A stretch of 64,000 nt of DNA from Gammaproteobacteria bacterium. Its GTDB lineage: Bacteria; Pseudomonadota; Gammaproteobacteria; Steroidobacterales; Steroidobacteraceae. The position numbers and the translations under genes are program-made. Numbering within the stretch: the first letter of the stretch is position 1; every line of letters begins with the position of its first letter. The stretch covers positions 1 through 64,000 of the forward strand of contig JANYLM010000024.1 of NCBI GenBank assembly GCA_025357835.1, read 5' to 3'. The notes under the pieces are model-generated. The model ran no database searches. It had not been told where the DNA came from and was given only the letters and a program-made list of their open reading frames with translations. This document shows positions 1 through 64,000 of the stretch, piece after piece.

Positions 1-165
1 GGATCTGTCGGGAGCGAAGTCAATTGACCGATGATGATCTCGGTATGAGCGGACCGTACTGCCGATTCGACCTCATTCGCATCGAGGGCGTTTGCAATAA
101 CAGCGTCGCAACCTTGCACACGAAGCTGCGCCGCCCCTTCCGCCGACTGCGTCATACCGAGAACA
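1..165 (-). pseudogene. NAD-dependent epimerase/dehydratase (extended SDR) fragment
   Basis: Reading the minus strand from about position 163 to the window edge gives a continuous peptide beginning LGMTQSAEGAAQLRVQGC and ending IIIGQLTSLPTD. This looks like the part of an extended short-chain dehydrogenase after the first Rossmann strand, where such proteins typically read 'GxTRSxxxAAxLRALGAxxVVADxxDAxAVxxAVRxAxPxVVIHQLT'. The catalytic YxxxK part would lie outside the window to the left. The glycine-rich start of the fold is absent, because sequence above position 150 is an inverted copy of bases 1-48. I take it as a broken gene fragment; family assignment is by pattern only. Confidence 0.5.
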
Positions 166-199
166 TCATCGGTCAATTGACTTCGCTCCCGACAGATCC
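1..199. repeat. Long inverted repeat (about 48-bp arms, 102-bp spacer)
   Basis: Bases 1-48 (starting GGATCTGTCGGGAGCGAAGT) and bases 151-199 are reverse complements, with about one mismatch (ATGATGATCT against ATGATGTTCT on the same strand). The left arm encodes sensible epimerase residues on the minus strand, while the right arm does not. One arm is therefore likely a foldback copy of the other rather than a transposon end pair. The left arm touches the window edge, so the repeat may be longer. Confidence 0.85.
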
Positions 200-228
200 A
201 TCTGGGTACGCGGACGCGCAACCAAGGG

Positions 229-297
229 TAACGCTCGATTCTCCGCTTTCAAGTAGTCTATCTCCGCCGCTGCATGTCGCTGCAGCCACAGGCCATG
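229..297 (-). pseudogene. IS integrase N-terminal remnant
   Basis: The minus strand reads HGLWLQRHAAAEIDYLKAEN followed by RAL. 'EIxYLKAENRxLR' is a recurrent coiled-coil motif near the N-terminus of IS3/IS481-type integrase-like transposases. Only about 23 residues are recognisable, and the frame is lost on both sides. It lies between the epimerase fragment and a second integrase remnant on the same strand. Confidence 0.4.
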
Positions 298-399
298 CTA
301 GCGATAAACAATGCTAAAAAGTGTCGCGGCATGGACGACATCGAGTTATCCTAGAACGCATCCTGTCAACGGCCAATTCGAGTTTTCGAACAGAACGGC

Positions 400-609
400 C
401 GGAGTGCTTGCGCTTTTCGAGCGAGTCGACGGCGTTCGACATCGGCGAAGTGAATGCGTCGCCCGCCCAATCGCTATCAGTACGTAATTGTCTTCCTGGA
501 GACACTGGATCAGGTCGAGCTGAAGGCATTTGGCCCAACCGGCGAGCATCAGGGTAAGCAGATGAAGAGGCAGAAGCAGTTAAGACATGGTGTCCAGGTA
601 TATTGGCAT
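400..609 (-). pseudogene. IS integrase N-terminal remnant, frameshifted
   Basis: From a minus-strand ATG at 609 the sequence reads MPIYLDTMS, a stop, then LLLPLHLLTLMLAGW followed by LDLIQCLQEDNYVLI. After a frame change it continues RRIHFADVERRRLARKAQAL. This matches the usual start of an integrase-core transposase: a short hydrophobic leader, an 'LQEENRVLREQ' helix, then 'RxRFTDxxRRRLAxKxKALGR'. An internal stop and a frameshift make it non-functional, and the catalytic DDE domain is missing here. Confidence 0.5.
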
Positions 610-989
610 CTCACATATCGCTTCCCATTTCCGCAACCTCGCAGCGGCCTTAGCGTAGTTTAGGCCGAATTGTTGGACACTTCGGGGCCGGTTGTTTTGC
701 CACTCCAGGGACAGCGCAGATCTTTTAGCTCACGGGAAGATTGCCATGACAGGCGTGTTTTCCTGACGGAAGCCAAGTGAGGTGAGAGTTTCCCGGTTGG
801 TTCCGGGAGAGGCCGATGGTTAAATTCCACCGGCTTTAGGCGACCGGGCGAGTCTCGCTGGGTTGCGCCAACAGGAGAAAAATGGTCGGTAGTTTCGTAG
901 ACCACTGCTACGTCCAGGGCGTGCAGGAATTAATTGCGTGACGCGATCCACTAATTCGAGCATAACAGCCGCCAGAGAGGGTTCTTCTA
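610..989. other. Unassigned non-coding stretch beside IS remnants
   Basis: No convincing gene. A minus-strand ORF of 81 codons (660-905) lies upstream of the integrase remnant, but it has no recognisable family and no good ribosome binding site. The stretch may be the outer flank of a decayed insertion sequence, but I could not identify terminal repeats or a target duplication. Confidence 0.3.
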
Positions 990-1616
990 TTGAGAAAGGA
1001 GCGAAGTCACGGTAAGAGTGTAGTCATGGCCATCGTATTCCCGCCCGCTAAAATCGCCCGACACTGGAACGGAGCACTTGACTCGAGTCGTAAGCGAGCG
1101 CCTCTCGTTGAATTCTTGCGGCACCGAGGTCTCAAGGTGGCTCAACCTGGCCCTGGTAGAAATTCGGACAATATCAGTCGTGCGACCCTCTTTATTGTCA
1201 ATAGGGCATTGCGCGTGGGAATCGGCGATAAGCAGGCGCTCAATCCGGCGCAACGACTGAACGTGGGGCAAACCGCTTGCTGCATTTGCGATTGCCTCGC
1301 CAGCATGATCGGGGATCCCAATTGCTGGCGGGTGGCTGCACTCGTGAGTGGGACTCAGCTTATTTCGTCGGGTTCGAACCTGTCTAATTCAGCCAATGCC
1401 GCCGCAATATCCGCTCAGCAATTCAAGCAATCTACTATGGGGTCGGGCTGCATTAAGACGCAGCTGCTAGCGGCCCAAGCCATTGTGAGTAATCTCGATG
1501 AGAAACTACAGGAGTTAACAACTCATGTTGCTTTGCAAATTCAGGATCTTTCGATTAATTGGGCGTGGATAGTGCCCAAACCCGCTTTCAACATTTCGCG
1601 GCGTTCACCCGTGTGA
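990..1616 (+). CDS. Hypothetical ORF, doubtful
   Basis: A 208-codon ORF without recognisable domain, signal peptide or membrane segment. It contains a Ser/Asn/Ala-rich middle (LSNSANAAAISAQQF). It sits between IS remnants and the hemerythrin gene. It is overlapped by an antisense ORF, and its last codons run into a perfect hairpin at 1597-1624. An 'aaagga' upstream is a weak ribosome binding site. It is the longest ORF in this stretch but could be chance or a relic. Confidence 0.2.
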   Translation: MRKERSHGKSVVMAIVFPPAKIARHWNGALDSSRKRAPLVEFLRHRGLKVAQPGPGRNSDNISRATLFIVNRALRVGIGDKQALNPAQRLNVGQTACCICDCLASMIGDPNCWRVAALVSGTQLISSGSNLSNSANAAAISAQQFKQSTMGSGCIKTQLLAAQAIVSNLDEKLQELTTHVALQIQDLSINWAWIVPKPAFNISRRSPV

Positions 1617-1624
1617 ACGCCGCG
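1597..1624 (-). terminator. Hairpin terminator candidate for the hemerythrin gene
   Basis: A perfect 12-bp stem (CGCGGCGTTCAC / GTGAACGCCGCG) with a 4-base loop begins 10 bases past the hemerythrin stop codon on the minus strand. No long T tract follows, so termination may be weak or Rho-assisted. Confidence 0.5.
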
Positions 1625-1633
1625 CGCTCGGGC

Positions 1634-2176
1634 TTATTTCGTACCTGCCTTTCGCGGTTGCTTCGACCCAGTCTCACCGTCGTGTTGGTCGTCTGAGATT
1701 CCCATTTTGGCCTTCAGCTCCACCTTACGCTTTAGCATCTTTGCTCCTAAGGCATAAGTATCCACGTTGGCTTTCTTTGCCTTGGGAAACATACTGCCCT
1801 CTTCTTCCTTGACGTGATGGTCGATTTGCTCGCCGAGCACCGTTACTTTAGCGTCGTAAAGGTCGTCATCGGGATCCACGCCTTCCAGTTGCGCGATAAG
1901 ATCTTTCGCTCCTGCGTGCTCGACAAGGGCCTCGTCCATCAGGTCCCCATCATCAATAGCCTCGCGGACAGCCGGGTAAAATATTTCTTCTTCGACTGTA
2001 GCGTGAATTTTGAGTTCATTGCAAATCTTCGCCACCACGTCAGATTTGTCCTCGTCGGTGCCGGCTTCCTTCATCTGATCGAATCTGGAAAATAATTGCT
2101 TCACTTTCTTATGATCTGCGATAAGCATCGCGATGGCATCTTGTTCAGACGGTTTCGATGCGTGGGTACTAGCCAT
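1634..2176 (-). CDS. Hemerythrin HHE domain protein
   Basis: A 180-residue soluble protein with a hemerythrin-like four-helix HHE cation-binding domain in its first 150 residues. The metal-ligand pattern is visible: H in LIADHKKV, HATVEEE with the HxxxE arrangement, H in VEHAGAKD, and DHHVKEEE. Such proteins bind a di-iron centre and O2, NO or reactive oxygen species, usually in stress protection. The C-terminus is lysine-rich and probably disordered. The ATG at 2176 has a GAGG ribosome binding site about 8 bases upstream. It is monocistronic and followed by a hairpin. The physiological ligand is unknown. Confidence 0.9.
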   Translation of the reverse strand: MASTHASKPSEQDAIAMLIADHKKVKQLFSRFDQMKEAGTDEDKSDVVAKICNELKIHATVEEEIFYPAVREAIDDGDLMDEALVEHAGAKDLIAQLEGVDPDDDLYDAKVTVLGEQIDHHVKEEEGSMFPKAKKANVDTYALGAKMLKRKVELKAKMGISDDQHDGETGSKQPRKAGTK

Positions 2177-2692
2177 GATATTTCCTCGGTATGACGTGCG
2201 TTAAAAGACTAGCTCGCGTGGGCGAGCAGTGGCGAACGATGGTAAAGTGTCGCGCTAATTCCTCGTATCCGACTATCGCTGAAAATGCTGTAGGAATCCG
2301 CTCAGAGTGCCGTGTCCCTGGAGGTGCACCACTGGGGTCTACGCACGGTGGCAGATTGGAGGTGAACCGCTCCTGCCGTTCAATGTTACCCGCTATTAGG
2401 GGCTTTCCTGAGCACGTTAGTCTGCCTGCGCAGCAGCAATCTCTGTTCGGATGGCATTTAATTCATGCGTAAGGCCGTCCTCAAGACTTCGGAAATTACC
2501 ACTATCAAGTGAATTCGCAGCCGACACACCCCCCGCCGGATCGTGGGCAGCTGGGGGAAGGAATCATGCCGGGTCTGGCTGGCCGACCCACGAATACCTA
2601 GGATAGTTAGTAAGTAACGGGGGAAGATGCCGAACTGAAAGAATGCGATAGTGTGCATTCAGCTGCTACTGCGAAATGGAGAAATCAACCGC
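2177..2692. other. Intergenic region between divergent hemerythrin and kinase genes
   Basis: About 500 bases separate two divergent genes. ORFs at 2191-2472 and 2458-2658 have no family resemblance and no supporting ribosome binding sites, so I treat them as chance. Promoters for both flanking genes should lie here, but I cannot point to clear -35/-10 boxes. Confidence 0.4.
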
Positions 2693-4597
2693 ATGGCGTA
2701 CAAAACTACAGACACCGAGACGCAGCGACTCGAAGAATTGCACCGTTACGCGATTCTCGACACTCCACCCGAACTTGCCTTTGATGAGTTGACGCGCCTC
2801 GCATCCAAACTCTGTGCCACCCCCATCGCACTGGTGAGCCTGACCGATAAAGCGCGCCATTGGTTCAAATCACGGGTGGGGATGCCGCTAACGGAGATTC
2901 CGCGGGATCGCGCGTTCTGCGCGGAAGCCATTGCGCACCATGAAGTAATGATAATCGAGGATACCCTTGCTGATTCGCGCTTCGCGGATCACCCTCTCGT
3001 GACCGGCGATCGTGGCATTCGGTTCTACGCAGGCTCCGGGCTGCATACTCCGAACGGCTTCGCGCTCGGGACGCTCTGCGTGCTCGATTGTATCCCTCGA
3101 CGACTCACACAGTCACAACGCGAAACCCTGGAATTGCTCGCACGCCAGGTGTCGCAGCTATTAGAGTCACGCCGCATCAGCCGGGAACTCGCCGATAGCG
3201 AAGCACGGTATTCCTCCATTCTTGATCGCGTAGGCGATGCGCTCTTCAGCGTCGACGCCTATGGTCGTTTAACCTACGCAAGTTCATCCTGGCCGACGCT
3301 CATGGGGCGTGCCGCCCAATCGTCTGTCGGGACGGCCTTATTGGATCACTTCAGCGGCGCCGCGCGGCAAGCCATCGCGCAAATGCTCATCGACGCACAA
3401 GCACGAGATGCTACAACGATTGACGTCGAGCACACCCGCGAGGACGGCACTCGAGGATGGCTTCATGTAGTGGCCACTGCTGCCGGCGGGACCGGCGTTC
3501 CAGGGTCCATCATCGGACGCCTCACGGATATTTCCCGCACGAAAGACATTGAGCATCAAAGCCGCCTCGACTTGGAGCGGCTCAGACGTCAAACGTTGCT
3601 ATTCGAAAAGACCCAAGGAGCTGCGCAAATCGGCGGCTGGGAACTCGATATCGATACGGCAAAGCTCTTCTGGACCCAAGAGACGTACCGAATACATGGT
3701 TTAACCAGCGCGGAGTACAACCCGAGCGTCGACACCGCGATCGATTTTTACGCTCCCTTGAGCCGGCCAAAGATTCGTGCAGCGGTCGAAGCGGCTATTG
3801 CCAGCGGGGCGCCGTATGACCTGGAATTGGAACTGGTGACCGCCGATTGCCGCCAACGATGGGTGCGCTCACGCGGCTATCGCGAGGATGCGAACGGGGC
3901 CCCGCGCCGCCTGTATGGGACGTTTCAAGACATTACCGAGCGTCGGTCGCTTGAGCAGTCAGTCCTCGCGACCGCGCAACAGGAACGTGATCGCTTGGGC
4001 GATGAATTGCACGAAGGCATCGCTCAGGAATTGACTGGCACCGCACTGCTGCTTCGCGCAATCACTGGCTCCGTGCAAATGTTAGACCCCACGCTCGCCA
4101 AAGATTTGGAATATGCCACTGAGTTGATCAACCACTCGCTGGAATCATGTCGTGCGCTTGCACATCAGATGACGCCGGCGAGTCCCACTCGTGGTGGCTT
4201 AGAGAGCGCGCTTCGCACCCTAGGCGCCCGAACCGAACGGGTATCGGGCGTCCCGGTGCAAACGATCCTGAAGGTCCGCCGGGATGTGCCTCTCGATGCC
4301 ATCGTCAGTGACAGTCTTTATGGGATTGCCCAGGAAGCACTCACAAACGCCGTCACCCACAGTGGTGCTACCGCAATTCGCGTGGAACTATCAGTTCGCC
4401 CTGACGCCGTTCGCTTGGGTGTCGTTGATAATGGCCGCGGCATGGACACGACGAATAGTCATCCCGGCATGGGCATTCGGATCATGCACCACCGGGCGCG
4501 GCTGATCGATGCTCGGCTTGATATCGTTTCTGATCCCGGCCGAGGCACATCAATTGCTTGTGTTTTGAAGCGCTTGCCTGCACAGAAGCAACAGTAA
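2693..4597 (+). CDS. Soluble GAF-PAS-PAS sensor histidine kinase (HisKA_3 type)
   Basis: A cytosolic sensor kinase of 634 residues from the ATG at 2693, preceded by GGAGA; the tracked GTG at 2651 would add 14 unlikely residues. Order: GAF domain (about 10-165), PAS domain (about 180-290), second PAS/PAC (about 310-425), dimerisation/phosphoacceptor helix with the histidine in DELHEGIAQEL (about 445), then HATPase_c with N box EALTNAVTHSGA, G1 VDNGRGMD and G2 GMGIRIMHHR. The H-box and ATPase are of the NarX/DesK class, which partners with LuxR/NarL-type regulators. No transmembrane segment and no receiver domain are present. No response regulator is adjacent; the NarL-type regulator at 25.1 kb is a conceivable but unproven partner. 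Confidence 0.9.
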   Translation: MAYKTTDTETQRLEELHRYAILDTPPELAFDELTRLASKLCATPIALVSLTDKARHWFKSRVGMPLTEIPRDRAFCAEAIAHHEVMIIEDTLADSRFADHPLVTGDRGIRFYAGSGLHTPNGFALGTLCVLDCIPRRLTQSQRETLELLARQVSQLLESRRISRELADSEARYSSILDRVGDALFSVDAYGRLTYASSSWPTLMGRAAQSSVGTALLDHFSGAARQAIAQMLIDAQARDATTIDVEHTREDGTRGWLHVVATAAGGTGVPGSIIGRLTDISRTKDIEHQSRLDLERLRRQTLLFEKTQGAAQIGGWELDIDTAKLFWTQETYRIHGLTSAEYNPSVDTAIDFYAPLSRPKIRAAVEAAIASGAPYDLELELVTADCRQRWVRSRGYREDANGAPRRLYGTFQDITERRSLEQSVLATAQQERDRLGDELHEGIAQELTGTALLLRAITGSVQMLDPTLAKDLEYATELINHSLESCRALAHQMTPASPTRGGLESALRTLGARTERVSGVPVQTILKVRRDVPLDAIVSDSLYGIAQEALTNAVTHSGATAIRVELSVRPDAVRLGVVDNGRGMDTTNSHPGMGIRIMHHRARLIDARLDIVSDPGRGTSIACVLKRLPAQKQQ

Positions 4598-4814
4598 AAC
4601 GGGCCCCAAAGACCCCGCCAGTGCGAAACCCATTGGATGTTCCCTATCTACAGTTGGCGTCATATGGAAAAGCGAAATACCTAGTAACCGGAGGGAAAGA
4701 CCTGTTAGCCGTCCGCAGGTCATCTGCGCTTCGCGGTCCTTTCTGCCGCCCACTTCATTTCGGCACTCGGTCTTCAGAGCTGAGTGCGCAATGGACGCTG
4801 TAATCCGCAAATAT
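4598..4814. other. Non-coding gap between kinase and IS remnant
   Basis: Nothing convincing: ORFs here (4550-4810 minus, 4558-4803 plus) are shadows without ribosome binding sites or recognisable families. Either end of the decayed insertion element could lie here, but no terminal repeat was seen. Confidence 0.35.
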
Positions 4815-5431
4815 TCGATCGCGCGGCAGCGGATGCGAAGGAGTATTCGTGATGCAGGCGGCCCAGGATGGACTTGGCGCGGACGGTATACTATTCGCCA
4901 CGTCTATAGCGTGAATCGGCCTGTTATCGGCTACGGTGTGCGGGCCGCGGATCGGGAACAACGGCCGATGGCGCCAATGGCATGTTTGCAGATTGAATCG
5001 GCCTTCGGACGGCGTGGGGGCGATTTCAGTACCTGGATTCCAAGCTCTTCTATCGAGTCGTCCAGGTGCTACGCGAAGATGCGGTCGCAATCGTGAAGCA
5101 GGTACCGGGTTCGATCCTCTGAGCTGATGACCTCGCGCAATTGCTGCAGCGTCCCGGCCGAGGTTGGATGGTCAGCGACATTGAAGTGCACCAGGCGGCG
5201 CCTGCCGTGCTCCATCATGGCGAACACGTACAAGGGCCGGAAGGTGCCGGTCACGACCACCACGAAATCGCAGGCAACAATGCCCTGGCGTGCAGGCGCA
5301 GGAAGGTCGACCAGCGCAGATCTCCTCTCGACCGGCTTGGGGGCCGAGGGGGCATGTACTTCCGTACGGTTCGCGGGGATACTGGAATATCCAGCTTCAG
5401 CAATAGCTCATTGGCGATAGTACTGCTGTAA
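4815..5431 (-). pseudogene. IS integrase/transposase catalytic-domain remnant
   Basis: The minus strand carries most of an integrase-core (rve, DDE) domain with several lesions. It starts IANELLLKLDIPVSPRTVRKYM and continues RWSTFLRLHARALL. It needs a frameshift near 5275 to reach ACDFVVVVTGTFRPLYVF (first catalytic Asp), then reads MMEHGRRRLVHFNV and LLHDCDRIFA (second Asp). A TAG stands where a Lys is normal. After it come HLDDSIEELGIQVL and PRRPKADSICKHAIG, where the catalytic Glu position is Lys. The C-terminal tail AKSILGRLHHEYSF is still visible near 4830. The N-terminal third is missing. Clearly dead and long decayed. Confidence 0.85.
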
Positions 5432-5447
5432 TCTAATTCCAGGTGAC

Positions 5448-5457
5448 GGAGGTGATT
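5448..5457 (+). promoter_or_regulatory. Consensus Shine-Dalgarno sequence deciding the DUF6356 start
   Basis: GGAGGTGATT lies four bases before the ATG at 5461 and is a near-perfect anti-SD match. It rules out the upstream GTG (5443) used by the ORF track. Confidence 0.85.
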
Positions 5458-5460
5458 ACA

Positions 5461-5739
5461 ATGGGTATTAAGACTCTAGCCCGTCGCTTTCGCGAACATC
5501 CAGCTGCTGTGGGTGAGTCCTACAAGGAACACTACATCCACGCCGTTCAGTTTGGCTGCGCAATGCTTCGCGGTTCGCTCGCTTGCTTTGTTCACGCACT
5601 GTTTCCCTGGGTGTGTACCAGCACTGGCTCATCGATCGTGGTTCGCCTGCACGACCGGATGGTAATCAATCGATCGCGGAATCGTCTGGATGAAATGCGG
5701 CCGCTTGATCCGCTCGATTGCTTGGCCGAACATATCTGA
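5461..5739 (+). CDS. DUF6356 family small membrane-associated protein
   Basis: A 92-residue protein starting MGIKTLARRFREHPAAVGES. The pattern 'ARRxxxEHPAxVGExYxEHxxxAxxFGxxMxxxxLACxxHxLFPxxxxxTGSxxVxxLHxRMV' is characteristic of the DUF6356 family, short proteins of unknown function common in alpha- and gammaproteobacteria. A hydrophobic stretch around residues 30-52 (CAMLRGSLACFVHALFPWV) suggests membrane association. The C-terminal 20 residues after LHDRMVINR are acidic and unconserved. An excellent ribosome binding site supports expression. It stands alone between an IS remnant and a broken gene. Confidence 0.75.
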   Translation: MGIKTLARRFREHPAAVGESYKEHYIHAVQFGCAMLRGSLACFVHALFPWVCTSTGSSIVVRLHDRMVINRSRNRLDEMRPLDPLDCLAEHI

Positions 5740-5807
5740 AATCTAAGAGGGCAGCTCATCCGTCGGATTTGCGGCATAATCGTGGATAGCTCCAGGGAGG
5801 ATTGGAG

Positions 5808-6070
5808 ATGTCGAAGGGTATATTGAGCGTTGCGTCCCTGGCACTGACGTTCAGCGCGCTCCCTTCCGCCCAACGGCGTGCTGAAAGTATCCAAAGCAAA
5901 TGATGAGAAGGCGAGCCGCGGCGAAGTGCTCACCGCCAAAGAGATGGCCTACTTCGTCGTCACGCGCCTACTTCGTCGTCACGCCCACCTTCGAGACCTC
6001 TTCCCCAATGTATGCGTGGCTAAATGGCATCCAAGCCATTGGCAAGACGAGCCGCGAGACCTTGTTGTGA
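5808..6070 (+). pseudogene. Secreted protein (possibly DUF3237-like), broken by a 19-bp duplication
   Basis: An ATG at 5808 with a GGGAGG site starts a signal-peptide-like sequence (MSKGILSVASLALTFSALPS) that hits TGA at 5903. An overlapping frame continues LKVSKANDEKASRGEVLTAK, EMAYFVVT. A perfect tandem duplication of GCCTACTTCGTCGTCACGC (5947-5965 and 5966-5984) then shifts the frame. Removing one copy restores AYFVVTPTFETSSPMYAWLN and GIQAIGK up to TGA at 6070. 'TPTFETSSPxYAWLNxIxAxGK' resembles the C-terminal end of DUF3237 proteins. The central part of such a protein is absent, so there is also an internal deletion. The duplication and frame break are directly visible; the family name is a moderate-confidence guess. 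Confidence 0.6.
5947..5984. repeat. Perfect 19-bp tandem duplication
   Basis: GCCTACTTCGTCGTCACGC occurs twice back to back. Since 19 is not a multiple of three it frameshifts the host ORF, and deleting one copy in thought restores a conserved peptide. No mismatch between the copies, so the event is recent. Confidence 0.95.
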
Positions 6071-6328
6071 TTGGCAAGATTGGTTGACGCTCGACGCAGA
6101 GTGGGGACGTGCGGCTTCGGGTTGCGTAATGTGCGGCGATAGCGGCGTTTGAGTCCGCGCAGCGCCTGAACGATTGAAACTGAATCGTTCGCGGCTATTG
6201 CGGTGGCAAATTCAGTGGCACCCGCCAGCGCTAGGACCATTGCCAGCACTCAGTTGCGCTTTAGAAAGAAGAAAGCCCCGATCGTGACTGTCATTGGATT
6301 GCTCGATTACACGTCGAATCTCTATGAG

Positions 6329-7309
6329 TCACTTCTTGCAATGCGCCAGCGCATCTTCGAGTTTAATTCTCGAAATCGTCCCGGCGTGATAGTCCGTCAG
6401 CCATATAGCTCCGTGGCCGATGCCAAGAGAATCTCCTCCAGGTCCGGTCCAACGGCAGCGAAGTGATACAGCAGCCACATCAATAGCAGAAAGCGGAACC
6501 TTCGCGACCGTGGTCCAAATCATTCCACCTCCAAAACTGATGTCACCGCCGTGACCCGGTGTACCTAAGCCAATGGTTTTGATGGAATGCGTCTGCGTGT
6601 CGATGCGTGTCAGCGAGCCGTCGCCCTGGTTGAGTGTCCATACCGCCTTGCCGGCAGCAGTCAGGAATCGGGGATTTGGACCGGTGGGCACAGTTGCGAG
6701 TACCACGCCATTGAAGGCGTTGAGGACGGTGACTTCGGCGCCGGTCGCCCGCGTAACCCAGATTTGGCCGTCGTTATACATGGGATTGAAGGAGCCGGCG
6801 GGCAGGCGGACGATCTGGCGGACGACTCCGGTATCAGGCGAGATGCGAGCGAGGGAGCCAGCCCTGTCTACGACGACCCAAACACTATCCGCGCTTGTCG
6901 TTACCCCGCCTTCAGCGATGACCGCAGCCAGTTTAATGACGGACACCAGACTATTGGAGCTGAGATCAACTTTGGCCATAGCCGCAGAATGGCCGCAAAG
7001 CGGTATCCACAAGCTGTGGAAACCGCTGGCCAAACCCGCACACGGCTCACCGGGCAAGTTTACCGTTGCCACAAGCTGATTGGTATTTGGATCGATTCTG
7101 TGCACCGCAAACGGCTCTGTGCTTCCCACCCACACCGCGTCGGCAACGACAGCTACCCAGTCGGCTGTCTTTCCAACGTGGATCGACGCCATGGGCGCTA
7201 GCTCGGATATGGGTCTAGCGGCAATCTCCGGATCGACGCTTACGGCAATCAGTTTGGCGAACGGAGTTATCGACAACGTTACGATCGCTGCTGCACTCGC
7301 TAGTCTCAT
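6329..7309 (-). CDS. Secreted beta-propeller (YVTN/Vgb-like) protein
   Basis: About 326 residues from MRLASAAAIVTLSITPFAKL, a cleavable or anchoring signal sequence; the tracked start eight codons earlier is less likely. The mature part is a series of roughly 42-residue repeats of the type 'xxxxVWVxxxxxxxVxRIDPxTxxVVATVxLPxGP', for example AVWVGSTEPFAVHRIDPNTN and DGQIWVTRATGAEVTVLN. This is typical of six- or seven-bladed propellers related to virginiamycin B lyase (Vgb) and YVTN/NHL-type proteins. These usually act as periplasmic binding or scaffold proteins; the lyase catalytic residues cannot be assigned. Four cysteines may form disulphides. The gene is monocistronic. Confidence 0.75.
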   Translation of the reverse strand: MRLASAAAIVTLSITPFAKLIAVSVDPEIAARPISELAPMASIHVGKTADWVAVVADAVWVGSTEPFAVHRIDPNTNQLVATVNLPGEPCAGLASGFHSLWIPLCGHSAAMAKVDLSSNSLVSVIKLAAVIAEGGVTTSADSVWVVVDRAGSLARISPDTGVVRQIVRLPAGSFNPMYNDGQIWVTRATGAEVTVLNAFNGVVLATVPTGPNPRFLTAAGKAVWTLNQGDGSLTRIDTQTHSIKTIGLGTPGHGGDISFGGGMIWTTVAKVPLSAIDVAAVSLRCRWTGPGGDSLGIGHGAIWLTDYHAGTISRIKLEDALAHCKK

Positions 7310-7928
7310 GTTTGTGTCTTTCCAGCGCTGCATTGAATTCGGTCACCTCTGATTTCATTGATGCCGCCGATACTACCAGTCGACGAACGGCCGCTTTGTG
7401 GAAAATGACCCATGCCGCACCACTGGCGGATTATGGCCGTTAGTGTCGACCGAACCGTCTCGCCGGCCTTTGCGGTCCTTCACCACCGTACGATAAGCAG
7501 CGCGACCTTTCGGGTGGACCCGGCGCACGCTGTCTACCCAATGCCTCGCCGCTAAAGTCTGTGCCGTTCGGGTGCAGGACGTCTGAGCTGCCGTCAAACC
7601 TGGCGGCGTAGTGCCCCTTTATGAAGCCAATTCTTACACGGCGGTTCGAACATCGCCTGCGGTACCCCTTCGCATCTGTTCCAAGCTTTCCCTTGGTTCG
7701 GGCGAACGTCATGATCCAGTTTGTCTCCCAAGTATTGCCTCAATCTGCGGAGAACGCTTGCTCGAAGCGGGACAAGGTTGGCGTAATCTCGGATAAGGCG
7801 GTTCCCTCAACACTCGTTGTTCATTGAAGGCTGCGGGATGACCCTCGCTGTTTTTCGCGCGCGGTCTATGCTACGTATCAAAATTGCTCGATTCAAAACG
7901 TTTGGCGATTAGCGGTGGGAATCAGGCG
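7310..7928. other. Intergenic stretch without recognisable gene
   Basis: About 620 bases. The minus-strand ORFs 7373-7597 and 7440-7712 translate to Arg/Gly-rich peptides without family resemblance and probably reflect decayed DNA. The promoter of the beta-propeller gene should lie at the left end. I see no repeat, RNA gene or terminator. Confidence 0.35.
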
Positions 7929-9089
7929 CTAGCGCTGCTTCTGCAGGCATCGGTCAAAGCGTTCGTTTACGCGGCGCGCGTACCAGTCAGTCGACAGATC
8001 TCTGCTGAGTTTCGGCCCGTGCAGAACGATGCGCGGTACGGCGGCGCGCGGTGCCGGCGCTGTTTGCAGCTTGTCGGCGAGGGAGAAAACACCTTGATAG
8101 AGAACGGTGTGTTCGAAGCTCGATTTCTTTGCCTGCGCGAGCGCATCGTGGATGGTGGCGTCGTCAAGGTCCAGCCGCAGTTTTATGGCGCGCGCGGCCA
8201 GCTCCGTTTCGCCTGGCGTTTTTTCATCTGCGTGTGGGAGGAGCGCCCCGTCAGCTATCACGCGGAAACCCGAAACCCGGCTCAGCGCTCGTTGGAAGGC
8301 GGCATTACGGCTTGCAAACTGACCGGCGTTGAAGTCCGCAAAACGGTACAGGTATTGATCGTAGTGCGGTTCGTAGGCAAGCAAGTGACCAATGCCGAAG
8401 TAAAGGCTGCCTCGGCGCGAGAATACTTCATCCGCAATGCTGATTTTCACGGGATAGGGATACGGCCTCGCTGCCGCATATTGCTCCGCGAATGCAACGT
8501 TGACCTGCATGGGCCCGCGTGTCCGCACTGGATCATGCGCAGCGAACAGGGTGCGCCCCATAGGCACCGCGGCGATGAAGTCCTCGAATATGTCGCTCAG
8601 GTCCTTCTCGGTCTTGGCAGCGTCGATGCGTTCGGTGTAGGTTATGCCGGAGGGTGAGCGTAACTGCAGCGCGCCGTGCACAATGAGCCGCGGAACCCCT
8701 GCGTGCGCTGCCCGCAAATCGATTTCGCGCCACGCGATGGCCGCAAGCCCCGGGACCACAGGATCGACGTGGAAACTCGACTCTTGTTCGATGACTGCCG
8801 CTGCCGCGCAAATATTTTCTGGACTGGGGTCGATCGACTGCAGTGCAAATGCGGCGTATATGTCGTCAGTCCACCCTGCGCGATCATGCACCGAGCGGGG
8901 CAGGGCGGCACCGATCATGGCCCGTGCTTGGTCCGGCCTCACCGACGGCAGCACGGGCGACGGAGTGCTTGCGCAACTTGCGAGCCATGACATCAGCGTG
9001 ACGATGCATACCGAACGATGCAGCCGCAAGAATGTCCTTACGTCGGGAAAGCCATGCGGAGAATGGAAATGGACAATCAATGCGAGCAC
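7929..9089 (-). CDS. DUF1615 family lipoprotein
   Basis: A 386-residue protein belonging to DUF1615, a family of envelope lipoproteins in proteobacteria with a lysozyme-like look. A lipobox (MSWLASCAS) lies at residues 33-41 of the longest ORF, so the true start may be 10-20 codons downstream of the tracked one to give a normal signal peptide. Family features: a glutamate-rich segment AAAVIEQESSFHVDPVVPGL, similar to the catalytic-Glu region of soluble lytic transglycosylases; GRTLFAAHDPVRTRGPMQVN; and FGIGHLLAYEPHYDQYLYRFADFNAG. 'IEQESSF' plus 'GPMQV' recalls the E-S/GLMQ motifs of family 1 lytic transglycosylases, so cell-wall cleavage is plausible. It is monocistronic. Confidence 0.8.
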   Translation of the reverse strand: MLALIVHFHSPHGFPDVRTFLRLHRSVCIVTLMSWLASCASTPSPVLPSVRPDQARAMIGAALPRSVHDRAGWTDDIYAAFALQSIDPSPENICAAAAVIEQESSFHVDPVVPGLAAIAWREIDLRAAHAGVPRLIVHGALQLRSPSGITYTERIDAAKTEKDLSDIFEDFIAAVPMGRTLFAAHDPVRTRGPMQVNVAFAEQYAAARPYPYPVKISIADEVFSRRGSLYFGIGHLLAYEPHYDQYLYRFADFNAGQFASRNAAFQRALSRVSGFRVIADGALLPHADEKTPGETELAARAIKLRLDLDDATIHDALAQAKKSSFEHTVLYQGVFSLADKLQTAPAPRAAVPRIVLHGPKLSRDLSTDWYARRVNERFDRCLQKQR

Positions 9090-9256
9090 AGTTGTCTCCG
9101 CAATATACTTGAGCCACTAACCTCACTTGCCGGTTCCAATTCTACAAGAACCGAATTCGCTGGTGGCGGAATTCTCCTTCGGTTGAGCTGACGCTCCAGC
9201 ATCTTTCCAGAAGTAGACGATAGAAGCCGGGGTCAATCAAGGTCGGACCTTGAAGC

Positions 9257-10018
9257 CTAGTTTACCGTCAACAACTCCCACGCTGGGTCCACAAGCGTCG
9301 ACGCACCACCCCAAATCTTCCGCTGTTCCGAGAGGGGATCATCGACGGTGCGGATCTGCGCTCCTAGCTCCATGGTCGTGCGCTGAACGGAATCGTACGC
9401 GGGCCAGCTGGGGCCTTCCTTCGTCGTCGGATTGCCGTTGCGGGCAAAGGCTGCCCAGGAATCCATGATCCGGTCCGCCAGTTCATGCCGTCGCGGATCT
9501 CGTCCAGTGAACACTATAGTTTCAGGAAGGTTCACGGTGCCGAAGACGAAAGGCAGCTCCATCGCATGCGCTGAACCGAAATTCTTGTATGTGGAATTCG
9601 ATATGCAGCTGAAGAGATACATGTAGACCGGCTGATAGGTTGCAACGCTTTCGGCCAGCCGGATCGACGGTAACCGCTCCAGCGCATCGGAGGCGATCTG
9701 CACTACGGTATCTCCCCAATTTGGATATAAGCGCTCATACAAGTCGAGGACCTCGGGGGCGCGGGGGGCGCCGACAACCGCGGCGAGCTGGGTCAGAAGA
9801 AGTTTGCGCGGCTTGTTTTCGATGCCGAGGTCTTCCGCGGTTGAGAAGTACCGCATCTCCTGCAGCGTGGTGCCGATCAAAATTGGAACTCGGCTGCCGC
9901 GACCCTCCAGCACCGCAGAGAAAGGGTTTTAATTGGAAATAACCGCACGACGGTGCGCAATACCCGCAAACCCGAGCACATCGTCGCCGGCCACAGTTTC
10001 GGGGTCTCCCAGTACGGG
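9257..10018 (-). pseudogene. Type B carboxylesterase with large internal deletion
   Basis: The 218-residue minus-strand ORF (9257-9913) is the C-terminal third of a type B carboxylesterase. It includes the catalytic-His region GSAHAMELPFVFG and the usual tail DSWAAFARNGNP. Directly upstream, in the same frame but across a TAA, I read DPVLGDPETVAGDDVLGFAG then IAHRRA, which resembles the 'G.V.G...DGVxxFxGIPYA' start of the same family. About 300 residues, including the nucleophile elbow GESAGG and the acidic catalytic residue, are therefore missing. It follows the amidase on the same strand. Confidence 0.65.
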
Positions 10019-10048
10019 ATCGCCAAATGCGACATCGACCGAACTTAT

Positions 10049-11815
10049 CTAAGTATGGCGCGGCATCTTTTTATCGGCACCAGGCATGACAGGAGTGGGA
10101 ATCGCCTTGCGGTTCGGTTTCCGCAGGGTCGTGCCTTGGATATCGCTGGAAGGTACCGTTGGCGCGAACGTCGGCAGGTTCTTCGCTCGGATTTTGGTCG
10201 CTGCCTCGAATCCCGAGGCCAACTTGATCAGAGTCGGCTCGCTGAATGCCGTACCGAAGAAGCTGATTCCGAGTGGCACGCCGAACACGATGCCGGCCGG
10301 AACTTGCACGATCGGATACCCTTCGGGTGCCGCGAGGCTGGAGGTGCCGAAGATGAAGTGGTCACCGTAAAGCAGGTCGGTGGCCCAGGCCGGGTTGTCG
10401 GTCGCTGAAACCACTGCGTCGAGATCGAACTTGCTGAGTGCGGCGTCGATGCCATTCACACCTGAGAGCCGGTCGATCTCAAGCGCTTGGTTGTAGGTCA
10501 TTCCACTGAAGACCGGCTGCGGGTCATTGGGTCCTGGGGCGAGCGACTGTGCCTGTTCAAAGACGTCCTGGTTGAAGAATGGCATCTCTTCATCCGCGTG
10601 CGCGTTGTTGAAATCGATTGCGCTCTCCAGCGTACCGCCTGCCATCGGCACGCCGACTCGAGTGGCGAAGTATGCTTTCACATCGTTGCGGAATTCGAAG
10701 TCCAACACCAGGGACTCGCCGGTCGCGGAGGGGAATTTAAAGCCCGCTGCGTCGAGATCGATGACGGTCGCCCCTGCGGCAGTCAACGCCTCCACCGCTT
10801 CCTCGAACGCATCGAGTACATTGGGTGGCGTCGGAACCAACGGGTCGAACCCGCCTAAGCCTACGCGCGTTACTCCAAGGCGGGCCCCCTTGAGACCTCT
10901 AGGGTTCAAAAAGTGCGTGTAGTCGGTGGGGATGTTCGCCGGCCGTGTACGGCCTTTCCAACCCAGCGGTACGCCGCCGGTCGCCGGGTCGCGGCCATCA
11001 AACGTTCGGCTCTGGATCACGCTGAGCGCCGCGGCCGCGTCGGCGACCGTACGCCCGATCGGGCCGACCGTGTCTTGGGTATGCGATATCGGCACGACGC
11101 CGGCGCGGCTGGTCAGACCGACTGTGGGCTTGATTCCGACCACGCCGTTGGCATTGGACGGACAGACGATACTACCGTCGGTCTCGCTACCGAACGTCAC
11201 TGCGGCAAAATTTGCGGATACGGCCGCGCCCGAGCCGGAACTCGAGCCGCACGGGTTGCGATTTATACCGTAGGGGTTATTCGTCTGCCCACCACGCCCG
11301 GACCAGCCACTGATCGATTCGAAGGAGCGGAAGTTGGCCCACTCGGACAGATTGGTCTTGCCGATTATCACGGCTCCGCCGGCGCGCAGTTTTGCTACTA
11401 CGGTGGAATCGGACGGTGCAGGCCTGCCGACGAGCGCGAAGGATCCCGCGCTGGTCTGCATTCGATCACCTGTATCGATATTGTCCTTGATAAGCACCGG
11501 GATGCCGTGCAGTGGCCCGAGCACGACTCCATGCTGGCGCAGGTCATCCATTTGTTCCGCAATCTTGATGGCGTCCGGGTTAAGTTCGATCACCGAGTTG
11601 ACCCCCGGACCGCGCTGATCCAGTGCAAAGATGCGGGCGATGTAATACTTGGTAAGGCGCTCCGAAGTGAGAGTGCCGGCCACCATCCTCGCCTGGAGCT
11701 CGGCCACGGTGGCCTCGTTGAAATGCGATGGGGCGGAGGCAACAGAAACTGAGTTCTGGGCCGTAGCGGAGACCGCGGCAAGCAGAGTTGCAGCAATGAC
11801 CAAAATGCGGTTCAT
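10049..11815 (-). CDS. Secreted amidase, amidase-signature family
   Basis: A 588-residue hydrolase with a signal peptide (MNRILVIAATLLAAVSATAQ). The amidase-signature domain covers about residues 35-560. The catalytic triad is visible: Lys110 in HGIPVLIKDNID, the cis-Ser in the GSSSGSG segment (190-196), and the nucleophile Ser215 in GSETDGSI. Homologues hydrolyse C-N bonds of small amides or peptides; with an export signal it probably acts in the periplasm. The substrate is not predictable. The start has the weak upstream GGGGGAGG typical of these genes, about 8 bases before the ATG. A broken carboxylesterase follows downstream, suggesting a formerly larger catabolic operon. Confidence 0.9.
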   Translation of the reverse strand: MNRILVIAATLLAAVSATAQNSVSVASAPSHFNEATVAELQARMVAGTLTSERLTKYYIARIFALDQRGPGVNSVIELNPDAIKIAEQMDDLRQHGVVLGPLHGIPVLIKDNIDTGDRMQTSAGSFALVGRPAPSDSTVVAKLRAGGAVIIGKTNLSEWANFRSFESISGWSGRGGQTNNPYGINRNPCGSSSGSGAAVSANFAAVTFGSETDGSIVCPSNANGVVGIKPTVGLTSRAGVVPISHTQDTVGPIGRTVADAAAALSVIQSRTFDGRDPATGGVPLGWKGRTRPANIPTDYTHFLNPRGLKGARLGVTRVGLGGFDPLVPTPPNVLDAFEEAVEALTAAGATVIDLDAAGFKFPSATGESLVLDFEFRNDVKAYFATRVGVPMAGGTLESAIDFNNAHADEEMPFFNQDVFEQAQSLAPGPNDPQPVFSGMTYNQALEIDRLSGVNGIDAALSKFDLDAVVSATDNPAWATDLLYGDHFIFGTSSLAAPEGYPIVQVPAGIVFGVPLGISFFGTAFSEPTLIKLASGFEAATKIRAKNLPTFAPTVPSSDIQGTTLRKPNRKAIPTPVMPGADKKMPRHT

Positions 11816-12171
11816 AAGTGGCCTCCCCCATAAGTTTTTTTGATTGCTGGATTGAGAACGTGCAGGACTCGGCGAAGAGTTTCAAATTCAACCGTTCCTC
11901 GCTTTGTGCTCGGAAGTCAATCGCGGTCGACTGACCGGAGTCGTCGAGATTTACACCTGCGTTAAGTTCTTGTCAACGCTGCTGACGACTGTCTGGTGAA
12001 CGTACCTAGACATTAGTTGCGCCAGACTGTTTATTGGCTTTTCAACCCCCTGATTGAAGCGGCGGGATTGTTTCGATTTCCCCTTTTTGTGTCATCAATG
12101 TGGCAAAGATCATTAGCCTTTCGGGCGCTCAGTTAGCGTGTAGTGCTCACGGGACCTCAACCCGCGTTAGG
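11816..12171. other. Intergenic region upstream of the amidase, 3' of vapC
   Basis: 356 bases. It must contain the amidase promoter (minus strand) and the end of the toxin-antitoxin transcript. A T-rich run near 12080-12090 (CCCCTTTTTGTG) is the only notable feature. The plus ORF 12100-12321 is a shadow of vapC. Confidence 0.3.
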
Positions 12172-12600
12172 CTAAAGCACAATGAGATTTTTCGTGTTCG
12201 CCCTCCGCACGGCCGCCAGTGGAATCTTGTCATCGAAGGTGACCAATCTTCCTTCGTGCGAAACGGCAAGAGCCAGCAAGTAAATGTCGGTAAGTTGCCG
12301 GGGCCCGTGGATTCGGGTTGAGTCAAAAGTATCTGGATTCAACAGGCTGATTTGGGCTGACCAGAATTCGTGGACATCTTCGCTGCAGGCGTCTGCAAGA
12401 CGTTTCATCACGGCCTGTACAGGCAATGCGTTCGGATAGCGCGCGTTCGACATGATACGGATACACCCGTTTTCAGTGATCGGACAGGACGCCCACCCCT
12501 CTCGCGCATGCTCGGCGAACCAACTCATTGCGGCCCCGTGCGACGCGTGGTCGGAATCGAGTAATGCGATTAGCACGTTGACGTCCAACAACGCTCGCAC
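12172..12600 (-). CDS. vapC: VapC-like PIN-domain ribonuclease toxin
   Basis: A 142-residue PIN-domain protein with the family's acidic metal-binding residues in order: Asp in LLDVNVLIALLD, Glu in PITENGCIRIM, Asp in TDIYLLALA and Asp in VTFDDKI. These toxins cleave RNA with Mg2+ or Mn2+, commonly tRNA or rRNA. A GTG start at 12600 is preceded by AGGAGA. The cognate antitoxin gene lies 81 bases upstream on the same strand, a wider gap than the usual overlap. Type II toxin-antitoxin pair. Confidence 0.9.
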   Translation of the reverse strand: MRALLDVNVLIALLDSDHASHGAAMSWFAEHAREGWASCPITENGCIRIMSNARYPNALPVQAVMKRLADACSEDVHEFWSAQISLLNPDTFDSTRIHGPRQLTDIYLLALAVSHEGRLVTFDDKIPLAAVRRANTKNLIVL

Positions 12601-12681
12601 TAGCTCCGTCTCCTGGAGGGCGAGTAACCAATGGAGCCGCGAGCATCAAACCGGAACACGGGGCGCTGCTTTGATGTGAAA

Positions 12682-12924
12682 TTAATAGGCATCGTCATCG
12701 CGGAGCGTTTCGATCAACTCGTTGGTAACGATGCCGCCGCGTGGAGCGAAGGGCCGAAGTCCATAGACAGCCGCTGGTTCATTTATGGAAAGCGGTTCCG
12801 GAGAAGCCGTCAGCGCACGCCGGGCCAGATCGGAAATAATCTCTCCGACGGTCTTTTTTTCGCGCCGCGCCCGCTCCTTAGCGGCCTGCAGCACGTCATC
12901 GGCAATGTCGAGCGTGGTTCTCAT
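12682..12924 (-). CDS. vapB: VapB-like ribbon-helix-helix antitoxin
   Basis: An 80-residue protein. The N-terminal half, MRTTLDIADDVLQAAKERAR, has a ribbon-helix-helix pattern followed by KKTVGEIISDLARRAL, for DNA binding and autorepression. The C-terminal acidic tail, NELIETLRDDDAY, would wrap the toxin. It is upstream of vapC, as is standard for this family, and probably represses the pair by binding its own promoter in 12925-13000. Confidence 0.88.
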   Translation of the reverse strand: MRTTLDIADDVLQAAKERARREKKTVGEIISDLARRALTASPEPLSINEPAAVYGLRPFAPRGGIVTNELIETLRDDDAY

Positions 12925-13020
12925 GCATCAGATGTTAACGCATCACGCATCAGTGGTCCATCGCGGCAGCGATGCGGTCAGTATCAAGACAAGGAAAACG
13001 GTGCACCGAGGAAATGACGT

Positions 13021-13344
13021 TGCCCCGGGTACTTTGAGGGCCATGCGGTGCCAGATGCGGAACGCATGATGCGTTCGCGCTATACGGCCTTTGTCGTCGG
13101 GGCTTCCGCCTATCTTCTTGCGACCTGGTATGCGGGCAAGCGTCCAGCGCTTATCGATATGCCACCAGGCATCGAGTGGTTGGGATTGCAAGTGCTGGCC
13201 TTCCGCAAGACCGCGCTTGACCGCGCAGAGGTAGATTTCGTCGCCCGGTATTCGCTGCACGGACAGGCTGCGCGTTTAATTGAGACCAGTCGGTTTGTCC
13301 GGGAGGACGGGCGTTGGTACTACATTGATGGTGATATGCGCTAA
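13021..13344 (+). pseudogene. YchJ/UPF0225-like protein, 5'-degraded
   Basis: The plus frame reads RCPGYFEGHAVPDAERMMRS then RYTAFVVGASAYLLATWYAG, matching the UPF0225/YchJ family ('CCGxYxxGxxxPxAExLMRSRYTAYV...YLxxTWH') through the NTF2-like domain to the tail REDGRWYYIDGD. Normally a Cys-rich SEC-C-type zinc motif (CPCGS...CC) precedes this. Here the frame is closed by TGA at 13015-13017, and only a scrambled CGQ...C remains. A GTG at 13048 or the ATGs in RMMRS could start a 98-residue remnant without the zinc motif. I favour a degraded gene; an N-terminally short but expressed protein cannot be excluded. Confidence 0.6.
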
Positions 13345-13506
13345 CCCGAAGTGAGCCGCTGGGGCTCTTGCGCCGCAGAAGGGGGCGAGAGTCTATCGAA
13401 AGTGCTGCGTATGACACCTAAGATGGCAAAATCCCCCACTTGAGTTTCGAGAGTTGCCGTGCGGGCCCTCATAAGGGTAGCTTAGGTCGGATGGATAACA
13501 GGGTTT

Positions 13507-14046
13507 ATGCTCTCGACATCTGACTCCCGTACCGAGATATTCACCAAGCTCTTCGCTGAGAGCCGCGAAGCGTTGCACCGATATATCCGACGCTTCGTTG
13601 GGTCGAGCGAAACGGCGAAAGAAATCGTCCAGGAAGCATTTCTTCGGACCTACCGGGAACGCGAGTCAGTGACGACCTTAAGAGCTTTTCTTTTTTCGAC
13701 CGCGCGCAATCTTGCCGCAAACGAATACCGCCACCGACGAGTCGTGGAGAGGGATACTTTGGGGAATTTCGATAATTCCCGGGTGACACTCCAGTGTGAG
13801 TCGCTGGAGTCAGAGTTGCTCAGAGACGAACGGAGCCGGCTCATACAGGAGGCGATCGATCGTTTGCCCCGGCAATGCCGCGCGGCCTTTACCCTGCGGG
13901 TATTTCATGAGTGTTCCTACAAAGAGGTTGCGGACCGACTCGGAATCTCGGTCAAGACGGTGGAGAAACACATCGCGCGCGGTCTGCGCGAGACGCACAG
14001 CTATTTGAAAATACGCTATAGCGCGACGAGGCCGGACCATGGGTGA
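13507..14046 (+). CDS. ECF RNA polymerase sigma factor, FecI-like
   Basis: A 179-residue extracytoplasmic-function sigma factor. Region 2 (about 10-80) has SSETAKEIVQEAFLRTYRE for -10 recognition and core binding. Region 4 (about 115-170) has LPRQCRAAFTLRVFHECSYK then EVADRLGISVKTVEKHIARG, the helix-turn-helix for -35 contact. The arrangement and 'SVKTVEKHIARGL' are typical of the FecI group. The FecR gene overlaps its last codons and a signalling TonB-dependent receptor follows, so it should transcribe this receptor and possibly the genes after it when the receptor is occupied by ligand. Confidence 0.95.
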   Translation: MLSTSDSRTEIFTKLFAESREALHRYIRRFVGSSETAKEIVQEAFLRTYRERESVTTLRAFLFSTARNLAANEYRHRRVVERDTLGNFDNSRVTLQCESLESELLRDERSRLIQEAIDRLPRQCRAAFTLRVFHECSYKEVADRLGISVKTVEKHIARGLRETHSYLKIRYSATRPDHG

Positions 14047-15067
14047 CGTTCATAGGTTGCCGAGGGTCGATGACACGGAGCGTGAGGCTAGCGCGTGGCT
14101 TGCCCGCATGAACGCCGACGACGTGACTGTGGACGATGGCACTCGCCTTGAGGTGTGGCTGCGCGCTCATCCACGCAACGCTAAGGCATACGCGGAGCTT
14201 TCCGCCACCTGGCAGGAACTCTTGAACGTCGGTCCCCTCGTTCGGGCTGTCAATTTCGGCCAAGTGATGAACGCCGCCGCCGTGCCGCCTGCGCCGCGCC
14301 GACGCTGGACGACTATCGCGGTGGCTGCCAGTGTCGGGGCACTCGTTGTTGGCGTCGCGTGGAACCTGTACAAACAAAAGGAAGAGAGCCGCTTCCAAAC
14401 GGCGATCGGGGAGCAGGCCGCCGTGGCATTGCCCGACGGCTCCTCGTTCGATCTCAATACCAACAGTCGGGTACAGGTCGACTACAGTCGGCGCACTCGC
14501 GTCATTCGTCTTGAACGCGGCGAGGCCTATTTCAAAGTAGCACATGATACGGAACGGCCTTTTTGGGTGCACGCCGGCGACTATTGGGTCCGCGCGGTCG
14601 GAACGGCGTTCAACGTCTACATGAGGCCGACCGGGGTGGAAGTAACGGTGAGCGAGGGCACGGTCAATGTGGTCAACGCGACGGCGAATGAGTCCCCTCC
14701 ATCGGATGCGTCGATAACCAAGTCTGCTGCAGCCGTGACTGCCGGCGAGCAGGCCGACGCACACGGCCGCGCCGAGGTGATTCACGAGCTCAATTCGGTG
14801 CAGCTCAGCCGCCTGCTGGCCTGGAGAAAGAGCAGCCTCTATTTCCAGGATCAGCCGCTCGGTGATGTCGTCAATGAGCTGATGCGATACACCACCCTGC
14901 AGATCGATTTCGACGACGATGCGCTGCGCCGGCTGCCGGTAGGAGGTACGTTCAAGACGGGCCCTGACGGGGTGGAGGCGTTGTTGACGATGTTGCATGA
15001 CGGATTTGGCACGACCATCCGCAGAGATGGCGAGGGGCATGTTCACATCGAAGGCCCCGCCAAGTAG
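14039..15067 (+). CDS. FecR-type anti-sigma factor/inner-membrane signal transducer
   Basis: A 342-residue protein. The cytoplasmic N-terminal region (1-80, DDTEREASAWLARMNADDVT, with the FecR_N/DUF4880 helical domain) would hold the sigma factor. One membrane segment at about 85-105 (WTTIAVAASVGALVVGVAW) is followed by the periplasmic FecR domain (about 110-220: TAIGEQAAVALPDGSSFDLN, RGEAYFKVAHD, RPFWVHAGDYWVRAVGTAFN). A C-terminal STN-like segment, SSLYFQDQPLGDVVNELMRY, would contact the receptor's signalling domain. The ATG overlaps the sigma stop region by 8 bases, implying translational coupling and matched stoichiometry. Confidence 0.95.
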   Translation: MGDVHRLPRVDDTEREASAWLARMNADDVTVDDGTRLEVWLRAHPRNAKAYAELSATWQELLNVGPLVRAVNFGQVMNAAAVPPAPRRRWTTIAVAASVGALVVGVAWNLYKQKEESRFQTAIGEQAAVALPDGSSFDLNTNSRVQVDYSRRTRVIRLERGEAYFKVAHDTERPFWVHAGDYWVRAVGTAFNVYMRPTGVEVTVSEGTVNVVNATANESPPSDASITKSAAAVTAGEQADAHGRAEVIHELNSVQLSRLLAWRKSSLYFQDQPLGDVVNELMRYTTLQIDFDDDALRRLPVGGTFKTGPDGVEALLTMLHDGFGTTIRRDGEGHVHIEGPAK

Positions 15068-15088
15068 GGCTCAGATCAGCTCTGAGCC
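15068..15088 (+). terminator. Hairpin after FecR gene
   Basis: A perfect 8-bp stem (GGCTCAGA / TCTGAGCC) with a 5-base loop begins one base after the FecR stop codon, followed by a GC-rich CGGCCTGCGGCCG mini-hairpin. No T tract follows. It could attenuate readthrough from sigma/anti-sigma into the receptor, or protect the mRNA 3' end. Confidence 0.45.
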
Positions 15089-15225
15089 GGCCTGCGGCCG
15101 TAGCTCCTTAAATGATTCGACGACTTCGAGAAATCGAAGGGGGGTTTTTCGCCGCTCGCGGGTCGTAATACCAGACGGCTCTCTAAAGAGTCGCAGCCTT
15201 AGAACAATACACGGGGGGCGTTTCA

Positions 15226-18200
15226 TTGAAAACGAGCAACAGCTTGGTTCGGTTGGCGGTATTGCGGGCGCTGACATGCACATCGGGGCTGCTTCTGGCC
15301 ACGCCTGGTAGCGCGAGCGCCGATCCGGCGCGATTCGACATTGCGGCACAACCGCTGCCCAATGCACTCAAAAACTTTGCCGCACAGGCGAAGATGCAAC
15401 TTCTGTACCGATACGATACCGTAAGCCATTCGACGGCTAGTGCGGTGACCGGGCAGCTGGAAAAGCACGCCGCCCTGGAGCAATTGTTGCGAGGCACGGG
15501 ATTGGAGGCGGTATACAGCAACGACAATACCGCCACCATTCGCTTCATTTCCTCTGGAGAAAGAGCAGCCCCCGGCACTAAAGCGGCAGATGGCGATAGG
15601 CTGTTTCCGAGCAGTGCACCTCCGAAAACCTCCTCGGCGCAAGATGCAAATCCGGGATATATCCGGGTCGCTCAAGCAGGTTCTGACCTGCAGCCGGCCG
15701 CCGTGCCGAATAACGGCCTCGAGGAGATAACCGTGACGGGCCTGCGCCAGTCAATAATCAACTCCATGACCATCAAGCGTGACTCTCTGGGGATTGTCGA
15801 TGCCATCGCGCCCCAAGATATCGGTAAGCTGCCCGATGCCAATCTGGCCGAGTCATTGCAGCGCATAACCGGCGTGTCCATCGATCGCTCCGGCGGTGAA
15901 GGTGAGTTCGTCACCGTTCGCGGTTTTGGTCCGGAATTCAATACTGTCCTGCTCAACGGGCGGCAGATTGCCACGCCGACCGATCCCAGCCAGGCCAGCG
16001 GGCGCGCCTTTTCGTTTGACACGCTGGCGTCGGAACTGGTTTCCGGCGTCGAGGTGTACAAATCCTCCACGGCGCACCTTCAGTCCGGCGGGGTGGGCTC
16101 GACCATCAATATTAAGACTGCGAGGCCCTTCGACTATTCCGGATTCAAATTCGCAGGTTCTGCCGATGCCAATTATGAGGAAAATTCCAAAAAGGCCTCG
16201 CCGGACGGCTCATTTCTGCTCAGCGACAGATTTGCCGACGGAAACTTGGGTCTTTTGGCATCGGGCAGCTATCAGCACCGCAAGGACCGGCTAAATACTG
16301 TTGCAACAGACGGCTGGATCGTCAACCCCGCAGTTCCGGCTGCTGCGATCAACGGGGGGGCTGGGGTGATTACGCCGTCAAATCCCAACGGCAATTTATT
16401 CGTTCCGCAAGACTTCGGACCGAATGTGAATTTCGAGGATCGCGAGCGGATTGGGGGCACCTTGGTGCTGCAATACAAGGCCAGTGACGCTCTGACGATT
16501 ACCGCCGACACGCTGTATTCGCGATTCACCGACAAGTCCGACGATCGTTCGTACGGTCATTGGTTCACGCCATCCAACCTGACCAACGTTACTACCGACG
16601 CCCATGGAACAGTGATCGATATGACGCAGGGTGTTGGCCAGGCGTCCGACTTCCACGACAAGTCATACAGCAAAAAGACCGATACCATCGCGGGCGGCCT
16701 CAACGCAGACTGGAAGCTCGCCGATCGCATTACACTCAACTTGGACGGCAGCTTCTCGCATGCCAAGGAAGATCCAAACGGTGGCGCGGAGAGCCAACTC
16801 GCGTTGCTCGGGTTTCCCGGGCAGACGGTTCGCTTTCGATCGGATGGGGAGATCGTGCCCTATGTCACCGGTTTCATTCAGCCGACGAGTGGCACCAACG
16901 CCGGCGTAGTGGGTGGCACGCATCCCCTTTTCGAGCATGTCATGCTTCTTCGCGGCTATGGCGTCGACGACAAGGTGTATCAGTTTCGTGCCGACTTGGA
17001 CATCAAGGGCGACAATCCGAAGGAGGGATTGGTCGATTTGCGTTTGGGCGGTTACTTTTCTCACGATCAAAAGGACACGGCACTCTATTCGAATGATGGC
17101 CTGACGGGCTGCGCGACCTGCGGCTACACCATCGCCGCGCCAGCGAGTTTACCGATCGGCCTATTCGACGCCGGCAGCAACTTCCTGTCGGGAGTGAGTG
17201 GCGCGAATCGTACACCGGCCCAGTGGCTCACCTTCAATGGGCCGGCATTGTTCAATGCGATCACGCAAGAGCAAGGGGCAACTAAGCCCGGCTTTACGTT
17301 TGCTCCACCACTGCGGAACGATTCGTTGGTCACGGAGCGGGTCTTCGGCGGATATTTGGAAACCGTATTCGGCGGCAGCTTGCTCGATCGTCCATTCTCC
17401 ACTGTCGTGGGGGTGCGTGCCGAGAACACGCAATCGACGGTCAGCGGTCTGGCGACCCCGTTCATTGCACTGACCAAGCTGCTGACTGATGCCACACAAT
17501 ATGGCGTTACGACCGGTGGCACCGCCACGGTATCGGCCACAAACACCTATACGGATATTCTGCCCAACCTGTCGTTCAAGTGGGATTTGACGGACAACCT
17601 GATTGGGCGGTTTGCCGCTTCGCAAACGATGACGCGTCCGACTCTCGAGGAGCTTTCACCGGTCACGACACTGGTAACGCTGCGACCCGGTAATTTCGCG
17701 GCATCGAGCGGCACCGCCAACCTGAGCCCTTTCCGATCCAATAACCTCGATCTTTCCGTCGAATACTACTACGGCAACGGAAACTACGCCTCGGTCGGTG
17801 CGTTCTACAAGACCGTCAGCAACTTCATCGTTCTGAACCAAACGACCGGCACGGTGAAGAATTCGGTCGGCACCCCGCTGCTCGATCCAGCGACCGGATT
17901 GCCGGCCCAGTTCACTATCACTGCGCCTGCGAACGGGCCAAGCTCGGTGGTGACCGGCCTGGAAGCGGCGCTCCAGCAAGCATTCGGCGACACCGGCTTC
18001 GGGGCCCAGCTCAACGGTACGCTGGCGCATAGCGACAAGAAGCTGGACCCTACCAATCTGACCAACAAGTTCGCGCTGACTGGACTATCCAACTCGGCCA
18101 ACGCCGTGTTGTTCTATGACAAAGGGGTATTCGAGGCCCGTACCGCTCTGAACTGGCGCGATCACTTCTTGCAGTATCTGTCGCCGCCGCCGTTGAACGG

Positions 18201-18408
18201 CGCCGGTCAGGCGGTGACTCAGGTGCGTTCACGCTACCAGCTGGATGCGAGCGCCACCTACCACATCAATAAGAACTTTGGAATTTTCGTGGAAGGCGCG
18301 AATCTAACCAACCAATATCTTTTGAAGTACGCTTACTACGAGAACCAGTTTCTCTCCGCGGAAGATAGCGGACGCAGGTGGAAGATCGGCGTTCGCGGCG
18401 GGTTCTGA
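15226..18408 (+). CDS. TonB-dependent receptor with N-terminal signalling (STN) domain
   Basis: A 1060-residue outer-membrane receptor; TTG start with GGGGGG upstream. Signal peptide (to about residue 32), then an STN domain (about 35-105: FDIAAQPLPNALKNFAAQAK) of the FecA/FpvA type that touches FecR. A linker leads to a TonB-box-like EEITVTG, the plug (about 170-290, GGEGEFVTVRGFGPEFNTVL and the 'QSGGVGSTINIKT' end), and a 22-strand barrel ending ...RRWKIGVRGGF with the outer-membrane C-terminal Phe. The NGRQIATPTDPSQASGRAF segment is typical of the large Xanthomonas/Caulobacter-type receptors associated with glycan or other organic substrates rather than classical siderophores. The ligand is unknown. 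It is directly behind its sigma/anti-sigma pair. Confidence 0.93.
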   Translation: MKTSNSLVRLAVLRALTCTSGLLLATPGSASADPARFDIAAQPLPNALKNFAAQAKMQLLYRYDTVSHSTASAVTGQLEKHAALEQLLRGTGLEAVYSNDNTATIRFISSGERAAPGTKAADGDRLFPSSAPPKTSSAQDANPGYIRVAQAGSDLQPAAVPNNGLEEITVTGLRQSIINSMTIKRDSLGIVDAIAPQDIGKLPDANLAESLQRITGVSIDRSGGEGEFVTVRGFGPEFNTVLLNGRQIATPTDPSQASGRAFSFDTLASELVSGVEVYKSSTAHLQSGGVGSTINIKTARPFDYSGFKFAGSADANYEENSKKASPDGSFLLSDRFADGNLGLLASGSYQHRKDRLNTVATDGWIVNPAVPAAAINGGAGVITPSNPNGNLFVPQDFGPNVNFEDRERIGGTLVLQYKASDALTITADTLYSRFTDKSDDRSYGHWFTPSNLTNVTTDAHGTVIDMTQGVGQASDFHDKSYSKKTDTIAGGLNADWKLADRITLNLDGSFSHAKEDPNGGAESQLALLGFPGQTVRFRSDGEIVPYVTGFIQPTSGTNAGVVGGTHPLFEHVMLLRGYGVDDKVYQFRADLDIKGDNPKEGLVDLRLGGYFSHDQKDTALYSNDGLTGCATCGYTIAAPASLPIGLFDAGSNFLSGVSGANRTPAQWLTFNGPALFNAITQEQGATKPGFTFAPPLRNDSLVTERVFGGYLETVFGGSLLDRPFSTVVGVRAENTQSTVSGLATPFIALTKLLTDATQYGVTTGGTATVSATNTYTDILPNLSFKWDLTDNLIGRFAASQTMTRPTLEELSPVTTLVTLRPGNFAASSGTANLSPFRSNNLDLSVEYYYGNGNYASVGAFYKTVSNFIVLNQTTGTVKNSVGTPLLDPATGLPAQFTITAPANGPSSVVTGLEAALQQAFGDTGFGAQLNGTLAHSDKKLDPTNLTNKFALTGLSNSANAVLFYDKGVFEARTALNWRDHFLQYLSPPPLNGAGQAVTQVRSRYQLDASATYHINKNFGIFVEGANLTNQYLLKYAYYENQFLSAEDSGRRWKIGVRGGF

Positions 18409-18423
18409 TCTTAAGGACTAGCG

Positions 18424-18455
18424 TTCCGGGCGCGCGGTAACCCGCGCGTCCGGAA
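18424..18455 (+). terminator. Strong hairpin between receptor and halogenase
   Basis: A 14-bp stem (TTCCGGGCGCGCGG / CCGCGCGTCCGGAA, one G-T pair) with a TAAC loop lies 15 bases after the receptor stop. It is not followed by a T run in the forward direction, so it may be a processing or partial-termination structure that lowers expression of the downstream genes relative to the receptor. Confidence 0.55.
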
Positions 18456-18557
18456 AATTCCATCGACGTCCGCGGCTTGGCGCGGTATGTTCCTATTGTT
18501 GAGCATGTTTGTTCGCCGAATTGCAGCCGGCGACTATTTCGTTGTGGAAAATAGACC

Positions 18558-20111
18558 ATGGTGAACCCGGTTCGATCGATTTGCATAGTCGGCGGCGGCA
18601 CGGCGGGATGGCTTACGGCCGGCATCATTGCGGCACGCCACGCTTCCGAATCCGGCTGCGGCCTGCAAATTACATTGGTTGAGAGCGAGACCATCGGCAT
18701 CGTCGGCGTAGGCGAGGGCACCTGGCCGACGATGCGTACAACTTTAAAGAAGATGGGCATTTCGGAAACGGACTTTTTCCGCGAGTGCAATACCTCGTTC
18801 AAGCAGGGTGCGAAGTTCGCGCGGTGGGTTACCGGTGAAGAGTCCGATTTCTACTATCATCCGCTGGTGCTGCCCCAGGGCTTTCCGAGCCTCGATCTCG
18901 CACCCTTCTGGACGAGGTACTCGGATGGCGGTGGCGATGCCCGCTCGTTCTCCGATGCAGTATGCTTTCAGGAGGCGGTTTGCGAACTGGGCCTCGCACC
19001 CAAATTGATCACCTCGCCCGAATATGCCGGGGTCGCAAACTACGCATATCATCTGGACGCCGGCCGCTTCGCCCCCTTCATTCGCGATCATTGCCTCAAA
19101 AAGCTTGGCGTACGCCACATCGTCGATGAAGTTACCGAGGTCGTCAAAAACGACGCGGGGGACATCGATTACGTGGAAACCCGCAAGTCTGGCCGGCTTC
19201 GCGGCGACCTTTTTATCGACTGTTCTGGATTCCGGTCGTTATTGCTTGGGCAAACGATGGGCGTGCCCTTCGTCGATTGCAGCGATGTTCTTTTTATCGA
19301 TCGCGCGCTGGCGATGCAGGTGCCCTATGACGACGAACAAAGCGCCATTATCCCGCATACGGTGTCGACCGCGCAGAAGCATGGCTGGATTTGGGACATC
19401 GGGCTGCAAAGCCGGCGCGGAGTAGGCTACGTCTTTTCGAGCAACCATACTACCTCGGATGCCGCCCTTGCGGAACTGCGCGCGTATGTCGGGGAAGCGC
19501 ATCGCGACTTGCAGCCCAGGGAGATAAAAATTGTATCGGGGCATCGTCAGACATTTTGGAAGGGAAATTGCGTTGCGGTTGGCCTCGCGGGGGGGTTTCT
19601 GGAGCCTCTCGAAGCGTCCGCTCTGGTGCTGATAGAACTATCTGCCGATATGATCAGCACCATGATGCCGGCAACGCGCGAGACGATGGATATTGTTGCC
19701 AAGCGCTTCAACGAAACGACTCAATATCGCTGGGATCGGATTATCGATTTTCTAAAGCTCCACTATATTCTCAGTAAACGCACGGATTCGAAATTCTGGA
19801 TCGACAATCGCCATCCCGATAGCATTCCGCAGAGTCTGAAGGAGCAGATGGAGCTTTGGCGCTATAGGGCGCCGGGCGACCAGGATTTCACCAGCAACAA
19901 TGAGATGTTTCCTGCCGCGAGCTATCAGTATGTGCTGTTTGGCATGGGCTTTAGAATGGATACACACGTGTCGCCGCTGGGTCGCGACATTGCCAGCGCC
20001 CAGCGGGCGTTCGCACAGAACGAAGCGCTTAAAGTGAAATGGACGAAAACACTCCCAAAGAATCGCGACTTGATCAACAAGATCAAACAGCTTGGGCTTC
20101 AGAAGATCTAG
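18558..20111 (+). CDS. Flavin-dependent halogenase (tryptophan-halogenase family)
   Basis: A 517-residue FADH2-dependent halogenase. The N-terminal Rossmann motif GGGTAGW is at 12-18. The GVGEGTWPTM segment precedes Lys82 in NTSFKQGAKF, the position of the catalytic lysine (Lys79 of PrnA) that guides hypohalous acid. GGFLEPLEASAL carries the conserved Glu region. The diagnostic WxWxIP motif appears as WIWDIG, so Pro is Gly; from memory this variant occurs in receptor-linked halogenases such as those of Xanthomonas and BrvH, which favour bromide and free indoles. No flavin reductase is adjacent. It starts a run with SapC and DUF6445 behind a TonB-dependent receptor. The natural substrate is unknown. 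Confidence 0.92.
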   Translation: MVNPVRSICIVGGGTAGWLTAGIIAARHASESGCGLQITLVESETIGIVGVGEGTWPTMRTTLKKMGISETDFFRECNTSFKQGAKFARWVTGEESDFYYHPLVLPQGFPSLDLAPFWTRYSDGGGDARSFSDAVCFQEAVCELGLAPKLITSPEYAGVANYAYHLDAGRFAPFIRDHCLKKLGVRHIVDEVTEVVKNDAGDIDYVETRKSGRLRGDLFIDCSGFRSLLLGQTMGVPFVDCSDVLFIDRALAMQVPYDDEQSAIIPHTVSTAQKHGWIWDIGLQSRRGVGYVFSSNHTTSDAALAELRAYVGEAHRDLQPREIKIVSGHRQTFWKGNCVAVGLAGGFLEPLEASALVLIELSADMISTMMPATRETMDIVAKRFNETTQYRWDRIIDFLKLHYILSKRTDSKFWIDNRHPDSIPQSLKEQMELWRYRAPGDQDFTSNNEMFPAASYQYVLFGMGFRMDTHVSPLGRDIASAQRAFAQNEALKVKWTKTLPKNRDLINKIKQLGLQKI

Positions 20112-20137
20112 GAATCGATATCGAAGATAGGTGAATA

Positions 20138-20881
20138 ATGCGTCTCGTCGAACTGTCGCGCAGCGAACACGCTGGATTGCGGATCCGCGATGATCTGGTT
20201 GAAGCATCTGCGGCTAGTCAACACTTGGTACCGATCGTCGTGAGCGAATTTCGCAAAGCCGCGATCCACTACCCGATCGTTTTTGCAAAAAATCCTGAAA
20301 CGGGGCGCTTCGCTCCTTATGTCTTGAACGGGTTGGGCGTCGAAGAGAATTTGTTCTGGTCAGGGACTGAGATGGACGTCGCTTATGTGCCGTTGAACGT
20401 GCGGCGGCAGCCATTCTATGTGGGAACGAACGATGCGCCGGATGCTCCCGCCACAAACGTGCTCTGCATCGACCTCGACAGCCCGTGTTTAGACGGTTCG
20501 GGCGGGAAAACGCTAGTCAATCCCGACGGGAGCGATTCTTCGTATCTCAAGGAGATACTGTCCGTTTTGGGCGAATTGGTCGCAGGAAAAGACACGACCG
20601 AGAGCTTTATTGCAACCGTGCTCGCGTTGGAGCTGCTTGCTCCCATCGTGCTCGACATAGTGCTTGATGATGGCACACCGCTGCAAATCGAAGGACTATA
20701 CGGTCTTGATGAGGAAAAATTCAGGCAGCTCGATGAAGAGCGAATCGCCACGCTGTGGAAGGCCGGCTGCCTTGACCTAATTTATAGCGTATTGATTGCC
20801 AGTGGACACATATTCAATCTCATTCGGCTGAAGAACCAGCGCATTGCCCTGAGTCGTGCGTGGCATAGTAACCCGACCTAA
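20138..20881 (+). CDS. SapC family protein
   Basis: A 247-residue soluble protein matching SapC. The N-terminal signature VPIVVSEFRKAAIHYPIVF with NPETGRFAPYVLNGL, 'ENLFW', and 'AYVPLNVRRQPFYV' are typical. SapC was named from a Campylobacter S-layer locus, but the proteobacterial members are almost always next to TonB-dependent receptors and halogenase-like genes, and their biochemical role is unknown. There is no signal peptide, so it is cytoplasmic. 26 bases separate it from the halogenase and 2 bases from the next ORF's earliest start, so the three are probably co-transcribed. A binding or recruitment role for the imported substrate is inference only. Confidence 0.88.
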   Translation: MRLVELSRSEHAGLRIRDDLVEASAASQHLVPIVVSEFRKAAIHYPIVFAKNPETGRFAPYVLNGLGVEENLFWSGTEMDVAYVPLNVRRQPFYVGTNDAPDAPATNVLCIDLDSPCLDGSGGKTLVNPDGSDSSYLKEILSVLGELVAGKDTTESFIATVLALELLAPIVLDIVLDDGTPLQIEGLYGLDEEKFRQLDEERIATLWKAGCLDLIYSVLIASGHIFNLIRLKNQRIALSRAWHSNPT

Positions 20882-20901
20882 CATTGTGCTTGGGGCTATT
20901 G

Positions 20902-21675
20902 ATGAGTGATGAATCACGCGATGCGGCGCTATTCGCATTTAACAACGATGCGGAAGTGAAGCTGGTACATGTTGGGCGGCGGGGAATTCGCGTGAGCAGG
21001 ATCGACAACGTCCTGCACGACCCCGAGGGCGTTGCCGCCCTGGGTTTCGCTCAATCCTACTCCAAGGACCCCAGCAATCTTTACCCTGGTATGCGGGCCC
21101 CCATTCCTAAGAGCTTCTCGACCGCGTTCCGTGCCTGGCTCACGCCGATCCTCCGCCGATACGGCGTGTTGGAGGGTAATCAGGCTATATATCACGATGA
21201 AAGTTTTTTCTCTGTCGTTACCACTGCGAGCACGGACCTGCTGCCAATCCAGGCTATCCCCCACTTTGATTCAGCGGACCCTAATTTGTATGCAGCAGTG
21301 ATTTATTTGTGCGATACGAGGTTTTCCGGGACGACGTTCTATAGGCATCGAAAAACCGGATATGAAGAAATAACGGCGGAAAATCACAATAATTATAATA
21401 TCTCTCTCGATAACGATTTGCGAATCCATGGGGTTCCGAAGAAAGAGTATGTCAATGGAGATAGTTTGCTGTTTGAGGCTATTTTCACGAATGAATTGAA
21501 GTTCAATAGCGCAATAGTCTATCCAAGTAGAATTCTTCACGCGGCAGATATAGATAGACAGTTCAATCCGCCGAGAGATAAGAGCGAATGGCGCCTCACT
21601 GTGACGGCATTGCTACAATCGTCTTGGGTTACAAACACCAATACAGAAGTCGCGGCGGACGACTACAAACGCTGA
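20902..21675 (+). CDS. DUF6445 protein, possible Fe(II)/2OG oxygenase fold
   Basis: A 257-residue cytoplasmic protein starting MSDESRDAALF; an upstream TTG is less likely. It belongs to DUF6445, a family linked to receptor/SapC/halogenase clusters. In it I see a candidate facial triad: His121 and Asp123 in IPHFDSADPN, distal His213 in YPSRILHAADI, and a basic Arg231 in SEWRLTV, plus SGTTFYRHRKTG between them. The order HxD...H...R and the spacing fit prolyl-hydroxylase-like Fe(II)/2-oxoglutarate oxygenases. The family identity is fairly secure; the oxygenase idea is my inference from motif spacing. The last 100 residues are notably richer in Asn, Ile and Tyr than its neighbours. Confidence 0.8.
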   Translation: MSDESRDAALFAFNNDAEVKLVHVGRRGIRVSRIDNVLHDPEGVAALGFAQSYSKDPSNLYPGMRAPIPKSFSTAFRAWLTPILRRYGVLEGNQAIYHDESFFSVVTTASTDLLPIQAIPHFDSADPNLYAAVIYLCDTRFSGTTFYRHRKTGYEEITAENHNNYNISLDNDLRIHGVPKKEYVNGDSLLFEAIFTNELKFNSAIVYPSRILHAADIDRQFNPPRDKSEWRLTVTALLQSSWVTNTNTEVAADDYKR

Positions 21676-21952
21676 CTATGCGGATGTAATCGGCACAGTA
21701 CCGCTCCTCTCCACGTGCGAGCAGTTCAGCAATTGTCGAAAAAAGTATCCTGGAGCGCTCATTCGGCTATGGTCCGTATTGACTCCCACCCGGAAGGCAC
21801 ATAGCTTCTATGGGCTCGTCCAAAGAACCTCAGAGCCTTGACGCGGTAAGAGCAGCCGAGTCTGGCTATGCTCGGTTCGGCAGGCGGGGTAGAACCAGGT
21901 CTTGGAAAACATAGAACCGAGGATTCCCTTCAATGCGTCACGACGTTTGCCC
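21676..21952. other. Gap between DUF6445 gene and permease
   Basis: 277 bases up to the chosen permease start. No hairpin with a T tract and no small gene with a ribosome binding site are visible. The permease may have its own promoter here, and its assignment to the halogenase cluster is therefore uncertain. Confidence 0.3.
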
Positions 21953-23371
21953 ATGCCACCTGCAATGATTGAAACCCGATCGATCGACTACATCCCCGAC
22001 GCTGAGCGTCACGGCGGACTCGCGAGCCAATTCACCTTGTGGTTGAGTGCAAACATGCAGATCACGGCGATCGTGACCGGTGCGCTTGCCGTCGTTCTGG
22101 GAGGCGATGTCTTCTGGTCCCTGGTGGGTCTGCTCGCGGGCCAGTTGATCGGAGGAGGGGTGATGGCCCTGCACGGCGCGCAGGGTCCGCAACTCGGGCT
22201 GCCGCAGATGATCTCCTCGCGGGTGCAATTCGGCGTCTATGGCGCCGCGATACCGATCGTCGCGGTCTGTTTGATGTACATCGGATTCTCCGCGAGCGGC
22301 TCGATTCTTGCCGGTCAGGCGCTCGCGCAACTATTACGCGTCGACTTATCGTGGGGAATCGTCGTCTTCGCGGCGTTGATCATCGTCGTGACGATGTTCG
22401 GCTATAGGGTAATCCATTGGCTCGGACGCATATCGACTGCGGTGGGGATCGCCGCCTTCGCCTACATGTTTTATAGGCTGCTGGCTCAGCACGACGTCGC
22501 TGCCCTGTTGAGGATACGGCACTTCTCGCTGAATCATTTCCTGCTCGCCATGTCGCTCTCGGCATCCTGGCAGATCGCGTTCGGGCCCTACGTTGCCGAC
22601 TACTCGCGCTATCTGCCGCGTACAATCCACGCCGGTAGCGTGTTCGCCGCCGTCGGGCTCGGTTCGATCATCGGGGCGCAGGTCGCCATGACCTTCGGTG
22701 TGCTGGCAGCTGCGCTCGCCGGTGCTGAGTTCGAGCACCATGAGGTCGCCTACATCGTCCACCTCGGCTCGACCGGTGCCGTGGCTGCTTTGCTCTTTTT
22801 CTGCATCGCCTTTGGCAAGATCATGGTGACCTCGCTCAATTCGTACGGAAGCTTCATGTCGATGGCAACCCTGGTCAGCGGCTTTCGGGGCACGGTGCGC
22901 CTCTCGCGCAGGAACCGTGTGGTCTACATCGTCGCGGCGGTGGGACTGGCCTGTGGGCTGGCCTTGGCCGGGAAGGATTCCTTCCTGAAGAGCTTCGAGG
23001 CCTTCATTCTCTTGTTGCTCGCGGTATTCACGCCCTGGAGTGCGATCAATCTGGTCGACTACTACTGCTTTACGCGATCGCGTTACGACGTACCTGCGCT
23101 CACCGATCCGAACGGGCGTTATGGGCGATGGAACATGAGGGGGATCGTGGTTTATCTCATCGGTGTCCTCGTGCAGATCCCCTTTCTCGCGACCGGCCTA
23201 TACACCGGTCCGTGCGTCGCAGCCCTCGGCGGTGCCGACATCTCTTGGATCCTCGGCCTCACCGTGCCCAGCCTTATTTACTATGTGGCTGCGCGCCGCT
23301 CCGATCGCCGGATTCCCGCCCAGCTGATCGTGCCGGAGGTAGCGGTCGCCGCCGCAGGGCGTGTGCGCTGA
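21953..23371 (+). CDS. NCS1 family purine/cytosine-type permease
   Basis: A 472-residue inner-membrane transporter with about 12 hydrophobic segments, belonging to the nucleobase:cation symporter-1 family (CodB, PucI, Mhp1 relatives). The N-terminal approach ERHGGLASQFTLWLSANMQI, the first helix pair with unwound Gly-rich stretches (IGGGVMALHGAQGPQLGLPQM) and the scaffold-helix segment SWQIAFGPYVADYSRYLP are typical. NCS1 members take up cytosine, purines, hydantoins, thiamine or pyridoxine; the substrate cannot be read from sequence. Start choice: MPPAMIETR at 21953 rather than the tracked upstream start. Upstream lies the halogenase cluster and downstream an orphan regulator. Confidence 0.88.
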   Translation: MPPAMIETRSIDYIPDAERHGGLASQFTLWLSANMQITAIVTGALAVVLGGDVFWSLVGLLAGQLIGGGVMALHGAQGPQLGLPQMISSRVQFGVYGAAIPIVAVCLMYIGFSASGSILAGQALAQLLRVDLSWGIVVFAALIIVVTMFGYRVIHWLGRISTAVGIAAFAYMFYRLLAQHDVAALLRIRHFSLNHFLLAMSLSASWQIAFGPYVADYSRYLPRTIHAGSVFAAVGLGSIIGAQVAMTFGVLAAALAGAEFEHHEVAYIVHLGSTGAVAALLFFCIAFGKIMVTSLNSYGSFMSMATLVSGFRGTVRLSRRNRVVYIVAAVGLACGLALAGKDSFLKSFEAFILLLLAVFTPWSAINLVDYYCFTRSRYDVPALTDPNGRYGRWNMRGIVVYLIGVLVQIPFLATGLYTGPCVAALGGADISWILGLTVPSLIYYVAARRSDRRIPAQLIVPEVAVAAAGRVR

Positions 23372-23402
23372 TCGAAGCGCGCGGATACGCCGCAAGGTCG
23401 TA

Positions 23403-23416
23403 GCGGCATATGCCGC
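23403..23416. promoter_or_regulatory. 14-bp perfect palindrome between permease and regulator
   Basis: GCGGCATATGCCGC is self-complementary. It lies about 140 bases upstream of the GlrR-like regulator start. It could be an operator or a short terminator-like hairpin of the permease transcript; there is no T tract. Confidence 0.35.
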
Positions 23417-23555
23417 CATGTTTTCTGCTGGTATCATGACATGCCTCGGCGCCGATGTGCAGATCTGCCGGACAATTCTACGCTCGGGTGTAAACTGAGA
23501 GTTTGATTGCGTAGGCACGCGGTGAAGTCCGCGCAACCTCATTGGAGGAACTCAG

Positions 23556-25022
23556 ATGAAGCCTAATTCGCCCACGCCGACGGCCTCGCTCGGGTTTGGC
23601 ATTACGCGCAAGCCAGAGGAATCCAAGCGCCGAGGAAGGGATGAATCGTCAACGGTCCGACAAGCCAAAATTCTGGTTGTGGACCCTGACCCGGCGTCGC
23701 GCCGCCTTCTGATGGCCCGGCTGGGCGCTGCCGATTATTCGGTTGATTCACTCGCCGACGCGCGTGCCGCATTGGATGCCTGCGTAGTGTCTCGTCCCAA
23801 TCTCGTGGTTACGGATTTGCGATTGCAGGACGCGGACGGATTGACGTTCCTGAAGGAGCTGAAAAGCCGATGGCCGCAGTTGCCGGTGATTATTCTGACC
23901 GGGCACGGCACCATCTCCGAAGCCGTGCAAGCCACCCAGTGCGGTGCGTTCGGTTACCTGGTCAAACCGGTTGGTAAGGAAGAGTTACTTGGGCAGGTGC
24001 AACGGGCGACCGCGGACTCAACCTTTGGTCAGAGCAAGGGTGACTGGCGGGCGAATATCGTCTCACGTAGCAAACTAATGGATGACAGGCTGGGAACCGC
24101 CAATCGGGCTGCGGGCACCGATGTACCCGTCTTGTTGACGGGTGAAAACGGCACCGGCAAAGAGTTGCTTGCGCGCGCCATCCATGCGGCAAGTGCGCGT
24201 CGCAAACAGCCCTTTGTCGTAGTCTCGTGTGGAAACACGGCCTACCACGAGTTGGAATTTGAGCTCTTCGGTAGCGAGCCCGCCGAATCCACCGAGGCTA
24301 ACGGGAGCGCGGACGGGGCCTTGCGGCGGGCGCATGGCGGAACCTTATTGCTCGATGAAATCGGCGATTTGCCCATACATCTGCAGGTGGCCCTCGCCAA
24401 ACTGCTGGCCAAAGCCCCTATTCCTGCGGGAAGGATATCCGCAGCGGCGCGACCTGGCGCGCGTTTGATCAGTACAGCCTCTCGTGACCTCAAGCCGCTG
24501 ATGGAAACTGGCGCGTTTCTGAGCCAGCTATACTACCAAATCAACATTCTACCAATTGAGATTCCTCCCCTGGGTCGCCGCCGTGAGGACATTCCCTTGC
24601 TGATATCGCATTTTCTGGAGCAAGCCACGGAACCCAGCGGTCAAAAGAAAATATATTCCCCGAAGGCCATTGAATTGCTGGTTACCACGGATTGGCCGGG
24701 AAACGTGCGCCAGCTCTTCGAGCTCGTGCAACAAAACGTCGCGCTGTCGCATGGCGAGGTCATCTCCAAGGAATTCGTGCAGCAGTCTTTGGGTGAAGGC
24801 GCGGCGAAAATTCCCACCTACGATGAGGCACGAGAAAAATTTTCGCGCGAATACCTGACCCAGAACCTGCAACTTACGGCGGGCAACGTGTCTCAGGCGG
24901 CGCGCCTTGCCAAGCGAAGCCGCACTGATTTCTACAAGCTGCTGGCTCGCTATCGACTGCATCCCGAGGACTTCAAGAATGCAGGTGCAACAAAACGGAA
25001 AGACATCGGCGAAGACGACTAG
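23556..25022 (+). CDS. GlrR/NtrC-like response regulator lacking the GAFTGA loop
   Basis: A 488-residue regulator; GGAGGA ribosome binding site before the ATG. Receiver domain about 38-155 with phospho-Asp87 (VVTDLRLQD) and Lys in VKPVG. AAA+ domain about 165-395: Walker A GENGTGKE (197-203), Walker [13 protein letters not shown] (261-272), arginine-finger region [11 protein letters not shown]-terminal Fis-type helix-turn-helix [20 protein letters not shown], very like GlrR (QseF), as is the '[15 protein letters not shown]' linker. The sigma-54-contacting GAFTGA loop after FELFG is replaced by [15 protein letters not shown], so it is unlikely to activate sigma-54 in the standard way. No partner kinase is adjacent. 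Confidence 0.9.
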
Positions 25023-25034
25023 TATCGAGATAAT

Positions 25035-25040
25035 TATAAT
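25035..25040 (+). promoter_or_regulatory. -10-like TATAAT before the NarL-type regulator
   Basis: An AT-rich TAATTATAAT in otherwise GC-rich DNA, 54 bases upstream of the regulator ATG and just before a small leader ORF. There is no clear -35 box at the expected distance, so this is only a candidate promoter. Confidence 0.35.
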
Positions 25041-25052
25041 GAGGGCTGGACG

Positions 25053-25094
25053 ATGTCACACTCGTCGGTCGACGAATTGTTGAAGTTGTTGTAA
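25053..25094 (+). CDS. Possible 13-residue leader peptide
   Basis: ATG at 25053, 8-10 bases after GAGGG, encodes MSHSSVDELLKLL and ends with TAA, which overlaps the ATG of the next gene (TAATG). The downstream gene has no ribosome binding site of its own. Translation of the short ORF could therefore deliver ribosomes to it by termination-reinitiation. Too short for the ORF track; the evidence is arrangement only. Confidence 0.4.
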   Translation: MSHSSVDELLKLL

Positions 25095-25828
25095 TGCCGC
25101 GCATATACAAAGATCACGCAAGGCGGCTTCCGCACCGACCCTCGCGTCTGCGCGTGATCATTGCCGATGATCACACGATTCTTCGTCAGGGGCTGAGAGC
25201 AATTCTGGAGGCCGAGCCCGATTTGGAAGTAATCGGGGAAGCGAGCAACATTCACGACGCGGTCACATTGTCGCTGCGCTTGCAACCCGATGTCGTGATC
25301 ACCGATGTGTCCGTTGCTGATGGCAGTGGCATCGATTCCATCGGTCAGATGTTGCGAGAATGTGCCGGCGTACATGTGGTCATGCTCACCGGTCAGAGCA
25401 GTCGGGTATGTGAGCGGGCAGCCATTGCCGCCGGTGCGTACGCGTATATAGTCAAGGACTCCTCGGTCGAGGTTCTGCTTCGCGCAATTCGCTCCGAAAC
25501 GTCCGAATATGAGCGCTCGATCGCGGCAATCAGCAACATGCAGAATCGACGCCGTGCACTCGGGCAACCCACGGCGCCTCGAATCGCGGCGATGACGGCA
25601 CGCGAACTCCAAGTGCTCGTCGGCGTCGCCTTGGGGCATTCCAGCAGGAGAATTGCCGAGAATCTGGGACGAAGCGTCAAGACCGTCGAAAAACATCGAT
25701 TCAACATGATGCACAAGCTGGGTCTGCGCAATGCAGCGGCCGTGACTCGTTTTGCGATGGACAATGGCTTGCTGCATGCCGGTGAGCAAGAGCCGGATTT
25801 GCGCCCAAACAGCTTTCCTCTGACTTAG
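25094..25828 (+). CDS. NarL/LuxR-family response regulator
   Basis: A 244-residue regulator. Receiver domain at about 18-140 with the acidic pair in IIADDHTILRQGL, phospho-Asp in VVITDVSVADGSG and the conserved Lys in YIVKDSS. LuxR-type helix-turn-helix at about 165-225: MTARELQVLVGVALGHSSRR, IAENLGRSVKTVEKHRFNMM. These are partners of HisKA_3 kinases. None is adjacent, but the soluble kinase at 2.7 kb is of that class. The TAATG overlap with a tiny leader ORF suggests translational coupling. Its target genes may include the propeller gene downstream, which has its own strong ribosome binding site. Confidence 0.93.
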   Translation: MPRIYKDHARRLPHRPSRLRVIIADDHTILRQGLRAILEAEPDLEVIGEASNIHDAVTLSLRLQPDVVITDVSVADGSGIDSIGQMLRECAGVHVVMLTGQSSRVCERAAIAAGAYAYIVKDSSVEVLLRAIRSETSEYERSIAAISNMQNRRRALGQPTAPRIAAMTARELQVLVGVALGHSSRRIAENLGRSVKTVEKHRFNMMHKLGLRNAAAVTRFAMDNGLLHAGEQEPDLRPNSFPLT

Positions 25829-25987
25829 ATCTTTGCACCGGCGGCGGGATCCGTTGCAGCACAGCGCCGTAGTACCTGGGCGGGCTCGGTCGGTTGCACG
25901 GGCTTGCCTGCGGCTTCTTTCGAGGCCCCGTTGTAGCGGGCGCGCTATACTCAACCCAGGGGTTTAGCCTCGAGGAGGAGGGTGCCG

Positions 25988-27079
25988 ATGTCTGAGAGTA
26001 AACACATCGCTGGGTTACGCGGCGTTCAAGCGCTGGCTTGCGTGCTCATGGCCCTGGCCGCTCCGACCGGCCAAGCCGCCCAGAACTACCAGGTCTATGT
26101 ATCCAACGAGAGGTCGGGCGATGTCACGGTCATCAACGGCAGCGACAATCAAGTAATCGGCACGATTCCGGTCGGCAAGCGTCCACGCGGCATACATGCG
26201 GGGCCGGAGGGCAAAACGGTGTATGTGGCCTTGAGCGGTACGCCCCTCGCGGCGCCGCCGCGGCTGGATGCCAAGGGCAATCCTATCTTCCAGAAGTCCA
26301 ATGACGACGATGACGATGCCGTCAAGGCGGATAAATCGGCCGACGCTATCGGCGTCTTGGATGTCGGGACTCGCAAGCTTACAGGCAAAATATCCGCAGG
26401 CTCGGACCCGGAAGAATTCTCTCTGAGCAAGGACGGCAGCCGGCTCTACGTCTCCAACGAGGACTTCAAGGCTGCCAGCGTAATCAACATCGCTACGGGG
26501 AAGGTGGAACATATTGTTCCGGTGGGACAGGAACCCGAGGGGGTGGCCACGGAGCCCGATGGAAAGCGCTTCTATGTGACCTGCGAAGCGGGCGGTGATG
26601 TGTACGTCATCGAGACCGGCGGCTACACGGTGGTTGGGCATTTCAAGGTGAACGTGCGCCCGCGCAGCATGGATTTCCTGCCGGGGGGCGGTATGGGATT
26701 TATTCCCTCGGAATCGACCGGTGAGTTGAATGTCATTGATACGACGAGTCTCAAAGTGCTGAAGGTCGTTGCCTTGCCCACTGGTTCGCGGCCTATGAGC
26801 GTAAAGGTGGCACCGGACGGCCGGAAAATATATGTCAGCAATGGACGCGCCGGAACGGTTTCCGTGCTGGATAGCCATACATATGAACTACTGAATACGA
26901 TCAAGGTAGGGGTGCGACCTTGGGGCATAGCGCTTTCGCCCGACGGAAAGTTCCTCTACACCGCCAATGGACCTTCCAACGACGTGTCCGTCGTTGATCT
27001 GGAGGCCGGTCAGGAAATTGCGCGGGTCAAGGTGGGCTTGAGCCCCTGGGCCGTGGCCATTGTGCCGAATACCAATTGA
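25988..27079 (+). CDS. Secreted YVTN-repeat beta-propeller protein
   Basis: A 363-residue exported protein (signal peptide to about residue 31, cleavage near GQAAQNY). GAGGAGGAGG lies 8 bases before the ATG at 25988, ruling out the tracked GTG. It carries seven or so YVTN-type blades such as YQVYVSNERSGDVTVINGSD and KIYVSNGRAGTVSVLDSH. An acidic insert of DDDDDAVKADKS at about 100-110 lies between the first and second blades and could bind Ca2+ or protein partners. Similar propellers accompany PQQ- or cytochrome-dependent periplasmic oxidation systems. A diheme cytochrome gene is adjacent and convergent. The specific role is unknown. Confidence 0.85.
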   Translation: MSESKHIAGLRGVQALACVLMALAAPTGQAAQNYQVYVSNERSGDVTVINGSDNQVIGTIPVGKRPRGIHAGPEGKTVYVALSGTPLAAPPRLDAKGNPIFQKSNDDDDDAVKADKSADAIGVLDVGTRKLTGKISAGSDPEEFSLSKDGSRLYVSNEDFKAASVINIATGKVEHIVPVGQEPEGVATEPDGKRFYVTCEAGGDVYVIETGGYTVVGHFKVNVRPRSMDFLPGGGMGFIPSESTGELNVIDTTSLKVLKVVALPTGSRPMSVKVAPDGRKIYVSNGRAGTVSVLDSHTYELLNTIKVGVRPWGIALSPDGKFLYTANGPSNDVSVVDLEAGQEIARVKVGLSPWAVAIVPNTN

Positions 27080-27091
27080 CAGGGTGGCGCA

Positions 27092-28459
27092 TCACTTGCC
27101 GATGATAAATACTTCCTGCGAAGTGATGCTTCGGGTGAAGCCGTCCTTGAAGGCTTTCGCTCGAACCACCGCGGGATTCGTGAGTTCGATCGGCTTCTCG
27201 TAGCGCATGTCCGTGGGTCCCGGCACGCTCCCATCCAGGGTGTAGCGAATGTCGGCGCCGAGTTCGCGCTCGGCCAATGAGATCTTGATCGGCCCGTCAA
27301 ACGTGCCACCTTGCGGCGACATGGCGGGTGGGTCCAAAACCTGCCGGCCAGGTAAAGTTAAAATCCAATCCCGCAGCAGCGATACGCCATTTTGATCGAT
27401 TGTTTCACGTGCGATCGGCGGCATCTTGATGTCATCGAGGGTATTCACCCGCATGAATGCGATGGAGCGCCACACATCGTGCGGCGAAATCACCCGCGGC
27501 CTATCGATCCCCTGGTCGATCAATACCGGCCCCTCGATGATGTCCTGCTTCTCGATTGGCGTGTCGTAACGGGCGTCAAAGTATGCAACCGTACCGCCCG
27601 GCCGATGACACTGCGAGCAATTCACATCCAGGTACGATCGGGCCCTATCTTGTATGCTTCGCGTCACGTCGTCGGCGGCCGCGAGTGTCGGTAGCCTCGC
27701 GAGATCAGCGTCGTTCACTGTTGGTGTAAACATACCGAGGTGATTCCACGCCCTCAGCTCATTGTCCGTCACCCCCGATGGGTAGGTAAATGCACGATTC
27801 ATCTGTCGCGCTTTCACGCCGAGCACTCCCGTGGTCTTGGCGTTATGACAAGTCAGGCAATCCGCACGGCTCGGGTAGTACCATGTCTGTCTCTGGACTT
27901 CTCCAGTCGCCGCTTTTATCGGAATCTCTTCGGTTCGGCTCGACTCCAGTAAATCCGCATCGCTGTTGTCCGGCCGCCATTTATAGACGGCGCCGTACAC
28001 GCCACCGCCGCTGTCGCACACCAGCAGACGCGTCTCAAGCCGCCGCTTAATGCGGGGGTCGGCGGCGTCGGTCGACAGCTCGAAGGTCTTGACGAAAACC
28101 GTGCCCCGCGGAAAGGTCCAATCGCCGGTGGGTGAATATTTTATCTTCTCGTTCGGTACCGCCACCCACCGGGATTTGACGGCTCCATCGGACCAAAAAG
28201 CTACGACGATGTCGTATGGAATCAGGCCTTTGTCCGGCACCAGGTCGCGCGTAACGCTGAAGGCGCCGGTTTGCGAAAGCAGCGGCGGGATTTTGCCACC
28301 CGCCAAGTGCGGCATTCGCAAATAGGGCGTCGGCGCCGATCGGACGGCAAGACCATGCGGGAGAACCTCAGTCTTGCTCCCCGCTCCGGCGTTTGACACG
28401 CCGGCGAACGTGATGGCAACCAGTAGGAATGCGAAAAGAGTAGGGTATTTCCACGCCAC
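27092..28459 (-). CDS. Diheme cytochrome c with C-terminal CHB_HEX-type domain
   Basis: A 455-residue exported protein (signal peptide MAWKYPTLFAFLLVAITFAG to about residue 25). Two c-type heme sites are visible: CLTCH (about 215) and CSQCH (about 290). The rest of the first 370 residues (FWSDGAVKSRWVAVPNEKIK, PRGTVFVKTFEL, TWYYPSRADCLTCH) matches the SO_2930-type diheme cytochrome family of unknown partner. The last 80 residues (SPQGGTFDGPIKISLAEREL, IRYTLDGSVPGPTDMRYEKP) form a chitobiase/beta-hexosaminidase C-terminal-like Ig domain, which may aid carbohydrate or protein binding. It ends 12 bases from the convergent propeller gene and lies downstream of a TonB-dependent receptor on the same strand, so co-expression with the receptor is likely. 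Confidence 0.88.
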   Translation of the reverse strand: MAWKYPTLFAFLLVAITFAGVSNAGAGSKTEVLPHGLAVRSAPTPYLRMPHLAGGKIPPLLSQTGAFSVTRDLVPDKGLIPYDIVVAFWSDGAVKSRWVAVPNEKIKYSPTGDWTFPRGTVFVKTFELSTDAADPRIKRRLETRLLVCDSGGGVYGAVYKWRPDNSDADLLESSRTEEIPIKAATGEVQRQTWYYPSRADCLTCHNAKTTGVLGVKARQMNRAFTYPSGVTDNELRAWNHLGMFTPTVNDADLARLPTLAAADDVTRSIQDRARSYLDVNCSQCHRPGGTVAYFDARYDTPIEKQDIIEGPVLIDQGIDRPRVISPHDVWRSIAFMRVNTLDDIKMPPIARETIDQNGVSLLRDWILTLPGRQVLDPPAMSPQGGTFDGPIKISLAERELGADIRYTLDGSVPGPTDMRYEKPIELTNPAVVRAKAFKDGFTRSITSQEVFIIGK

Positions 28460-28625
28460 AGGAAGTTCCGACCCATTCTGTAGTCGACAGTTCCTGCTAC
28501 TGATCGCTCAATCCTTCAATCCAGGTGGGGACACGCGTCAATATATACTTTGTATCGGCGCGCGCCCACTGCAAGCGCCCCGCAGAGAATGGTGAAAAGG
28601 ATAGTCGGTTCGCGCGCCGCTGGGT

Positions 28626-30932
28626 TTAGAACTTGCACTGCAGCGACAGCCCCGCGGTGCGCGGCTGGTTGGTGAACATGCGCGTACGAGTGGTCGCGGA
28701 GTAGTTGTCGGAAAGGTAGTGCGAAAGCGCCGCTTGCTTGTCGAATACATTGCTCACGAATAGATTCGCTTCCCAGGCGCCGCGGGTGATGCCTGAGCGT
28801 AGATCGAGCAAAGCGTATGCCCGCTGGAAGGTCGCCGGATCGGTGCGCTGAAAGTCTGGATAGGACACCCCGACAAATTGTGCGTCGGCGCGCACGAAAC
28901 CGTCCGCGCCAGAAAAGAGAGTGAACAAGTATTTGGCGTTGGCATTGGCGTTCCATTGCGGCACGTTCTCCAATTGCTGGCCCTTTACGCCGCCCAGCGA
29001 AGGCGCATCCGCGGCGAGTACCGCCTTGGCATAGCCCACGCCGCCGCCGAGCTGAATGTGGGCGCCGATATTGCCCTGGATTTCAACTTCACCGCCATGG
29101 ACGGTGGCTGCCCCTGCGTTCTCGGTGATTTGATAGGAACATGATAGGGTTTTGCCCTGCTGCACGCCGTTCCACTTGATGTAGTACGCCGCCGCATTCA
29201 CCGTGAGAGCGCCGTCCAGCCAGCGCGTCTTGGCTCCGCCCTCGTAGTTCCACAAGCTGTCTGGTCCATACGGGCCGTAATCCTGGCCACAGCCTTTTTT
29301 AGAGAGATTGCTGGTGTTCACGCCGCCCGGCCGCACGCCCTTCGAAGCGAGCAGGTAGTACAATTGTTCTTGGGTGGCCTGATAGGAGATCTCGGCCTTG
29401 GGGTTGAAGCCAGTGTTCTTCGCCGAGCCTTCCGATAGCGTCGGACCACCGTTGCTCCAGCCATCTTCGTAGCGGACCGCGGTGTACTGCATGTCGTACC
29501 AGCGCAGACCGGCGGTCGCCTTCCATTGGCTGGTGATCGCATAGTTAAGCTCGGCGAACACGGCCGACTGCTTGGGAGAATAGTCGCCGTGTTGGGAATA
29601 GTTGACGTCGCTCAGCGGCAGGTAGGGCGCAGAGCTGGGTGAATTGCTGAACAGCGCCGCATAATTCGGGGTCAGGTAGTTCACATAGTAGTGGCGATTG
29701 GCGTTGTTGAAAAAGGCCCCGGTCACCCCGCTCAAGGCCCAGCCCTCGGGATTGAACGCAACGCGTAGTTCCTCGGTCAGCTCTCGCGTGGTGACGATGG
29801 GTGCGTACACATTCGGCACGAATTGGCCCTGCGGAATGGTGTTCTCGAGCGCCTCGGTTTCATCGTCCGGGTTTGTTTCCTGGCGGCGCATGTAGGAGGT
29901 GGTGGAAAGCACGCTGCCCCAACCGAGATCGTAGTTCATGGTGAGGTTGCTGAGTACGAAGCGATCCGAATAGGCCTCCGACACATTGAAAGGTCGGGCC
30001 TGGATCAGGGGACCGCTCGAATTACCGGCGGGGATGTCGTAATTCGGCAAGCCGCCCATCTGCAGATCCTGCAGCCAGACCGATGGGGTGATCGAAAAGG
30101 CATCCGTGACTGCGACTTTCAGCATGGTCCGCAAGCTGTACAGCTTTTCCGAGTTGACGTTGCGGACGATGGAACTGGGGCCGGCCGGCGCAACGGGGTA
30201 GGGAAGTTGCGCACCGGGGCTGGGCGCCCAGACACCGACGTAGCGATCGATAAAGCCACTGAAGTCCTTGTAAGTGCCCACGATGCGCAACGCCACCCGA
30301 TCCTCGATTAATGGCATGTTGTACATGGCATCCAGCCGAGCGTTGCCGCCGCCATGTTCCGTGTAAGAGCCCTCGATCTTGACCGCGCCCTGCTGCTTGG
30401 TCAGGTTCGGCTGATTCGTGATCAGGCGCACCGTGCCGCCCATGGAGCTTGCTCCATACAGAGTGCCCTGCGGCCCGCGCAGAATCTCGATGCGAGATAA
30501 GTCGAAAAGATCCGGGTCTATGCCCGCGGTAGCGCCGTCGCCGCCGGAGGGCAGGATGGGCGTATCGTCGATGTACGTGCCGGTGGTAGGCGCGTTGCCG
30601 CCCACGGAGGCGATACCGCGGATCGAGAAACTGCTCTGACCCGGTCCCGCGGAGTTTAGGGTCACTCCGGGGATGCGCGCCGCCAGCGAGGAGAAGTCTT
30701 GGACGCCGGTTTCAGCCAACGTTTCCGAGGTAAAGGCGACGACGCTTAAAGGAACATTTTGCAGCCTCTCGCTGCGCTTTTCGGCCGTGACGATAATGTC
30801 CTCGAGGACTCCCGACTGCCCTGCGGTTACCGCCGCTTGTTGGGCATGCACAGCCTGGGTACCGGCCAAAATCCACAGGACCGCTACGACGCCGGCAACC
30901 TTAAGCCGATTTGCCCCCAGTTGAGTCCGCAT
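28626..30932 (-). CDS. TonB-dependent receptor
   Basis: A 768-residue outer-membrane receptor without a signalling domain. Signal peptide to about residue 31 (HAQQAA). A TonB-box-like DIIVTAEKRSERLQNVPLSV, then the plug (about 50-170) with PGVTLNSAGPGQSSFSIRGI and the 'RIEILRGPQGTLYGASSMGG' end. The barrel ends GLSLQCKF with the C-terminal Phe. The 'IVTAEKRxExLQxVPxSV' start is typical of the large family in sphingomonads and gammaproteobacteria that imports diverse organic compounds as well as iron complexes; the ligand is unknown. GGAAG precedes the ATG, and an AT-rich segment with TATAAT lies about 30 bases upstream. The diheme cytochrome gene follows after 166 bases. Confidence 0.93.
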   Translation of the reverse strand: MRTQLGANRLKVAGVVAVLWILAGTQAVHAQQAAVTAGQSGVLEDIIVTAEKRSERLQNVPLSVVAFTSETLAETGVQDFSSLAARIPGVTLNSAGPGQSSFSIRGIASVGGNAPTTGTYIDDTPILPSGGDGATAGIDPDLFDLSRIEILRGPQGTLYGASSMGGTVRLITNQPNLTKQQGAVKIEGSYTEHGGGNARLDAMYNMPLIEDRVALRIVGTYKDFSGFIDRYVGVWAPSPGAQLPYPVAPAGPSSIVRNVNSEKLYSLRTMLKVAVTDAFSITPSVWLQDLQMGGLPNYDIPAGNSSGPLIQARPFNVSEAYSDRFVLSNLTMNYDLGWGSVLSTTSYMRRQETNPDDETEALENTIPQGQFVPNVYAPIVTTRELTEELRVAFNPEGWALSGVTGAFFNNANRHYYVNYLTPNYAALFSNSPSSAPYLPLSDVNYSQHGDYSPKQSAVFAELNYAITSQWKATAGLRWYDMQYTAVRYEDGWSNGGPTLSEGSAKNTGFNPKAEISYQATQEQLYYLLASKGVRPGGVNTSNLSKKGCGQDYGPYGPDSLWNYEGGAKTRWLDGALTVNAAAYYIKWNGVQQGKTLSCSYQITENAGAATVHGGEVEIQGNIGAHIQLGGGVGYAKAVLAADAPSLGGVKGQQLENVPQWNANANAKYLFTLFSGADGFVRADAQFVGVSYPDFQRTDPATFQRAYALLDLRSGITRGAWEANLFVSNVFDKQAALSHYLSDNYSATTRTRMFTNQPRTAGLSLQCKF

Positions 30933-31075
30933 TACAGTTCTTCCTTCGGCTGGTAATTGATCATATCATTATAATCACTTGACGGTCCGCCTGCCACCTC
31001 TCTTTTCCCGGCGCCGCCTTAAGCCGGACCTGCGTCGACGATTCCGTTGCGAGTTAATGTGTACATTGGGCGGCC

Positions 31076-32716
31076 GTGCGGGAACTAGTGCAAGAACTGC
31101 CTTTGATCGATGCGCTGCCCGACCTCGTCATGCTGCTGCGACGCGACGGCGTCATTCTGAGTCACATAGGTGGCCGCGCCGTTGCCGCGATCAGCCCGCC
31201 GGCGGATGCCGTCGGCAGGCGCCTAGAATCGGTCTGGCCCGAGTCGCTGGCCGGTGTCATCACGCAGCTCGCGCGCCGCGCAATCGCTCAGCGTGCGACG
31301 ATTGAGATCCCGTTCAAGAACGCCGACCTGGGCTATGAGGCGCGCGTGAGCCCACAGGGACCTGATCGCGTGATTTGCGTCATTCGCGCGGCGCTGCCGA
31401 GCGGGGCGCCGGACGATTTGCCGAGTTCGACGGGCGAGTTTCAGCGGCCACAGCTCGATCGACGAGGTTTCTTGCGCCGCTTCAAGAAGACACTGTCGCT
31501 GGCGGCGATAAGCGAAAAACCGGCCGCGGTCGCCGTCATTGATGTGGACGGGGTAGCCGACATCGCGCGGGTCATCGACGGCAAGGTTGCCGAGCTGGTG
31601 CTGAGCGCGGCGATTCTGCGGCTTCCGCTCGAGTCCTCGCGCGCGTCGGGTGAAAAATTCTCCTGGTACCTAGGACAGTTGAGTGAAAATCTCCTGGCGC
31701 TGGTCATGGAGACCGCGGACCGCGATGCCATCGAGGACTGCCTCGCATGCCTTTGCTCCAGTCTGCGTGAATCGATTAGCGTCGGCGACGCCGCCTTTCA
31801 CCTCACGCCCTACGCAGGTGTGGCCGTACTCGGGCAGGACGCGACATCGCCCAAGAGTTTGATCGAGCACGCGCGTGCCGCCGCAACCGAAGCGCGGCGC
31901 TCCGGATCGACCCATCCTCATTTTTTTACCAACGCGTTGAGATTGAAATCGCTCGCGCGGCTGGACATTGCCCGGGAATTGCGCGAAGCCATTTCCAACC
32001 GGGACATCCGCTTGCGTTACGTGGGCCGGCACGACCTTGCAACCGGCCGCCTTGTCGCCTGGGTGAGCTACCTTAGATGGATACATCCGCTGCGCGGCGA
32101 GGTGCATCCCCTCGAGTTCTTGGGCGTGGCGGAAACGACGGGCCTTGCCACGCCTCTGTCGCGCAGCGTTCTGCAGAGCGTGCGCGAGGATTTCACCACG
32201 GTGTCGCAGCATATCGATGCGGATGTGCGTATATCGTTCGGCGCTCTGCGGCATCACGTTCTGCACGATGATTTTGTGAGTGACATTGCGCGCCTTCTGG
32301 AAGATGGTGCGGTACCTGCAAGCCGCCTGGAACTGCGGATATCGGAGCGCACTTTCATTGTGTTGGACCCTGCGGTGTCTAAGTCCCTAACAGATCTCGG
32401 CGTGAGGCTGGTCATCGACGAAGTAGGGCGCGGCATGGCCTCGATAGACCGCTTGGCGCGGGCGCCTATCTGGGGACTGCAGCTCGACCGCGCCTGGGTG
32501 ACGCCTTTACGCAGTGACGAAGTAGCGCTGAAGGTGTGTCGCGCCGGGATTAGCGCGGCAACGGCCTTAGGGCTGACTGCCATCGCCACCGGCGTCGATG
32601 ATGAGGAGCAGCGCAGCGCGCTTCTCGACCTGGGTTGCGGGCAGGGCGGCGGTGACCTCTACCGGCACGAAGCACCTTACATAATGCAACTTGCCAAGAC
32701 CCCTCGATCCGCCTGA
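31076..32716 (+). CDS. Degenerate GGDEF/EAL-domain protein
   Basis: A 546-residue soluble protein; GTG start with a poor ribosome binding site, so the true start may be later. An N-terminal PAS-like region (1-110: PLIDALPDLVMLLRRDGVIL) is followed by a GGDEF-like fold (about 125-285) in which the active-site loop reads YLGQLSENLLALV rather than RxGGDEF. The EAL-like domain (about 300-540) has VSYLRW (330-335) instead of EALLRW. It also has LELRISER for xLEIITES, VIDEVGRGMASIDRLARAPI for the DDFGTG loop, and IATGVDDEEQ for IAEGVE. The catalytic Glu and several metal ligands are missing. It is therefore probably a c-di-GMP or protein-binding regulator, not an enzyme. Confidence 0.85.
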   Translation: MRELVQELPLIDALPDLVMLLRRDGVILSHIGGRAVAAISPPADAVGRRLESVWPESLAGVITQLARRAIAQRATIEIPFKNADLGYEARVSPQGPDRVICVIRAALPSGAPDDLPSSTGEFQRPQLDRRGFLRRFKKTLSLAAISEKPAAVAVIDVDGVADIARVIDGKVAELVLSAAILRLPLESSRASGEKFSWYLGQLSENLLALVMETADRDAIEDCLACLCSSLRESISVGDAAFHLTPYAGVAVLGQDATSPKSLIEHARAAATEARRSGSTHPHFFTNALRLKSLARLDIARELREAISNRDIRLRYVGRHDLATGRLVAWVSYLRWIHPLRGEVHPLEFLGVAETTGLATPLSRSVLQSVREDFTTVSQHIDADVRISFGALRHHVLHDDFVSDIARLLEDGAVPASRLELRISERTFIVLDPAVSKSLTDLGVRLVIDEVGRGMASIDRLARAPIWGLQLDRAWVTPLRSDEVALKVCRAGISAATALGLTAIATGVDDEEQRSALLDLGCGQGGGDLYRHEAPYIMQLAKTPRSA

Positions 32717-32751
32717 GGCGAGGCGATAAGGCCCGACGCATAATTCCTGCC

Positions 32752-34518
32752 TCACACTGCGAGTGGCGCGGCGGCCGCTCCCAGTCGACGTAGTGTCGGG
32801 TCCTTGACCAGGTGTAGAACGCGCGAGAACACGTGATCGTGGGCGTCGGCGCGGCCGATGTGGATGACGCCGGTGTGCGGCAAATCCTTGACGAAGAGAT
32901 CGAGAATGCTTCGCCGAGCGTCATCATCCAGGGAATCGAGCGCTTCATCGATGAGCACCCACGGCGGCGTGTGCAGTACCACGCGCGCGAATGCGAGAGT
33001 CTGCTGTTCATCGTCGCTCAACTCGTGATCCCAGCGCTGCGATACATCCAGCATGGGCACCAGCCGCTGCAGCTTGAGCCGGACCAGCGCATTCTCGTAG
33101 TCGGCCGGCCGGTATGTCTCCGTGGCCAATGGGTAGGCTAGAACCTCGCGCAGCGTGCCCGGAGGAAGATAGGGGGTGCGCGGCATATAGAGCAGCGCCT
33201 CGCCGCTTGGGCAGGCGATTCGCCCGGCTCCCCACGGCCACAACCCCGCCAGGGCGCGAAACAACAGAGTCTTTCCGGTCCCGGATTCGCCGACGATCAA
33301 AACCCTTTCTCCAGCGCTGATCTCGATCTTCTTCTCTTCGAGCATGGTGGCGCCCGCGGGCGAGGCAATCTCCAGATCATCGATACTGATCTTGCCGGGT
33401 TCGCCGGTGACGAAGGCGATGCGGCTTTCGACGTCGTGCAGTACATCGGTGTCGATGACGGCGCGGCGGAAACTCGCCACGCGCAGCAGGGTCGCGCGCC
33501 AATCGGCGATGGTGCTGAAATTATCCACGAACCAACGCAGCGAGGATTGCACCTGGTTGAAGGCGCCCGCGGCCAGCATGAGGCCGCCGAAAGAAATATT
33601 TCCGGCGAAATACAGAGGCGCCGCGACCAATATGGGGGCGACGAGCGTGAACCAGCCGTAACCGGAGGTGATCCAGGCGAGATTGGTGAGACCTGCGACC
33701 AGCCGGCCGGTGGCGGTCAGCGTCGCCGCGAGATCGACGTCGATGCGTCGCTCTTCGTCCGCTTCGCCGGCACTCAGGGTGATGGCGTCTATGTGTTCGT
33801 TGACGCGCACCAGCGAAAAGCGCAGATCGGCTTCCCGCGCATAGCGCTGCGCGTTGCGGTCGATCAAGCTGCGGCCGACCCAATAGCTCAATAACGACGC
33901 CGACCCGGAATAGAAAATGGCGGCCCATACCATGTAGCCCGGGATCGCGAAAGGCCGGGTACCGATATGGAAAACAAAATTATTCGACAGTGTCCACAGC
34001 ACTTTGACGAAGCTGGCCAGCAAGATCGAGGATTGCAACAGGCCGATGGCGAGATCGGCGGACAGTTCCGTGAGGTGGCGTGCATCCTCATGCATGCGCT
34101 GATCGGGGTTGACTCCCACAGCGCCGGCGTTGGCGAGCCGGAAAGCTCGGCCCGGTTTCATCCAGTTCTGGATCAAATCTCGAACCAGGCCCTGACGCAA
34201 TTTGAGCTTGAGTGATTCACCGAGCCAGCGCTGCCCCACGTTCAGAGTGAGCAGCGTTCCGGCAATCAATCCAAAGACACCCAACTGGGCCATGAACTGC
34301 GCAAAATCTCGGCGCGATAGCGCATCATAGAAGGGCTGGTTCCAGTTATTGAGGCGTATTTGCCCATAGGCGCTCATGGCTATGACGAGAAACAGTGCAG
34401 CCGAAAGTAAAAGCAGCACATTTCGCACCGGCGCGGCCCACAGGGCCCTAAGCATCATGCCGAGTTGCGGCACGAGGCCGGAATGGGCACTCTCTTCTTT
34501 ATTCGATTCGAGATTCAC
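32752..34518 (-). CDS. SbmA/YddA-like ABC transporter (fused permease-ATPase)
   Basis: A 588-residue half-transporter. The N-terminal membrane domain (about 20-330) is of the ABC_membrane_2/SbmA-BacA type, with NNWNQPFYDALSRRDFAQF as a family hallmark and GSASLLSYWVGRSLIDRNAQ and WFVDNFSTIADWRATLLRV further on. The ATPase (about 370-575) has Walker A GESGTGKT, signature LSDDEQQ in place of LSGGQ, and Walker B WVLIDEALDSLDD. Relatives are bacterial YddA, vitamin B12 or fatty-acyl transporters (ABCD-like) and peptide importers. The substrate is unknown. The gene is convergent with the EAL gene (35-base gap) and divergent from the beta-glucosidase gene. Confidence 0.9.
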   Translation of the reverse strand: MNLESNKEESAHSGLVPQLGMMLRALWAAPVRNVLLLLSAALFLVIAMSAYGQIRLNNWNQPFYDALSRRDFAQFMAQLGVFGLIAGTLLTLNVGQRWLGESLKLKLRQGLVRDLIQNWMKPGRAFRLANAGAVGVNPDQRMHEDARHLTELSADLAIGLLQSSILLASFVKVLWTLSNNFVFHIGTRPFAIPGYMVWAAIFYSGSASLLSYWVGRSLIDRNAQRYAREADLRFSLVRVNEHIDAITLSAGEADEERRIDVDLAATLTATGRLVAGLTNLAWITSGYGWFTLVAPILVAAPLYFAGNISFGGLMLAAGAFNQVQSSLRWFVDNFSTIADWRATLLRVASFRRAVIDTDVLHDVESRIAFVTGEPGKISIDDLEIASPAGATMLEEKKIEISAGERVLIVGESGTGKTLLFRALAGLWPWGAGRIACPSGEALLYMPRTPYLPPGTLREVLAYPLATETYRPADYENALVRLKLQRLVPMLDVSQRWDHELSDDEQQTLAFARVVLHTPPWVLIDEALDSLDDDARRSILDLFVKDLPHTGVIHIGRADAHDHVFSRVLHLVKDPTLRRLGAAAAPLAV

Positions 34519-34582
34519 GGGTAGGCCTCTGGAACAAATTGATCACGCCATTATCGGGTAATGTGCCGGAAGGAGCTGAATT

Positions 34583-36742
34583 TTGAGTCGAATCGACACC
34601 TTGATGGGCAAGATGACCTTGGCGGAGAAGCTGGGCCAGCTCACCATGGCCGCCTCCAGCTACACGGTGACCGGGCCTATCATTGCCGGCGATTCGACCG
34701 ATGCGATCAAGGCCGGCACCATCGGCAATCTGCTCAATATGGTCGGGGCCGCTCATGTGCGCCAGATGCAGCGGCTGGCCGTGGAGGAATCGCGCCTCGG
34801 CATTCCACTGCTCATCGGGCTCGACATCGTGCATGGGCATCGGATTTTGTTTCCGGTGCCGTTGGGCGAGGCAAGTTTGTTCGACCCCGAAACTTGGGCG
34901 CTCACGGCGCGCGAGTCCGCCATGGAAGCCGCCGCCGAAGGCTTGGCGATGACTTTTGCGCCCATGCTGGACGTCGCGCGCGACCCGCGCTGGGGGCGCA
35001 GCGCCGAGGGGCCGGGAGAGGACCCCTGGCTGGGCGCGCGCATAGCGGAGGCGAAGGTGCGCGGTTTCCAGGGCGCGGACTTGGCGGCGGCGGATGCGCT
35101 CGCCGCAGTCGCCAAGCACTATTGCGCCTATGGCGCCGTCACGGCGGGACGAGACTATGCCTCGGTCGATATCTCCGCGCGTACGCTGCGCGAGGTGCAT
35201 ATGCCGGCGTTCGAGGCGGCGGTTGCGGCGGGCGTGGCGGCCGTCATGCCCGCATTCACTGATCTTGCGGGCATACCGATGACGGCGAACAAGGAATTGC
35301 TGCGTGGTTGGCTGCGCGGCCGTTGGGGATTCAAGGGCGTGATCGTCAGCGATTACAACGCTATCGCGGAACTCATTAATCATGGTATTGCCGCCGATCT
35401 TGCCGAGGCCGCCGCTCACGCGCTAAACGCCGGCGTGGATATCGACATGATGGCCGACGCCTACCGGCATGGATTGCCCATCGCTCTGGAGCGCGGGCTC
35501 GTCGCTATGGCGCAGATCGATGAGTCGGTGCGGCGCGTTTTAACCCTCAAGGAGCAGCTCGGTCTTTTCGATCATCCTTATCGGCGCGGCACAACACCCG
35601 AATCCAACGCCACGCTCACGCAGCGGCGGCGCCTGGCGCGTGCGGTGGGCGCGCGCGCCATTGTGATGTTAAAAAATGACAAGGAGACGCTGCCTCTGCC
35701 GGCTTCGCTGCGACGGCTCGCGGTGATCGGCCCGTTGGCTGATGCCCCGGCTGAAATGCGGGGCCCCTGGTGGGGCGCGGCGGATACGGAGGGTCATGTG
35801 AGCGTCCTTTCGGGTCTGCGTGCGATGCTGCCGCACTCCCAGGTGCTGTATGTCCCCGGTGTTGCCATCGAGAGCGAGGATGTTTCCGGCATTGCGGCGG
35901 CTGTCGATCTGTGCGCGACGGTCGATGCAATCGTGCTTTGCGTAGGAGAAGCTGCGGTTATGAGCGGGGAGGCGGCGAGCCGTGCTCACTTGGATCTACC
36001 CGGCAAGCAGCGAGAATTCGCTGAGGCCGTATTGGAGCGGGCACGCGCATCCGCTAAGCCGGTAATCGCAATCTTATTCTCGGGCCGCCCGCTGGTGGTG
36101 CCGTGGCTGGTGGAAAGCGCGGATGCGGTGCTGGCGGCGTGGTTTCTCGGCAGCGAGGCGGGCAATTCAATCAGTGATGTACTGACCGGACGCGTGTCCC
36201 CGAGCGGCCGTACGCCGGTCACATGGGCGCGGGCGGAGGGACAGATCCCCATCTTCTTCGGTGAGCGCCCAAGCGGGCGGCCCGCGAACCCGAAGGATCA
36301 TTTCACCAGCAAGTATCTCGATGTGGCGAACGAGCCACTGTTCCCTTTCGGTCATGGGCTCACCTACGGGCTATTTGTCTACTCCAATTTGCGCGTGACG
36401 CCGGCCGATGTCGAGGATATCGACACCATCCAGATCCGCGTCGACGTGCGTAATGTGGGTGCGAGAGCCGCGCAAGAGACCGTATTTCTGTTCACTCACG
36501 ACAAGCTCGCCAGCGTGGCACGGCCGCTGCTCGAGCTCAAGGGATTCACCAAGATCGATCTGCGGCCCGGTGAGACGGGCTCGGTGTCCCTGTCTTTGCC
36601 TGCCACAGAATTGCGCTTTCTCGGACCTGAACTTGAGCCAGTGTTCGAGCCCGGGGAAGTCGAGATTCTAGTGGGACCTTGCGCCGACAGATCTCGGCTA
36701 TTGGTTGGGACCATCCGACTATCTTGGTCGCGCCCCTGCTGA
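34583..36742 (+). CDS. GH3 beta-glucosidase
   Basis: A 719-residue glycoside hydrolase family 3 enzyme; TTG start preceded by GGAAGGAG. The (beta/alpha)8 domain (about 1-310) includes the substrate-binding KHYCAYGAVTAGRDYASVD and the nucleophile Asp in FKGVIVSDYNAI. The second alpha/beta sandwich domain (about 330-545), LPLPASLRRLAVIGPLADAP, contributes the acid/base residue. A C-terminal fibronectin-III-like domain (about 610-715) starts VDVRNVGARAAQETVFLF. Architecture is like BglX, but with no signal peptide, so it should hydrolyse imported oligosaccharides or glycosides in the cytoplasm. There is no adjacent sugar transporter. It ends one base from the convergent glycosyltransferase gene. 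Confidence 0.93.
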   Translation: MSRIDTLMGKMTLAEKLGQLTMAASSYTVTGPIIAGDSTDAIKAGTIGNLLNMVGAAHVRQMQRLAVEESRLGIPLLIGLDIVHGHRILFPVPLGEASLFDPETWALTARESAMEAAAEGLAMTFAPMLDVARDPRWGRSAEGPGEDPWLGARIAEAKVRGFQGADLAAADALAAVAKHYCAYGAVTAGRDYASVDISARTLREVHMPAFEAAVAAGVAAVMPAFTDLAGIPMTANKELLRGWLRGRWGFKGVIVSDYNAIAELINHGIAADLAEAAAHALNAGVDIDMMADAYRHGLPIALERGLVAMAQIDESVRRVLTLKEQLGLFDHPYRRGTTPESNATLTQRRRLARAVGARAIVMLKNDKETLPLPASLRRLAVIGPLADAPAEMRGPWWGAADTEGHVSVLSGLRAMLPHSQVLYVPGVAIESEDVSGIAAAVDLCATVDAIVLCVGEAAVMSGEAASRAHLDLPGKQREFAEAVLERARASAKPVIAILFSGRPLVVPWLVESADAVLAAWFLGSEAGNSISDVLTGRVSPSGRTPVTWARAEGQIPIFFGERPSGRPANPKDHFTSKYLDVANEPLFPFGHGLTYGLFVYSNLRVTPADVEDIDTIQIRVDVRNVGARAAQETVFLFTHDKLASVARPLLELKGFTKIDLRPGETGSVSLSLPATELRFLGPELEPVFEPGEVEILVGPCADRSRLLVGTIRLSWSRPC

Positions 36743-36743
36743 G

Positions 36744-38696
36744 TTATGCTCGCGGGGTGGCTCGGTAATTATAGGCCAAGCGGTAATAGTAGTGGCGTAC
36801 GACTTGCCCGTCGCGCGTCAACACATTGTCTACGACTGGTCCCAGGCGTTCGATGCGAGACTCGATATCTTTGCCGGTGAGGTCCCGGCGGTCCCACGCG
36901 ACCAGCAGCAGAGTGCGGCCCTCTTGAGACTCGGGCGGAGTCCACCGTTCGTACATGAGGCCCCTTCCACCAAACAAGTTCACGCTCGATGTTTCCACCG
37001 CGGATTTCGTTTGTTCGGCCCCATAAAATGCCAACTCGCTGGCGATGGCGTAACGATCCATGCCGACGATCAGCGGTTCGGCGCCGGACTCCTTGCCGGC
37101 TGCCGCTGCCGCTTCCGAGATCCGGAGGCTGAAGTCCCGCCAAGCGACCGGCATCAATTCGCTGTGCTTGCTGTAGCCTATCCCGGGAAGTCCCAATACT
37201 AGGTAGTGCAGGCCCGCGCCATAGATGAGCAGCATCGTCATCAGTGTCGGCGTCCACCCGACGCGGATCCGGGCACGCAGGCCACTCAACTTCGTTCCCG
37301 CCGCGATCATACCTGCCGCCATGAGAGGGAGCGCCGCGATCCACGGCGCACCCGTCCAGTCGAGCTTCACTTCATGACGCAGGCTGAATACCGCGAACGC
37401 CGCCAATGGAACCAGAATCGCCATCTTGATGAACAGCCATCGTCGCGGGGCGTCGCCGGTGTCTTCCGTCCCTCCGGGGCGGGCGCACACGAACGACGCC
37501 GCCACCGCCAGCACACCGGTAGGCGTGATTAGCACCAAGGCCGACGCGATCAGCTTGTGTAGTGCGAACCTGGGAGACTCCGCCAGGCGCCGCGAGGTTT
37601 GGAAGGCAAAGGAGGCCCATTCATGCTGCGCGTTCCAAAAGAGGACCGGAGAGAAGATCGCGACGGCGAGCCCCGCGGCGGCATAAGGCTCCCAGCGCCG
37701 CCACCAGCGCCTTGATTTGTGATCCACCAGCATGAAAGCCAGGGTGACCGGAATGAGTAGGCCGATGGAGTACTTCGAGATGGCCCCCAGCCCCAGTACG
37801 AGTCCCACGCCCCACCAGGCCCGGGCGTGGCCTGCGACCAGTGCGCGTTCGAGGAAGTAAAGAGAAGCTACCCAGGCGGCGGTCAAGGGCGCGTCGGGGG
37901 TCATGAGCAGACCCGACAGAAAGTAGAAGGGCAGGGCTTGAGCCAGCAGCAGGGCCGCGAGCGCGCTGGCGTCACCGAACAAGTTGCGTGTCAGGCGATA
38001 TGTAAAGATGGAGGTAATGATGCCGCAACATAGAGCGCCTATGCGGACACCGAACTGCGACTGGCCGAAAGCTGCCGTACCAAACCAATTCAGCACGGCC
38101 ACCATCGGTGGGTGGTCAAGATAGCCGATGTCGAGATGGCGGGAGTAATTCCAGTAGTACGCCTCCTCGGGAAGCAGCTCGACGGACCCGAGGTATACCA
38201 AACGAAGCGCGAAGGCATAGATGATGAGGCCGATGGCCAGTGCACGTGCCCTTGCGCCGCCACCTTCCAACGACATGGCCTGCGAATATCCCAGAGTCGT
38301 CACCACCAACCCCGCGATCATTGCCGGGAGAATGGATACCTGCGCCGGCCAGCCCCAACTCTGCGCCAGCAGGCCTAATACACCGCCGCGCAGGAATAGC
38401 GCCATGAAGCTCACCGCCAGCAAGCGGCAGTGCATCCGCCATTCCCCTGTATGGTTGCCGGCTGCGAGCGCAGGACGAATTTTCAGTAGGTAATTCAAGG
38501 CCATGGCGGCGCAAAAACTTGTGATATGGCTGGATCGCAACGTCTGTCCATTAGCGATCAAGACAAAGAAAAGTCCCGCGTCGACCAGCGGAACGAGCGC
38601 CGTGGCGATGAGGCGGCTCAGTATTTCATTGTTTTCCGGTAGAGGTGCCCACCTTTCGGAATCCTTCGTAACTGTTGGAGTACGAACTTGCATCAT
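36744..38696 (-). CDS. GtrA-like domain fused to a GT39/ArnT-type glycosyltransferase
   Basis: A 650-residue polytopic membrane protein. Residues about 25-145 look like a GtrA domain (four helices, LSRLIATALVPLVDAGLFFV), which flips or handles polyprenyl-phosphate sugars. From about 155 on it is a GT39/PMT_2-type transferase: acidic motif LLPEEAYYWNYSRHLDIGYL, DHPPMVAVL, and MTPDAPLTAAW in the loop typical of polyprenyl-phosphate-dependent enzymes (ArnT, PMT). About 10 further helices follow, then a C-terminal periplasmic part. It would transfer a sugar from undecaprenyl phosphate to lipid A, teichoic-like polymer or protein in the periplasm. Acceptor unknown. Fusion of flippase-like and transferase domains is a recurrent solution. 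Confidence 0.85.
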   Translation of the reverse strand: MMQVRTPTVTKDSERWAPLPENNEILSRLIATALVPLVDAGLFFVLIANGQTLRSSHITSFCAAMALNYLLKIRPALAAGNHTGEWRMHCRLLAVSFMALFLRGGVLGLLAQSWGWPAQVSILPAMIAGLVVTTLGYSQAMSLEGGGARARALAIGLIIYAFALRLVYLGSVELLPEEAYYWNYSRHLDIGYLDHPPMVAVLNWFGTAAFGQSQFGVRIGALCCGIITSIFTYRLTRNLFGDASALAALLLAQALPFYFLSGLLMTPDAPLTAAWVASLYFLERALVAGHARAWWGVGLVLGLGAISKYSIGLLIPVTLAFMLVDHKSRRWWRRWEPYAAAGLAVAIFSPVLFWNAQHEWASFAFQTSRRLAESPRFALHKLIASALVLITPTGVLAVAASFVCARPGGTEDTGDAPRRWLFIKMAILVPLAAFAVFSLRHEVKLDWTGAPWIAALPLMAAGMIAAGTKLSGLRARIRVGWTPTLMTMLLIYGAGLHYLVLGLPGIGYSKHSELMPVAWRDFSLRISEAAAAAGKESGAEPLIVGMDRYAIASELAFYGAEQTKSAVETSSVNLFGGRGLMYERWTPPESQEGRTLLLVAWDRRDLTGKDIESRIERLGPVVDNVLTRDGQVVRHYYYRLAYNYRATPRA

Positions 38697-38760
38697 CTAT
38701 TTGCCCGTCAGCGCCGTTTGGTGATTATATTAGCAACGATAACTTAAATAGGTGAGCTCC

Positions 38761-39150
38761 TTACAGCCAGTGCGCCAGCTTGAGGCGAAAATAAAGATAA
38801 ATGTCGAACCATCCCATCACGAATAGGGAGAGCGCATAGCCGTAGCGCCACTTGAGCTCGGGCATGTGCTCGAAGTTCATTCCGTAGATGCCCGCTATCA
38901 TGGTGGGTGCGGCGAGCAGCGCGGCATAGGCGGCAAGGCGCTTCATGGTCTCGTTTTCCTGCAGAGTGACCATAGAAAGATTCACTGAAATAGCGGTCGC
39001 AGCCGTCTCGCGTATCGAATCCGCCGTCTGATTGAGCCTCTGCAGGTGGTTACCTTTCTTCGCGAGATTACGCACTGATAGTATGTAGTTGCGTCCGGCA
39101 AAAATGGCCAGTTCGCCCACGTGGAACTCATCGCCGCCAGGGCCGCCAGG
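38761..39150 (-). pseudogene. corA: CorA magnesium transporter with internal deletion
   Basis: The minus strand reads GGDEFHVGELAIFAGRNYIL SVRN, an early beta-strand segment of CorA's cytoplasmic domain. It then jumps directly to HLQRLNQTADSIRETAATAI in the stalk helix, followed by the membrane segments and the signature YGMNFEHMPEL to the end KLAHWL. Roughly 120-150 residues of the funnel domain are missing, and the N-terminal sequence before VEPGG is out-of-frame DNA overlapping the kinase gene. The two-helix pore with the GMN motif is intact, but the regulatory domain is not, so the gene is presumably dead. Confidence 0.8.
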
Positions 39151-39217
39151 CTCCACCTTGCAGCTTTCTACCGTCTTGGTAGGCGACACAGCTGATGAGC
39201 ATGAGCGGATCCTACCC

Positions 39218-40606
39218 CTACGGTGTCGTGAGCGCGGTGGCGCTAGGCGCGTCAAGCGGTATGACGAACGCCACGCGCAGACCCGGGTTCTGGTTTGACA
39301 GTGATAGCGAACCGCCGTGCAGCTTGGCAACTGCTTGTACGAGACTCAGGCCGAGGCCCACCCCGGGAGTGCCGCGGCTGGCGTCGCCGCGATAAAAGCG
39401 CTCCACCACCTTACTTTTTTCCGAATCGGCGATTCCCGGGCCATTATCCGCAACCGAAACCTCGGCAGTAGCTTCGCCGCGCCTGAGCACGGCCAACTCG
39501 ATCCTACCATTGGCGGGCGCATACTTTAGGGCGTTGTCGATCAAGTTGCTCAGCGCTTGGGCGAGCAGTACCGGATCGCCGGATGCCGAGACGGCACCCT
39601 GCGCTCGAAATACCAGGTTGATATTCCTCAGCTCCGCAGCGGGTGCGTAGAATTCCACGGCATTCGCCACCAGATCGGCGATATCGAGCGCCACGAAGCC
39701 GGAGCGTCGCATGCCGGCATCTATTTCCGCTAGCCGCAGCAGGGCATCGAATATGCGGATCACCCGGTCGACGTCCGCGACGGCGCCATCGATTTCCGCG
39801 TACGTCTGTTCGGGGGGCGGCCGAATGAGCGCCAGCTCTTCGAGCCGCGAGCGCAACTCGGCCAGCGGGGTGCGCAGGTCGTGGGCGATGGAATTGGACA
39901 CATTGCGCACGCCATGCACCAACAGTTCGATCTGTTCGAGCATGCCGTTGATGGTGCGCGCCAGGGTGTTGAGCTCGTCGTCGTTCAGATGCGTCGGCAG
40001 GCGGTGCTTTAAATCGCCATGCACAATGGCTGAAACGGTCTGTTGTATGCTGTTGATCCGCGACATGAGCGCGCGGCGGGTGATCAGACCCACCAATAGA
40101 CCAGCGATGGAAAGCACCGCGATGGCCGCCGTCAAGCCGTACCAGAAACGCGATTGCAGCGGCGCAAAAATCGTATTGTACCTGCCTACCAGCAAGTTAT
40201 CGTCGCCGAGCTTCGCGACGTGCACCAGCGCCGGCTGCGCGCCGTGATTGCCTACTTCGACTTGAATCGAATAGTTGCCGGGGCTGATCGGCACGGTGGT
40301 GGGCCATTTCGACAGATTGCCGGCGAGCGGCAGCATCGAAGCATCGGTGAGCAGCAGAATCCTCTCGCCGGCGATTTGCATGCCCACACGCACGTCTATA
40401 AAGGACTTTAGGCCCACGGCTCCTTCGCGACGAAAAACATCGGTGAGACGTTGTGCATCGGCCTGCAAGATTTCCACGCGACCTTCTCGAATGGTCACCT
40501 GCCAGGCATACCACAGAGGCGCCGCGAACAGCACCAATGCAGTAATGCCCAGCGCGGTATAGCCAAGCGCCAGCGACACCGCCGAGGAGCGCATCATGCT
40601 ACTCAC
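39218..40606 (-). CDS. Sensor histidine kinase (EnvZ/CusS class)
   Basis: A 462-residue membrane kinase. TM1 at about 15-37 (GYTALGITALVLFAAPLWYA), a periplasmic sensor of about 130 residues, TM2 at about 170-190 (AAIAVLSIAGLLVGLI), HAMP, then HisKA with the phospho-His in SIAHDLRTPLAELRS. HATPase_c has N box NLIDNALKYAP, G1 VADNGPGI and G2 GVGLGLSLVQAV. The ATG overlaps the last 8 bases of the response-regulator gene, so the pair is translationally coupled. Neighbours are the efflux cluster on one side and a CorA remnant on the other; it may sense envelope or drug stress, but nothing in the sensor region names a ligand. Confidence 0.93.
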   Translation of the reverse strand: MSSMMRSSAVSLALGYTALGITALVLFAAPLWYAWQVTIREGRVEILQADAQRLTDVFRREGAVGLKSFIDVRVGMQIAGERILLLTDASMLPLAGNLSKWPTTVPISPGNYSIQVEVGNHGAQPALVHVAKLGDDNLLVGRYNTIFAPLQSRFWYGLTAAIAVLSIAGLLVGLITRRALMSRINSIQQTVSAIVHGDLKHRLPTHLNDDELNTLARTINGMLEQIELLVHGVRNVSNSIAHDLRTPLAELRSRLEELALIRPPPEQTYAEIDGAVADVDRVIRIFDALLRLAEIDAGMRRSGFVALDIADLVANAVEFYAPAAELRNINLVFRAQGAVSASGDPVLLAQALSNLIDNALKYAPANGRIELAVLRRGEATAEVSVADNGPGIADSEKSKVVERFYRGDASRGTPGVGLGLSLVQAVAKLHGGSLSLSNQNPGLRVAFVIPLDAPSATALTTP

Positions 40607-41279
40607 CGGCCGTTACCATGTAGCCGGCATTGCGCACGGTGCGCAGCAACGGGCGCTCGAACTCCGCATCGATTTTCTGCCGCAATTTACTGATATGTAC
40701 ATCGACGACATTGGTCTGTGGATCGAAGTGATAGTCCCACACATTTTCCAACAACATGGTGCGGGTGACCACCTGGCCGGCATGGCGCATCAGGTATTCG
40801 AGCAGCTTGAATTCACGCGGCTGCAGAGCGATTGGCCGTGTACCGCGGGTTACTTTGCGCGTCAAAGGATCCAAAGCTAAGTCGCCGACGATGAGCGGCG
40901 TTTCGGGGTTGATGGCCTGCGCCCGGCGATGCAATGCGTCAAGCCGCGCGAGCAGCTCGCCGAAAGCAAACGGTTTGGTCAAGTAGTCGTCGCCGCCGCT
41001 GCGCAGTCCGCGTATGCGGTCATCGACCTCTGCGAGCGCGCTCAGGATCAGAATCGGGGTGCGCTTGCCCGCCTTGCGCAGTACTTCGATGATGGCGAGA
41101 CCGTCGATGTCGCCCGGCAGCATCCGATCCATGATGATCACATCATAAGGCTCGCTGGCCGCGAGAAACATGCCGTCGCGGCCATTGCCCGCGTGATCCG
41201 CGGTGTGACCGGATTCCTGCAGTCCTTTGATAACGAATTGACTGACTCGTTGGTTGTCTTCGACCAGCAAGATCTTCAT
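40599..41279 (-). CDS. OmpR/PhoB-family response regulator
   Basis: A 226-residue regulator. Receiver with the acidic pocket in LLVEDNQRVSQFV, phospho-Asp in VIIMDRMLPGDIDG and Lys in YLTKPFAF. The C-terminal winged helix is at about 130-222 (LQPREFKLLEYLMRHAGQVV, NVVDVHISKLRQKID). It is cognate to the overlapping kinase gene. It lies about 190 bases from the TetR gene on the same strand; its targets may be local. The upstream region has AT-rich TTAAGATCCGTTAATAGG that could hold direct-repeat binding sites. Confidence 0.95.
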   Translation of the reverse strand: MKILLVEDNQRVSQFVIKGLQESGHTADHAGNGRDGMFLAASEPYDVIIMDRMLPGDIDGLAIIEVLRKAGKRTPILILSALAEVDDRIRGLRSGGDDYLTKPFAFGELLARLDALHRRAQAINPETPLIVGDLALDPLTRKVTRGTRPIALQPREFKLLEYLMRHAGQVVTRTMLLENVWDYHFDPQTNVVDVHISKLRQKIDAEFERPLLRTVRNAGYMVTAGE

Positions 41280-41470
41280 GTCGCGCCCTCGAGCGGCGGC
41301 GCCGCCATTTCATGCCCCTCACCCTGGGCTCGCGGCTATTAAACACGAGTGGTCGGATTATTAAGATCCGTTAATAGGTTCTGGGCGGTTAAGGTTGCTG
41401 GACCTGCCGCTCGGGTGTTCAGGCGAACCGGGGTCCCGAGGCATTCCACCTAGGGTTTGTCGCTATTGAT

Positions 41471-42124
41471 TCAGCACGGCTCCCTGGGCAGGTGTGCGTC
41501 AATGAGAACCCGAACGGCGGCCAGCGCTGCGCAGATCGGTCCGCTGCCCAGCGGAAAAACCAAGCGCGTGAAATATCCGCCATCCAATAGGAGCATCAGT
41601 GCGTCACCGAGGTTGTCAGCGTCGCGCGCCCCCACGGCCGCCGCCATGGAGTGCAGTCGATTGCGCACTCTTTCTTTATATGCGCGTACCAGCCTGCTCA
41701 ATTCGTCCTCGTCATCGGTGATCTCCGCCGCCGCATTGCCCAGCGCACAGCCCCGACAGGTATTCGACTTCGCGATTTCCAATTGTGCTTCGAAGAGCGC
41801 CTCAATCTGGCGGCGGGGATTGTCGGGAAACCGAGCCACGGTGGTGTCCCACCAGGCCCAGTACTTGCGCTCCTGCTGGCGCAGATACTCGGCGACCAAT
41901 GCGTCTTTAGAGGCGAAGCTGCGGTAGAAGCTCATTTTGTTGGAGCCTGCTTCAGCGGCGATGGCGTCGACCCCAACACCGTGAATGCCATGGCGATAAA
42001 AAAGCTCGCAGGCGGTTTCGAAGATTCGGTCGCGCACGCGCGACTTGTGGCTGGGGATGGAAGCGCAGGCGCCTGAATCCTCATTGCCGCCGCATATGCC
42101 TAATTTGTCGGTGCTCATAGCCAA
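41471..42124 (-). CDS. TetR family repressor, divergent from RND pump
   Basis: A 217-residue TetR-type regulator. Helix-turn-helix at about 30-75: RDRIFETACELFYRHGIHGV, GVDAIAAEAGSNKMSFYRSF. The C-terminal ligand-binding part includes KSNTCRGCALGNAAAEI, a Cys-containing stretch also seen in many TetR regulators of this subgroup. The first 26 residues are a non-conserved extension; a start nearer SHKSRVRD is possible. It is transcribed away from the pump operon, with two palindromic operator candidates in the shared promoter region, so it very likely represses the pump and itself. Confidence 0.93.
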   Translation of the reverse strand: MAMSTDKLGICGGNEDSGACASIPSHKSRVRDRIFETACELFYRHGIHGVGVDAIAAEAGSNKMSFYRSFASKDALVAEYLRQQERKYWAWWDTTVARFPDNPRRQIEALFEAQLEIAKSNTCRGCALGNAAAEITDDEDELSRLVRAYKERVRNRLHSMAAAVGARDADNLGDALMLLLDGGYFTRLVFPLGSGPICAALAAVRVLIDAHLPREPC

Positions 42125-42142
42125 TTCTCTATTGACAACGAT

Positions 42143-42158
42143 GTTACCGATCGGTAAC
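42143..42158. promoter_or_regulatory. TetR operator candidate 1
   Basis: GTTACCGATCGGTAAC is a perfect 16-bp palindrome 18 bases upstream of the TetR start codon. A TTGACA -35-like hexamer for the pump direction lies just before it at 42132-42137, so binding would block that promoter. Confidence 0.75.
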
Positions 42159-42168
42159 TTGTTGGCAT

Positions 42169-42184
42169 GTTACTTACTAGTAAC
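42169..42184. promoter_or_regulatory. TetR operator candidate 2
   Basis: GTTACTTACTAGTAAC has the same GTTAC/GTAAC ends as operator 1 and is palindromic outside its central four bases. The two centres are 26 bp apart, allowing two dimers on nearly the same face. Confidence 0.7.
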
Positions 42185-42248
42185 TCACGTAGACAGCATC
42201 GTCGCCTAAAAGTTTGAAGTCAAGACTTAAGATTCATCGGAGCACGCC

Positions 42249-43493
42249 ATGTATTTGCGGATATCCACCTCCATTTTAGCGCCTATTTGCCTGGCCGTAC
42301 TCGCTGCCTGCAGCCATTCGCAGGCTCAGCCAGCGGCGAATGCAACGCCGCCACCTGCGGTGACGGTTGCCGAAGTCATCGCCCGGCCCCTGCATCACTG
42401 GAATGAGCTGACAGGAGAGCTGCAGGCGGTCAACAGCGTCGAAGTGCGTCCGCGGGTGAGCGGATTTGTCGATAGCGTGGGCTTCACGGAAGGCGCCCGA
42501 GTCGGCAAAGGGCAGTTGCTGTTCCAGATCGATCCGCGCCCCTTTCAAATCGAGATCGAGCGCCTCAGCGCCGAGATCACGCGCGCACAATCGAAGCTGG
42601 ATTTTGCGACGGCGGGGCATGCCCGCGCCCAGCGGCTATTCGCGCAGAATGCGATTGCACGCGAGGAATACGAGCAACTGACCTCGGCGCAGACCGAGGC
42701 CGCCGGTGATCTAGGCTCATTGAGCGCGCAGCTGCATGCGGCGCGCTTGAATCTGGAGTACTCGCACGTGCGCTCGCCCATCGACGGTCATGTGTCGCGC
42801 GCTCTTATCACTCCGGGCAATCTTGTATCCAATACCAATCTACTGACCACCGTGGTTTCCGACGACCCGATCTACGCCTATTTCGATACCGACGAGGCGA
42901 CCTATCTACAGTTCACTCAATTGGAGCAAGGTGATCGAGCAACTGCGCACAACCGTGCCGGTTGGGGCGCCGCGTCGAGCCCTGTTTTCATGGGTTTGGT
43001 CGGCGAACAAGGATATCCGCATCACGGGCGCCTGGATTTCATCGACAATCAGGTCGACGCGCGTAGCAGCACCATTCGCGTGCGTGCGGTATTCGACAAT
43101 AAGGACGGACGCTTCACGCCGGGTTTGTTTGCGCGCATCAAGCTGGTTGCCCGCGACAGCTACGACGCCATCCTCATCGATGAACGCGCGGTCGGCAATG
43201 ACCTGGGCAAGAAATTCGTTCTGGTTCTAAAGCCCGACAGCACTCTGGAGTACCGGCCGGTCACTCTCGGCGCGCGCGTCGATGGATTGCGGGTGGTGGA
43301 AGGCGGCCTGCAATCCGCGGATACCATCGTCGTCAACGGCTTGCAGCATGTGATGGCGGGCGCCAAGGTTCAGGCCACTCGCGTGGTCATGACCGCAGGC
43401 GGCTCTGGGCTGGCACAGGTGACCGCGCCATCGGGCAAGACGTTGCTGGTGCGCACTGAAGCCACCAGGGACGGCGCTGTCGGACATCCCTAA
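42249..43493 (+). CDS. RND efflux periplasmic adaptor (MexE/AcrA type)
   Basis: A 414-residue membrane-fusion lipoprotein (signal plus lipobox LAVLAACSHS, Cys at about 21). Biotinyl-lipoyl halves surround a helical hairpin (RPRVSGFVDSVGFTEGARVG, KGQLLFQIDPRPFQIEIERL, then a coiled coil rich in A/Q). Beta-barrel and membrane-proximal domains include SPIDGHVSRALITPGNLVS. It bridges the inner-membrane pump encoded 47 bases downstream and the outer-membrane channel. It is the first gene of the operon, next to the TetR operators. By likeness to MexE, expected cargo includes hydrophobic drugs such as chloramphenicol or quinolones, but this is inference. Confidence 0.93.
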   Translation: MYLRISTSILAPICLAVLAACSHSQAQPAANATPPPAVTVAEVIARPLHHWNELTGELQAVNSVEVRPRVSGFVDSVGFTEGARVGKGQLLFQIDPRPFQIEIERLSAEITRAQSKLDFATAGHARAQRLFAQNAIAREEYEQLTSAQTEAAGDLGSLSAQLHAARLNLEYSHVRSPIDGHVSRALITPGNLVSNTNLLTTVVSDDPIYAYFDTDEATYLQFTQLEQGDRATAHNRAGWGAASSPVFMGLVGEQGYPHHGRLDFIDNQVDARSSTIRVRAVFDNKDGRFTPGLFARIKLVARDSYDAILIDERAVGNDLGKKFVLVLKPDSTLEYRPVTLGARVDGLRVVEGGLQSADTIVVNGLQHVMAGAKVQATRVVMTAGGSGLAQVTAPSGKTLLVRTEATRDGAVGHP

Positions 43494-43540
43494 TGAATCA
43501 CGGCCTCGCTTCAAAAGATTATTAACCAGCTGAAATTTTA

Positions 43541-46500
43541 ATGAATATATCCTCGTATTTTATCCAGCGCCCGATTTTCGCCGCCATGCTGTCGGCATTG
43601 ATTCTGCTTGCAGGACTCATCGCTCTGCCCGGCCTTCCCATCAGCGAATACCCCCAGGTAGTGCCGCCCACTATCGTGGTGCGCGCCACTTATCCCGGCG
43701 CCAACCCGACCGTGATCGCCGATACCGTGGCCTCGCCTTTGGAGCAGGCGATCAACGGCGTCGAGGACATGCTGTACCAATACTCGCAGGCCACCAGCGA
43801 CGGGGTGATGACATTGACCGTCACCTTCAAGCTCGGCACCGACGTCGACAAGGCGCAGGTGCAGGTGCAAAACCGCGTCAGCCAGGCGTTACCGAAGCTA
43901 CCGCAGGAGGTGCAAAGGCTGGGTGTGGTGACCAACAAGTCATCCCCAGACATCACCATGGCGGTGTTCGTTTATTCGCCGAACAATCGCTACGACCAAA
44001 CCTATCTCGCCAATTTCGTCGCGCTGCGCATCAAAGATGAGCTGGCGAGGCTCGATGGGGTGGGCGATGTGCAGCGCTTCGGCGGTGGCGACTACTCGAT
44101 GCGGGTCTGGTTGGACCCGGAAAAAGTCGCGGCGCGAGGACTTACCACCGGCGATGTGGTGAGCGCCATTCGCGAACAGAACGTGCAAGTGGCGGCCGGG
44201 CAGGTCGGGGCGCCGCCGTCGGCGAACGGCGCCAATTTCCAGCTCGCGATCAATACCAAGGGGCGCCTGAGCGACGAGGCGGACTTCGAGAACATCATCG
44301 TCAAAACCGGCGCGGCCGGACAGATGGTGCGCCTGCGCGACGTCGCCAGAGTCGAGCTCGGTTCGGACAACTATGCCTTGCGGGCCATGCTGGACAATCG
44401 CACCGCGGTGGCGATTCCGATATTCCAGCGGCCCGGCAGCAATGCCATCGCCGTGTCGGACGCCGTGCGCGCTAAGATGGCCGAGCTGAAAAAAGGTTTT
44501 CCGGAAGGCATCGACTACAATGTGGCCTACGATCCCACCGTGTTCGTGCGCGGCTCGATCCGCGCGGTGGTGCACACCCTGCTCGAGGCCATCGTGCTGG
44601 TGGTGATCGTGGTCATCGTGTTTCTGCAGACCTGGCGCGCCTCGATCATTCCCTTGATCGCGGTGCCGGTCTCATTGGTTGGTACCTTCGGAGTCATGCA
44701 TTTATTGGGCTTCGGACTGAACGCGCTGTCCTTGTTCGGCCTGGTGTTGGCCATCGGCATCGTCGTCGACGATGCCATCGTCGTCGTGGAAAATGTCGAG
44801 CGCAACATCCACAACGGCCTCTCACCCATCGATGCCACCCGCCAGGCCATGAAAGAGGTCACGGGACCCATCGTCGCGACCGCGCTGGTGCTGTGTGCGG
44901 TTTTCGTGCCGACCGCGTTCATTAGCGGCCTGTCCGGGCAGTTCTACAAACAATTCGCGTTGACTATCGCGATCAGCACTATTATTTCGGCATTTAATTC
45001 GCTCACCCTGTCGCCGGCGCTCTCGGCGGTGCTGCTCAGGCCACACGGCGCCGCGCCGGATCGGGTCACTCGCATTCTCAACTTCGGGCTGGGTTGGTTT
45101 TTCGCGCCGTTCAATAGGTTCTTTGCCCGCTGCAGCGCCCGCTATGTGGGGGCCGTGGCGCGGGTGCTGCGGTCCAGTGCGATCGCGTTGTTCGTCTACG
45201 GCGGTCTCATTCTTCTGACTTGGTTCGGTTTCGCGCATACGCCTACAGGCTTCGTGCCGCCGCAAGACAAGCAGTACTTGGTCGCCTATGCGCAGCTTCC
45301 CGATGCCGCGACTCTCGATCGTACGGAAACCGTGATCAAGCGCATGAGCACCATAGCGCTCGCCACCCCGGGTGTGGAGGCAGTCCCGGCCTTTCCCGGA
45401 TTGTCCATCAATGGCTTTACCAATGCGACGAATGCAGGAATTGCCTTCACTCCGCTGAAGCCCTTCGAGGAGCGCCGCGATCCGTCGCGGTCGGCCGGCG
45501 CGATAGCCGCCGCGCTCGGCGCCAAGTACGGCCAGATCCAGGATGCCTACATCGCGGTATTTCCGCCGCCGCCGGTTCAAGGGCTGGGCACGATCGGCGG
45601 TTTCAAGATGGAAATCGAGGACCGCGGCAATTTGGGTCCGGAAGAGCTGTACCGTCAAACCCAGAACCTGCTTGCGAAGGCGCGGCAGCGGCCGGAGCTT
45701 ACGGGGCTGTTCTCCGGTTACCAAGTCAATGTTCCGCAGCTTCAAGTCGACGTGGATCGTGAAAAGCTCAAGGCCGCCGGCGTCAATCTGCAGGATCTGT
45801 ACGAGACCATGCAGGTGTACTTAGGTGCCCTGTACGTCAATGACTTCAATCGCTTCGGCCGTACCTACCAGGTTAATGCGCAGGCGGAGTCCGGCTTTCG
45901 CTTGAGCGGCGAGGATATCGGCCGCCTCAAGACCCGCAATCAGCGCGGCGACATGATACCCATCAATAGCTTCATCACGGTGCGCGAGGCTTCGGGCGCC
46001 GACCGAGTCATGCACTATAACGGCTACGCGGCTGCGGACGTCAATGGCGGGCCGGCGCCCGGCTACAGCACCGGGCAGGCACAGCAGGCCATCGAGGAGG
46101 TGGCGCGCCAGGTATTGCCGAACGGCATGCGCTTCGAGTGGACGGAGCTGACTTACCAGCAGATCCTCGCCGGCGACACCGCGGCCTATGTGTTTCCGTT
46201 GGTGATATTGCTGGTGTTCATCGTTCTCGCTGCCTTGTACGAGAGCGTAAGTCTGCCGCTGGTGGTGATTCTGATCGTACCCATGTGCCTGCTGAGCGCG
46301 ATTCTCGGTGTGCAGGTCACCGGCGGCGACAACAATGTATTCACCCAGATCGGCCTCATCGTGCTGGTGGGTCTGGCCTGCAAGAACGCCATTCTCATCG
46401 TGGAGTTCGCGCGCGATCGTGAAGCCCAGGGCGAGAGTATCTGGCAGGCGGTGCTCGATGCCTGCCGGCTGCGGTTGCGGCCGATTCTGATGACCTCTCT

Positions 46501-46723
46501 GGCCTTCATCATGGGCGTCGTGCCGCTGGTGACTTCTCATGGCGCAGGCGCCGAGATGCGCCGCGCCATGGGCGTGGCGGTATTCTCCGGCATGCTGGGT
46601 GTGACCTTCTTCGGCCTATTGCTCACTCCGGTGTTCTACCTCGTGATCCGCAAATTGGTGGCGATGCGGCGACGCTCCGCCGAGCCCAGTGCATTGATAC
46701 AGACCGGCGAATCACCGCTATGA
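43541..46723 (+). CDS. RND efflux permease (HAE1, MexF-like)
   Basis: A 1060-residue proton-driven drug exporter with 12 membrane helices and two large periplasmic loops. N-terminal MNISSYFIQRPIFAAMLSAL and ISEYPQVVPPTIVVRATYPG are typical of MexF/OqxB. Helix-4 proton-relay acidic residues are in GLVLAIGIVVDDAIVVVENV, with the conserved Lys region in the second half (VGLACKNAILIVEFARD). Length matches the family. The start codon lies 47 bases past the adaptor stop; the stop overlaps the next start (ATGA). Together with the adaptor and channel it forms a complete pump. Confidence 0.96.
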   Translation: MNISSYFIQRPIFAAMLSALILLAGLIALPGLPISEYPQVVPPTIVVRATYPGANPTVIADTVASPLEQAINGVEDMLYQYSQATSDGVMTLTVTFKLGTDVDKAQVQVQNRVSQALPKLPQEVQRLGVVTNKSSPDITMAVFVYSPNNRYDQTYLANFVALRIKDELARLDGVGDVQRFGGGDYSMRVWLDPEKVAARGLTTGDVVSAIREQNVQVAAGQVGAPPSANGANFQLAINTKGRLSDEADFENIIVKTGAAGQMVRLRDVARVELGSDNYALRAMLDNRTAVAIPIFQRPGSNAIAVSDAVRAKMAELKKGFPEGIDYNVAYDPTVFVRGSIRAVVHTLLEAIVLVVIVVIVFLQTWRASIIPLIAVPVSLVGTFGVMHLLGFGLNALSLFGLVLAIGIVVDDAIVVVENVERNIHNGLSPIDATRQAMKEVTGPIVATALVLCAVFVPTAFISGLSGQFYKQFALTIAISTIISAFNSLTLSPALSAVLLRPHGAAPDRVTRILNFGLGWFFAPFNRFFARCSARYVGAVARVLRSSAIALFVYGGLILLTWFGFAHTPTGFVPPQDKQYLVAYAQLPDAATLDRTETVIKRMSTIALATPGVEAVPAFPGLSINGFTNATNAGIAFTPLKPFEERRDPSRSAGAIAAALGAKYGQIQDAYIAVFPPPPVQGLGTIGGFKMEIEDRGNLGPEELYRQTQNLLAKARQRPELTGLFSGYQVNVPQLQVDVDREKLKAAGVNLQDLYETMQVYLGALYVNDFNRFGRTYQVNAQAESGFRLSGEDIGRLKTRNQRGDMIPINSFITVREASGADRVMHYNGYAAADVNGGPAPGYSTGQAQQAIEEVARQVLPNGMRFEWTELTYQQILAGDTAAYVFPLVILLVFIVLAALYESVSLPLVVILIVPMCLLSAILGVQVTGGDNNVFTQIGLIVLVGLACKNAILIVEFARDREAQGESIWQAVLDACRLRLRPILMTSLAFIMGVVPLVTSHGAGAEMRRAMGVAVFSGMLGVTFFGLLLTPVFYLVIRKLVAMRRRSAEPSALIQTGESPL

Positions 46724-48207
46724 AACAGAGCTCCTTTAAATTCAAGAATATCCGTATGCACCAGAATTCCCTCGTGCCCAAAAATTTCTTGGTACCGTGG
46801 TGGCGCCAATTTGCACGCGCGATCGCCGCTGGCACGCTGCTGGTTGCACTTGCGGCCTGCGCGGTCGGCCCGACCTATCATGCTCCGCGGCCGCCGGCAG
46901 TCGAGCCGCGCAATGTCGACGCTCAGTTCACGTCCGTTGCGCCCGACTCAGCTTGGTGGCGGCAGTTCGGGGACCCGGTGCTCGCCGAACTCGAAGCGCG
47001 CGCGCTTGCCGACAATTTGGACTTGCACATCGCGATTGCGCGCGTGCGCGCCGCACGCGCTGCATTTAGCGAAGCGCGGTACGACTATGCACCGCACGTG
47101 CAGGCGCACGGGGCCTACGTGCGCAGCAAGGAGCAGCAGCCGGGATTCACCGCCGAGCGGATATTCAGCGAGAGTTCGAGCATGGGCTTCGACGCCAGCT
47201 GGGAGATCGACCTATTTGGCCATGTGCGTCACGAGACGGCTGCCGCGCGCGCCTTGGTTGGTGCTGAGAAGGCCAGTCTGGCCGACGCACGCGTCAGCGT
47301 CGCCGCCGAAGTTGCGCGGAATTATTTCGAATTGCGCGGCACCCAACGGCAAATAGCCGTCGCCCGCGACAATCTGCAAAATCAGCGTGAGGCGCTGCGC
47401 CTGACTCAGGTGCGCTACGAAGCGGGCAGGGTGACAGAACTCGACACCGACAGCGCCCAGGCCCGGCTCAAGGCGACCGAAGCCACACTGCCTGTGTTAG
47501 TCGCGGCGGAAAAGCGCTACGGCTACCGCCTCGCCGTGCTGCTCGGCGTACCGCCCGGAACTCTCGATGCAGACCTGATCGCCGTGCCCGTACAGGCCAT
47601 GACGGTGCCTTTGCCGATCGGCGATGTTTCGGCGCTGCTGCGAACACGTCCCGACATGCGGGTTGCCGAACGCAACCTCGCGGCGGCTACGGAGCGTGTC
47701 GGCGTTGCCACAGCCGATCTATTTCCACGCGTCAGCTTCACCGGTTTCGTCGGGTTTCTGTCCGGCGACACCTCGCAATTGGGTAAGGCCGCGAGCCGCG
47801 CCTGGTTGATCAATCCCGCCGTGAGTTGGCCCGCACTCGACTATGGGTCCGTCCATGCGCGGCTGCGTGGCGCGAGGGCCCAAGCCGACGGCGCTTTGGC
47901 TGCCTATCAGAAGGCCGTGATCATCGCTTTGGAGGACTTCGAGGACGCCTGTGTGGGCTACAGCACCCAGGAGGCGCGGCTCGCCAGTGTACTCGAACAA
48001 GCACAGGCGTCGCGCCGCGCCGAACAATTGGCCGAAATTCAGTATCGAGAGGGCAGCATCAATTTTCTCGTGCTGCTCGACGCTCAGCGGACTCTGCTGC
48101 AGGCCGAAGATGAACTAGCACGGGCAGAGACAGCGGCGAATACCGGGGCGGTGGCGGTGTACAAGGCGCTGGGCGGGGTCGACGGTGAAGGAAGTCCGCG
48201 AATTTAA
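46720..48207 (+). CDS. RND outer-membrane channel lipoprotein (OprN/NodT type)
   Basis: A 495-residue outer-membrane factor of the TolC superfamily. Signal with lipobox LVALAACAVGP (Cys at about 47 of the tracked start; a start closer to the signal, such as the ATG for MHQNS or later, is possible). The NodT-type start YHAPRPPAVEPRNVDAQF and repeated coiled-coil outer membrane efflux domains (TAAARALVGAEKASLADARV, VRYEAGRVTELDTDSAQARL and a second copy ending INFLVLLDAQRTLLQAEDEL) are clear. It overlaps the permease stop by four bases, so it is translated as part of the operon. Confidence 0.94.
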   Translation: MKQSSFKFKNIRMHQNSLVPKNFLVPWWRQFARAIAAGTLLVALAACAVGPTYHAPRPPAVEPRNVDAQFTSVAPDSAWWRQFGDPVLAELEARALADNLDLHIAIARVRAARAAFSEARYDYAPHVQAHGAYVRSKEQQPGFTAERIFSESSSMGFDASWEIDLFGHVRHETAAARALVGAEKASLADARVSVAAEVARNYFELRGTQRQIAVARDNLQNQREALRLTQVRYEAGRVTELDTDSAQARLKATEATLPVLVAAEKRYGYRLAVLLGVPPGTLDADLIAVPVQAMTVPLPIGDVSALLRTRPDMRVAERNLAAATERVGVATADLFPRVSFTGFVGFLSGDTSQLGKAASRAWLINPAVSWPALDYGSVHARLRGARAQADGALAAYQKAVIIALEDFEDACVGYSTQEARLASVLEQAQASRRAEQLAEIQYREGSINFLVLLDAQRTLLQAEDELARAETAANTGAVAVYKALGGVDGEGSPRI

Positions 48208-48579
48208 AAGGATCGCCCGCCACAAGGCAGCGGATTTGTGGAGGGCGATGCGGTTTCCTGTTGCATCTCTCAGTGACGCCCGAGGCAGCCGGCGCAGGCG
48301 GGTTGCGCCCCCGGCTCAGTCGCCGGAACTTCGGGCGCCGCGCCGCGATTCAAGGTCAGCCTGGTGCTTGCGTACAGCCAAAGTACCGCAGCAATGACGC
48401 TGCCGCCGGGCAACGACAGAATTTCGGGGTCAAAACTCGCACCGATGGTTTGGATTCGAGACGCGATTCTGCCGGCGCTCGATTCGATAAAATCAATCAT
48501 TCCACACTCCTAACACTAGCCACTCGCGGTGGCTGCCTGAACAACATATGCCTGGGCAACAATTCGGCTCAAAAAAATT
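48208..48579. other. Intergenic region between efflux operon and marR-like gene
   Basis: 372 bases between convergent transcripts. It contains one plausible small minus-strand ORF (48270-48500), listed separately. I see no clear Rho-independent terminator; the sequence near 48560-48575 has an A-rich run. Confidence 0.4.
48270..48500 (-). CDS. Small hypothetical protein
   Basis: A 76-residue ORF with ATG at 48500 and AGGAGTG eight bases upstream. A hydrophobic segment at about 33-46 (GGSVIAAVLWLYAST) would span or touch the membrane. A Pro/Ala-rich tail ends with a CAGC pair of cysteines and LGRH, which could bind metal. I recognise no family. The good ribosome binding site and sensible start support it. 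Confidence 0.4.
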   Translation of the reverse strand: MIDFIESSAGRIASRIQTIGASFDPEILSLPGGSVIAAVLWLYASTRLTLNRGAAPEVPATEPGAQPACAGCLGRH

Positions 48580-49041
48580 TTAAGCGTTGGCGAGCATCCG
48601 TTTCAATGTCCTCTCCACCTCACGCACCTGGGTCTTGGTCACACCCTTCAACAATCGATTGACGACCTTGGTTAGGCAGGTCTGCATCTTCGGAAACGCC
48701 GCCTTGCCCGCTTCGGTCACTTCAAGGGCCATGGTGCGGCGGGTATGGGCGAGCGGAACACGCCTAATCAGGTCCTTGGTCTCCAGACGGTCGATCATGC
48801 GGCTCATTGCGCCACGATCGTAGTCCATGAACTTGCACAGTTCGCACGCCGAATTCGCGTGGCCCTTAAGTACATTCGCGATGATGACGAACTGGGCGGC
48901 GGTGACTTCGAGCGATGCGACTTCCGAGTCACGGAGAAACTCTTGATCGACGCCGCTGAGCATGGCCATGCGCACCTGGCTCAATAGCGGCGCCAGGCTG
49001 TTGTTCAGGTCCATGGATTTCGATTCGTAAATATCGCCCAT
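48580..49041 (-). CDS. MarR family regulator
   Basis: About 153 residues from the ATG at 49041 (MGDIYESKSMDLNNSL); the tracked TTG start would lie inside a palindromic operator. The winged helix-turn-helix at about 60-105 includes ACELCKFMDYDRGAMSRMID, RLETKDLIRRVPLAHTRRTM, and the dimerising helices flank it. Two cysteines in SACELCKF could serve as a redox switch as in OhrR/MgrA-type members, though position alone does not prove it. It is likely autoregulated through the 22-bp palindrome. The convergent neighbour is the efflux operon and the upstream one a thioredoxin-like gene. Confidence 0.92.
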   Translation of the reverse strand: MGDIYESKSMDLNNSLAPLLSQVRMAMLSGVDQEFLRDSEVASLEVTAAQFVIIANVLKGHANSACELCKFMDYDRGAMSRMIDRLETKDLIRRVPLAHTRRTMALEVTEAGKAAFPKMQTCLTKVVNRLLKGVTKTQVREVERTLKRMLANA

Positions 49042-49072
49042 ATCGATGTCGGCCAATTTCAACTCAAAGTAG

Positions 49073-49094
49073 AATAGTTGCCGCGGCAACTATT
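49073..49094. promoter_or_regulatory. 22-bp perfect palindrome, MarR operator candidate
   Basis: AATAGTTGCCGCGGCAACTATT is fully self-complementary and lies 32-53 bases upstream of the chosen MarR start, over the expected core promoter. MarR-family dimers bind such 16-20-bp palindromes, so autorepression is likely. Confidence 0.85.
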
Positions 49095-49168
49095 GTCAAG
49101 GCAGCACCATGCGCTTGCGCGGCGGCGCGGAGCGGTCGCGCGGAAGTGGGCCAGCGGCGCCCGGCGGA

Positions 49169-49651
49169 TTAGCCGGCGGTGGGCTTCCAGTGGACGAGGA
49201 AGTCGGTTACGGCGGTGGACTGCATGCCGCGCATCGCCTCGAATTCGCCGGTGCTTTGGCTGTATAAAAGTTCGCCGCGCTCGTCCAGGACGGCCAGGGC
49301 CGGAACTCCCTTGCGCAGAGGAATCCGGTAGCGCTCGGCGATGTCGAGATTCTCGTTCATACGGCCGATATTGACATGAACAAGGAGGTAGTTGGCTTCC
49401 AGGATGGGCTGGTTGGCCGCGTCATGAAAGTACCGATCCAGAACGTGGCAATCCGTGCACCAATTGCCGCCGAAGTCGACTATGACGTGCTTGTGTGACG
49501 CGGCCGCCGCGGCGAGGGCGGCGGTCAGATCCGTTTTCGCTCGTTCAGCAGCCGGGTAAATGTCGCGCTCGGCGGAATGCGCGGGAACCAATGCGCAAGC
49601 GACCAGAAAAGTCAGGATCGACCAAGTCCAGATGGTGCGAACGCGGGCCAT
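49169..49651 (-). CDS. Exported thioredoxin-fold protein
   Basis: A 160-residue protein with an N-terminal signal (MARVRTIWTWSILTFLVACA, cleavage near AHSAE). The thioredoxin fold follows, with the redox motif WCTDC in DFGGNWCTDCHVLDRYF and the cis-Pro in GVPALAVLDERGELL. 'NWCxDCxxLDxxF' resembles DsbD C-terminal or thioredoxin_7 domains. It probably reduces or isomerises disulphides, or protects envelope proteins from oxidation. The gene is upstream of the marR-like gene on the same strand with its own start, and could be part of its regulon because it lies close to the palindrome. Confidence 0.88.
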   Translation of the reverse strand: MARVRTIWTWSILTFLVACALVPAHSAERDIYPAAERAKTDLTAALAAAAASHKHVIVDFGGNWCTDCHVLDRYFHDAANQPILEANYLLVHVNIGRMNENLDIAERYRIPLRKGVPALAVLDERGELLYSQSTGEFEAMRGMQSTAVTDFLVHWKPTAG

Positions 49652-49681
49652 GAGAAACCATAGCTCCTCAGAGAAGGTATT

Positions 49682-50089
49682 TCAACTGCCGGCCAGCGAT
49701 TTGAGCAGATCGCGCCAAGTAACGATGCCGACAGGATTCAGGTCATCATCGACGACGGGGATACATGAAATACCATGGGCGAGGAGCAGGGTGACGGCGT
49801 CTTTAATCGTCGACTGCGGGTGCAGGGTGATCGGATGCCGGGTCATGATTTGATGTACCCGCTTGTTGAGGGTGGCGAGGTCCCGGGTGGTTTCCGCCGC
49901 ACTTCCCACATAGGGGCTTAGGGCTCGAAGCAAGTCGCGATCCGAGATGATGCCGCTCAGTCTCTTGTGCTCGTCCACCACCAGTAAGTGGTGAAAGCTC
50001 TTGGTGTCAAAGATCTCTTTGACTACCTCCAGCTTATCGTCCATTTCGACGCTGACGATCTGCGCTGTCATGATATCGCACAAGGCCAT
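49682..50089 (-). CDS. CBS-domain pair protein
   Basis: A 135-residue cytoplasmic protein from MALCDIMTAQIVSVEMDDKL (GAGGG upstream; the tracked start 14 codons earlier is less likely). Two CBS motifs form one Bateman module: residues 1-62 (HHLLVVDEHKRLSGIISDRD) and 75-130 (SCIPVVDDDLNPVGIVTWRD). Such modules bind adenosyl nucleotides (AMP, ATP, SAM, c-di-AMP) and act as energy sensors, alone or with partners. It stands alone and its partner is unknown. It lies divergent from the A2M gene. Confidence 0.9.
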   Translation of the reverse strand: MALCDIMTAQIVSVEMDDKLEVVKEIFDTKSFHHLLVVDEHKRLSGIISDRDLLRALSPYVGSAAETTRDLATLNKRVHQIMTRHPITLHPQSTIKDAVTLLLAHGISCIPVVDDDLNPVGIVTWRDLLKSLAGS

Positions 50090-50211
50090 CGACGCCCTCA
50101 CCCGAAAGATCGGTTGCCACCGGATTGCCACAGTTGCGCCACCCCACCGGCAGAATGGTCATGAATAGTAGCCTATGAAAAGGATACCGGCGTAAGAGAT
50201 AAGGAGTCGAC

Positions 50212-53200
50212 GTGAATCGGGAATTCAGCAAGGGACGGCGGACCACGATGCTTGCGGCCGGCGTGTTGGCGGCTCGTGTCGCGTCGGCGGCATTCGACAG
50301 CGCGGCGCCGCCTGCGACCGGCGACTTGCAGGTGACCCGAGTCCTTCCCGAGGGCAGGCAGGTGCCGGCAGCGGGCAGGCAGATCGTCGTAACTTTTGAT
50401 CGGCCGGTCACCCCCTTGGGCGATATGGGGCTTACCGCTGCCCAATTCCCCGGCATTGTGCCAGCGGCGGACTGCCGGTGGCATTGGCTCGATCCTCGCT
50501 CTCTCGCCTGTGAACTCAACGAGACTCAGGCCCTGGCTCCCGCAACCGAATACTCAGTGACCGTCAAGGCGGGAATTCGCGCACAAGACGGCGCAGAGCT
50601 GAAAAGCCCCTACCACTGGACCTTCGCCACCGAGCGTCCCGCGATCAAGGAGTATTCCTTTTTTACATGGCGCTCTGCTGGGACGCCGGTGGTGCGGCTG
50701 GTTTTCAATCAACCCGTCACCCAGGACTCGGTCCAGGCGCAACTTCGCTTCGCCGGTCAAGCGGTGGCGGCCACGCCCGATCCTTACTCGCGGGAGGTGT
50801 TCTACGCCTGGGTACTTCCCGGAGAATCGCGCCTGCTCTTTTTTCCGTCGGGTACTCCACCCGTGGAGAGCGACGAGCATCTCAGTGTTCGGGCGAATGC
50901 AGCGCGACAGAGGGTCGAAGCGCGCCGTGTGTGGCTGGTCGCGCCGATCAAGGAACTGGCGACGGACGTCCACAGCTCGCTCAGCGTCACGCCCGGGCTG
51001 CGCAGCTACGCGGGTCCGCTGCTCGGGACCGAACGGCGCAGCGTGGTTGAATTCGATATTTTCCCGGAGTTTCGCTTTCTGGGTGTGCGCTGCATGGTCG
51101 GCAAGAAGGCCGTGCTGCTTGCGGTGAAGCCGCCGAGTACGCAGCAGCCGGCTTGCGATCCGTTCGGCACCGTGTCGCTGGCATTTTCCGCTCCGGTCAT
51201 CGCGCCTGAGATCAAAGCACAGCTGATTCTCACTCCGGATCTCGCCGCCGGCCGCACCGACTATGACCCTTGGGCCAATGTGTATCCGAGCAGCCAGCTC
51301 GGAGCACCCTATCGGCGAGGCACGGTCTTTACCGTCGACCTTCCCGAGCATCTACGAGCGTTTCAGGCGTATTCCATCGCCCTAAATGCCGTGCGCGATG
51401 AGTTCGGACGGCGGCTCGGCGGTGCGGATGCCATGAATTTTCGCACTGACCATCGAGCGCCGCGTCTTAGGGTGACGCATCCCGTGGCTGTGCTCGAGAA
51501 AGATGCGCCGACCGCTATGCCCATCTATGTCACCAATCTGACGGATGTGGATATCCACTATCGCAAACTCACTCAGTCGGGCGTGAGCGGGAGCCTTACC
51601 TTCCATCAAGCAGTGGACCGGGCGTGGGATACGGCTTACGCGACGCCGGTCAAAATTCGGGAATTGCTCGATGGCCGATCGGGGGTCGTCAGCGGCAGCT
51701 TTCATCCTCATCCCACTGCGCCCGCCGCGAACGAAACCGACTATTTTGACAACGGCGAAGATGATCCGGGTGTACCGCGCGGCCGGCGTGACCGGGATTT
51801 CTTTGTCGAGGTCACGCCCTTTCACGTGCACGTGAAGCTGGGACACTACAACACCTTGGTCTGGGTGACTTCGCTCGCGCGCGGCACGCCGGTCACCAAA
51901 GCGCGGGTTAGCGTATACGAAGGCAGCTACCAGGGGCTGGAGGCGGCTGCGGGCGTGCTGGGCGAAGCGACTACGGATGCGGACGGCATCGCGATGCTCC
52001 CTGGGCGCGAAAGTCTGGAGAAAGCGGCGGGGCCGACCGCAAGGCAGCCGCCGAACACCCTCACGGTGCGCGTGGACGCCGACGGCGAGGTGGGGGTCCT
52101 GCCGCTCGATGGTTCCTTCGAGGTGGACACCTATCGCGCATCGCGAGGCAAGTTTTGGTCGGGATTCATGGCCGATCAAAATCATGTGCACGCCTGGGGT
52201 ACGACGGCGCAGGGCGTATACAAGCTGGGCGATACCGTTCAATACAAGTTCTACCTGCGCAACCAGAACAACTCCACCCTTGAACCGGCGGCGCCGCGCG
52301 ACGGCTACAAACTCGATATCGTCGATCCCGCCGGCAAGACCATTGAGAGCGAAACGGAGGTCTCGCTGTCCGGGTTCGGCGCCCACTCGGGATCGTTCCG
52401 CGTGCCAGCAAACGGCGCGGTCGGTTGGTATGAATTTCGGCTCAGCAGACCTGCAAATGCGGGCGCTTGGATTCCCATGCGCGTGCTCATCGCCGATTTC
52501 ACCCCTGCGCCCTTCCAAGTGCAGAACACCCTGAATGGACAGATGTTCGAGCCCGGCGACAATGTCGAGGTGACTACCCGAGCGTCACTGCATGCGGGCG
52601 GTCCGTACTCGAACGCGGCATCTCGAGTGACGGCGCGCCTGTTCCCACAGGCCGTCGACATCGGCGGTCCGGCGGCGGCGGGTTTTGAATTCACCGGCAC
52701 TGAGCCGGTCGGCGCGTGCTCGTTCAGGCGCGGGCCCGATGCGCTCACGGTGCACGAATCCTCTGCGTCAGTCGACGACAAGGGAGAACTAGCGACGCAT
52801 TTCCAATTGCCCGATCCAGACATGCTGAGCGCCCGGCTCGAGGTCGAGAGCGCCATACGCGACGAACGCGGCAAATATGTGGCGAGCCGCAGCACGGTGC
52901 AATACCGCGGCCGCGACCGCTATGTGGGACTGCGTAGCGATCGGTGGACATTCGAGGAGGGCAAGCCCGCTAGCATCCAGTACCTAGTCGTCGATAAGAA
53001 CGGCCGCGTCGTTGCTGGGGTTCCTGTCAGTATTTCAGCCGGCGTCGAGGTGGTCAGCGCCGCTCGAGTCAAGGGTGCAGGCGACGCCTACCTTACCAAC
53101 TATGACCCGCATTGGGATGCGGAAGGCTCATGCGCCGGCACTTCGGCCAAGGGTCCGCAAAACTGTACCTTTACGCCGAGTCGGCCGGGACTACATAGCA

Positions 53201-56190
53201 TCGTGGCGCGCATCCAAGACAGCCGCGGCCGTCCGCATGCCACGGAAATGTGCGTATGGGTGACGGGCAAGGGCAGGGTGCTTTGGCAGGAGCCGGCGGA
53301 TATGAGCTTGAGCCTGATCCCGGAAAAGGAGACCTATAGAGTTGGAGACCATGCACGATATCTGGTTAGGAATCCCTTCCCCGGCGCGCGCGCTCTGATC
53401 ACCGTCGAGCGATTCGGCGTCATCAAGTACTGGGTGCAGACTCTCAAGGGCAACACCCCCGTCATCGACTTCAAGGTCGAGCCGGATTTCATGCCCGGCT
53501 TCTATTTGTCCGTGGTAGTCATGTCGCCGCGGGTCGCGGCGGTGCCGGGGGCGTCGCGGCTCGACAAGGACGGAGTCGATCTCGGCCGCCCGACCTATCG
53601 CATCGGCTACGTCAAAGTTCCGGTTCAGGATCTTTACAAGACCCTCGACGTGCGCATCAAGAGCGATCGAACTTCGTACAAGCCGCGCGACACCGTCAAA
53701 ATAGAACTGGCCGCGAGCCCGCACGAGGCGGCGCCGCAACGAGAGCCCATCGAGTTCGCGGTGGCGGTGCTGGACGAAGCGGTGTTCGACCTCATCCAGG
53801 ATGGCAGGAGTTACTTCGACCCCTATCGTGGACTGTACCAGTTCGACAATCTCGATCTGGTCAACTATTCATTGTTGTCGCGCCTCATCGGGCTGCAGAA
53901 ATTCGAAAAGAAGGGCGCCAACTCGGGCGGCGACGGTGGGGCGGGGTTCGATATGCGCAACATTACCCAGTATGTAGCGTATTGGAATCCTTCGGTGGTC
54001 GCGGACAAACGTGGGCGCGCGGCGTTGTCGTTTACTCTACCCGATAATCTGACGGGATGGCGGGTGTTCGCCATCGCGGTGACGGCCGGGGACCGTTTAG
54101 GTCTTGGAGAGTACAAATTCAAGAGCAGCAAGCTCACCGAGCTGAGGCCCGTGCTGCCGAACCAGCTCACTTCCGGAGATCAGTTCACCGCGGGATTCAG
54201 CATTCTAAATCGTTACGATAAAACCCGCACCTTGAGCGTGGACATCGAAGCGCATGGCCCGATTGCCGCCAGCCCGATGGCGAACGCGAATACAAGCGCA
54301 GGCCATAGTCCGGGCGCCGCGAAAACACATCAAATGATTACGCTCGCGCCATTCAAGCGCGACATCGTTTGGCTGCCTGTGACCACCATCGCCGACGGAA
54401 CTCTCAATTTGCACGCGGTGGCCGCCGATTCGCTCGACAAGGACGCCTTGACGCAGACTCTTATCGTTCACCAGCGCGCTTCTCTCGACGTGACCGCGAG
54501 CTACGGCACCACAGAGTCCGCGACGATCAACGAGGGGCTGCTGTTTCCCGCTGACATAGTGCCGGCCGTCGGCGACCTGTCGATCACGTTGGCACCGTCG
54601 GTTCTAGGCAACATGGCCGGTGCGTTTCGCTACGTGCGGGACTATCCCTATCTGTGCTGGGAGCAGCGCTTGACGAAGGCGCTGTTAGCTGCGAACTACT
54701 TGCAGCTCCATGACTACCTCGGCGCCGACTTGAATTGGCCCGACGCCAGCACGCTGCCTCAGACCATGCTCGATGATGCTGCGAGTTTTCAAGCGCCGAA
54801 CGGCGGCATGGGCTTCTGGACAGCTCAGGACGAACGGGTCAGTCCTTATTTGTCGGCGGCGACGGCGTTGGCGTTCAACCGCCTGCGCACCGCCGGCTAT
54901 CATGTGCCGCAGGACGTGCAGAAGAATCTCGATGCCTATCTGGATCGCTTGCTGCGCGAGAAGAGTGCGCCGACGTTCTACAGCGAGGGCATGATTTCGA
55001 GCGTGCGCGCCGTCGCGTTGCAGTCGCTCGCCGAGCGTGGGCAACTCAAACTTGCCGATTTACAGCGCTACGAATCCTATGCGCCGCGGATGGATCTGTT
55101 CGGTCTGGCAGCCTATCTGGACGCCGCCGTCAATGTTAAAGGGGCGGAGGCGCTGGCATCGACGCTTACCCGGCATATTCTCACTCATGCCAATCAAAGC
55201 GGCGGCCAAATTCAATTCAGCGAGACATGGGATGACGGCTACAGCCAAATGCTCGCGACGCCGCTGCGCGGCGAATGCGCCATCTTGAATGCGTTTCTGC
55301 ACTATGGCGAGACCCGCGATGGTGCGAAACTCGTCGGCGACGTGCCATTCAAGCTTGTGCGCAGCATAACGCAGTCGCGCGGTAGCCGTGACCACTGGGA
55401 GAATACTCAGGAAAACCTCTATTGCACTTCGGCACTGGCTGCGTACGCGGCGATTTATGAGAAACAGACGCCGGCGTTCGAGGTGCGGGCGGCCCTCGAC
55501 GGGGCTGCGTTGGGCACCGCCAAATTCAATGCCTTTGGGGACCCGCCGGCGGTGCTGCGGCGGCCCAATGGCGTCAAGGATGCCGGACGCCAGGCGACAC
55601 TGCGCATCGATCGACTGGGACAGGGTCGGCTGTACTACGCCACTCGCTTCTCCTATTTGCCAAACCGTACCGCCGCCAAGGAAATCAATGCGGGAATCGA
55701 AGTGCACCGCGAGTACAGCGTGCAGCGTGCGGGCGGGTGGCAGTTGTTGGCGACGCCGGTCAGTGTGAAGCGCGGCGAGTTACTGCGTGTGGATTTATAT
55801 GTGTCGGTGGCGGCACCGCGCCATTTCGTGGTGGTCGACGATCCGGTGCCCGGCGGCATTGAGCCCGTCAACCGAGATTTGGCCACGGCCTCGACGGTGG
55901 ATGCGGACGCTACGGACTTTGTGGCCGCCGGCGGCTCGTTCTGGTTCAAGTATTCGGATTGGAGCGAGTACGGCATAACGCTGTGGAATTTCTATCATCG
56001 TGAGCTGAAGCACGACGCCGCGCGGTTTTACGCGGATTACCTACCCGCCGGCCGCTACCATTTGAGTTATGGCGCCCAAGCCATGGCCGAGGGTCAATTC
56101 AGCGCCGCGCCTACCCAGGCGCAGGAAATGTACGACCCGGACGTCTACGGCAAGGCGCTGCCCGCCGACTTCGTGGTCGGACATGAGTGA
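50212..56190 (+). CDS. Bacterial alpha-2-macroglobulin, thioester type
   Basis: A 1992-residue envelope protease inhibitor, exported (N-terminal MNREFSKGRRTTMLAAGVLA then VASAAFDS). GTG start with AAGGAG. Order: N-terminal MG/Ig-like domains; A2M_N MG2 near 560 (VWVTSLARGTPVTKARVSVY); bait region; A2M MG7 segment near 1260 (RAALSFTLPDNLTGWRVFAI); and the thioester-containing domain with CWEQ in YPYLCWEQRLTKALL (Cys at about 1482). It ends with the C-terminal MG10 domain. The intact CxEQ implies covalent protease trapping as in E. coli YfhM. The pbpC gene overlaps its stop by 8 bases, the classic pairing. It protects the envelope when peptidoglycan is breached. Confidence 0.94.
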   Translation: MNREFSKGRRTTMLAAGVLAARVASAAFDSAAPPATGDLQVTRVLPEGRQVPAAGRQIVVTFDRPVTPLGDMGLTAAQFPGIVPAADCRWHWLDPRSLACELNETQALAPATEYSVTVKAGIRAQDGAELKSPYHWTFATERPAIKEYSFFTWRSAGTPVVRLVFNQPVTQDSVQAQLRFAGQAVAATPDPYSREVFYAWVLPGESRLLFFPSGTPPVESDEHLSVRANAARQRVEARRVWLVAPIKELATDVHSSLSVTPGLRSYAGPLLGTERRSVVEFDIFPEFRFLGVRCMVGKKAVLLAVKPPSTQQPACDPFGTVSLAFSAPVIAPEIKAQLILTPDLAAGRTDYDPWANVYPSSQLGAPYRRGTVFTVDLPEHLRAFQAYSIALNAVRDEFGRRLGGADAMNFRTDHRAPRLRVTHPVAVLEKDAPTAMPIYVTNLTDVDIHYRKLTQSGVSGSLTFHQAVDRAWDTAYATPVKIRELLDGRSGVVSGSFHPHPTAPAANETDYFDNGEDDPGVPRGRRDRDFFVEVTPFHVHVKLGHYNTLVWVTSLARGTPVTKARVSVYEGSYQGLEAAAGVLGEATTDADGIAMLPGRESLEKAAGPTARQPPNTLTVRVDADGEVGVLPLDGSFEVDTYRASRGKFWSGFMADQNHVHAWGTTAQGVYKLGDTVQYKFYLRNQNNSTLEPAAPRDGYKLDIVDPAGKTIESETEVSLSGFGAHSGSFRVPANGAVGWYEFRLSRPANAGAWIPMRVLIADFTPAPFQVQNTLNGQMFEPGDNVEVTTRASLHAGGPYSNAASRVTARLFPQAVDIGGPAAAGFEFTGTEPVGACSFRRGPDALTVHESSASVDDKGELATHFQLPDPDMLSARLEVESAIRDERGKYVASRSTVQYRGRDRYVGLRSDRWTFEEGKPASIQYLVVDKNGRVVAGVPVSISAGVEVVSAARVKGAGDAYLTNYDPHWDAEGSCAGTSAKGPQNCTFTPSRPGLHSIVARIQDSRGRPHATEMCVWVTGKGRVLWQEPADMSLSLIPEKETYRVGDHARYLVRNPFPGARALITVERFGVIKYWVQTLKGNTPVIDFKVEPDFMPGFYLSVVVMSPRVAAVPGASRLDKDGVDLGRPTYRIGYVKVPVQDLYKTLDVRIKSDRTSYKPRDTVKIELAASPHEAAPQREPIEFAVAVLDEAVFDLIQDGRSYFDPYRGLYQFDNLDLVNYSLLSRLIGLQKFEKKGANSGGDGGAGFDMRNITQYVAYWNPSVVADKRGRAALSFTLPDNLTGWRVFAIAVTAGDRLGLGEYKFKSSKLTELRPVLPNQLTSGDQFTAGFSILNRYDKTRTLSVDIEAHGPIAASPMANANTSAGHSPGAAKTHQMITLAPFKRDIVWLPVTTIADGTLNLHAVAADSLDKDALTQTLIVHQRASLDVTASYGTTESATINEGLLFPADIVPAVGDLSITLAPSVLGNMAGAFRYVRDYPYLCWEQRLTKALLAANYLQLHDYLGADLNWPDASTLPQTMLDDAASFQAPNGGMGFWTAQDERVSPYLSAATALAFNRLRTAGYHVPQDVQKNLDAYLDRLLREKSAPTFYSEGMISSVRAVALQSLAERGQLKLADLQRYESYAPRMDLFGLAAYLDAAVNVKGAEALASTLTRHILTHANQSGGQIQFSETWDDGYSQMLATPLRGECAILNAFLHYGETRDGAKLVGDVPFKLVRSITQSRGSRDHWENTQENLYCTSALAAYAAIYEKQTPAFEVRAALDGAALGTAKFNAFGDPPAVLRRPNGVKDAGRQATLRIDRLGQGRLYYATRFSYLPNRTAAKEINAGIEVHREYSVQRAGGWQLLATPVSVKRGELLRVDLYVSVAAPRHFVVVDDPVPGGIEPVNRDLATASTVDADATDFVAAGGSFWFKYSDWSEYGITLWNFYHRELKHDAARFYADYLPAGRYHLSYGAQAMAEGQFSAAPTQAQEMYDPDVYGKALPADFVVGHE

Positions 56191-58396
56191 CAGGCGCGGC
56201 CACTCTGGTTGGCGAGGCGCGGTGACCGCGGGCATCGCGGTCACCGCGCTGGCCACGGGCGCCTTGGGCTGGGCGACGCATCGGGCTCTGCGCGAGTTTG
56301 CGGACGATCCATTAGCGCTAGGCGAAGGCGCCGTCAAAGCGCAGGTGGTGGCGCGCGACGGCACGCCCTTGAGTTATACGCTCGAGAACAGCTGGAATAC
56401 CACCGACGTCGCGCCGTTGGCGGCGATTCCGATGCAATTGCAACAGGCCTTCGTCGTGGCGGAGGATCAACATTTCTATGAACACCACGGCGTCGACTGG
56501 CCGGCGCGTTGCGCCGCCGTTTGGCAGAACATTCGCGCCTTCGCCGGGGTGCGCGGTGCGGGATCCATCACCGAGCAAGTGGTACGGATGATTCATCCGC
56601 GGCCGCGCACCTTATGGTCGCATTGGATCGAGGGTTTCGAGGCGGCGCGCCTGGAACGGCAGGCATCGAAGGCACAGATTCTCGGGTTCTACCTCAATCA
56701 GGTTCCGTATGCGGATCGTCGCCGTGGGGTGGTGCAGGCGGCGCGCGTGTATTTCGACCGCGGCCTCGATACCTTGTCGGCCGCGGAATTTCTGGCGCTG
56801 GCGGTCCTGGCGCGATCGCCGTCGGGTATGGATTTGAGGCGTAACCTGCCGCGCGCACGGCGCGCCATCAACCAGCTGGCCGCCCGACTGTTGCAGCGGG
56901 GCTTTTTGACGGCATCGCAGAATGCCCAGGTGCGGGCGGATGGACTGACGCTTCGGGCACCGGTCTTAGACCTGGATGCAAGTCATTTTGTCAGCCACGT
57001 TCTCGAGGTGTCGGCGCGTAGTGGGCAACAACCGCGCCAGATACGCACCACGCTCGATCCTCACTTTCAATTGTTGACACAGCGCATCCTCGATGCCGCG
57101 CTTGCGGCGGTCGGCAAACGCAGGGTTCATGACGGAGCGGTGCTCGTGATCGACACCGAGCGCAACGAAATTCAGGCGTGGGTCGTCGGCCGCGCCTATT
57201 CAGGCGGCCATTCGCCCTCGGAGGCGCGCGGCGGCTACGACACGATAGTGACGCCGCGTCAGCCGGGTTCGACCATGAAACCGCTGCTCTATGCCCTCGC
57301 TTTGGAGCAGGGCTGGACCGCCGCCACATTAATCGACGACGCAGAATTGTCCGAATCCGTCGGTGGCGGTCAACATACCTTCCATAACTACAGCCATGTT
57401 CACTACGGGCCCTTGAGATTGCGCGAGGCGCTGGGCAATTCTTTGAATATCCCGGCCGTGGAGACCTTGAAATTCGTCGGTCACGATCGCTTTTTGCAGC
57501 GGCTGCACCTGCTGGGCATTTCGAGCCTCACGCAACACCCGGAATTCTATGGCGACGGCCTCGCCCTGGGCAACGGTGAGGTTTCTTTGTACGAGATGGC
57601 GCAGGCCTATACCGTGCTGGCGCGACAGGGCCGCTACCTACCCATAACCTATCTCGCAGACCCGCCGCGTAATCGCCACGAGACGGCGGCATTTTCACCG
57701 GAAGCGGCGACGTTGATCGGCAATATACTGGCCGATCCCGGTGCACGCACGCGGGAGTTCGGCAAGGGTTTGCAGTTCCCCGTGGAGACCGCCATCAAGA
57801 CCGGCACGTCGACCGATTATCGCGACGCCTGGGCCATCGCCTTCGATTACCGTCATACCGTTGCCGTGTGGATGGGCAATCTCGACGGCGCGCCCATGGA
57901 CGGGGTCACGGGCGCCGTGGGGCCGGCGATGGTGCTGCGCTCGGTATTCTCGGAACTGAACCGCAATCAGGATACCCGAGATTTGCCGCTAAGCCGCCAT
58001 CTGGTGACCGCCAAAATATGTAGGCGCGACGGCCGTCTTGCGGATGACATCTGCGAGTCCACCGACGAATGGTTCTTGCCGGGCACTGTGCCTGCCGATT
58101 CGGAGCCGACGCCGAAGGCCGACGCTGAGTATCGCCTGTTGCAGCCCACCGCCGGCCTGCATGTGGCGCGTGATCCGCGTATTCCGGCGCAATTCGAAGC
58201 ATTGCCCCTGCAAGTCGCCCCGAGCCCCGGCTTGCGCCGCGTCGATTGGTACATCGACGGGCGGGAAGTTTCGAGCACCGCCTCCGATAGATATTCTTGG
58301 CCGCTGGCGCGCGGCGCTCACGAGGTTTATTCGCGGATTTGGGATGCGGCGCCCGAGCCGCATGTGACCGAGGCCATTCGATTTTACGTACACTAG
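56183..58396 (+). CDS. pbpC: Penicillin-binding protein 1C
   Basis: A 737-residue bifunctional peptidoglycan synthase from the ATG at 56183 (MSDRRGHSGWRG), overlapping the A2M stop; the tracked start lies inside the A2M gene. One TM helix at about 12-32 is followed by the GT51 transglycosylase (about 60-230) with EDQHFYEHHGVDW, GAGSITEQVVRM and RSPSGMDLRRNLPRARRAIN. The transpeptidase (about 290-600) has SxxK in PGSTMKPLLYAL, SxN in GNSLNIPAV and KTG in IKTGTSTDYRD. A C-terminal BiPBP_C domain starts RIPAQFEALPLQVAPSPG. The STxTxQ motif of the transglycosylase reads SITEQ. Translational coupling to A2M supports joint action in cell-wall repair. Confidence 0.94.
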   Translation: MSDRRGHSGWRGAVTAGIAVTALATGALGWATHRALREFADDPLALGEGAVKAQVVARDGTPLSYTLENSWNTTDVAPLAAIPMQLQQAFVVAEDQHFYEHHGVDWPARCAAVWQNIRAFAGVRGAGSITEQVVRMIHPRPRTLWSHWIEGFEAARLERQASKAQILGFYLNQVPYADRRRGVVQAARVYFDRGLDTLSAAEFLALAVLARSPSGMDLRRNLPRARRAINQLAARLLQRGFLTASQNAQVRADGLTLRAPVLDLDASHFVSHVLEVSARSGQQPRQIRTTLDPHFQLLTQRILDAALAAVGKRRVHDGAVLVIDTERNEIQAWVVGRAYSGGHSPSEARGGYDTIVTPRQPGSTMKPLLYALALEQGWTAATLIDDAELSESVGGGQHTFHNYSHVHYGPLRLREALGNSLNIPAVETLKFVGHDRFLQRLHLLGISSLTQHPEFYGDGLALGNGEVSLYEMAQAYTVLARQGRYLPITYLADPPRNRHETAAFSPEAATLIGNILADPGARTREFGKGLQFPVETAIKTGTSTDYRDAWAIAFDYRHTVAVWMGNLDGAPMDGVTGAVGPAMVLRSVFSELNRNQDTRDLPLSRHLVTAKICRRDGRLADDICESTDEWFLPGTVPADSEPTPKADAEYRLLQPTAGLHVARDPRIPAQFEALPLQVAPSPGLRRVDWYIDGREVSSTASDRYSWPLARGAHEVYSRIWDAAPEPHVTEAIRFYVH

Positions 58397-58468
58397 GTTC
58401 AGGCGAAGTCACGCTTCTCGCCGACGGCTGACCGATGCGCCTGTCACTCAGTGTATCCTTTGCTGCGA

Positions 58469-60328
58469 ATGACCCAAACCGTATTCGCCTTATTGATTGC
58501 CGTTATGGCGTGCGTTCCCGTGGCGTACGCAGCCGATCCGCTGCCGTACCGAGTCGAGATAGCGTCGGTCGGGGACAGCGATATGGACGCAACGCTCAGC
58601 GCCACGTCGGATTTGCGGTCGCTGCGTGGCTCGGCTCCGGTCAGTTCTTTCGGCCTGATAGCGCGCGCACGAAGCGATGTCGATCGGCTCACCACGGCGC
58701 TCGAGAGCTTCGGTTACTACCGATGCGCCGTTACGATAAAAATCAACGGCATAATGCTCAACAACGCGGCTCTAGCCGATGCACTGAGCGCGTTGCCGAA
58801 GGATGGTGATGCGCAAGTAGCGATCGGGTTTACCCTGGGGCCACTCTACCATCTGGGGAGTATCGACATTGACGGCGACTTGCCCGATGCGATACGGAGC
58901 ACCCTGGGTCTGTCCACCGGACAGCCGGCTGTGGCCGCTGCCGTACTTGCGGGCGGCTCACGCATGCTGGGTGCGCTGCAGGAGCGAGGCTACGCCTTCG
59001 CGACGGTGGACTCGCCGGTGGCCTATGAGGCTGCGGATTCGCCCGTGCTCGATCTGCGCTTTCACGTCGTGATGGGACCCAAGGTCAACATCGGCGCGAT
59101 CCACATCGAGGGTTTGCAGAGGGTCCACGAGTCCTTGTTGCGAGCTAGGCTCTTGCTGCGCACCGGCGATCCCTACAGTCCCTCTGCAATAGAACAGGCG
59201 CGGCGTGATCTACTGGGGCTGTCGGTGTTCAGCCAGGTCAGCCTGGCCATCGGTAACGCGGTGGATGATTCCGGGGGTGTGCCGATCACATTCAAGCTTC
59301 GCGAGCGGCTGCGCCATGTTATTGCCGTCAACGCCGCGTACTCCAGCGATCTGGGCGGGAGCGGCGGCGTGACCTGGACGGATCGCAATGTGTTCGGCAA
59401 TGCAGAGCAGTTGAGCATCGCGGCGTCCCTAATCAACTTCGGCGGCAGTAATACGCGGGGAGTCGGCTACGACACGACGGCAAAATTCCTGATGCCGGAT
59501 TTCGGCCGCCGCGATCAGTCGCTACAGTTCGCCGTCGGCGCGCTCAAACAGTCGCTTCAGGCCTACGATCAAACGGCGCGCACCACCAGCGTGACCCTGA
59601 CTCGCAAGATCTCCAGCGTCTGGAGCGCCAGTGTCGGCGGCGCCACCACCGATGACCAAATCATTCAAAACGCCACCACGCGCAATTACACGCTGTTCGC
59701 CGTGCCGATGAATCTGAATTACGACTCGACCAATCTTGCCTCGCCACTCGAGGATCCCCGCCACGGGATGCGCGGCTCGCTCAGCCTGACCCCCACTCTA
59801 GCGCTGGGTCATCCCAATGCCACGTTCATCATCAGCCTGATCAAGGTGGCCGGTTACTTCGACATGGATCATCTGCTGCCTTCCGCTCCCGGCCGCACCG
59901 TGCTTGCCGCCCGCGTACTAGCGGGACTGGCGGAAGGGGCGGGAGAATACAGCCTGCCGCCGGATCAGCGCTTTTACGCCGGCGGCAGCGGCACCATTCG
60001 CGGTTATGGCTACCAGTTGGTCGGCCCGCGCTTCCCCGCCGGTCAGCCTGCTGCCGGAACGCCCATCGGAGGCACCGCAATTACGGCGGCCAGCGTGGAA
60101 TTGCGGCAGCGCTTCGGAATCAATTTCGGTGCCGCAGTATTCATGGATGCCGGGCAGGTGAGCGCCAGCCTCAAATCCCTGACCGATGAGTTTCGCATCG
60201 GTGCCGGGGCGGGGCTGCGATACTACACGCCGATCGGACCCATTCGATTCGATGTTGCCGTGCCGACCCATCGACGTTCCGGCGACAATGCCTTCGAGAT
60301 CTACATCGGGCTGGGACAGTCTTTCTGA
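58469..60328 (+). CDS. tamA: Translocation and assembly module TamA
   Basis: A 619-residue Omp85-family outer-membrane protein from MTQTVFALLIAVMACVPVAY (signal peptide); the tracked GTG is six codons upstream. Three POTRA domains (about 25-265: GDQDMD... region, LGPLYHLGSIDIDGDLPDAI, KVNIGAIHIEGLQRVHESLL) lead to a 16-stranded barrel (about 290-619). The barrel has the 'RFYAGGSGTIRGYGYQLVGP' loop-6 VRGY-type motif and the final strand EIYIGLGQSF with C-terminal Phe. It helps insert autotransporters and other barrel proteins, working with TamB. The stop overlaps the tamB start (TGATG). A 72-base gap separates it from pbpC. Confidence 0.94.
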   Translation: MTQTVFALLIAVMACVPVAYAADPLPYRVEIASVGDSDMDATLSATSDLRSLRGSAPVSSFGLIARARSDVDRLTTALESFGYYRCAVTIKINGIMLNNAALADALSALPKDGDAQVAIGFTLGPLYHLGSIDIDGDLPDAIRSTLGLSTGQPAVAAAVLAGGSRMLGALQERGYAFATVDSPVAYEAADSPVLDLRFHVVMGPKVNIGAIHIEGLQRVHESLLRARLLLRTGDPYSPSAIEQARRDLLGLSVFSQVSLAIGNAVDDSGGVPITFKLRERLRHVIAVNAAYSSDLGGSGGVTWTDRNVFGNAEQLSIAASLINFGGSNTRGVGYDTTAKFLMPDFGRRDQSLQFAVGALKQSLQAYDQTARTTSVTLTRKISSVWSASVGGATTDDQIIQNATTRNYTLFAVPMNLNYDSTNLASPLEDPRHGMRGSLSLTPTLALGHPNATFIISLIKVAGYFDMDHLLPSAPGRTVLAARVLAGLAEGAGEYSLPPDQRFYAGGSGTIRGYGYQLVGPRFPAGQPAAGTPIGGTAITAASVELRQRFGINFGAAVFMDAGQVSASLKSLTDEFRIGAGAGLRYYTPIGPIRFDVAVPTHRRSGDNAFEIYIGLGQSF

Positions 60329-63300
60329 TGCGCCGCGCATTAAAAATTGCCCGTTGGGTGACCGGTGGGTGGGCGCTGCTGATCCTGCTGCTGGGCAGTG
60401 CTCTGTACATTGCCGGCAACACCGACGCCGGCCGATTGATGATAGAGAGGGTGACGAGCCGCTTGACCTCCGGCCACGTATCTCTGTCAGGATTGGCGGG
60501 CTCGTTTCCCCATCGATTGACGCTGGAGCGTTTGCAGCTGAGGGACGACCGCGGGGTGTGGCTGAGCGCCGAGAGGGTGACTTTGAATTGGTCGCCGCTG
60601 GCGTTGCTGGCGCGCCGTTTGCAAATCGACACTGTGCATGCGGCCGGCGTCGACATGGAGCGCCTTCCGCAATCACCGTCCAACGCGCCCAACAGCGGCC
60701 CGGTGTCTATACCGCGCATCGATGTGGCCATGCTGACGATCGATTTGCTGAAGTTGGGGGCGCCGCTCGCAGGCGCGCCGGCGTCGCTGATAGTGCGCGG
60801 CAACGCCCACTTGCGTTCTGTGCAGGACATGCTCATCGATGCCACGGCGCATCGCATCGACGACGACGGGGACTATGAATTGCATCTGCGCTTCGATCCG
60901 CGACGCATGGACTTGGCGTTGAATTTGCATGAGCCGGCCGGTGGGCCCTTGGAGAATCTTCTTCACTTGCCCGGCTTGGGTGTCTTGGCGGCCACCGCGA
61001 CCCTCAATGGACCCCGCACGGCGGAGCGTTTGGAGTTGTCCGTTGGCGCCGGTACTTTTCGTGGGAGCGCACGGGGCAGCCTCAATCTGCGCGAACTGTC
61101 GGCGGATCTCGATATTGCCGTCGATTCCCCGGCCCTATCCCCGCGACCGGGTCTTTCCTGGGCTCGCGCCAGCGTGCGCGGGCGCTGGCATGGCAGCATC
61201 ACGGCGCCGCGAGCGCAGGGACATATCGAGATAGACCAATTGCGGCTGCCCGGGCAGTGGCAGCTGGCCGGCGTCAATGGTGACCTCACGGCCGACTCCG
61301 GAACAGCGACGCTGCACGCGCTGATCGTCGGTTTGAGGATTCCCGGAATGCGGCCGCAGTTGCTGGAGGATGCTCCTGTGAAGATCGTTGCATCGATGCG
61401 GCTGGATGAGGCCGCGCGGCCGCTGGATCTCGCGGCTTCTCATCGATTGTTCTCTCTGCATGCACTTGCAAAGACGGCTGCGGACGGTGCAGCAAAGCGC
61501 AGTGCGAAGCTGGAATTGCGCCTGCCGGATTTGACTCCGCTCGCAGCGCTCGCCGGCGGAAATGTACGCGGCAGCGCGCTTGTGAAGGCGCTGCTGCACG
61601 ATGACGGCACGGCAACCCGTTTGACTGTGGACGCCAACGCGGCGCTGCGCGTGGGGACTGAACCCTGGTCGGGTGTGGTGGGGGATAGCGCCACCTTGCA
61701 ACTGTCGGGGGTGCTCAACGATCGGGCCATTACCCTCGAGAGCATGAAATTCACTGGCCGCGCTGCGTCGGTGACGGCTAGCGGCCAGGCCTCGAGACCG
61801 CAGCCTGGGTCAAGCGGTCAGAGCCCTTGGGCTCTCAGTGCCCGCGGGAATCTGAATGTTTCGGATCTGGGATCAGTGTCGCCGTCGCTCGCCGGCTCAT
61901 TGAAGGGGTCCGGGGCGCTGCAGGGAACGATTGCGGCATTGAACGCCGAAGCGCAATTGACATCGACTCTCTCGGTGCGAGGTTCGCCCACCGGCACGCT
62001 GTCCGCCGCAATAAAAATACGGGGCTTACCGTCCAACCCAAGCGCTACTCTGACCGCGCAGGGACTGTTGGCCGGGGCGCCGGTGCATGTCGACGCGGCC
62101 GTGGAGCGCAGCCCAGCCGGCTCTTTGCGAGCGCTCATTCACCGCGCGGAATGGAAGAGCGCTCACGCGGAAGGCGATATCACGATTGCGTCGGCCACCG
62201 CGCAGTCCCACGGCCAATTGCGATTGGAGATCGGGCAACTCGCCGATTTGCACGACTTGCTCGGCATGAATGTCGGCGGCAGTCTCGCGGGAACTGTCGT
62301 GTTGCATTCCGAGCGTGGGGCCACCCACGCACAGTTGCAAGTGGACGCCCGTGCCCTCGCGGTGGGGCAGCTCGTTGGGAATATGCGGGTGGCGGCCGAA
62401 GGCGTCACCGATGCGTTGGGCTTCAAGTTGGATGTGGAGGTGCCGAACCTGCGCGGTGCGGCGGCGAATATGTCTGCGACTGGATCATTGAACCTCGCAG
62501 CGCATTCGATTGCCTTGCGCCACGCGGTGGCGAATTACCGTGGACTGGATCTGCACTTGCTAGCTCCGGCGCACATCGCAGTAGCGAATGGTGTCTCTGT
62601 CGACCTGCTCAGGGTAGGAGCGCAAACGGCCGTATTTCAGCTGGAAGGGGAAATCTCGCCCGCGCTTGATGTGCGCGCGGCGCTGCACCGGGTTCAGCCC
62701 GCTCTCGTCAATGTGTTCGCTCCGGGCTTGCTGGCGTCCGGCACCATTGAAGCGCTGGCGCAATTGCAGGGCAGCGTGGAGTCGCCCACGGGTCAGGTCC
62801 GGCTCACGGCGACGGACATGCGAATGGCGGGCGATGCCGCCTTCGGCCTGCCGCCGCTCGACCTACGAGCCACCGCGCAGTTGCTGGGAGCTGCCGCACA
62901 GATCGATGCCCGGTTGGTAGCGGGCACGGAGTCCCGGCTCAGCGTCACGGGTCGCGCGCCGCTGGCCGCAGACGGTGCATTGGATTTGAAGATCGGTGGC
63001 AGCCTTGATGTCGGCATGATTAATCCGCTGCTGGAGGCACGTGGTCAGCATGCCGCAGGTGAAATCACCGTCGATGCGACCGTGGGCGGCAGCGTAGCGC
63101 AGCCGCAAATCGACGGCACGGTGAATCTGACCAAGGGCAGCCTGCATGACTATGGGCGCGGTGTGAGCCTAACGGATATCAAGGCCGCCATTATCGGCAG
63201 CGAAGGAACCTTGCAGATCAAAAGCCTGACGGCGGCGGCCGCACCCGGCACGTTGAGCATGACGGGCAAAGTCGGCGTGCTGCAAGCTGGGGTGCCGGTG

Positions 63301-64000
63301 GACCTGCGCATCAAGGCCGACAATGCCCAACCGCTGGTGAGTAAATTGGTGACGGCAAATCTCAATGCGGATTTGCATGTGAGCGGCACCGCCCGCGCGC
63401 GTCTCGACATCGCCGGGACCGTGCAGTTGAATCGCACGCTGATAGGAATTCCGAACGGCCTGCCTCCCAATGTCGCGGTGCTCGACGTGCGCCGGCGCGG
63501 CAAGGCTGCACCGGCGGCCCCGGACCAGCAATTGATCGTGGGCCTGGACGTGATCGTGCAGGCGCCGCAGGAAATTCTAGTGCAGGGACGCGGGCTCGAT
63601 GCTGAAATGGGCGGCGAACTACATCTCGGCGGCACCACGGATGCTCCTCAGGTAAGCGGCGGCTTCGATCTGCAGCGCGGTAGTTTTTCACTCGCCGGCG
63701 GTAAGCTTAATTTCACCTCGGGCCGTGTCAGCTTCAATGGCGCGGGCCTCAAGAATAGGATCGATCCGACTCTGGACTTTACGGCGCAGACGACGGTGGT
63801 GGATACCACCGCGATCTTGCAAATTAGCGGCCTCGCGGATGCGCCGCAGTTCGAATTTACCAGCACCCCGATCAAGCCTCAGGATGAGATCATGGCGCTG
63901 CTGCTGTTCGGGGCGTCCCCTCAGCAGCTCTCGGCGCTGCAGCTGGCGCAAATAGGCGCAGCGCTCGCAACCTTGAGTGGGGTGGGGGGCGACGGCAGTC
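60328..64000 (+). CDS. tamB: TamB, translocation/assembly module (3'-truncated by window edge)
   Basis: An open frame from ATG at 60328 to the end of the window: 1224 complete codons without a stop. It is not in the ORF track because no stop lies inside. One N-terminal membrane helix (about 12-32, VTGGWALLILLLGSALYIAG) is followed by repeated amphipathic beta-strands of the AsmA/DUF490 bridge type. The visible C-terminal part has RGSFSLAGGKLNFTS-type repeats and ...QQLSALQLAQIGAALA near the edge, typical of the TamB C-terminal DUF490 domain that meets TamA. It forms an inner-to-outer-membrane conduit for lipids and assembly of outer-membrane proteins. Likely only about 50-150 residues are missing. 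Confidence 0.93.
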   Translation, partial: MRRALKIARWVTGGWALLILLLGSALYIAGNTDAGRLMIERVTSRLTSGHVSLSGLAGSFPHRLTLERLQLRDDRGVWLSAERVTLNWSPLALLARRLQIDTVHAAGVDMERLPQSPSNAPNSGPVSIPRIDVAMLTIDLLKLGAPLAGAPASLIVRGNAHLRSVQDMLIDATAHRIDDDGDYELHLRFDPRRMDLALNLHEPAGGPLENLLHLPGLGVLAATATLNGPRTAERLELSVGAGTFRGSARGSLNLRELSADLDIAVDSPALSPRPGLSWARASVRGRWHGSITAPRAQGHIEIDQLRLPGQWQLAGVNGDLTADSGTATLHALIVGLRIPGMRPQLLEDAPVKIVASMRLDEAARPLDLAASHRLFSLHALAKTAADGAAKRSAKLELRLPDLTPLAALAGGNVRGSALVKALLHDDGTATRLTVDANAALRVGTEPWSGVVGDSATLQLSGVLNDRAITLESMKFTGRAASVTASGQASRPQPGSSGQSPWALSARGNLNVSDLGSVSPSLAGSLKGSGALQGTIAALNAEAQLTSTLSVRGSPTGTLSAAIKIRGLPSNPSATLTAQGLLAGAPVHVDAAVERSPAGSLRALIHRAEWKSAHAEGDITIASATAQSHGQLRLEIGQLADLHDLLGMNVGGSLAGTVVLHSERGATHAQLQVDARALAVGQLVGNMRVAAEGVTDALGFKLDVEVPNLRGAAANMSATGSLNLAAHSIALRHAVANYRGLDLHLLAPAHIAVANGVSVDLLRVGAQTAVFQLEGEISPALDVRAALHRVQPALVNVFAPGLLASGTIEALAQLQGSVESPTGQVRLTATDMRMAGDAAFGLPPLDLRATAQLLGAAAQIDARLVAGTESRLSVTGRAPLAADGALDLKIGGSLDVGMINPLLEARGQHAAGEITVDATVGGSVAQPQIDGTVNLTKGSLHDYGRGVSLTDIKAAIIGSEGTLQIKSLTAAAAPGTLSMTGKVGVLQAGVPVDLRIKADNAQPLVSKLVTANLNADLHVSGTARARLDIAGTVQLNRTLIGIPNGLPPNVAVLDVRRRGKAAPAAPDQQLIVGLDVIVQAPQEILVQGRGLDAEMGGELHLGGTTDAPQVSGGFDLQRGSFSLAGGKLNFTSGRVSFNGAGLKNRIDPTLDFTAQTTVVDTTAILQISGLADAPQFEFTSTPIKPQDEIMALLLFGASPQQLSALQLAQIGAALATLSGVGGDGS

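Follow-up and report, generated by a model that had tools for sequence, protein, structure and literature searches.

Within the window, the 64,000-nucleotide stretch of DNA that was analysed, six genes follow one another between positions 13507 and 21675, all on the forward strand and all open at the coordinates given here. The row begins with an ECF sigma factor of the FecI type (13507..14046; Pfam Sigma70_r2 and r4_2 at 42.6 and 66.8 bits), for which the best NCBIfam model is TIGR02985 at 124 bits, slightly below its cut-off. A FecR-type sigma regulator (14039..15067; Pfam FecR at 76.7 bits, plus DUF4880) overlaps it by 8 bp, carries the N-terminal Trp residues W20, W40 and W58, and has a periplasmic part that resembles 6ovk (E=8e-13). 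After a gap of 158 bp comes an STN-domain TonB-dependent receptor of the TIGR01782 type with a TTG start (15226..18408; TIGR01782 at 632.6 bits, with Plug and TonB barrel); its STN domain reaches 25.1 bits in Pfam, slightly under the cut-off of 28.4, and its residues 20-109 resemble the signalling domain of FpvA (E=2e-10). A further 149 bp separate the receptor from a homologue of the flavin-dependent halogenases (18558..20111; Trp_halogenase at 425 bits), which is followed after 26 bp by a SapC family protein (PF07277; 20138..20881; 190 bits) and after another 2 bp by a DUF6445 protein, a predicted Fe(II)/2OG oxygenase with a TTG start (20884..21675; 202 bits).

The first-pass annotation had read these genes in the same way and in a single orientation, and the open reading frames and the Pfam and NCBIfam assignments agree with it, as do the coordinates for the 8-bp overlap of sigma factor and FecR. 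Its view that the tandem genes for sigma factor, FecR and STN-domain receptor make up a complete surface-signalling module stands as well; from sequence, this module would be expected to respond to a ligand. The gaps, which had been described as short, are so between halogenase, SapC and DUF6445, and less so between receptor and halogenase. We count an NCS1 permease gene 226 bp downstream of DUF6445, and the PIN-domain protein and amidase genes that lie upstream on the opposite strand, as outside the module. There is no inner-membrane importer gene within the six-gene module, and no glycoside hydrolase, other carbohydrate-active enzyme or sugar regulator among the window neighbours scanned. 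A reading of the locus as a defence system was rejected, as PADLOC gave no match.

The space between receptor and halogenase holds a GC-rich, stable hairpin without a T-run (18424..18455, forward strand; −32.9 kcal/mol and z −4.0 for the folded piece 18409-18475), and a Cellvibrio locus with the same gene order (L078) likewise carries a hairpin there, in this case followed through with a T-run. The hairpin parts the receptor from the enzyme genes, and the enzymes may therefore be expressed at a lower level than the receptor; overexpression of the sigma factor might raise only the receptor and not the enzymes, a result that the first-pass annotation itself had named as a refutation. Sigma-70-type promoters were found in no excess over shuffled sequences, and visual inspection of the regions ahead of the four FecR-type receptor genes showed no shared ECF promoter. 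Control of the enzyme genes by the sigma factor is putative.

Genome contigs scanned with a DUF6445 alignment yielded 80 loci, and the 64 that span at least 15 kb were used for neighbour counts; a halogenase was present at 42 of them, a receptor of the window kind at 35, SapC at 17 and FecR at 3. This survey of DUF6445 neighbours, which had been suggested as a check in the first-pass annotation, recovered the exact order of sigma factor, FecR, receptor, halogenase, SapC and DUF6445 in Microbulbifer hainanensis (L069), in the Cellvibrio genome mentioned above and in Microbulbifer rhizosphaerae (L096). The window receptor is 41-44% identical over 99% of its length to the receptors of these three sister modules, all of which appear by eye to have an STN-like N-terminus, while the sigma factors are about 30% identical. 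Among the fetched loci, the best matches for sigma factor, FecR, receptor (~43% identity), halogenase (62% identity) and SapC came from the three modules or from L119, a Cellvibrio fragment of the same module kind; the exception is DUF6445, for which the best matches lie in other loci and not in the sister modules. A sugar transporter is found near L069, and an amylase and a cellulase near L078.

Linkage of halogenase and receptor was counted over 59 genomes of the order, with a maximal distance of 6 kb and an E-value of 1e-80 or better for the TIGR01782 receptor. Fifty of the 71 halogenase genes have such a receptor within this distance, where ~1.2 would be expected from gene density, and 31 of the 81 receptors have a linked halogenase. 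The genome studied here has three full-length halogenases, each of them beside a TIGR01782 receptor (3/3), and the other two loci contain LacI, GH1 or GH3 genes; linked genes elsewhere include amylases, GH97 and LacI in Alphaproteobacteria, and GH3 and an esterase in Rheinheimera. To our knowledge, sugars are not among the known substrates of flavin halogenases. The linkage follows the receptor and not any one nutrient, which weakens the case for an imported compound as substrate, and for the same reason we suggest that the enzymes may modify the receptor itself.

The halogenase homologue has its nearest solved structure in PDB 2pyx (555 bits). It retains the FAD motif GxGxxG (as GGGTAGW) as well as the active-site Lys and Glu (in SFKQGAKF and EPLE), whereas the WxWxIP motif is absent and reads GWIWDIG, as it does in the enzyme's subclade, and EPLEASA stands in place of EPLEST. 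A motif survey and a tree indicate that WxWDIG together with EPLEASA or a similar sequence marks most of a subclade to which 2PYX and the halogenase homologues from FecR-type modules belong. Since WxWxIP is absent and EPLEASA present, halogenation by this protein is uncertain, and we treat the activity as putative. No paper was found that contains both 'tryptophan halogenase' and 'SapC', which is weak evidence, most subscription journals being outside the search. The terms 'tryptophan halogenase' and 'TonB-dependent receptor' do occur together in work on iron limitation in Pseudomonas fluorescens and on a deep-ocean metatranscriptome, which appear to be unrelated.

For DUF6445, the HxD...H...R pattern pointed out in the first-pass annotation is borne out: at H127, D129, H219 and R237 an alignment of 11 sequences shows no variation, and across the family these residues are nearly invariant (kept in 102, 102, 102 and 103 of 103 homologues, respectively). 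Although the sequence has no significant match in the PDB, the AlphaFold2 model (pLDDT 89.5) has Fe(II)/2OG oxygenases as its leading Foldseek PDB matches, with probabilities of up to 1.00 and modest TM-scores below 0.5; several of the nearest folds belong to protein hydroxylases (OGFOD1, PHD2 and Tpa1), which would suit a protein target. In a relative at another locus (L028), DUF6445 is joined to 2OG-FeII_Oxy_5, and the DUF6445 portion scores 49 bits against 2OG-FeII_Oxy_3 (PF13640), for which the cut-off is 27. Because motif conservation, predicted fold and the score of the fused relative all point the same way, DUF6445 most probably belongs to the Fe(II)/2OG oxygenases, and the earlier assignment is upheld as far as prediction goes. 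The predicted fold is the double-stranded beta-helix of these oxygenases, whereas its absence was what the first-pass annotation had named as a refutation. DUF6445 is also found with another receptor type, adjoining TPR-sulfotransferases. No paper naming 'DUF6445' was found, again weak evidence from a search that left out most subscription journals.

SapC had been considered a possible carrier; the name of family PF07277 goes back to a SapC S-layer protein. The SapC model is of high confidence (pLDDT 93.1) and has no significant match in the PDB (best E 0.47), the sequence likewise has none, and by eye no signal sequence is seen at the N-terminus; we therefore rejected a carrier protein, since no matching fold is found. 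That SapC serves as an adaptor is a guess on our part.

If the receptor is modified, the best candidate residue is W446 (codon at 16561..16563, forward strand), one loop position at which receptors linked to WxWDIG halogenases carry a Trp. The loop is probably extracellular, judging from a strand-turn-strand pattern seen by eye. In a first set of receptors, made up of an order-wide sample and the DUF6445 context loci, overlapping stretches of 30 residues were scanned, and the stretch with W446 ranked first (Trp against halogenase, 88% vs 26%; p=1.3e-6, without correction for how many stretches were scanned). In a second set, from genomes drawn across the phylum and with the W446 stretch fixed beforehand, the figures were 80% vs 32% (p=4.8e-5) and the stretch ranked third; stretches 630-659 and 970-999 also differed between the groups. 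W446 is a Trp in 97% of 35 SapC-linked receptors and in 9% of those with neither halogenase nor SapC, and the motif W[FYLMV] occurs at this position in 34 of 35 SapC-linked representatives as opposed to 10 of 111 others. The SapC-linked receptors have a mean pairwise identity of 37%, and the neighbours of W446 in the loop are mostly 14-54% conserved.

These simple p-values overstate the association, as they ignore relatedness. Among 14 sister pairs compared for halogenase and Trp, 4 were concordant, 1 was discordant and 9 were tied, and among 6 pairs compared for SapC and motif, 2 were concordant, none was discordant and 4 were tied; neither result is significant. The association may rest largely on shared ancestry. 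The Trp is also present in a few receptors with no halogenase nearby (L343, L354 and L242), and it is missing from the loop in 12 of 45 receptors that are linked to a halogenase and free of SapC. Two other candidates were set aside. The W364 loop (340-369) ranked second in the first sample, but the groups did not differ there in the second sample; nor did a search for a Trp, Tyr or His specific to the halogenase-linked receptors as a whole give a candidate, as no Trp reached 70%, and Tyr278 alone differed (74% of halogenase-linked receptors vs 23%).

Our leading explanation, which we hold tentatively and at somewhat less than even confidence, is that the receptor is the target of the set formed by halogenase, SapC and DUF6445. 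A ligand on the receptor would free or activate the sigma factor by way of FecR, and the sigma factor would raise synthesis of the receptor and perhaps of the enzymes too. The enzymes, which are probably cytoplasmic, would then modify an aromatic side chain of the receptor precursor before its export, with Trp446 as the best candidate and SapC possibly acting as an adaptor. It counts against this explanation that their substrate would have to be a receptor precursor still unfolded in the cytoplasm, and an aromatic residue in the loop could simply bind the ligand. Because the relatedness-aware tests were not significant, the receptor as target is something that we infer, as are the halogenation, the role of SapC and the loop position. 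We are slightly more doubtful about the wider proposal of a class of TonB-dependent receptors that is tailored at a conserved loop Trp by flavin halogenase, SapC, Cupin_8 and DUF6445 oxygenases, and elsewhere by sulfotransferases.

The first-pass annotation had proposed that the two oxidative enzymes may work one after the other on the compound brought in by the receptor, so that an aromatic compound would be imported and then modified inside the cell by the halogenase and DUF6445 in turn. The operon-like order and the short gaps among the three enzyme genes fit this idea, and as no glycoside hydrolase was seen among the window genes scanned, the ligand could differ from those of carbohydrate loci. 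However, the same halogenase, SapC and DUF6445 families occur in starch and beta-glucoside loci, many receptor-linked halogenase loci have no DUF6445 nearby, and the halogenase tracks the TIGR01782 receptor type rather than one substrate. The module moreover lacks an inner-membrane importer, the NCS1 permease coming only after its gap of 226 bp; we consider this sequence of events unlikely and do not favour it. We are a little less sceptical of the view that the target of the enzymes is a different protein or a ribosomal peptide made under the same control, and that the loop Trp binds ligand and was inherited within a single receptor clade; we still think it improbable. It agrees with the non-significant sister-pair tests of the Trp association, and peptide halogenases as well as open active sites have been described, whereas a precursor gene would hardly fit into the gaps of 2-158 bp in the module and it is the receptor that is the halogenase's constant partner.

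The least likely reading, and to our minds a distinctly doubtful one, is that the WxWDIG-subclade protein is a flavin monooxygenase or inactive, and that the locus consequently hydroxylates instead of halogenating. The change from P to G in WxWxIP and the EPLEASA-like sequence in place of EPLEST extend to most of the subclade including 2PYX, and a paralogue at L088, L090 and L094 is devoid of the FAD, Lys and Glu motifs; against this, the window protein retains its active-site Lys and Glu and GxGxxG. If modification of the receptor is correct, it would represent a novel way of modifying outer-membrane proteins. If it is false, DUF6445 is still placed among the 2OG oxygenases and a conserved six-gene module is still defined. 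Halogenase genes that track one receptor family across nutrients, together with one candidate residue, make the substrate question for relatives of BrvH and Xcc4156 directly testable.

With respect to known systems, the locus shares with FecI/FecR/FecA and PupI/PupR/PupB the order of sigma factor, FecR (with Trp in its N-terminal region) and STN-domain receptor; it differs in that the receptor belongs to the TIGR01782 family, which is frequent in carbohydrate loci, and that a block of halogenase, SapC and DUF6445 follows. TonB-dependent receptors of the window family type are found in many carbohydrate-utilisation loci of the Xanthomonas type (PMC1790865), whereas the module described here shows no glycoside hydrolase among the neighbours scanned and has FecI/FecR instead of a LacI regulator. 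DUF6445 has the predicted fold and the HxD...H...R pattern in common with the 2OG-FeII_Oxy families and with oxygenases of the OGFOD1 and PHD2 type, and is set apart in that its sequence matches no solved structure significantly. BrvH and Xcc4156, whose active sites are open, reject free Trp, and larger substrates or peptides have been proposed for them (PMC5945002, PMC7336383). They are of the same Pfam family as the window enzyme, and enzymes of their motif type also adjoin TIGR01782 receptors; the window enzyme nevertheless falls in the separate WxWDIG and EPLEASA subclade with 2PYX as its nearest structure, and BrvH, going by the residues quoted in the BrvH paper, would belong to the other main subclade. 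A comparable type of reaction is known from SrpI, a flavin brominase that acts on Trp inside peptides (PMC10858898), its target being a product of ribosomal synthesis, although SrpI is guided by a leader to a proteusin core peptide and works without a receptor or SapC.

In the fetched genome loci L088, L090 and L094, a halogenase paralogue (L088:7100-8482, L090:7100-8482 and L094:7049-8482) is flanked on both sides by halogenases. The FAD, Lys and Glu motifs are missing from the paralogue in all three loci, while in L088 and L090, the two that were scanned, it still matches Trp_halogenase; it is possible that it acts as a non-catalytic partner.

The receptors of Microbulbifer hainanensis (L069:4096-7332) and Microbulbifer rhizosphaerae (L096:4167-7403) carry a second signal-peptide-like stretch after the STN domain, as if STN had been fused ahead of a complete receptor precursor. 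On contig C108 of this genome, as assembled, a single TGA interrupts the receptor gene (L149:9965-13056) that adjoins the second SapC-linked halogenase. The window itself holds a second TonB-dependent receptor (28626-30932, minus strand), ~7 kb from the module and different in type from the module receptor; its neighbours encode a chitobiase C-terminal domain protein and a GGDEF/EAL protein.

DUF6445 is contained in longer ORFs in L025, L027 and L028; in L028:9046-10476 it follows a 2OG-FeII_Oxy_5 domain within one fusion protein, with a halogenase adjoining, and the L025 locus additionally has FG-GAP/UnbV genes and TonB-receptor genes. In L022, L031, L033 and L035, DUF6445 is adjoined by TPR-sulfotransferases and a TonB receptor of another type.

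Follow-up and report, generated by a model that had tools for sequence, protein, structure and literature searches.

The cytoplasmic 2-oxoglutarate (2OG) dioxygenase CciO of Caulobacter is strictly and specifically required for the function of the neighbouring TonB receptor CciT (PMC12004947). A DUF6445 protein encoded in a 64,000-nucleotide stretch of a Steroidobacteraceae genome (GCA_025357835.1, contig JANYLM010000024.1, positions 1 to 64,000; hereafter the window) resembles enzymes of this PiuC/CciO type (2OG-FeII_Oxy_3) in its predicted fold, in the pairing of four residues in a profile alignment and in having a TonB receptor gene as neighbour. It differs from them in belonging to a separate sequence family, the window protein not being recognized by Pfam as 2OG-FeII_Oxy_3, and in its setting: DUF6445 genes are found in sugar or FecIR receptor loci, whereas enzymes of the CciO/PiuC type go with the Fur-regulated CciT and the Fiu/PiuA receptors.

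The ribosomal prolyl hydroxylases OGFOD1 and Tpa1 share the superfamily fold with the DUF6445 model at approximately 10% identity. They are eukaryotic and larger (approximately 460-560 residues in the solved chains), whereas DUF6445 is a single domain of 257 amino acids with an insertion at residues 150-190 and a His-to-Arg spacing of 18 residues. Bacterial PPHD and human PHD2 are likewise similar in fold, at approximately 10-14% identity, but nothing here points to EF-Tu or HIF, their substrates, as targets of DUF6445. Based on the analyses described below, DUF6445 is very probably an Fe(II)/2OG-dependent oxygenase. It would be a new family of a known superfamily, and what is more novel is that it belongs to a gene set linked to receptors.

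The DUF6445 gene and its neighbours in the window

The gene identified as DUF6445 in the initial annotation was recovered exactly, as an ORF of 257 codons followed by a stop (Table 1). An in-frame TTG six codons 5′ of the start gives an alternative ORF at positions 20884-21675. The protein matched PF20043 (DUF6445) over residues 16-237 with 201.9 bits (gathering cut-off 24; E = 1.7e-59); no other significant family was obtained in the Pfam search and no NCBIfam model matched. HMMER searches of PDB sequences retrieved no relative, the best hits (E = 0.54 with the single protein and 0.39 with a 22-row profile) both being spurious, as plain HMMER cannot detect a relationship this remote. The Pfam copy used, dated 2025, describes the function of PF20043 as unknown, although its assignment to the Fe/2OG enzymes may already be implicit in a placement in the cupin/DSBH clan by Pfam or InterPro. 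In a literature search with little coverage of subscription journals, so that earlier notice is possible, neither a paper mentioning DUF6445 or PF20043 nor any biochemical data on the family were found. A Pfam-based whole-genome search of 398 genomes sampled from the phylum detected the family in 30, and the source genome of the window carries a single DUF6445 gene.

DUF6445 is the last gene of a tightly packed set on the same strand, consisting of genes for an ECF sigma factor, FecR, a TonB receptor, a tryptophan-halogenase-family protein (TrpH), SapC and DUF6445, with gaps after FecR of 158, 149, 26 and 20 bp. Because of this tight packing, the set appears to be an operon transcribed as one unit. 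A gene for an NCS1-family nucleobase/thiamine permease (21902-23371) follows DUF6445 at a distance of 226 bp in the same orientation and probably belongs to a separate unit.

Characterized tryptophan halogenases carry a WxWxIP motif, of which WIWDIG in the window TrpH is a variant, and instead of a halogenase the protein could be a monooxygenase. Its match to QhpG was weak (E = 1.1e-5; 24.6 bits against a cut-off of 240).

Table 1. Positions in the window of the DUF6445 gene, its predicted active-site codons and the genes preceding it.
Feature	Positions	Strand	Remarks
ECF sigma factor, FecI-like, first gene of presumed unit	13507..14046	+	Sigma70_r4_2 E=1.3e-18, Sigma70_r2 5e-11
FecR anti-sigma regulator, overlaps sigma gene	14039..15067	+	PF04773 E=1.9e-21
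TonB-dependent receptor with STN domain, TonB-Xanth-Caul subfamily	15226..18408	+	TIGR01782 632.6 bits; STN, Plug, barrel domains
Tryptophan-halogenase-family flavoenzyme (TrpH)	18558..20111	+	PF04820 E=4e-127; ECNTSFK at 76, WIWDIG at 277, EPLE at 349
SapC-family protein, 20 bp 5′ of DUF6445	20138..20881	+	PF07277 E=5e-56
DUF6445 gene, 257 aa, predicted Fe(II)/2OG oxygenase	20902..21675	+	predicted metal ligands H121, D123, H213; predicted 2OG anchor R231
HxD codons His121-Phe122-Asp123 of DUF6445 gene	21262..21270	+	invariant 109/109
SGTTFYRH, residues 142-149 of DUF6445 protein; predicted core strand 144-149	21325..21348	+	
His213 codon of DUF6445 gene, predicted distal metal ligand	21538..21540	+	invariant 109/109
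Arg231 codon of DUF6445 gene, predicted 2OG-anchoring	21592..21594	+	invariant 109/109

Conserved residues and predicted fold of DUF6445

The initial annotation had read H121, D123, H213 and R231 as the facial triad and 2OG-anchoring Arg of an Fe(II)/2OG oxygenase. These residues were found at the positions given, with the segment SGTTFYRH between the HxD motif and the distal His. All four were invariant in 22 sequences and then in 102 of 102 aligned homologues having approximately 22-66% identity to the window protein. Following addition of seven highly divergent Pfam members, they were retained in all 109 sequences, and the proposed alignment of homologues thus revealed no variability at any of the four positions.

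Homologues were obtained by Pfam-based whole-genome search and from a genome contig scan, in which 80 of 561 loci were kept. The scan pattern that supplied these 80 homologues, GT[AGS]F[YF]R[HQ][RK]xT, includes none of the four residues. For the choice of reading frame, the ORF had to contain P-H/N-x-D at any position; all 80 loci passed and none was lost.

Strict invariance was confined to eight columns of the 102-sequence alignment (L113, Q117, P120, H121, D123, T144, H213 and R231), half of them being the residues named beforehand. H121 and H213 were the sole histidines of the window protein in columns conserved at least 90%. T144, within the GGTxFYRH segment, was also invariant in the full set of 109. 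The seven divergent members, with scores that are weak for Pfam (31.7-52.1 bits), kept the H, D, H and R residues, while five of them lacked hallmarks such as Q117 and P120. Judged from the aligned sequences, the four-residue match is not due to chance.

Five loci (L025, L026, L027, L029 and L030) make up a divergent DUF6445 subgroup of the form VHIDP...GILYL...GGTxFFRH...NGRL, in which QxxPHxD and YPGxRA are absent and the triad and Arg are retained. This subgroup may merit a separate family.

An AlphaFold2 model of the window protein, built from an 81-row alignment, had a mean pLDDT of 94.5 and a pTM of 0.90. The top matches of this model in a Foldseek search of the PDB were Fe(II)/2OG oxygenases, namely human OGFOD1 (E = 1.7e-5), AndA, TqaL, Tpa1, HygX, the CurA halogenase domain and PPHD, and a few structures of uncharacterized proteins were also present among the top 50. 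Using VIA-align, the best match was again OGFOD1 (Z 15.2 over 179 residues, 3.0 Å). Further Z values were 13.9 for PasI, 13.5 for Tpa1, 13.4 for a mimiviral lysyl hydroxylase, 12.5 for PPHD, 12.2 for PHD2 and 11.9 for PiuC, all well above the level of 7-8 quoted for models without a clear match. The initial annotation had called for a comparison with PHD/PiuC-type enzymes; a likeness to PPHD, PHD2 and PiuC was confirmed at the superfamily level but was not closer than that, as OGFOD1/Tpa1, PasI and the lysyl hydroxylases were nearer. The model places H121 at a strand or bridge position and H213 in strand 213-215, with R231 directly before strand 232-242. We read these predicted placements as consistent with strands II, VII and VIII in the 2OG-oxygenase fold.

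Signs of kinship with known 2OG oxygenases were also seen at the sequence level. 2OG-FeII_Oxy_3 was weakly but specifically matched by 8 of 81 DUF6445 members (best E 0.005) and was the only family other than DUF6445 matched by more than three of them; one divergent member matched 2OG-FeII_Oxy_5 at 0.0067. The window protein itself gave no match to PF13640 (2OG-FeII_Oxy_3/PiuC) at the gathering cut-off. When the 109-sequence alignment was compared with 27 2OG-FeII_Oxy_3 proteins using hhalign, an E-value of 2e-4 over 183 columns was obtained, this value being that of a pairwise comparison to which hhalign itself assigned a probability of 47%. The HxD motif of the 2OG-FeII_Oxy_3 proteins was aligned to H121 and D123, their distal His to H213 and their Arg to R231. 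Control alignments of five unrelated families (SapC, Cupin_8, FecR, TrpH and sigma factors) gave E-values of 0.025 to 0.57. In an earlier comparison with a narrower alignment (E = 6e-4), H213 and R231 were paired and the HxD motif was offset by a few columns. Pairing of all four residues came from the seven added divergent members, another MAFFT mode and the looser setting -mact 0.1, and the HxD pairing is partly setting-dependent. The profile pairing is therefore regarded as support, not proof, the fold match being the stronger evidence. Both speak indirectly for the four side chains coming together in space.

Taken together, DUF6445 has the defining features of the Fe(II)/2OG superfamily that can be tested in sequence and fold: an HxD...H triad (H121, D123 and H213) and, after the distal His, a basic residue (R231, paired with the 2OG-FeII_Oxy_3 Arg and presumably anchoring 2OG), each in all 109 sequences, together with a double-stranded β-helix in the predicted structure. 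The initial reading as an Fe(II)/2OG oxygenase is thus supported for fold and active-site residues by the invariance, the high-confidence model and the profile pairing.

Genomic context and proposed function

In 74 DUF6445 loci, the genes found within four genes of DUF6445 encoded a TonB receptor (49 loci), TrpH (47), SapC (22), alpha-amylase (13), FecR (11), LacI (11) and Cupin_8 (11), these counts resting on automatic ORF picking and on loci selected by similarity to the window protein. Starch-type loci (alpha-amylase, GH97, LacI, MFS), arabinoxylan-type loci (GH10, GH43, GH62, arabinofuranosidase, receptor, TrpH) and FecI/FecR-type loci, to which the window locus belongs, could be distinguished. 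About one third of the loci had neither receptor nor TrpH nearby, some of these adjoining alkaline phosphatase or amino-acid genes. Raw distance correlations over 21 four-gene loci, calculated without species-tree control, showed mutual rho values of 0.90-0.95 for receptor, TrpH and SapC, and of 0.56-0.65 for DUF6445 with those three. Because of this weaker co-variation, DUF6445 looks like an accessory oxygenase of receptor/TrpH/SapC loci rather than a core part of them.

In four alphaproteobacterial loci (L059, L072, L077 and L107, including Hyphomonadaceae, Maricaulis and Aquidulcibacter), DUF6445 terminates a conserved run. In L059, this run includes genes for an asparaginase-family protein, an amino acid kinase family protein, a THDPS N-succinyltransferase and an M20 peptidase, without a TonB receptor, which is a lysine/DAP-type context.

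In the proposed mechanism, H121, D123 and H213 would bind Fe(II) and R231 would anchor 2OG, while the family-specific YPGxRA (residues 61-66) and the 150-190 insertion may shape the substrate site. We infer that the protein is catalytic and that its chemistry is hydroxylation, which is favoured over halogenation because Asp123 is invariant. DUF6445 is presumably cytoplasmic, as no signal peptide was evident by eye in its N-terminus (MSDESRDAALFAFNND). Alongside the flavin-dependent TrpH and SapC, it would hydroxylate a substrate needed by the co-encoded TonB receptor system, the candidates being the proteins of the system itself and the ligands that it imports. Gene order and the CciT-CciO precedent in Caulobacter suggest by analogy that DUF6445 may support TonB receptor function, to which we assign about an even chance.

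As to the substrate, the receptor/TrpH/DUF6445 set persists while the carbohydrate context varies (alpha-amylase, GH97 and LacI; GH10, GH43, GH62 and arabinofuranosidase), and an enzyme specific for one imported sugar is therefore unlikely. This leaves two classes of about equal likelihood on present evidence, proteins of the receptor system and a shared small molecule.

Action on a small molecule rather than a protein, whether the molecule is imported as a ligand or is a secondary metabolite shared with TrpH, is a serious candidate to which we give slightly less than an even chance. Free Trp and indoles are the classical halogenation substrates of TrpH-family enzymes, and the presence of TrpH as a neighbour fits this reading, as do the small-molecule substrates of several top fold matches (PasI, PolD, HygX, SnoN, AsqJ and AndA). 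The models proposed for CciT-CciO, too, concern small molecules, invoking a receptor substrate or a transport inhibitor (PMC12004947). However, the ligands of the loci differ chemically (alpha-glucans, arabinoxylan and FecIR-regulated ligands), which makes one common imported substrate unlikely, and no sign of a biosynthetic gene cluster was seen around the family-scanned genes.

To the same degree, DUF6445 might be a protein hydroxylase with the receptor precursor, SapC or some other protein of the locus as its substrate. The top solved folds include the protein hydroxylases OGFOD1, Tpa1, LH3-type lysyl hydroxylases and PPHD, although a substrate is not predictable from fold similarity, and the receptor is the feature common to the diverse sugar loci. 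QhpG is a flavin monooxygenase that oxidizes a Trp residue inside a protein; the resemblance of the window TrpH to this enzyme points in the same direction, but the match lies far under the cut-off. Against this reading, the CciT protein is still made without CciO (PMC12004947), though this observation does not bear on modification.

A catalytically dead protein or a sensor retaining the 2OG-oxygenase fold is very unlikely, since the triad and Arg are strictly retained in 109 sequences while most of the remainder diverges to 22-40% identity; nothing in its favour was found. Fe/2OG halogenases have Ala or Gly in place of the HxD Asp, and a halogenase function for DUF6445, to which the adjoining halogenase-family gene and the CurA halogenase domain among the fold matches might point, is the least probable of all given the invariant Asp123.

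With hydroxylation as the favoured chemistry, the label of unknown function gives way to a specific chemistry that can be assayed. DUF6445 would be a second oxygenase family tied to TonB-dependent receptors, beside the CciO/PiuC case, and the recurring receptor-TrpH-SapC-DUF6445 set would place the flavin 'tryptophan halogenases' of such loci in a natural context, for whose native substrate no description was found in the literature search. A search combining SapC, tryptophan halogenase and TonB retrieved nothing on DUF6445 or its gene set. A broader proposal, which we consider doubtful as a whole, is that DUF6445 might belong to a previously undescribed cytoplasmic module made up of TrpH, SapC and one or two Fe/2OG oxygenases (DUF6445 and/or Cupin_8). 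In proteobacterial starch, xylan and FecIR loci, this module would carry out oxidative modification of TonB receptors or of a peptide on which they depend.

TrpH loci and Cupin_8 in the source genome

TrpH occurs in full length three times in the source genome, always in the vicinity of a TonB-Xanth-Caul receptor gene: on C49 (the window) with SapC and DUF6445, on C102 as receptor followed by TrpH, and on C108 as receptor, Cupin_8, SapC and TrpH. As all three lie near a receptor and their partners differ, TrpH and receptor are a recurrent pair, the Fe/2OG-type partner varying by locus; this pattern agrees with the distance correlations over 21 loci.

A Cupin_8 protein was encoded in some receptor-SapC-TrpH loci, with or without DUF6445 (L033, L063, L082, L099, C108, L160, L164 and L168), and is possibly a second Fe/2OG oxygenase of the gene set. 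Cupin_8 (PF13621) resembles DUF6445 in occurring in common loci (11 of 74) and in having a conserved HxD motif and distal His (H173, D175 and H257 in the L033 protein), but it is a JmjC-like family and no profile similarity between the two was detectable (E = 0.11).

The C108 receptor (27970-30782; L174 and L175) was split into two overlapping TonB-Xanth-Caul matches with an in-frame TGA in each, and represents either a frameshifted pseudogene or an assembly error.
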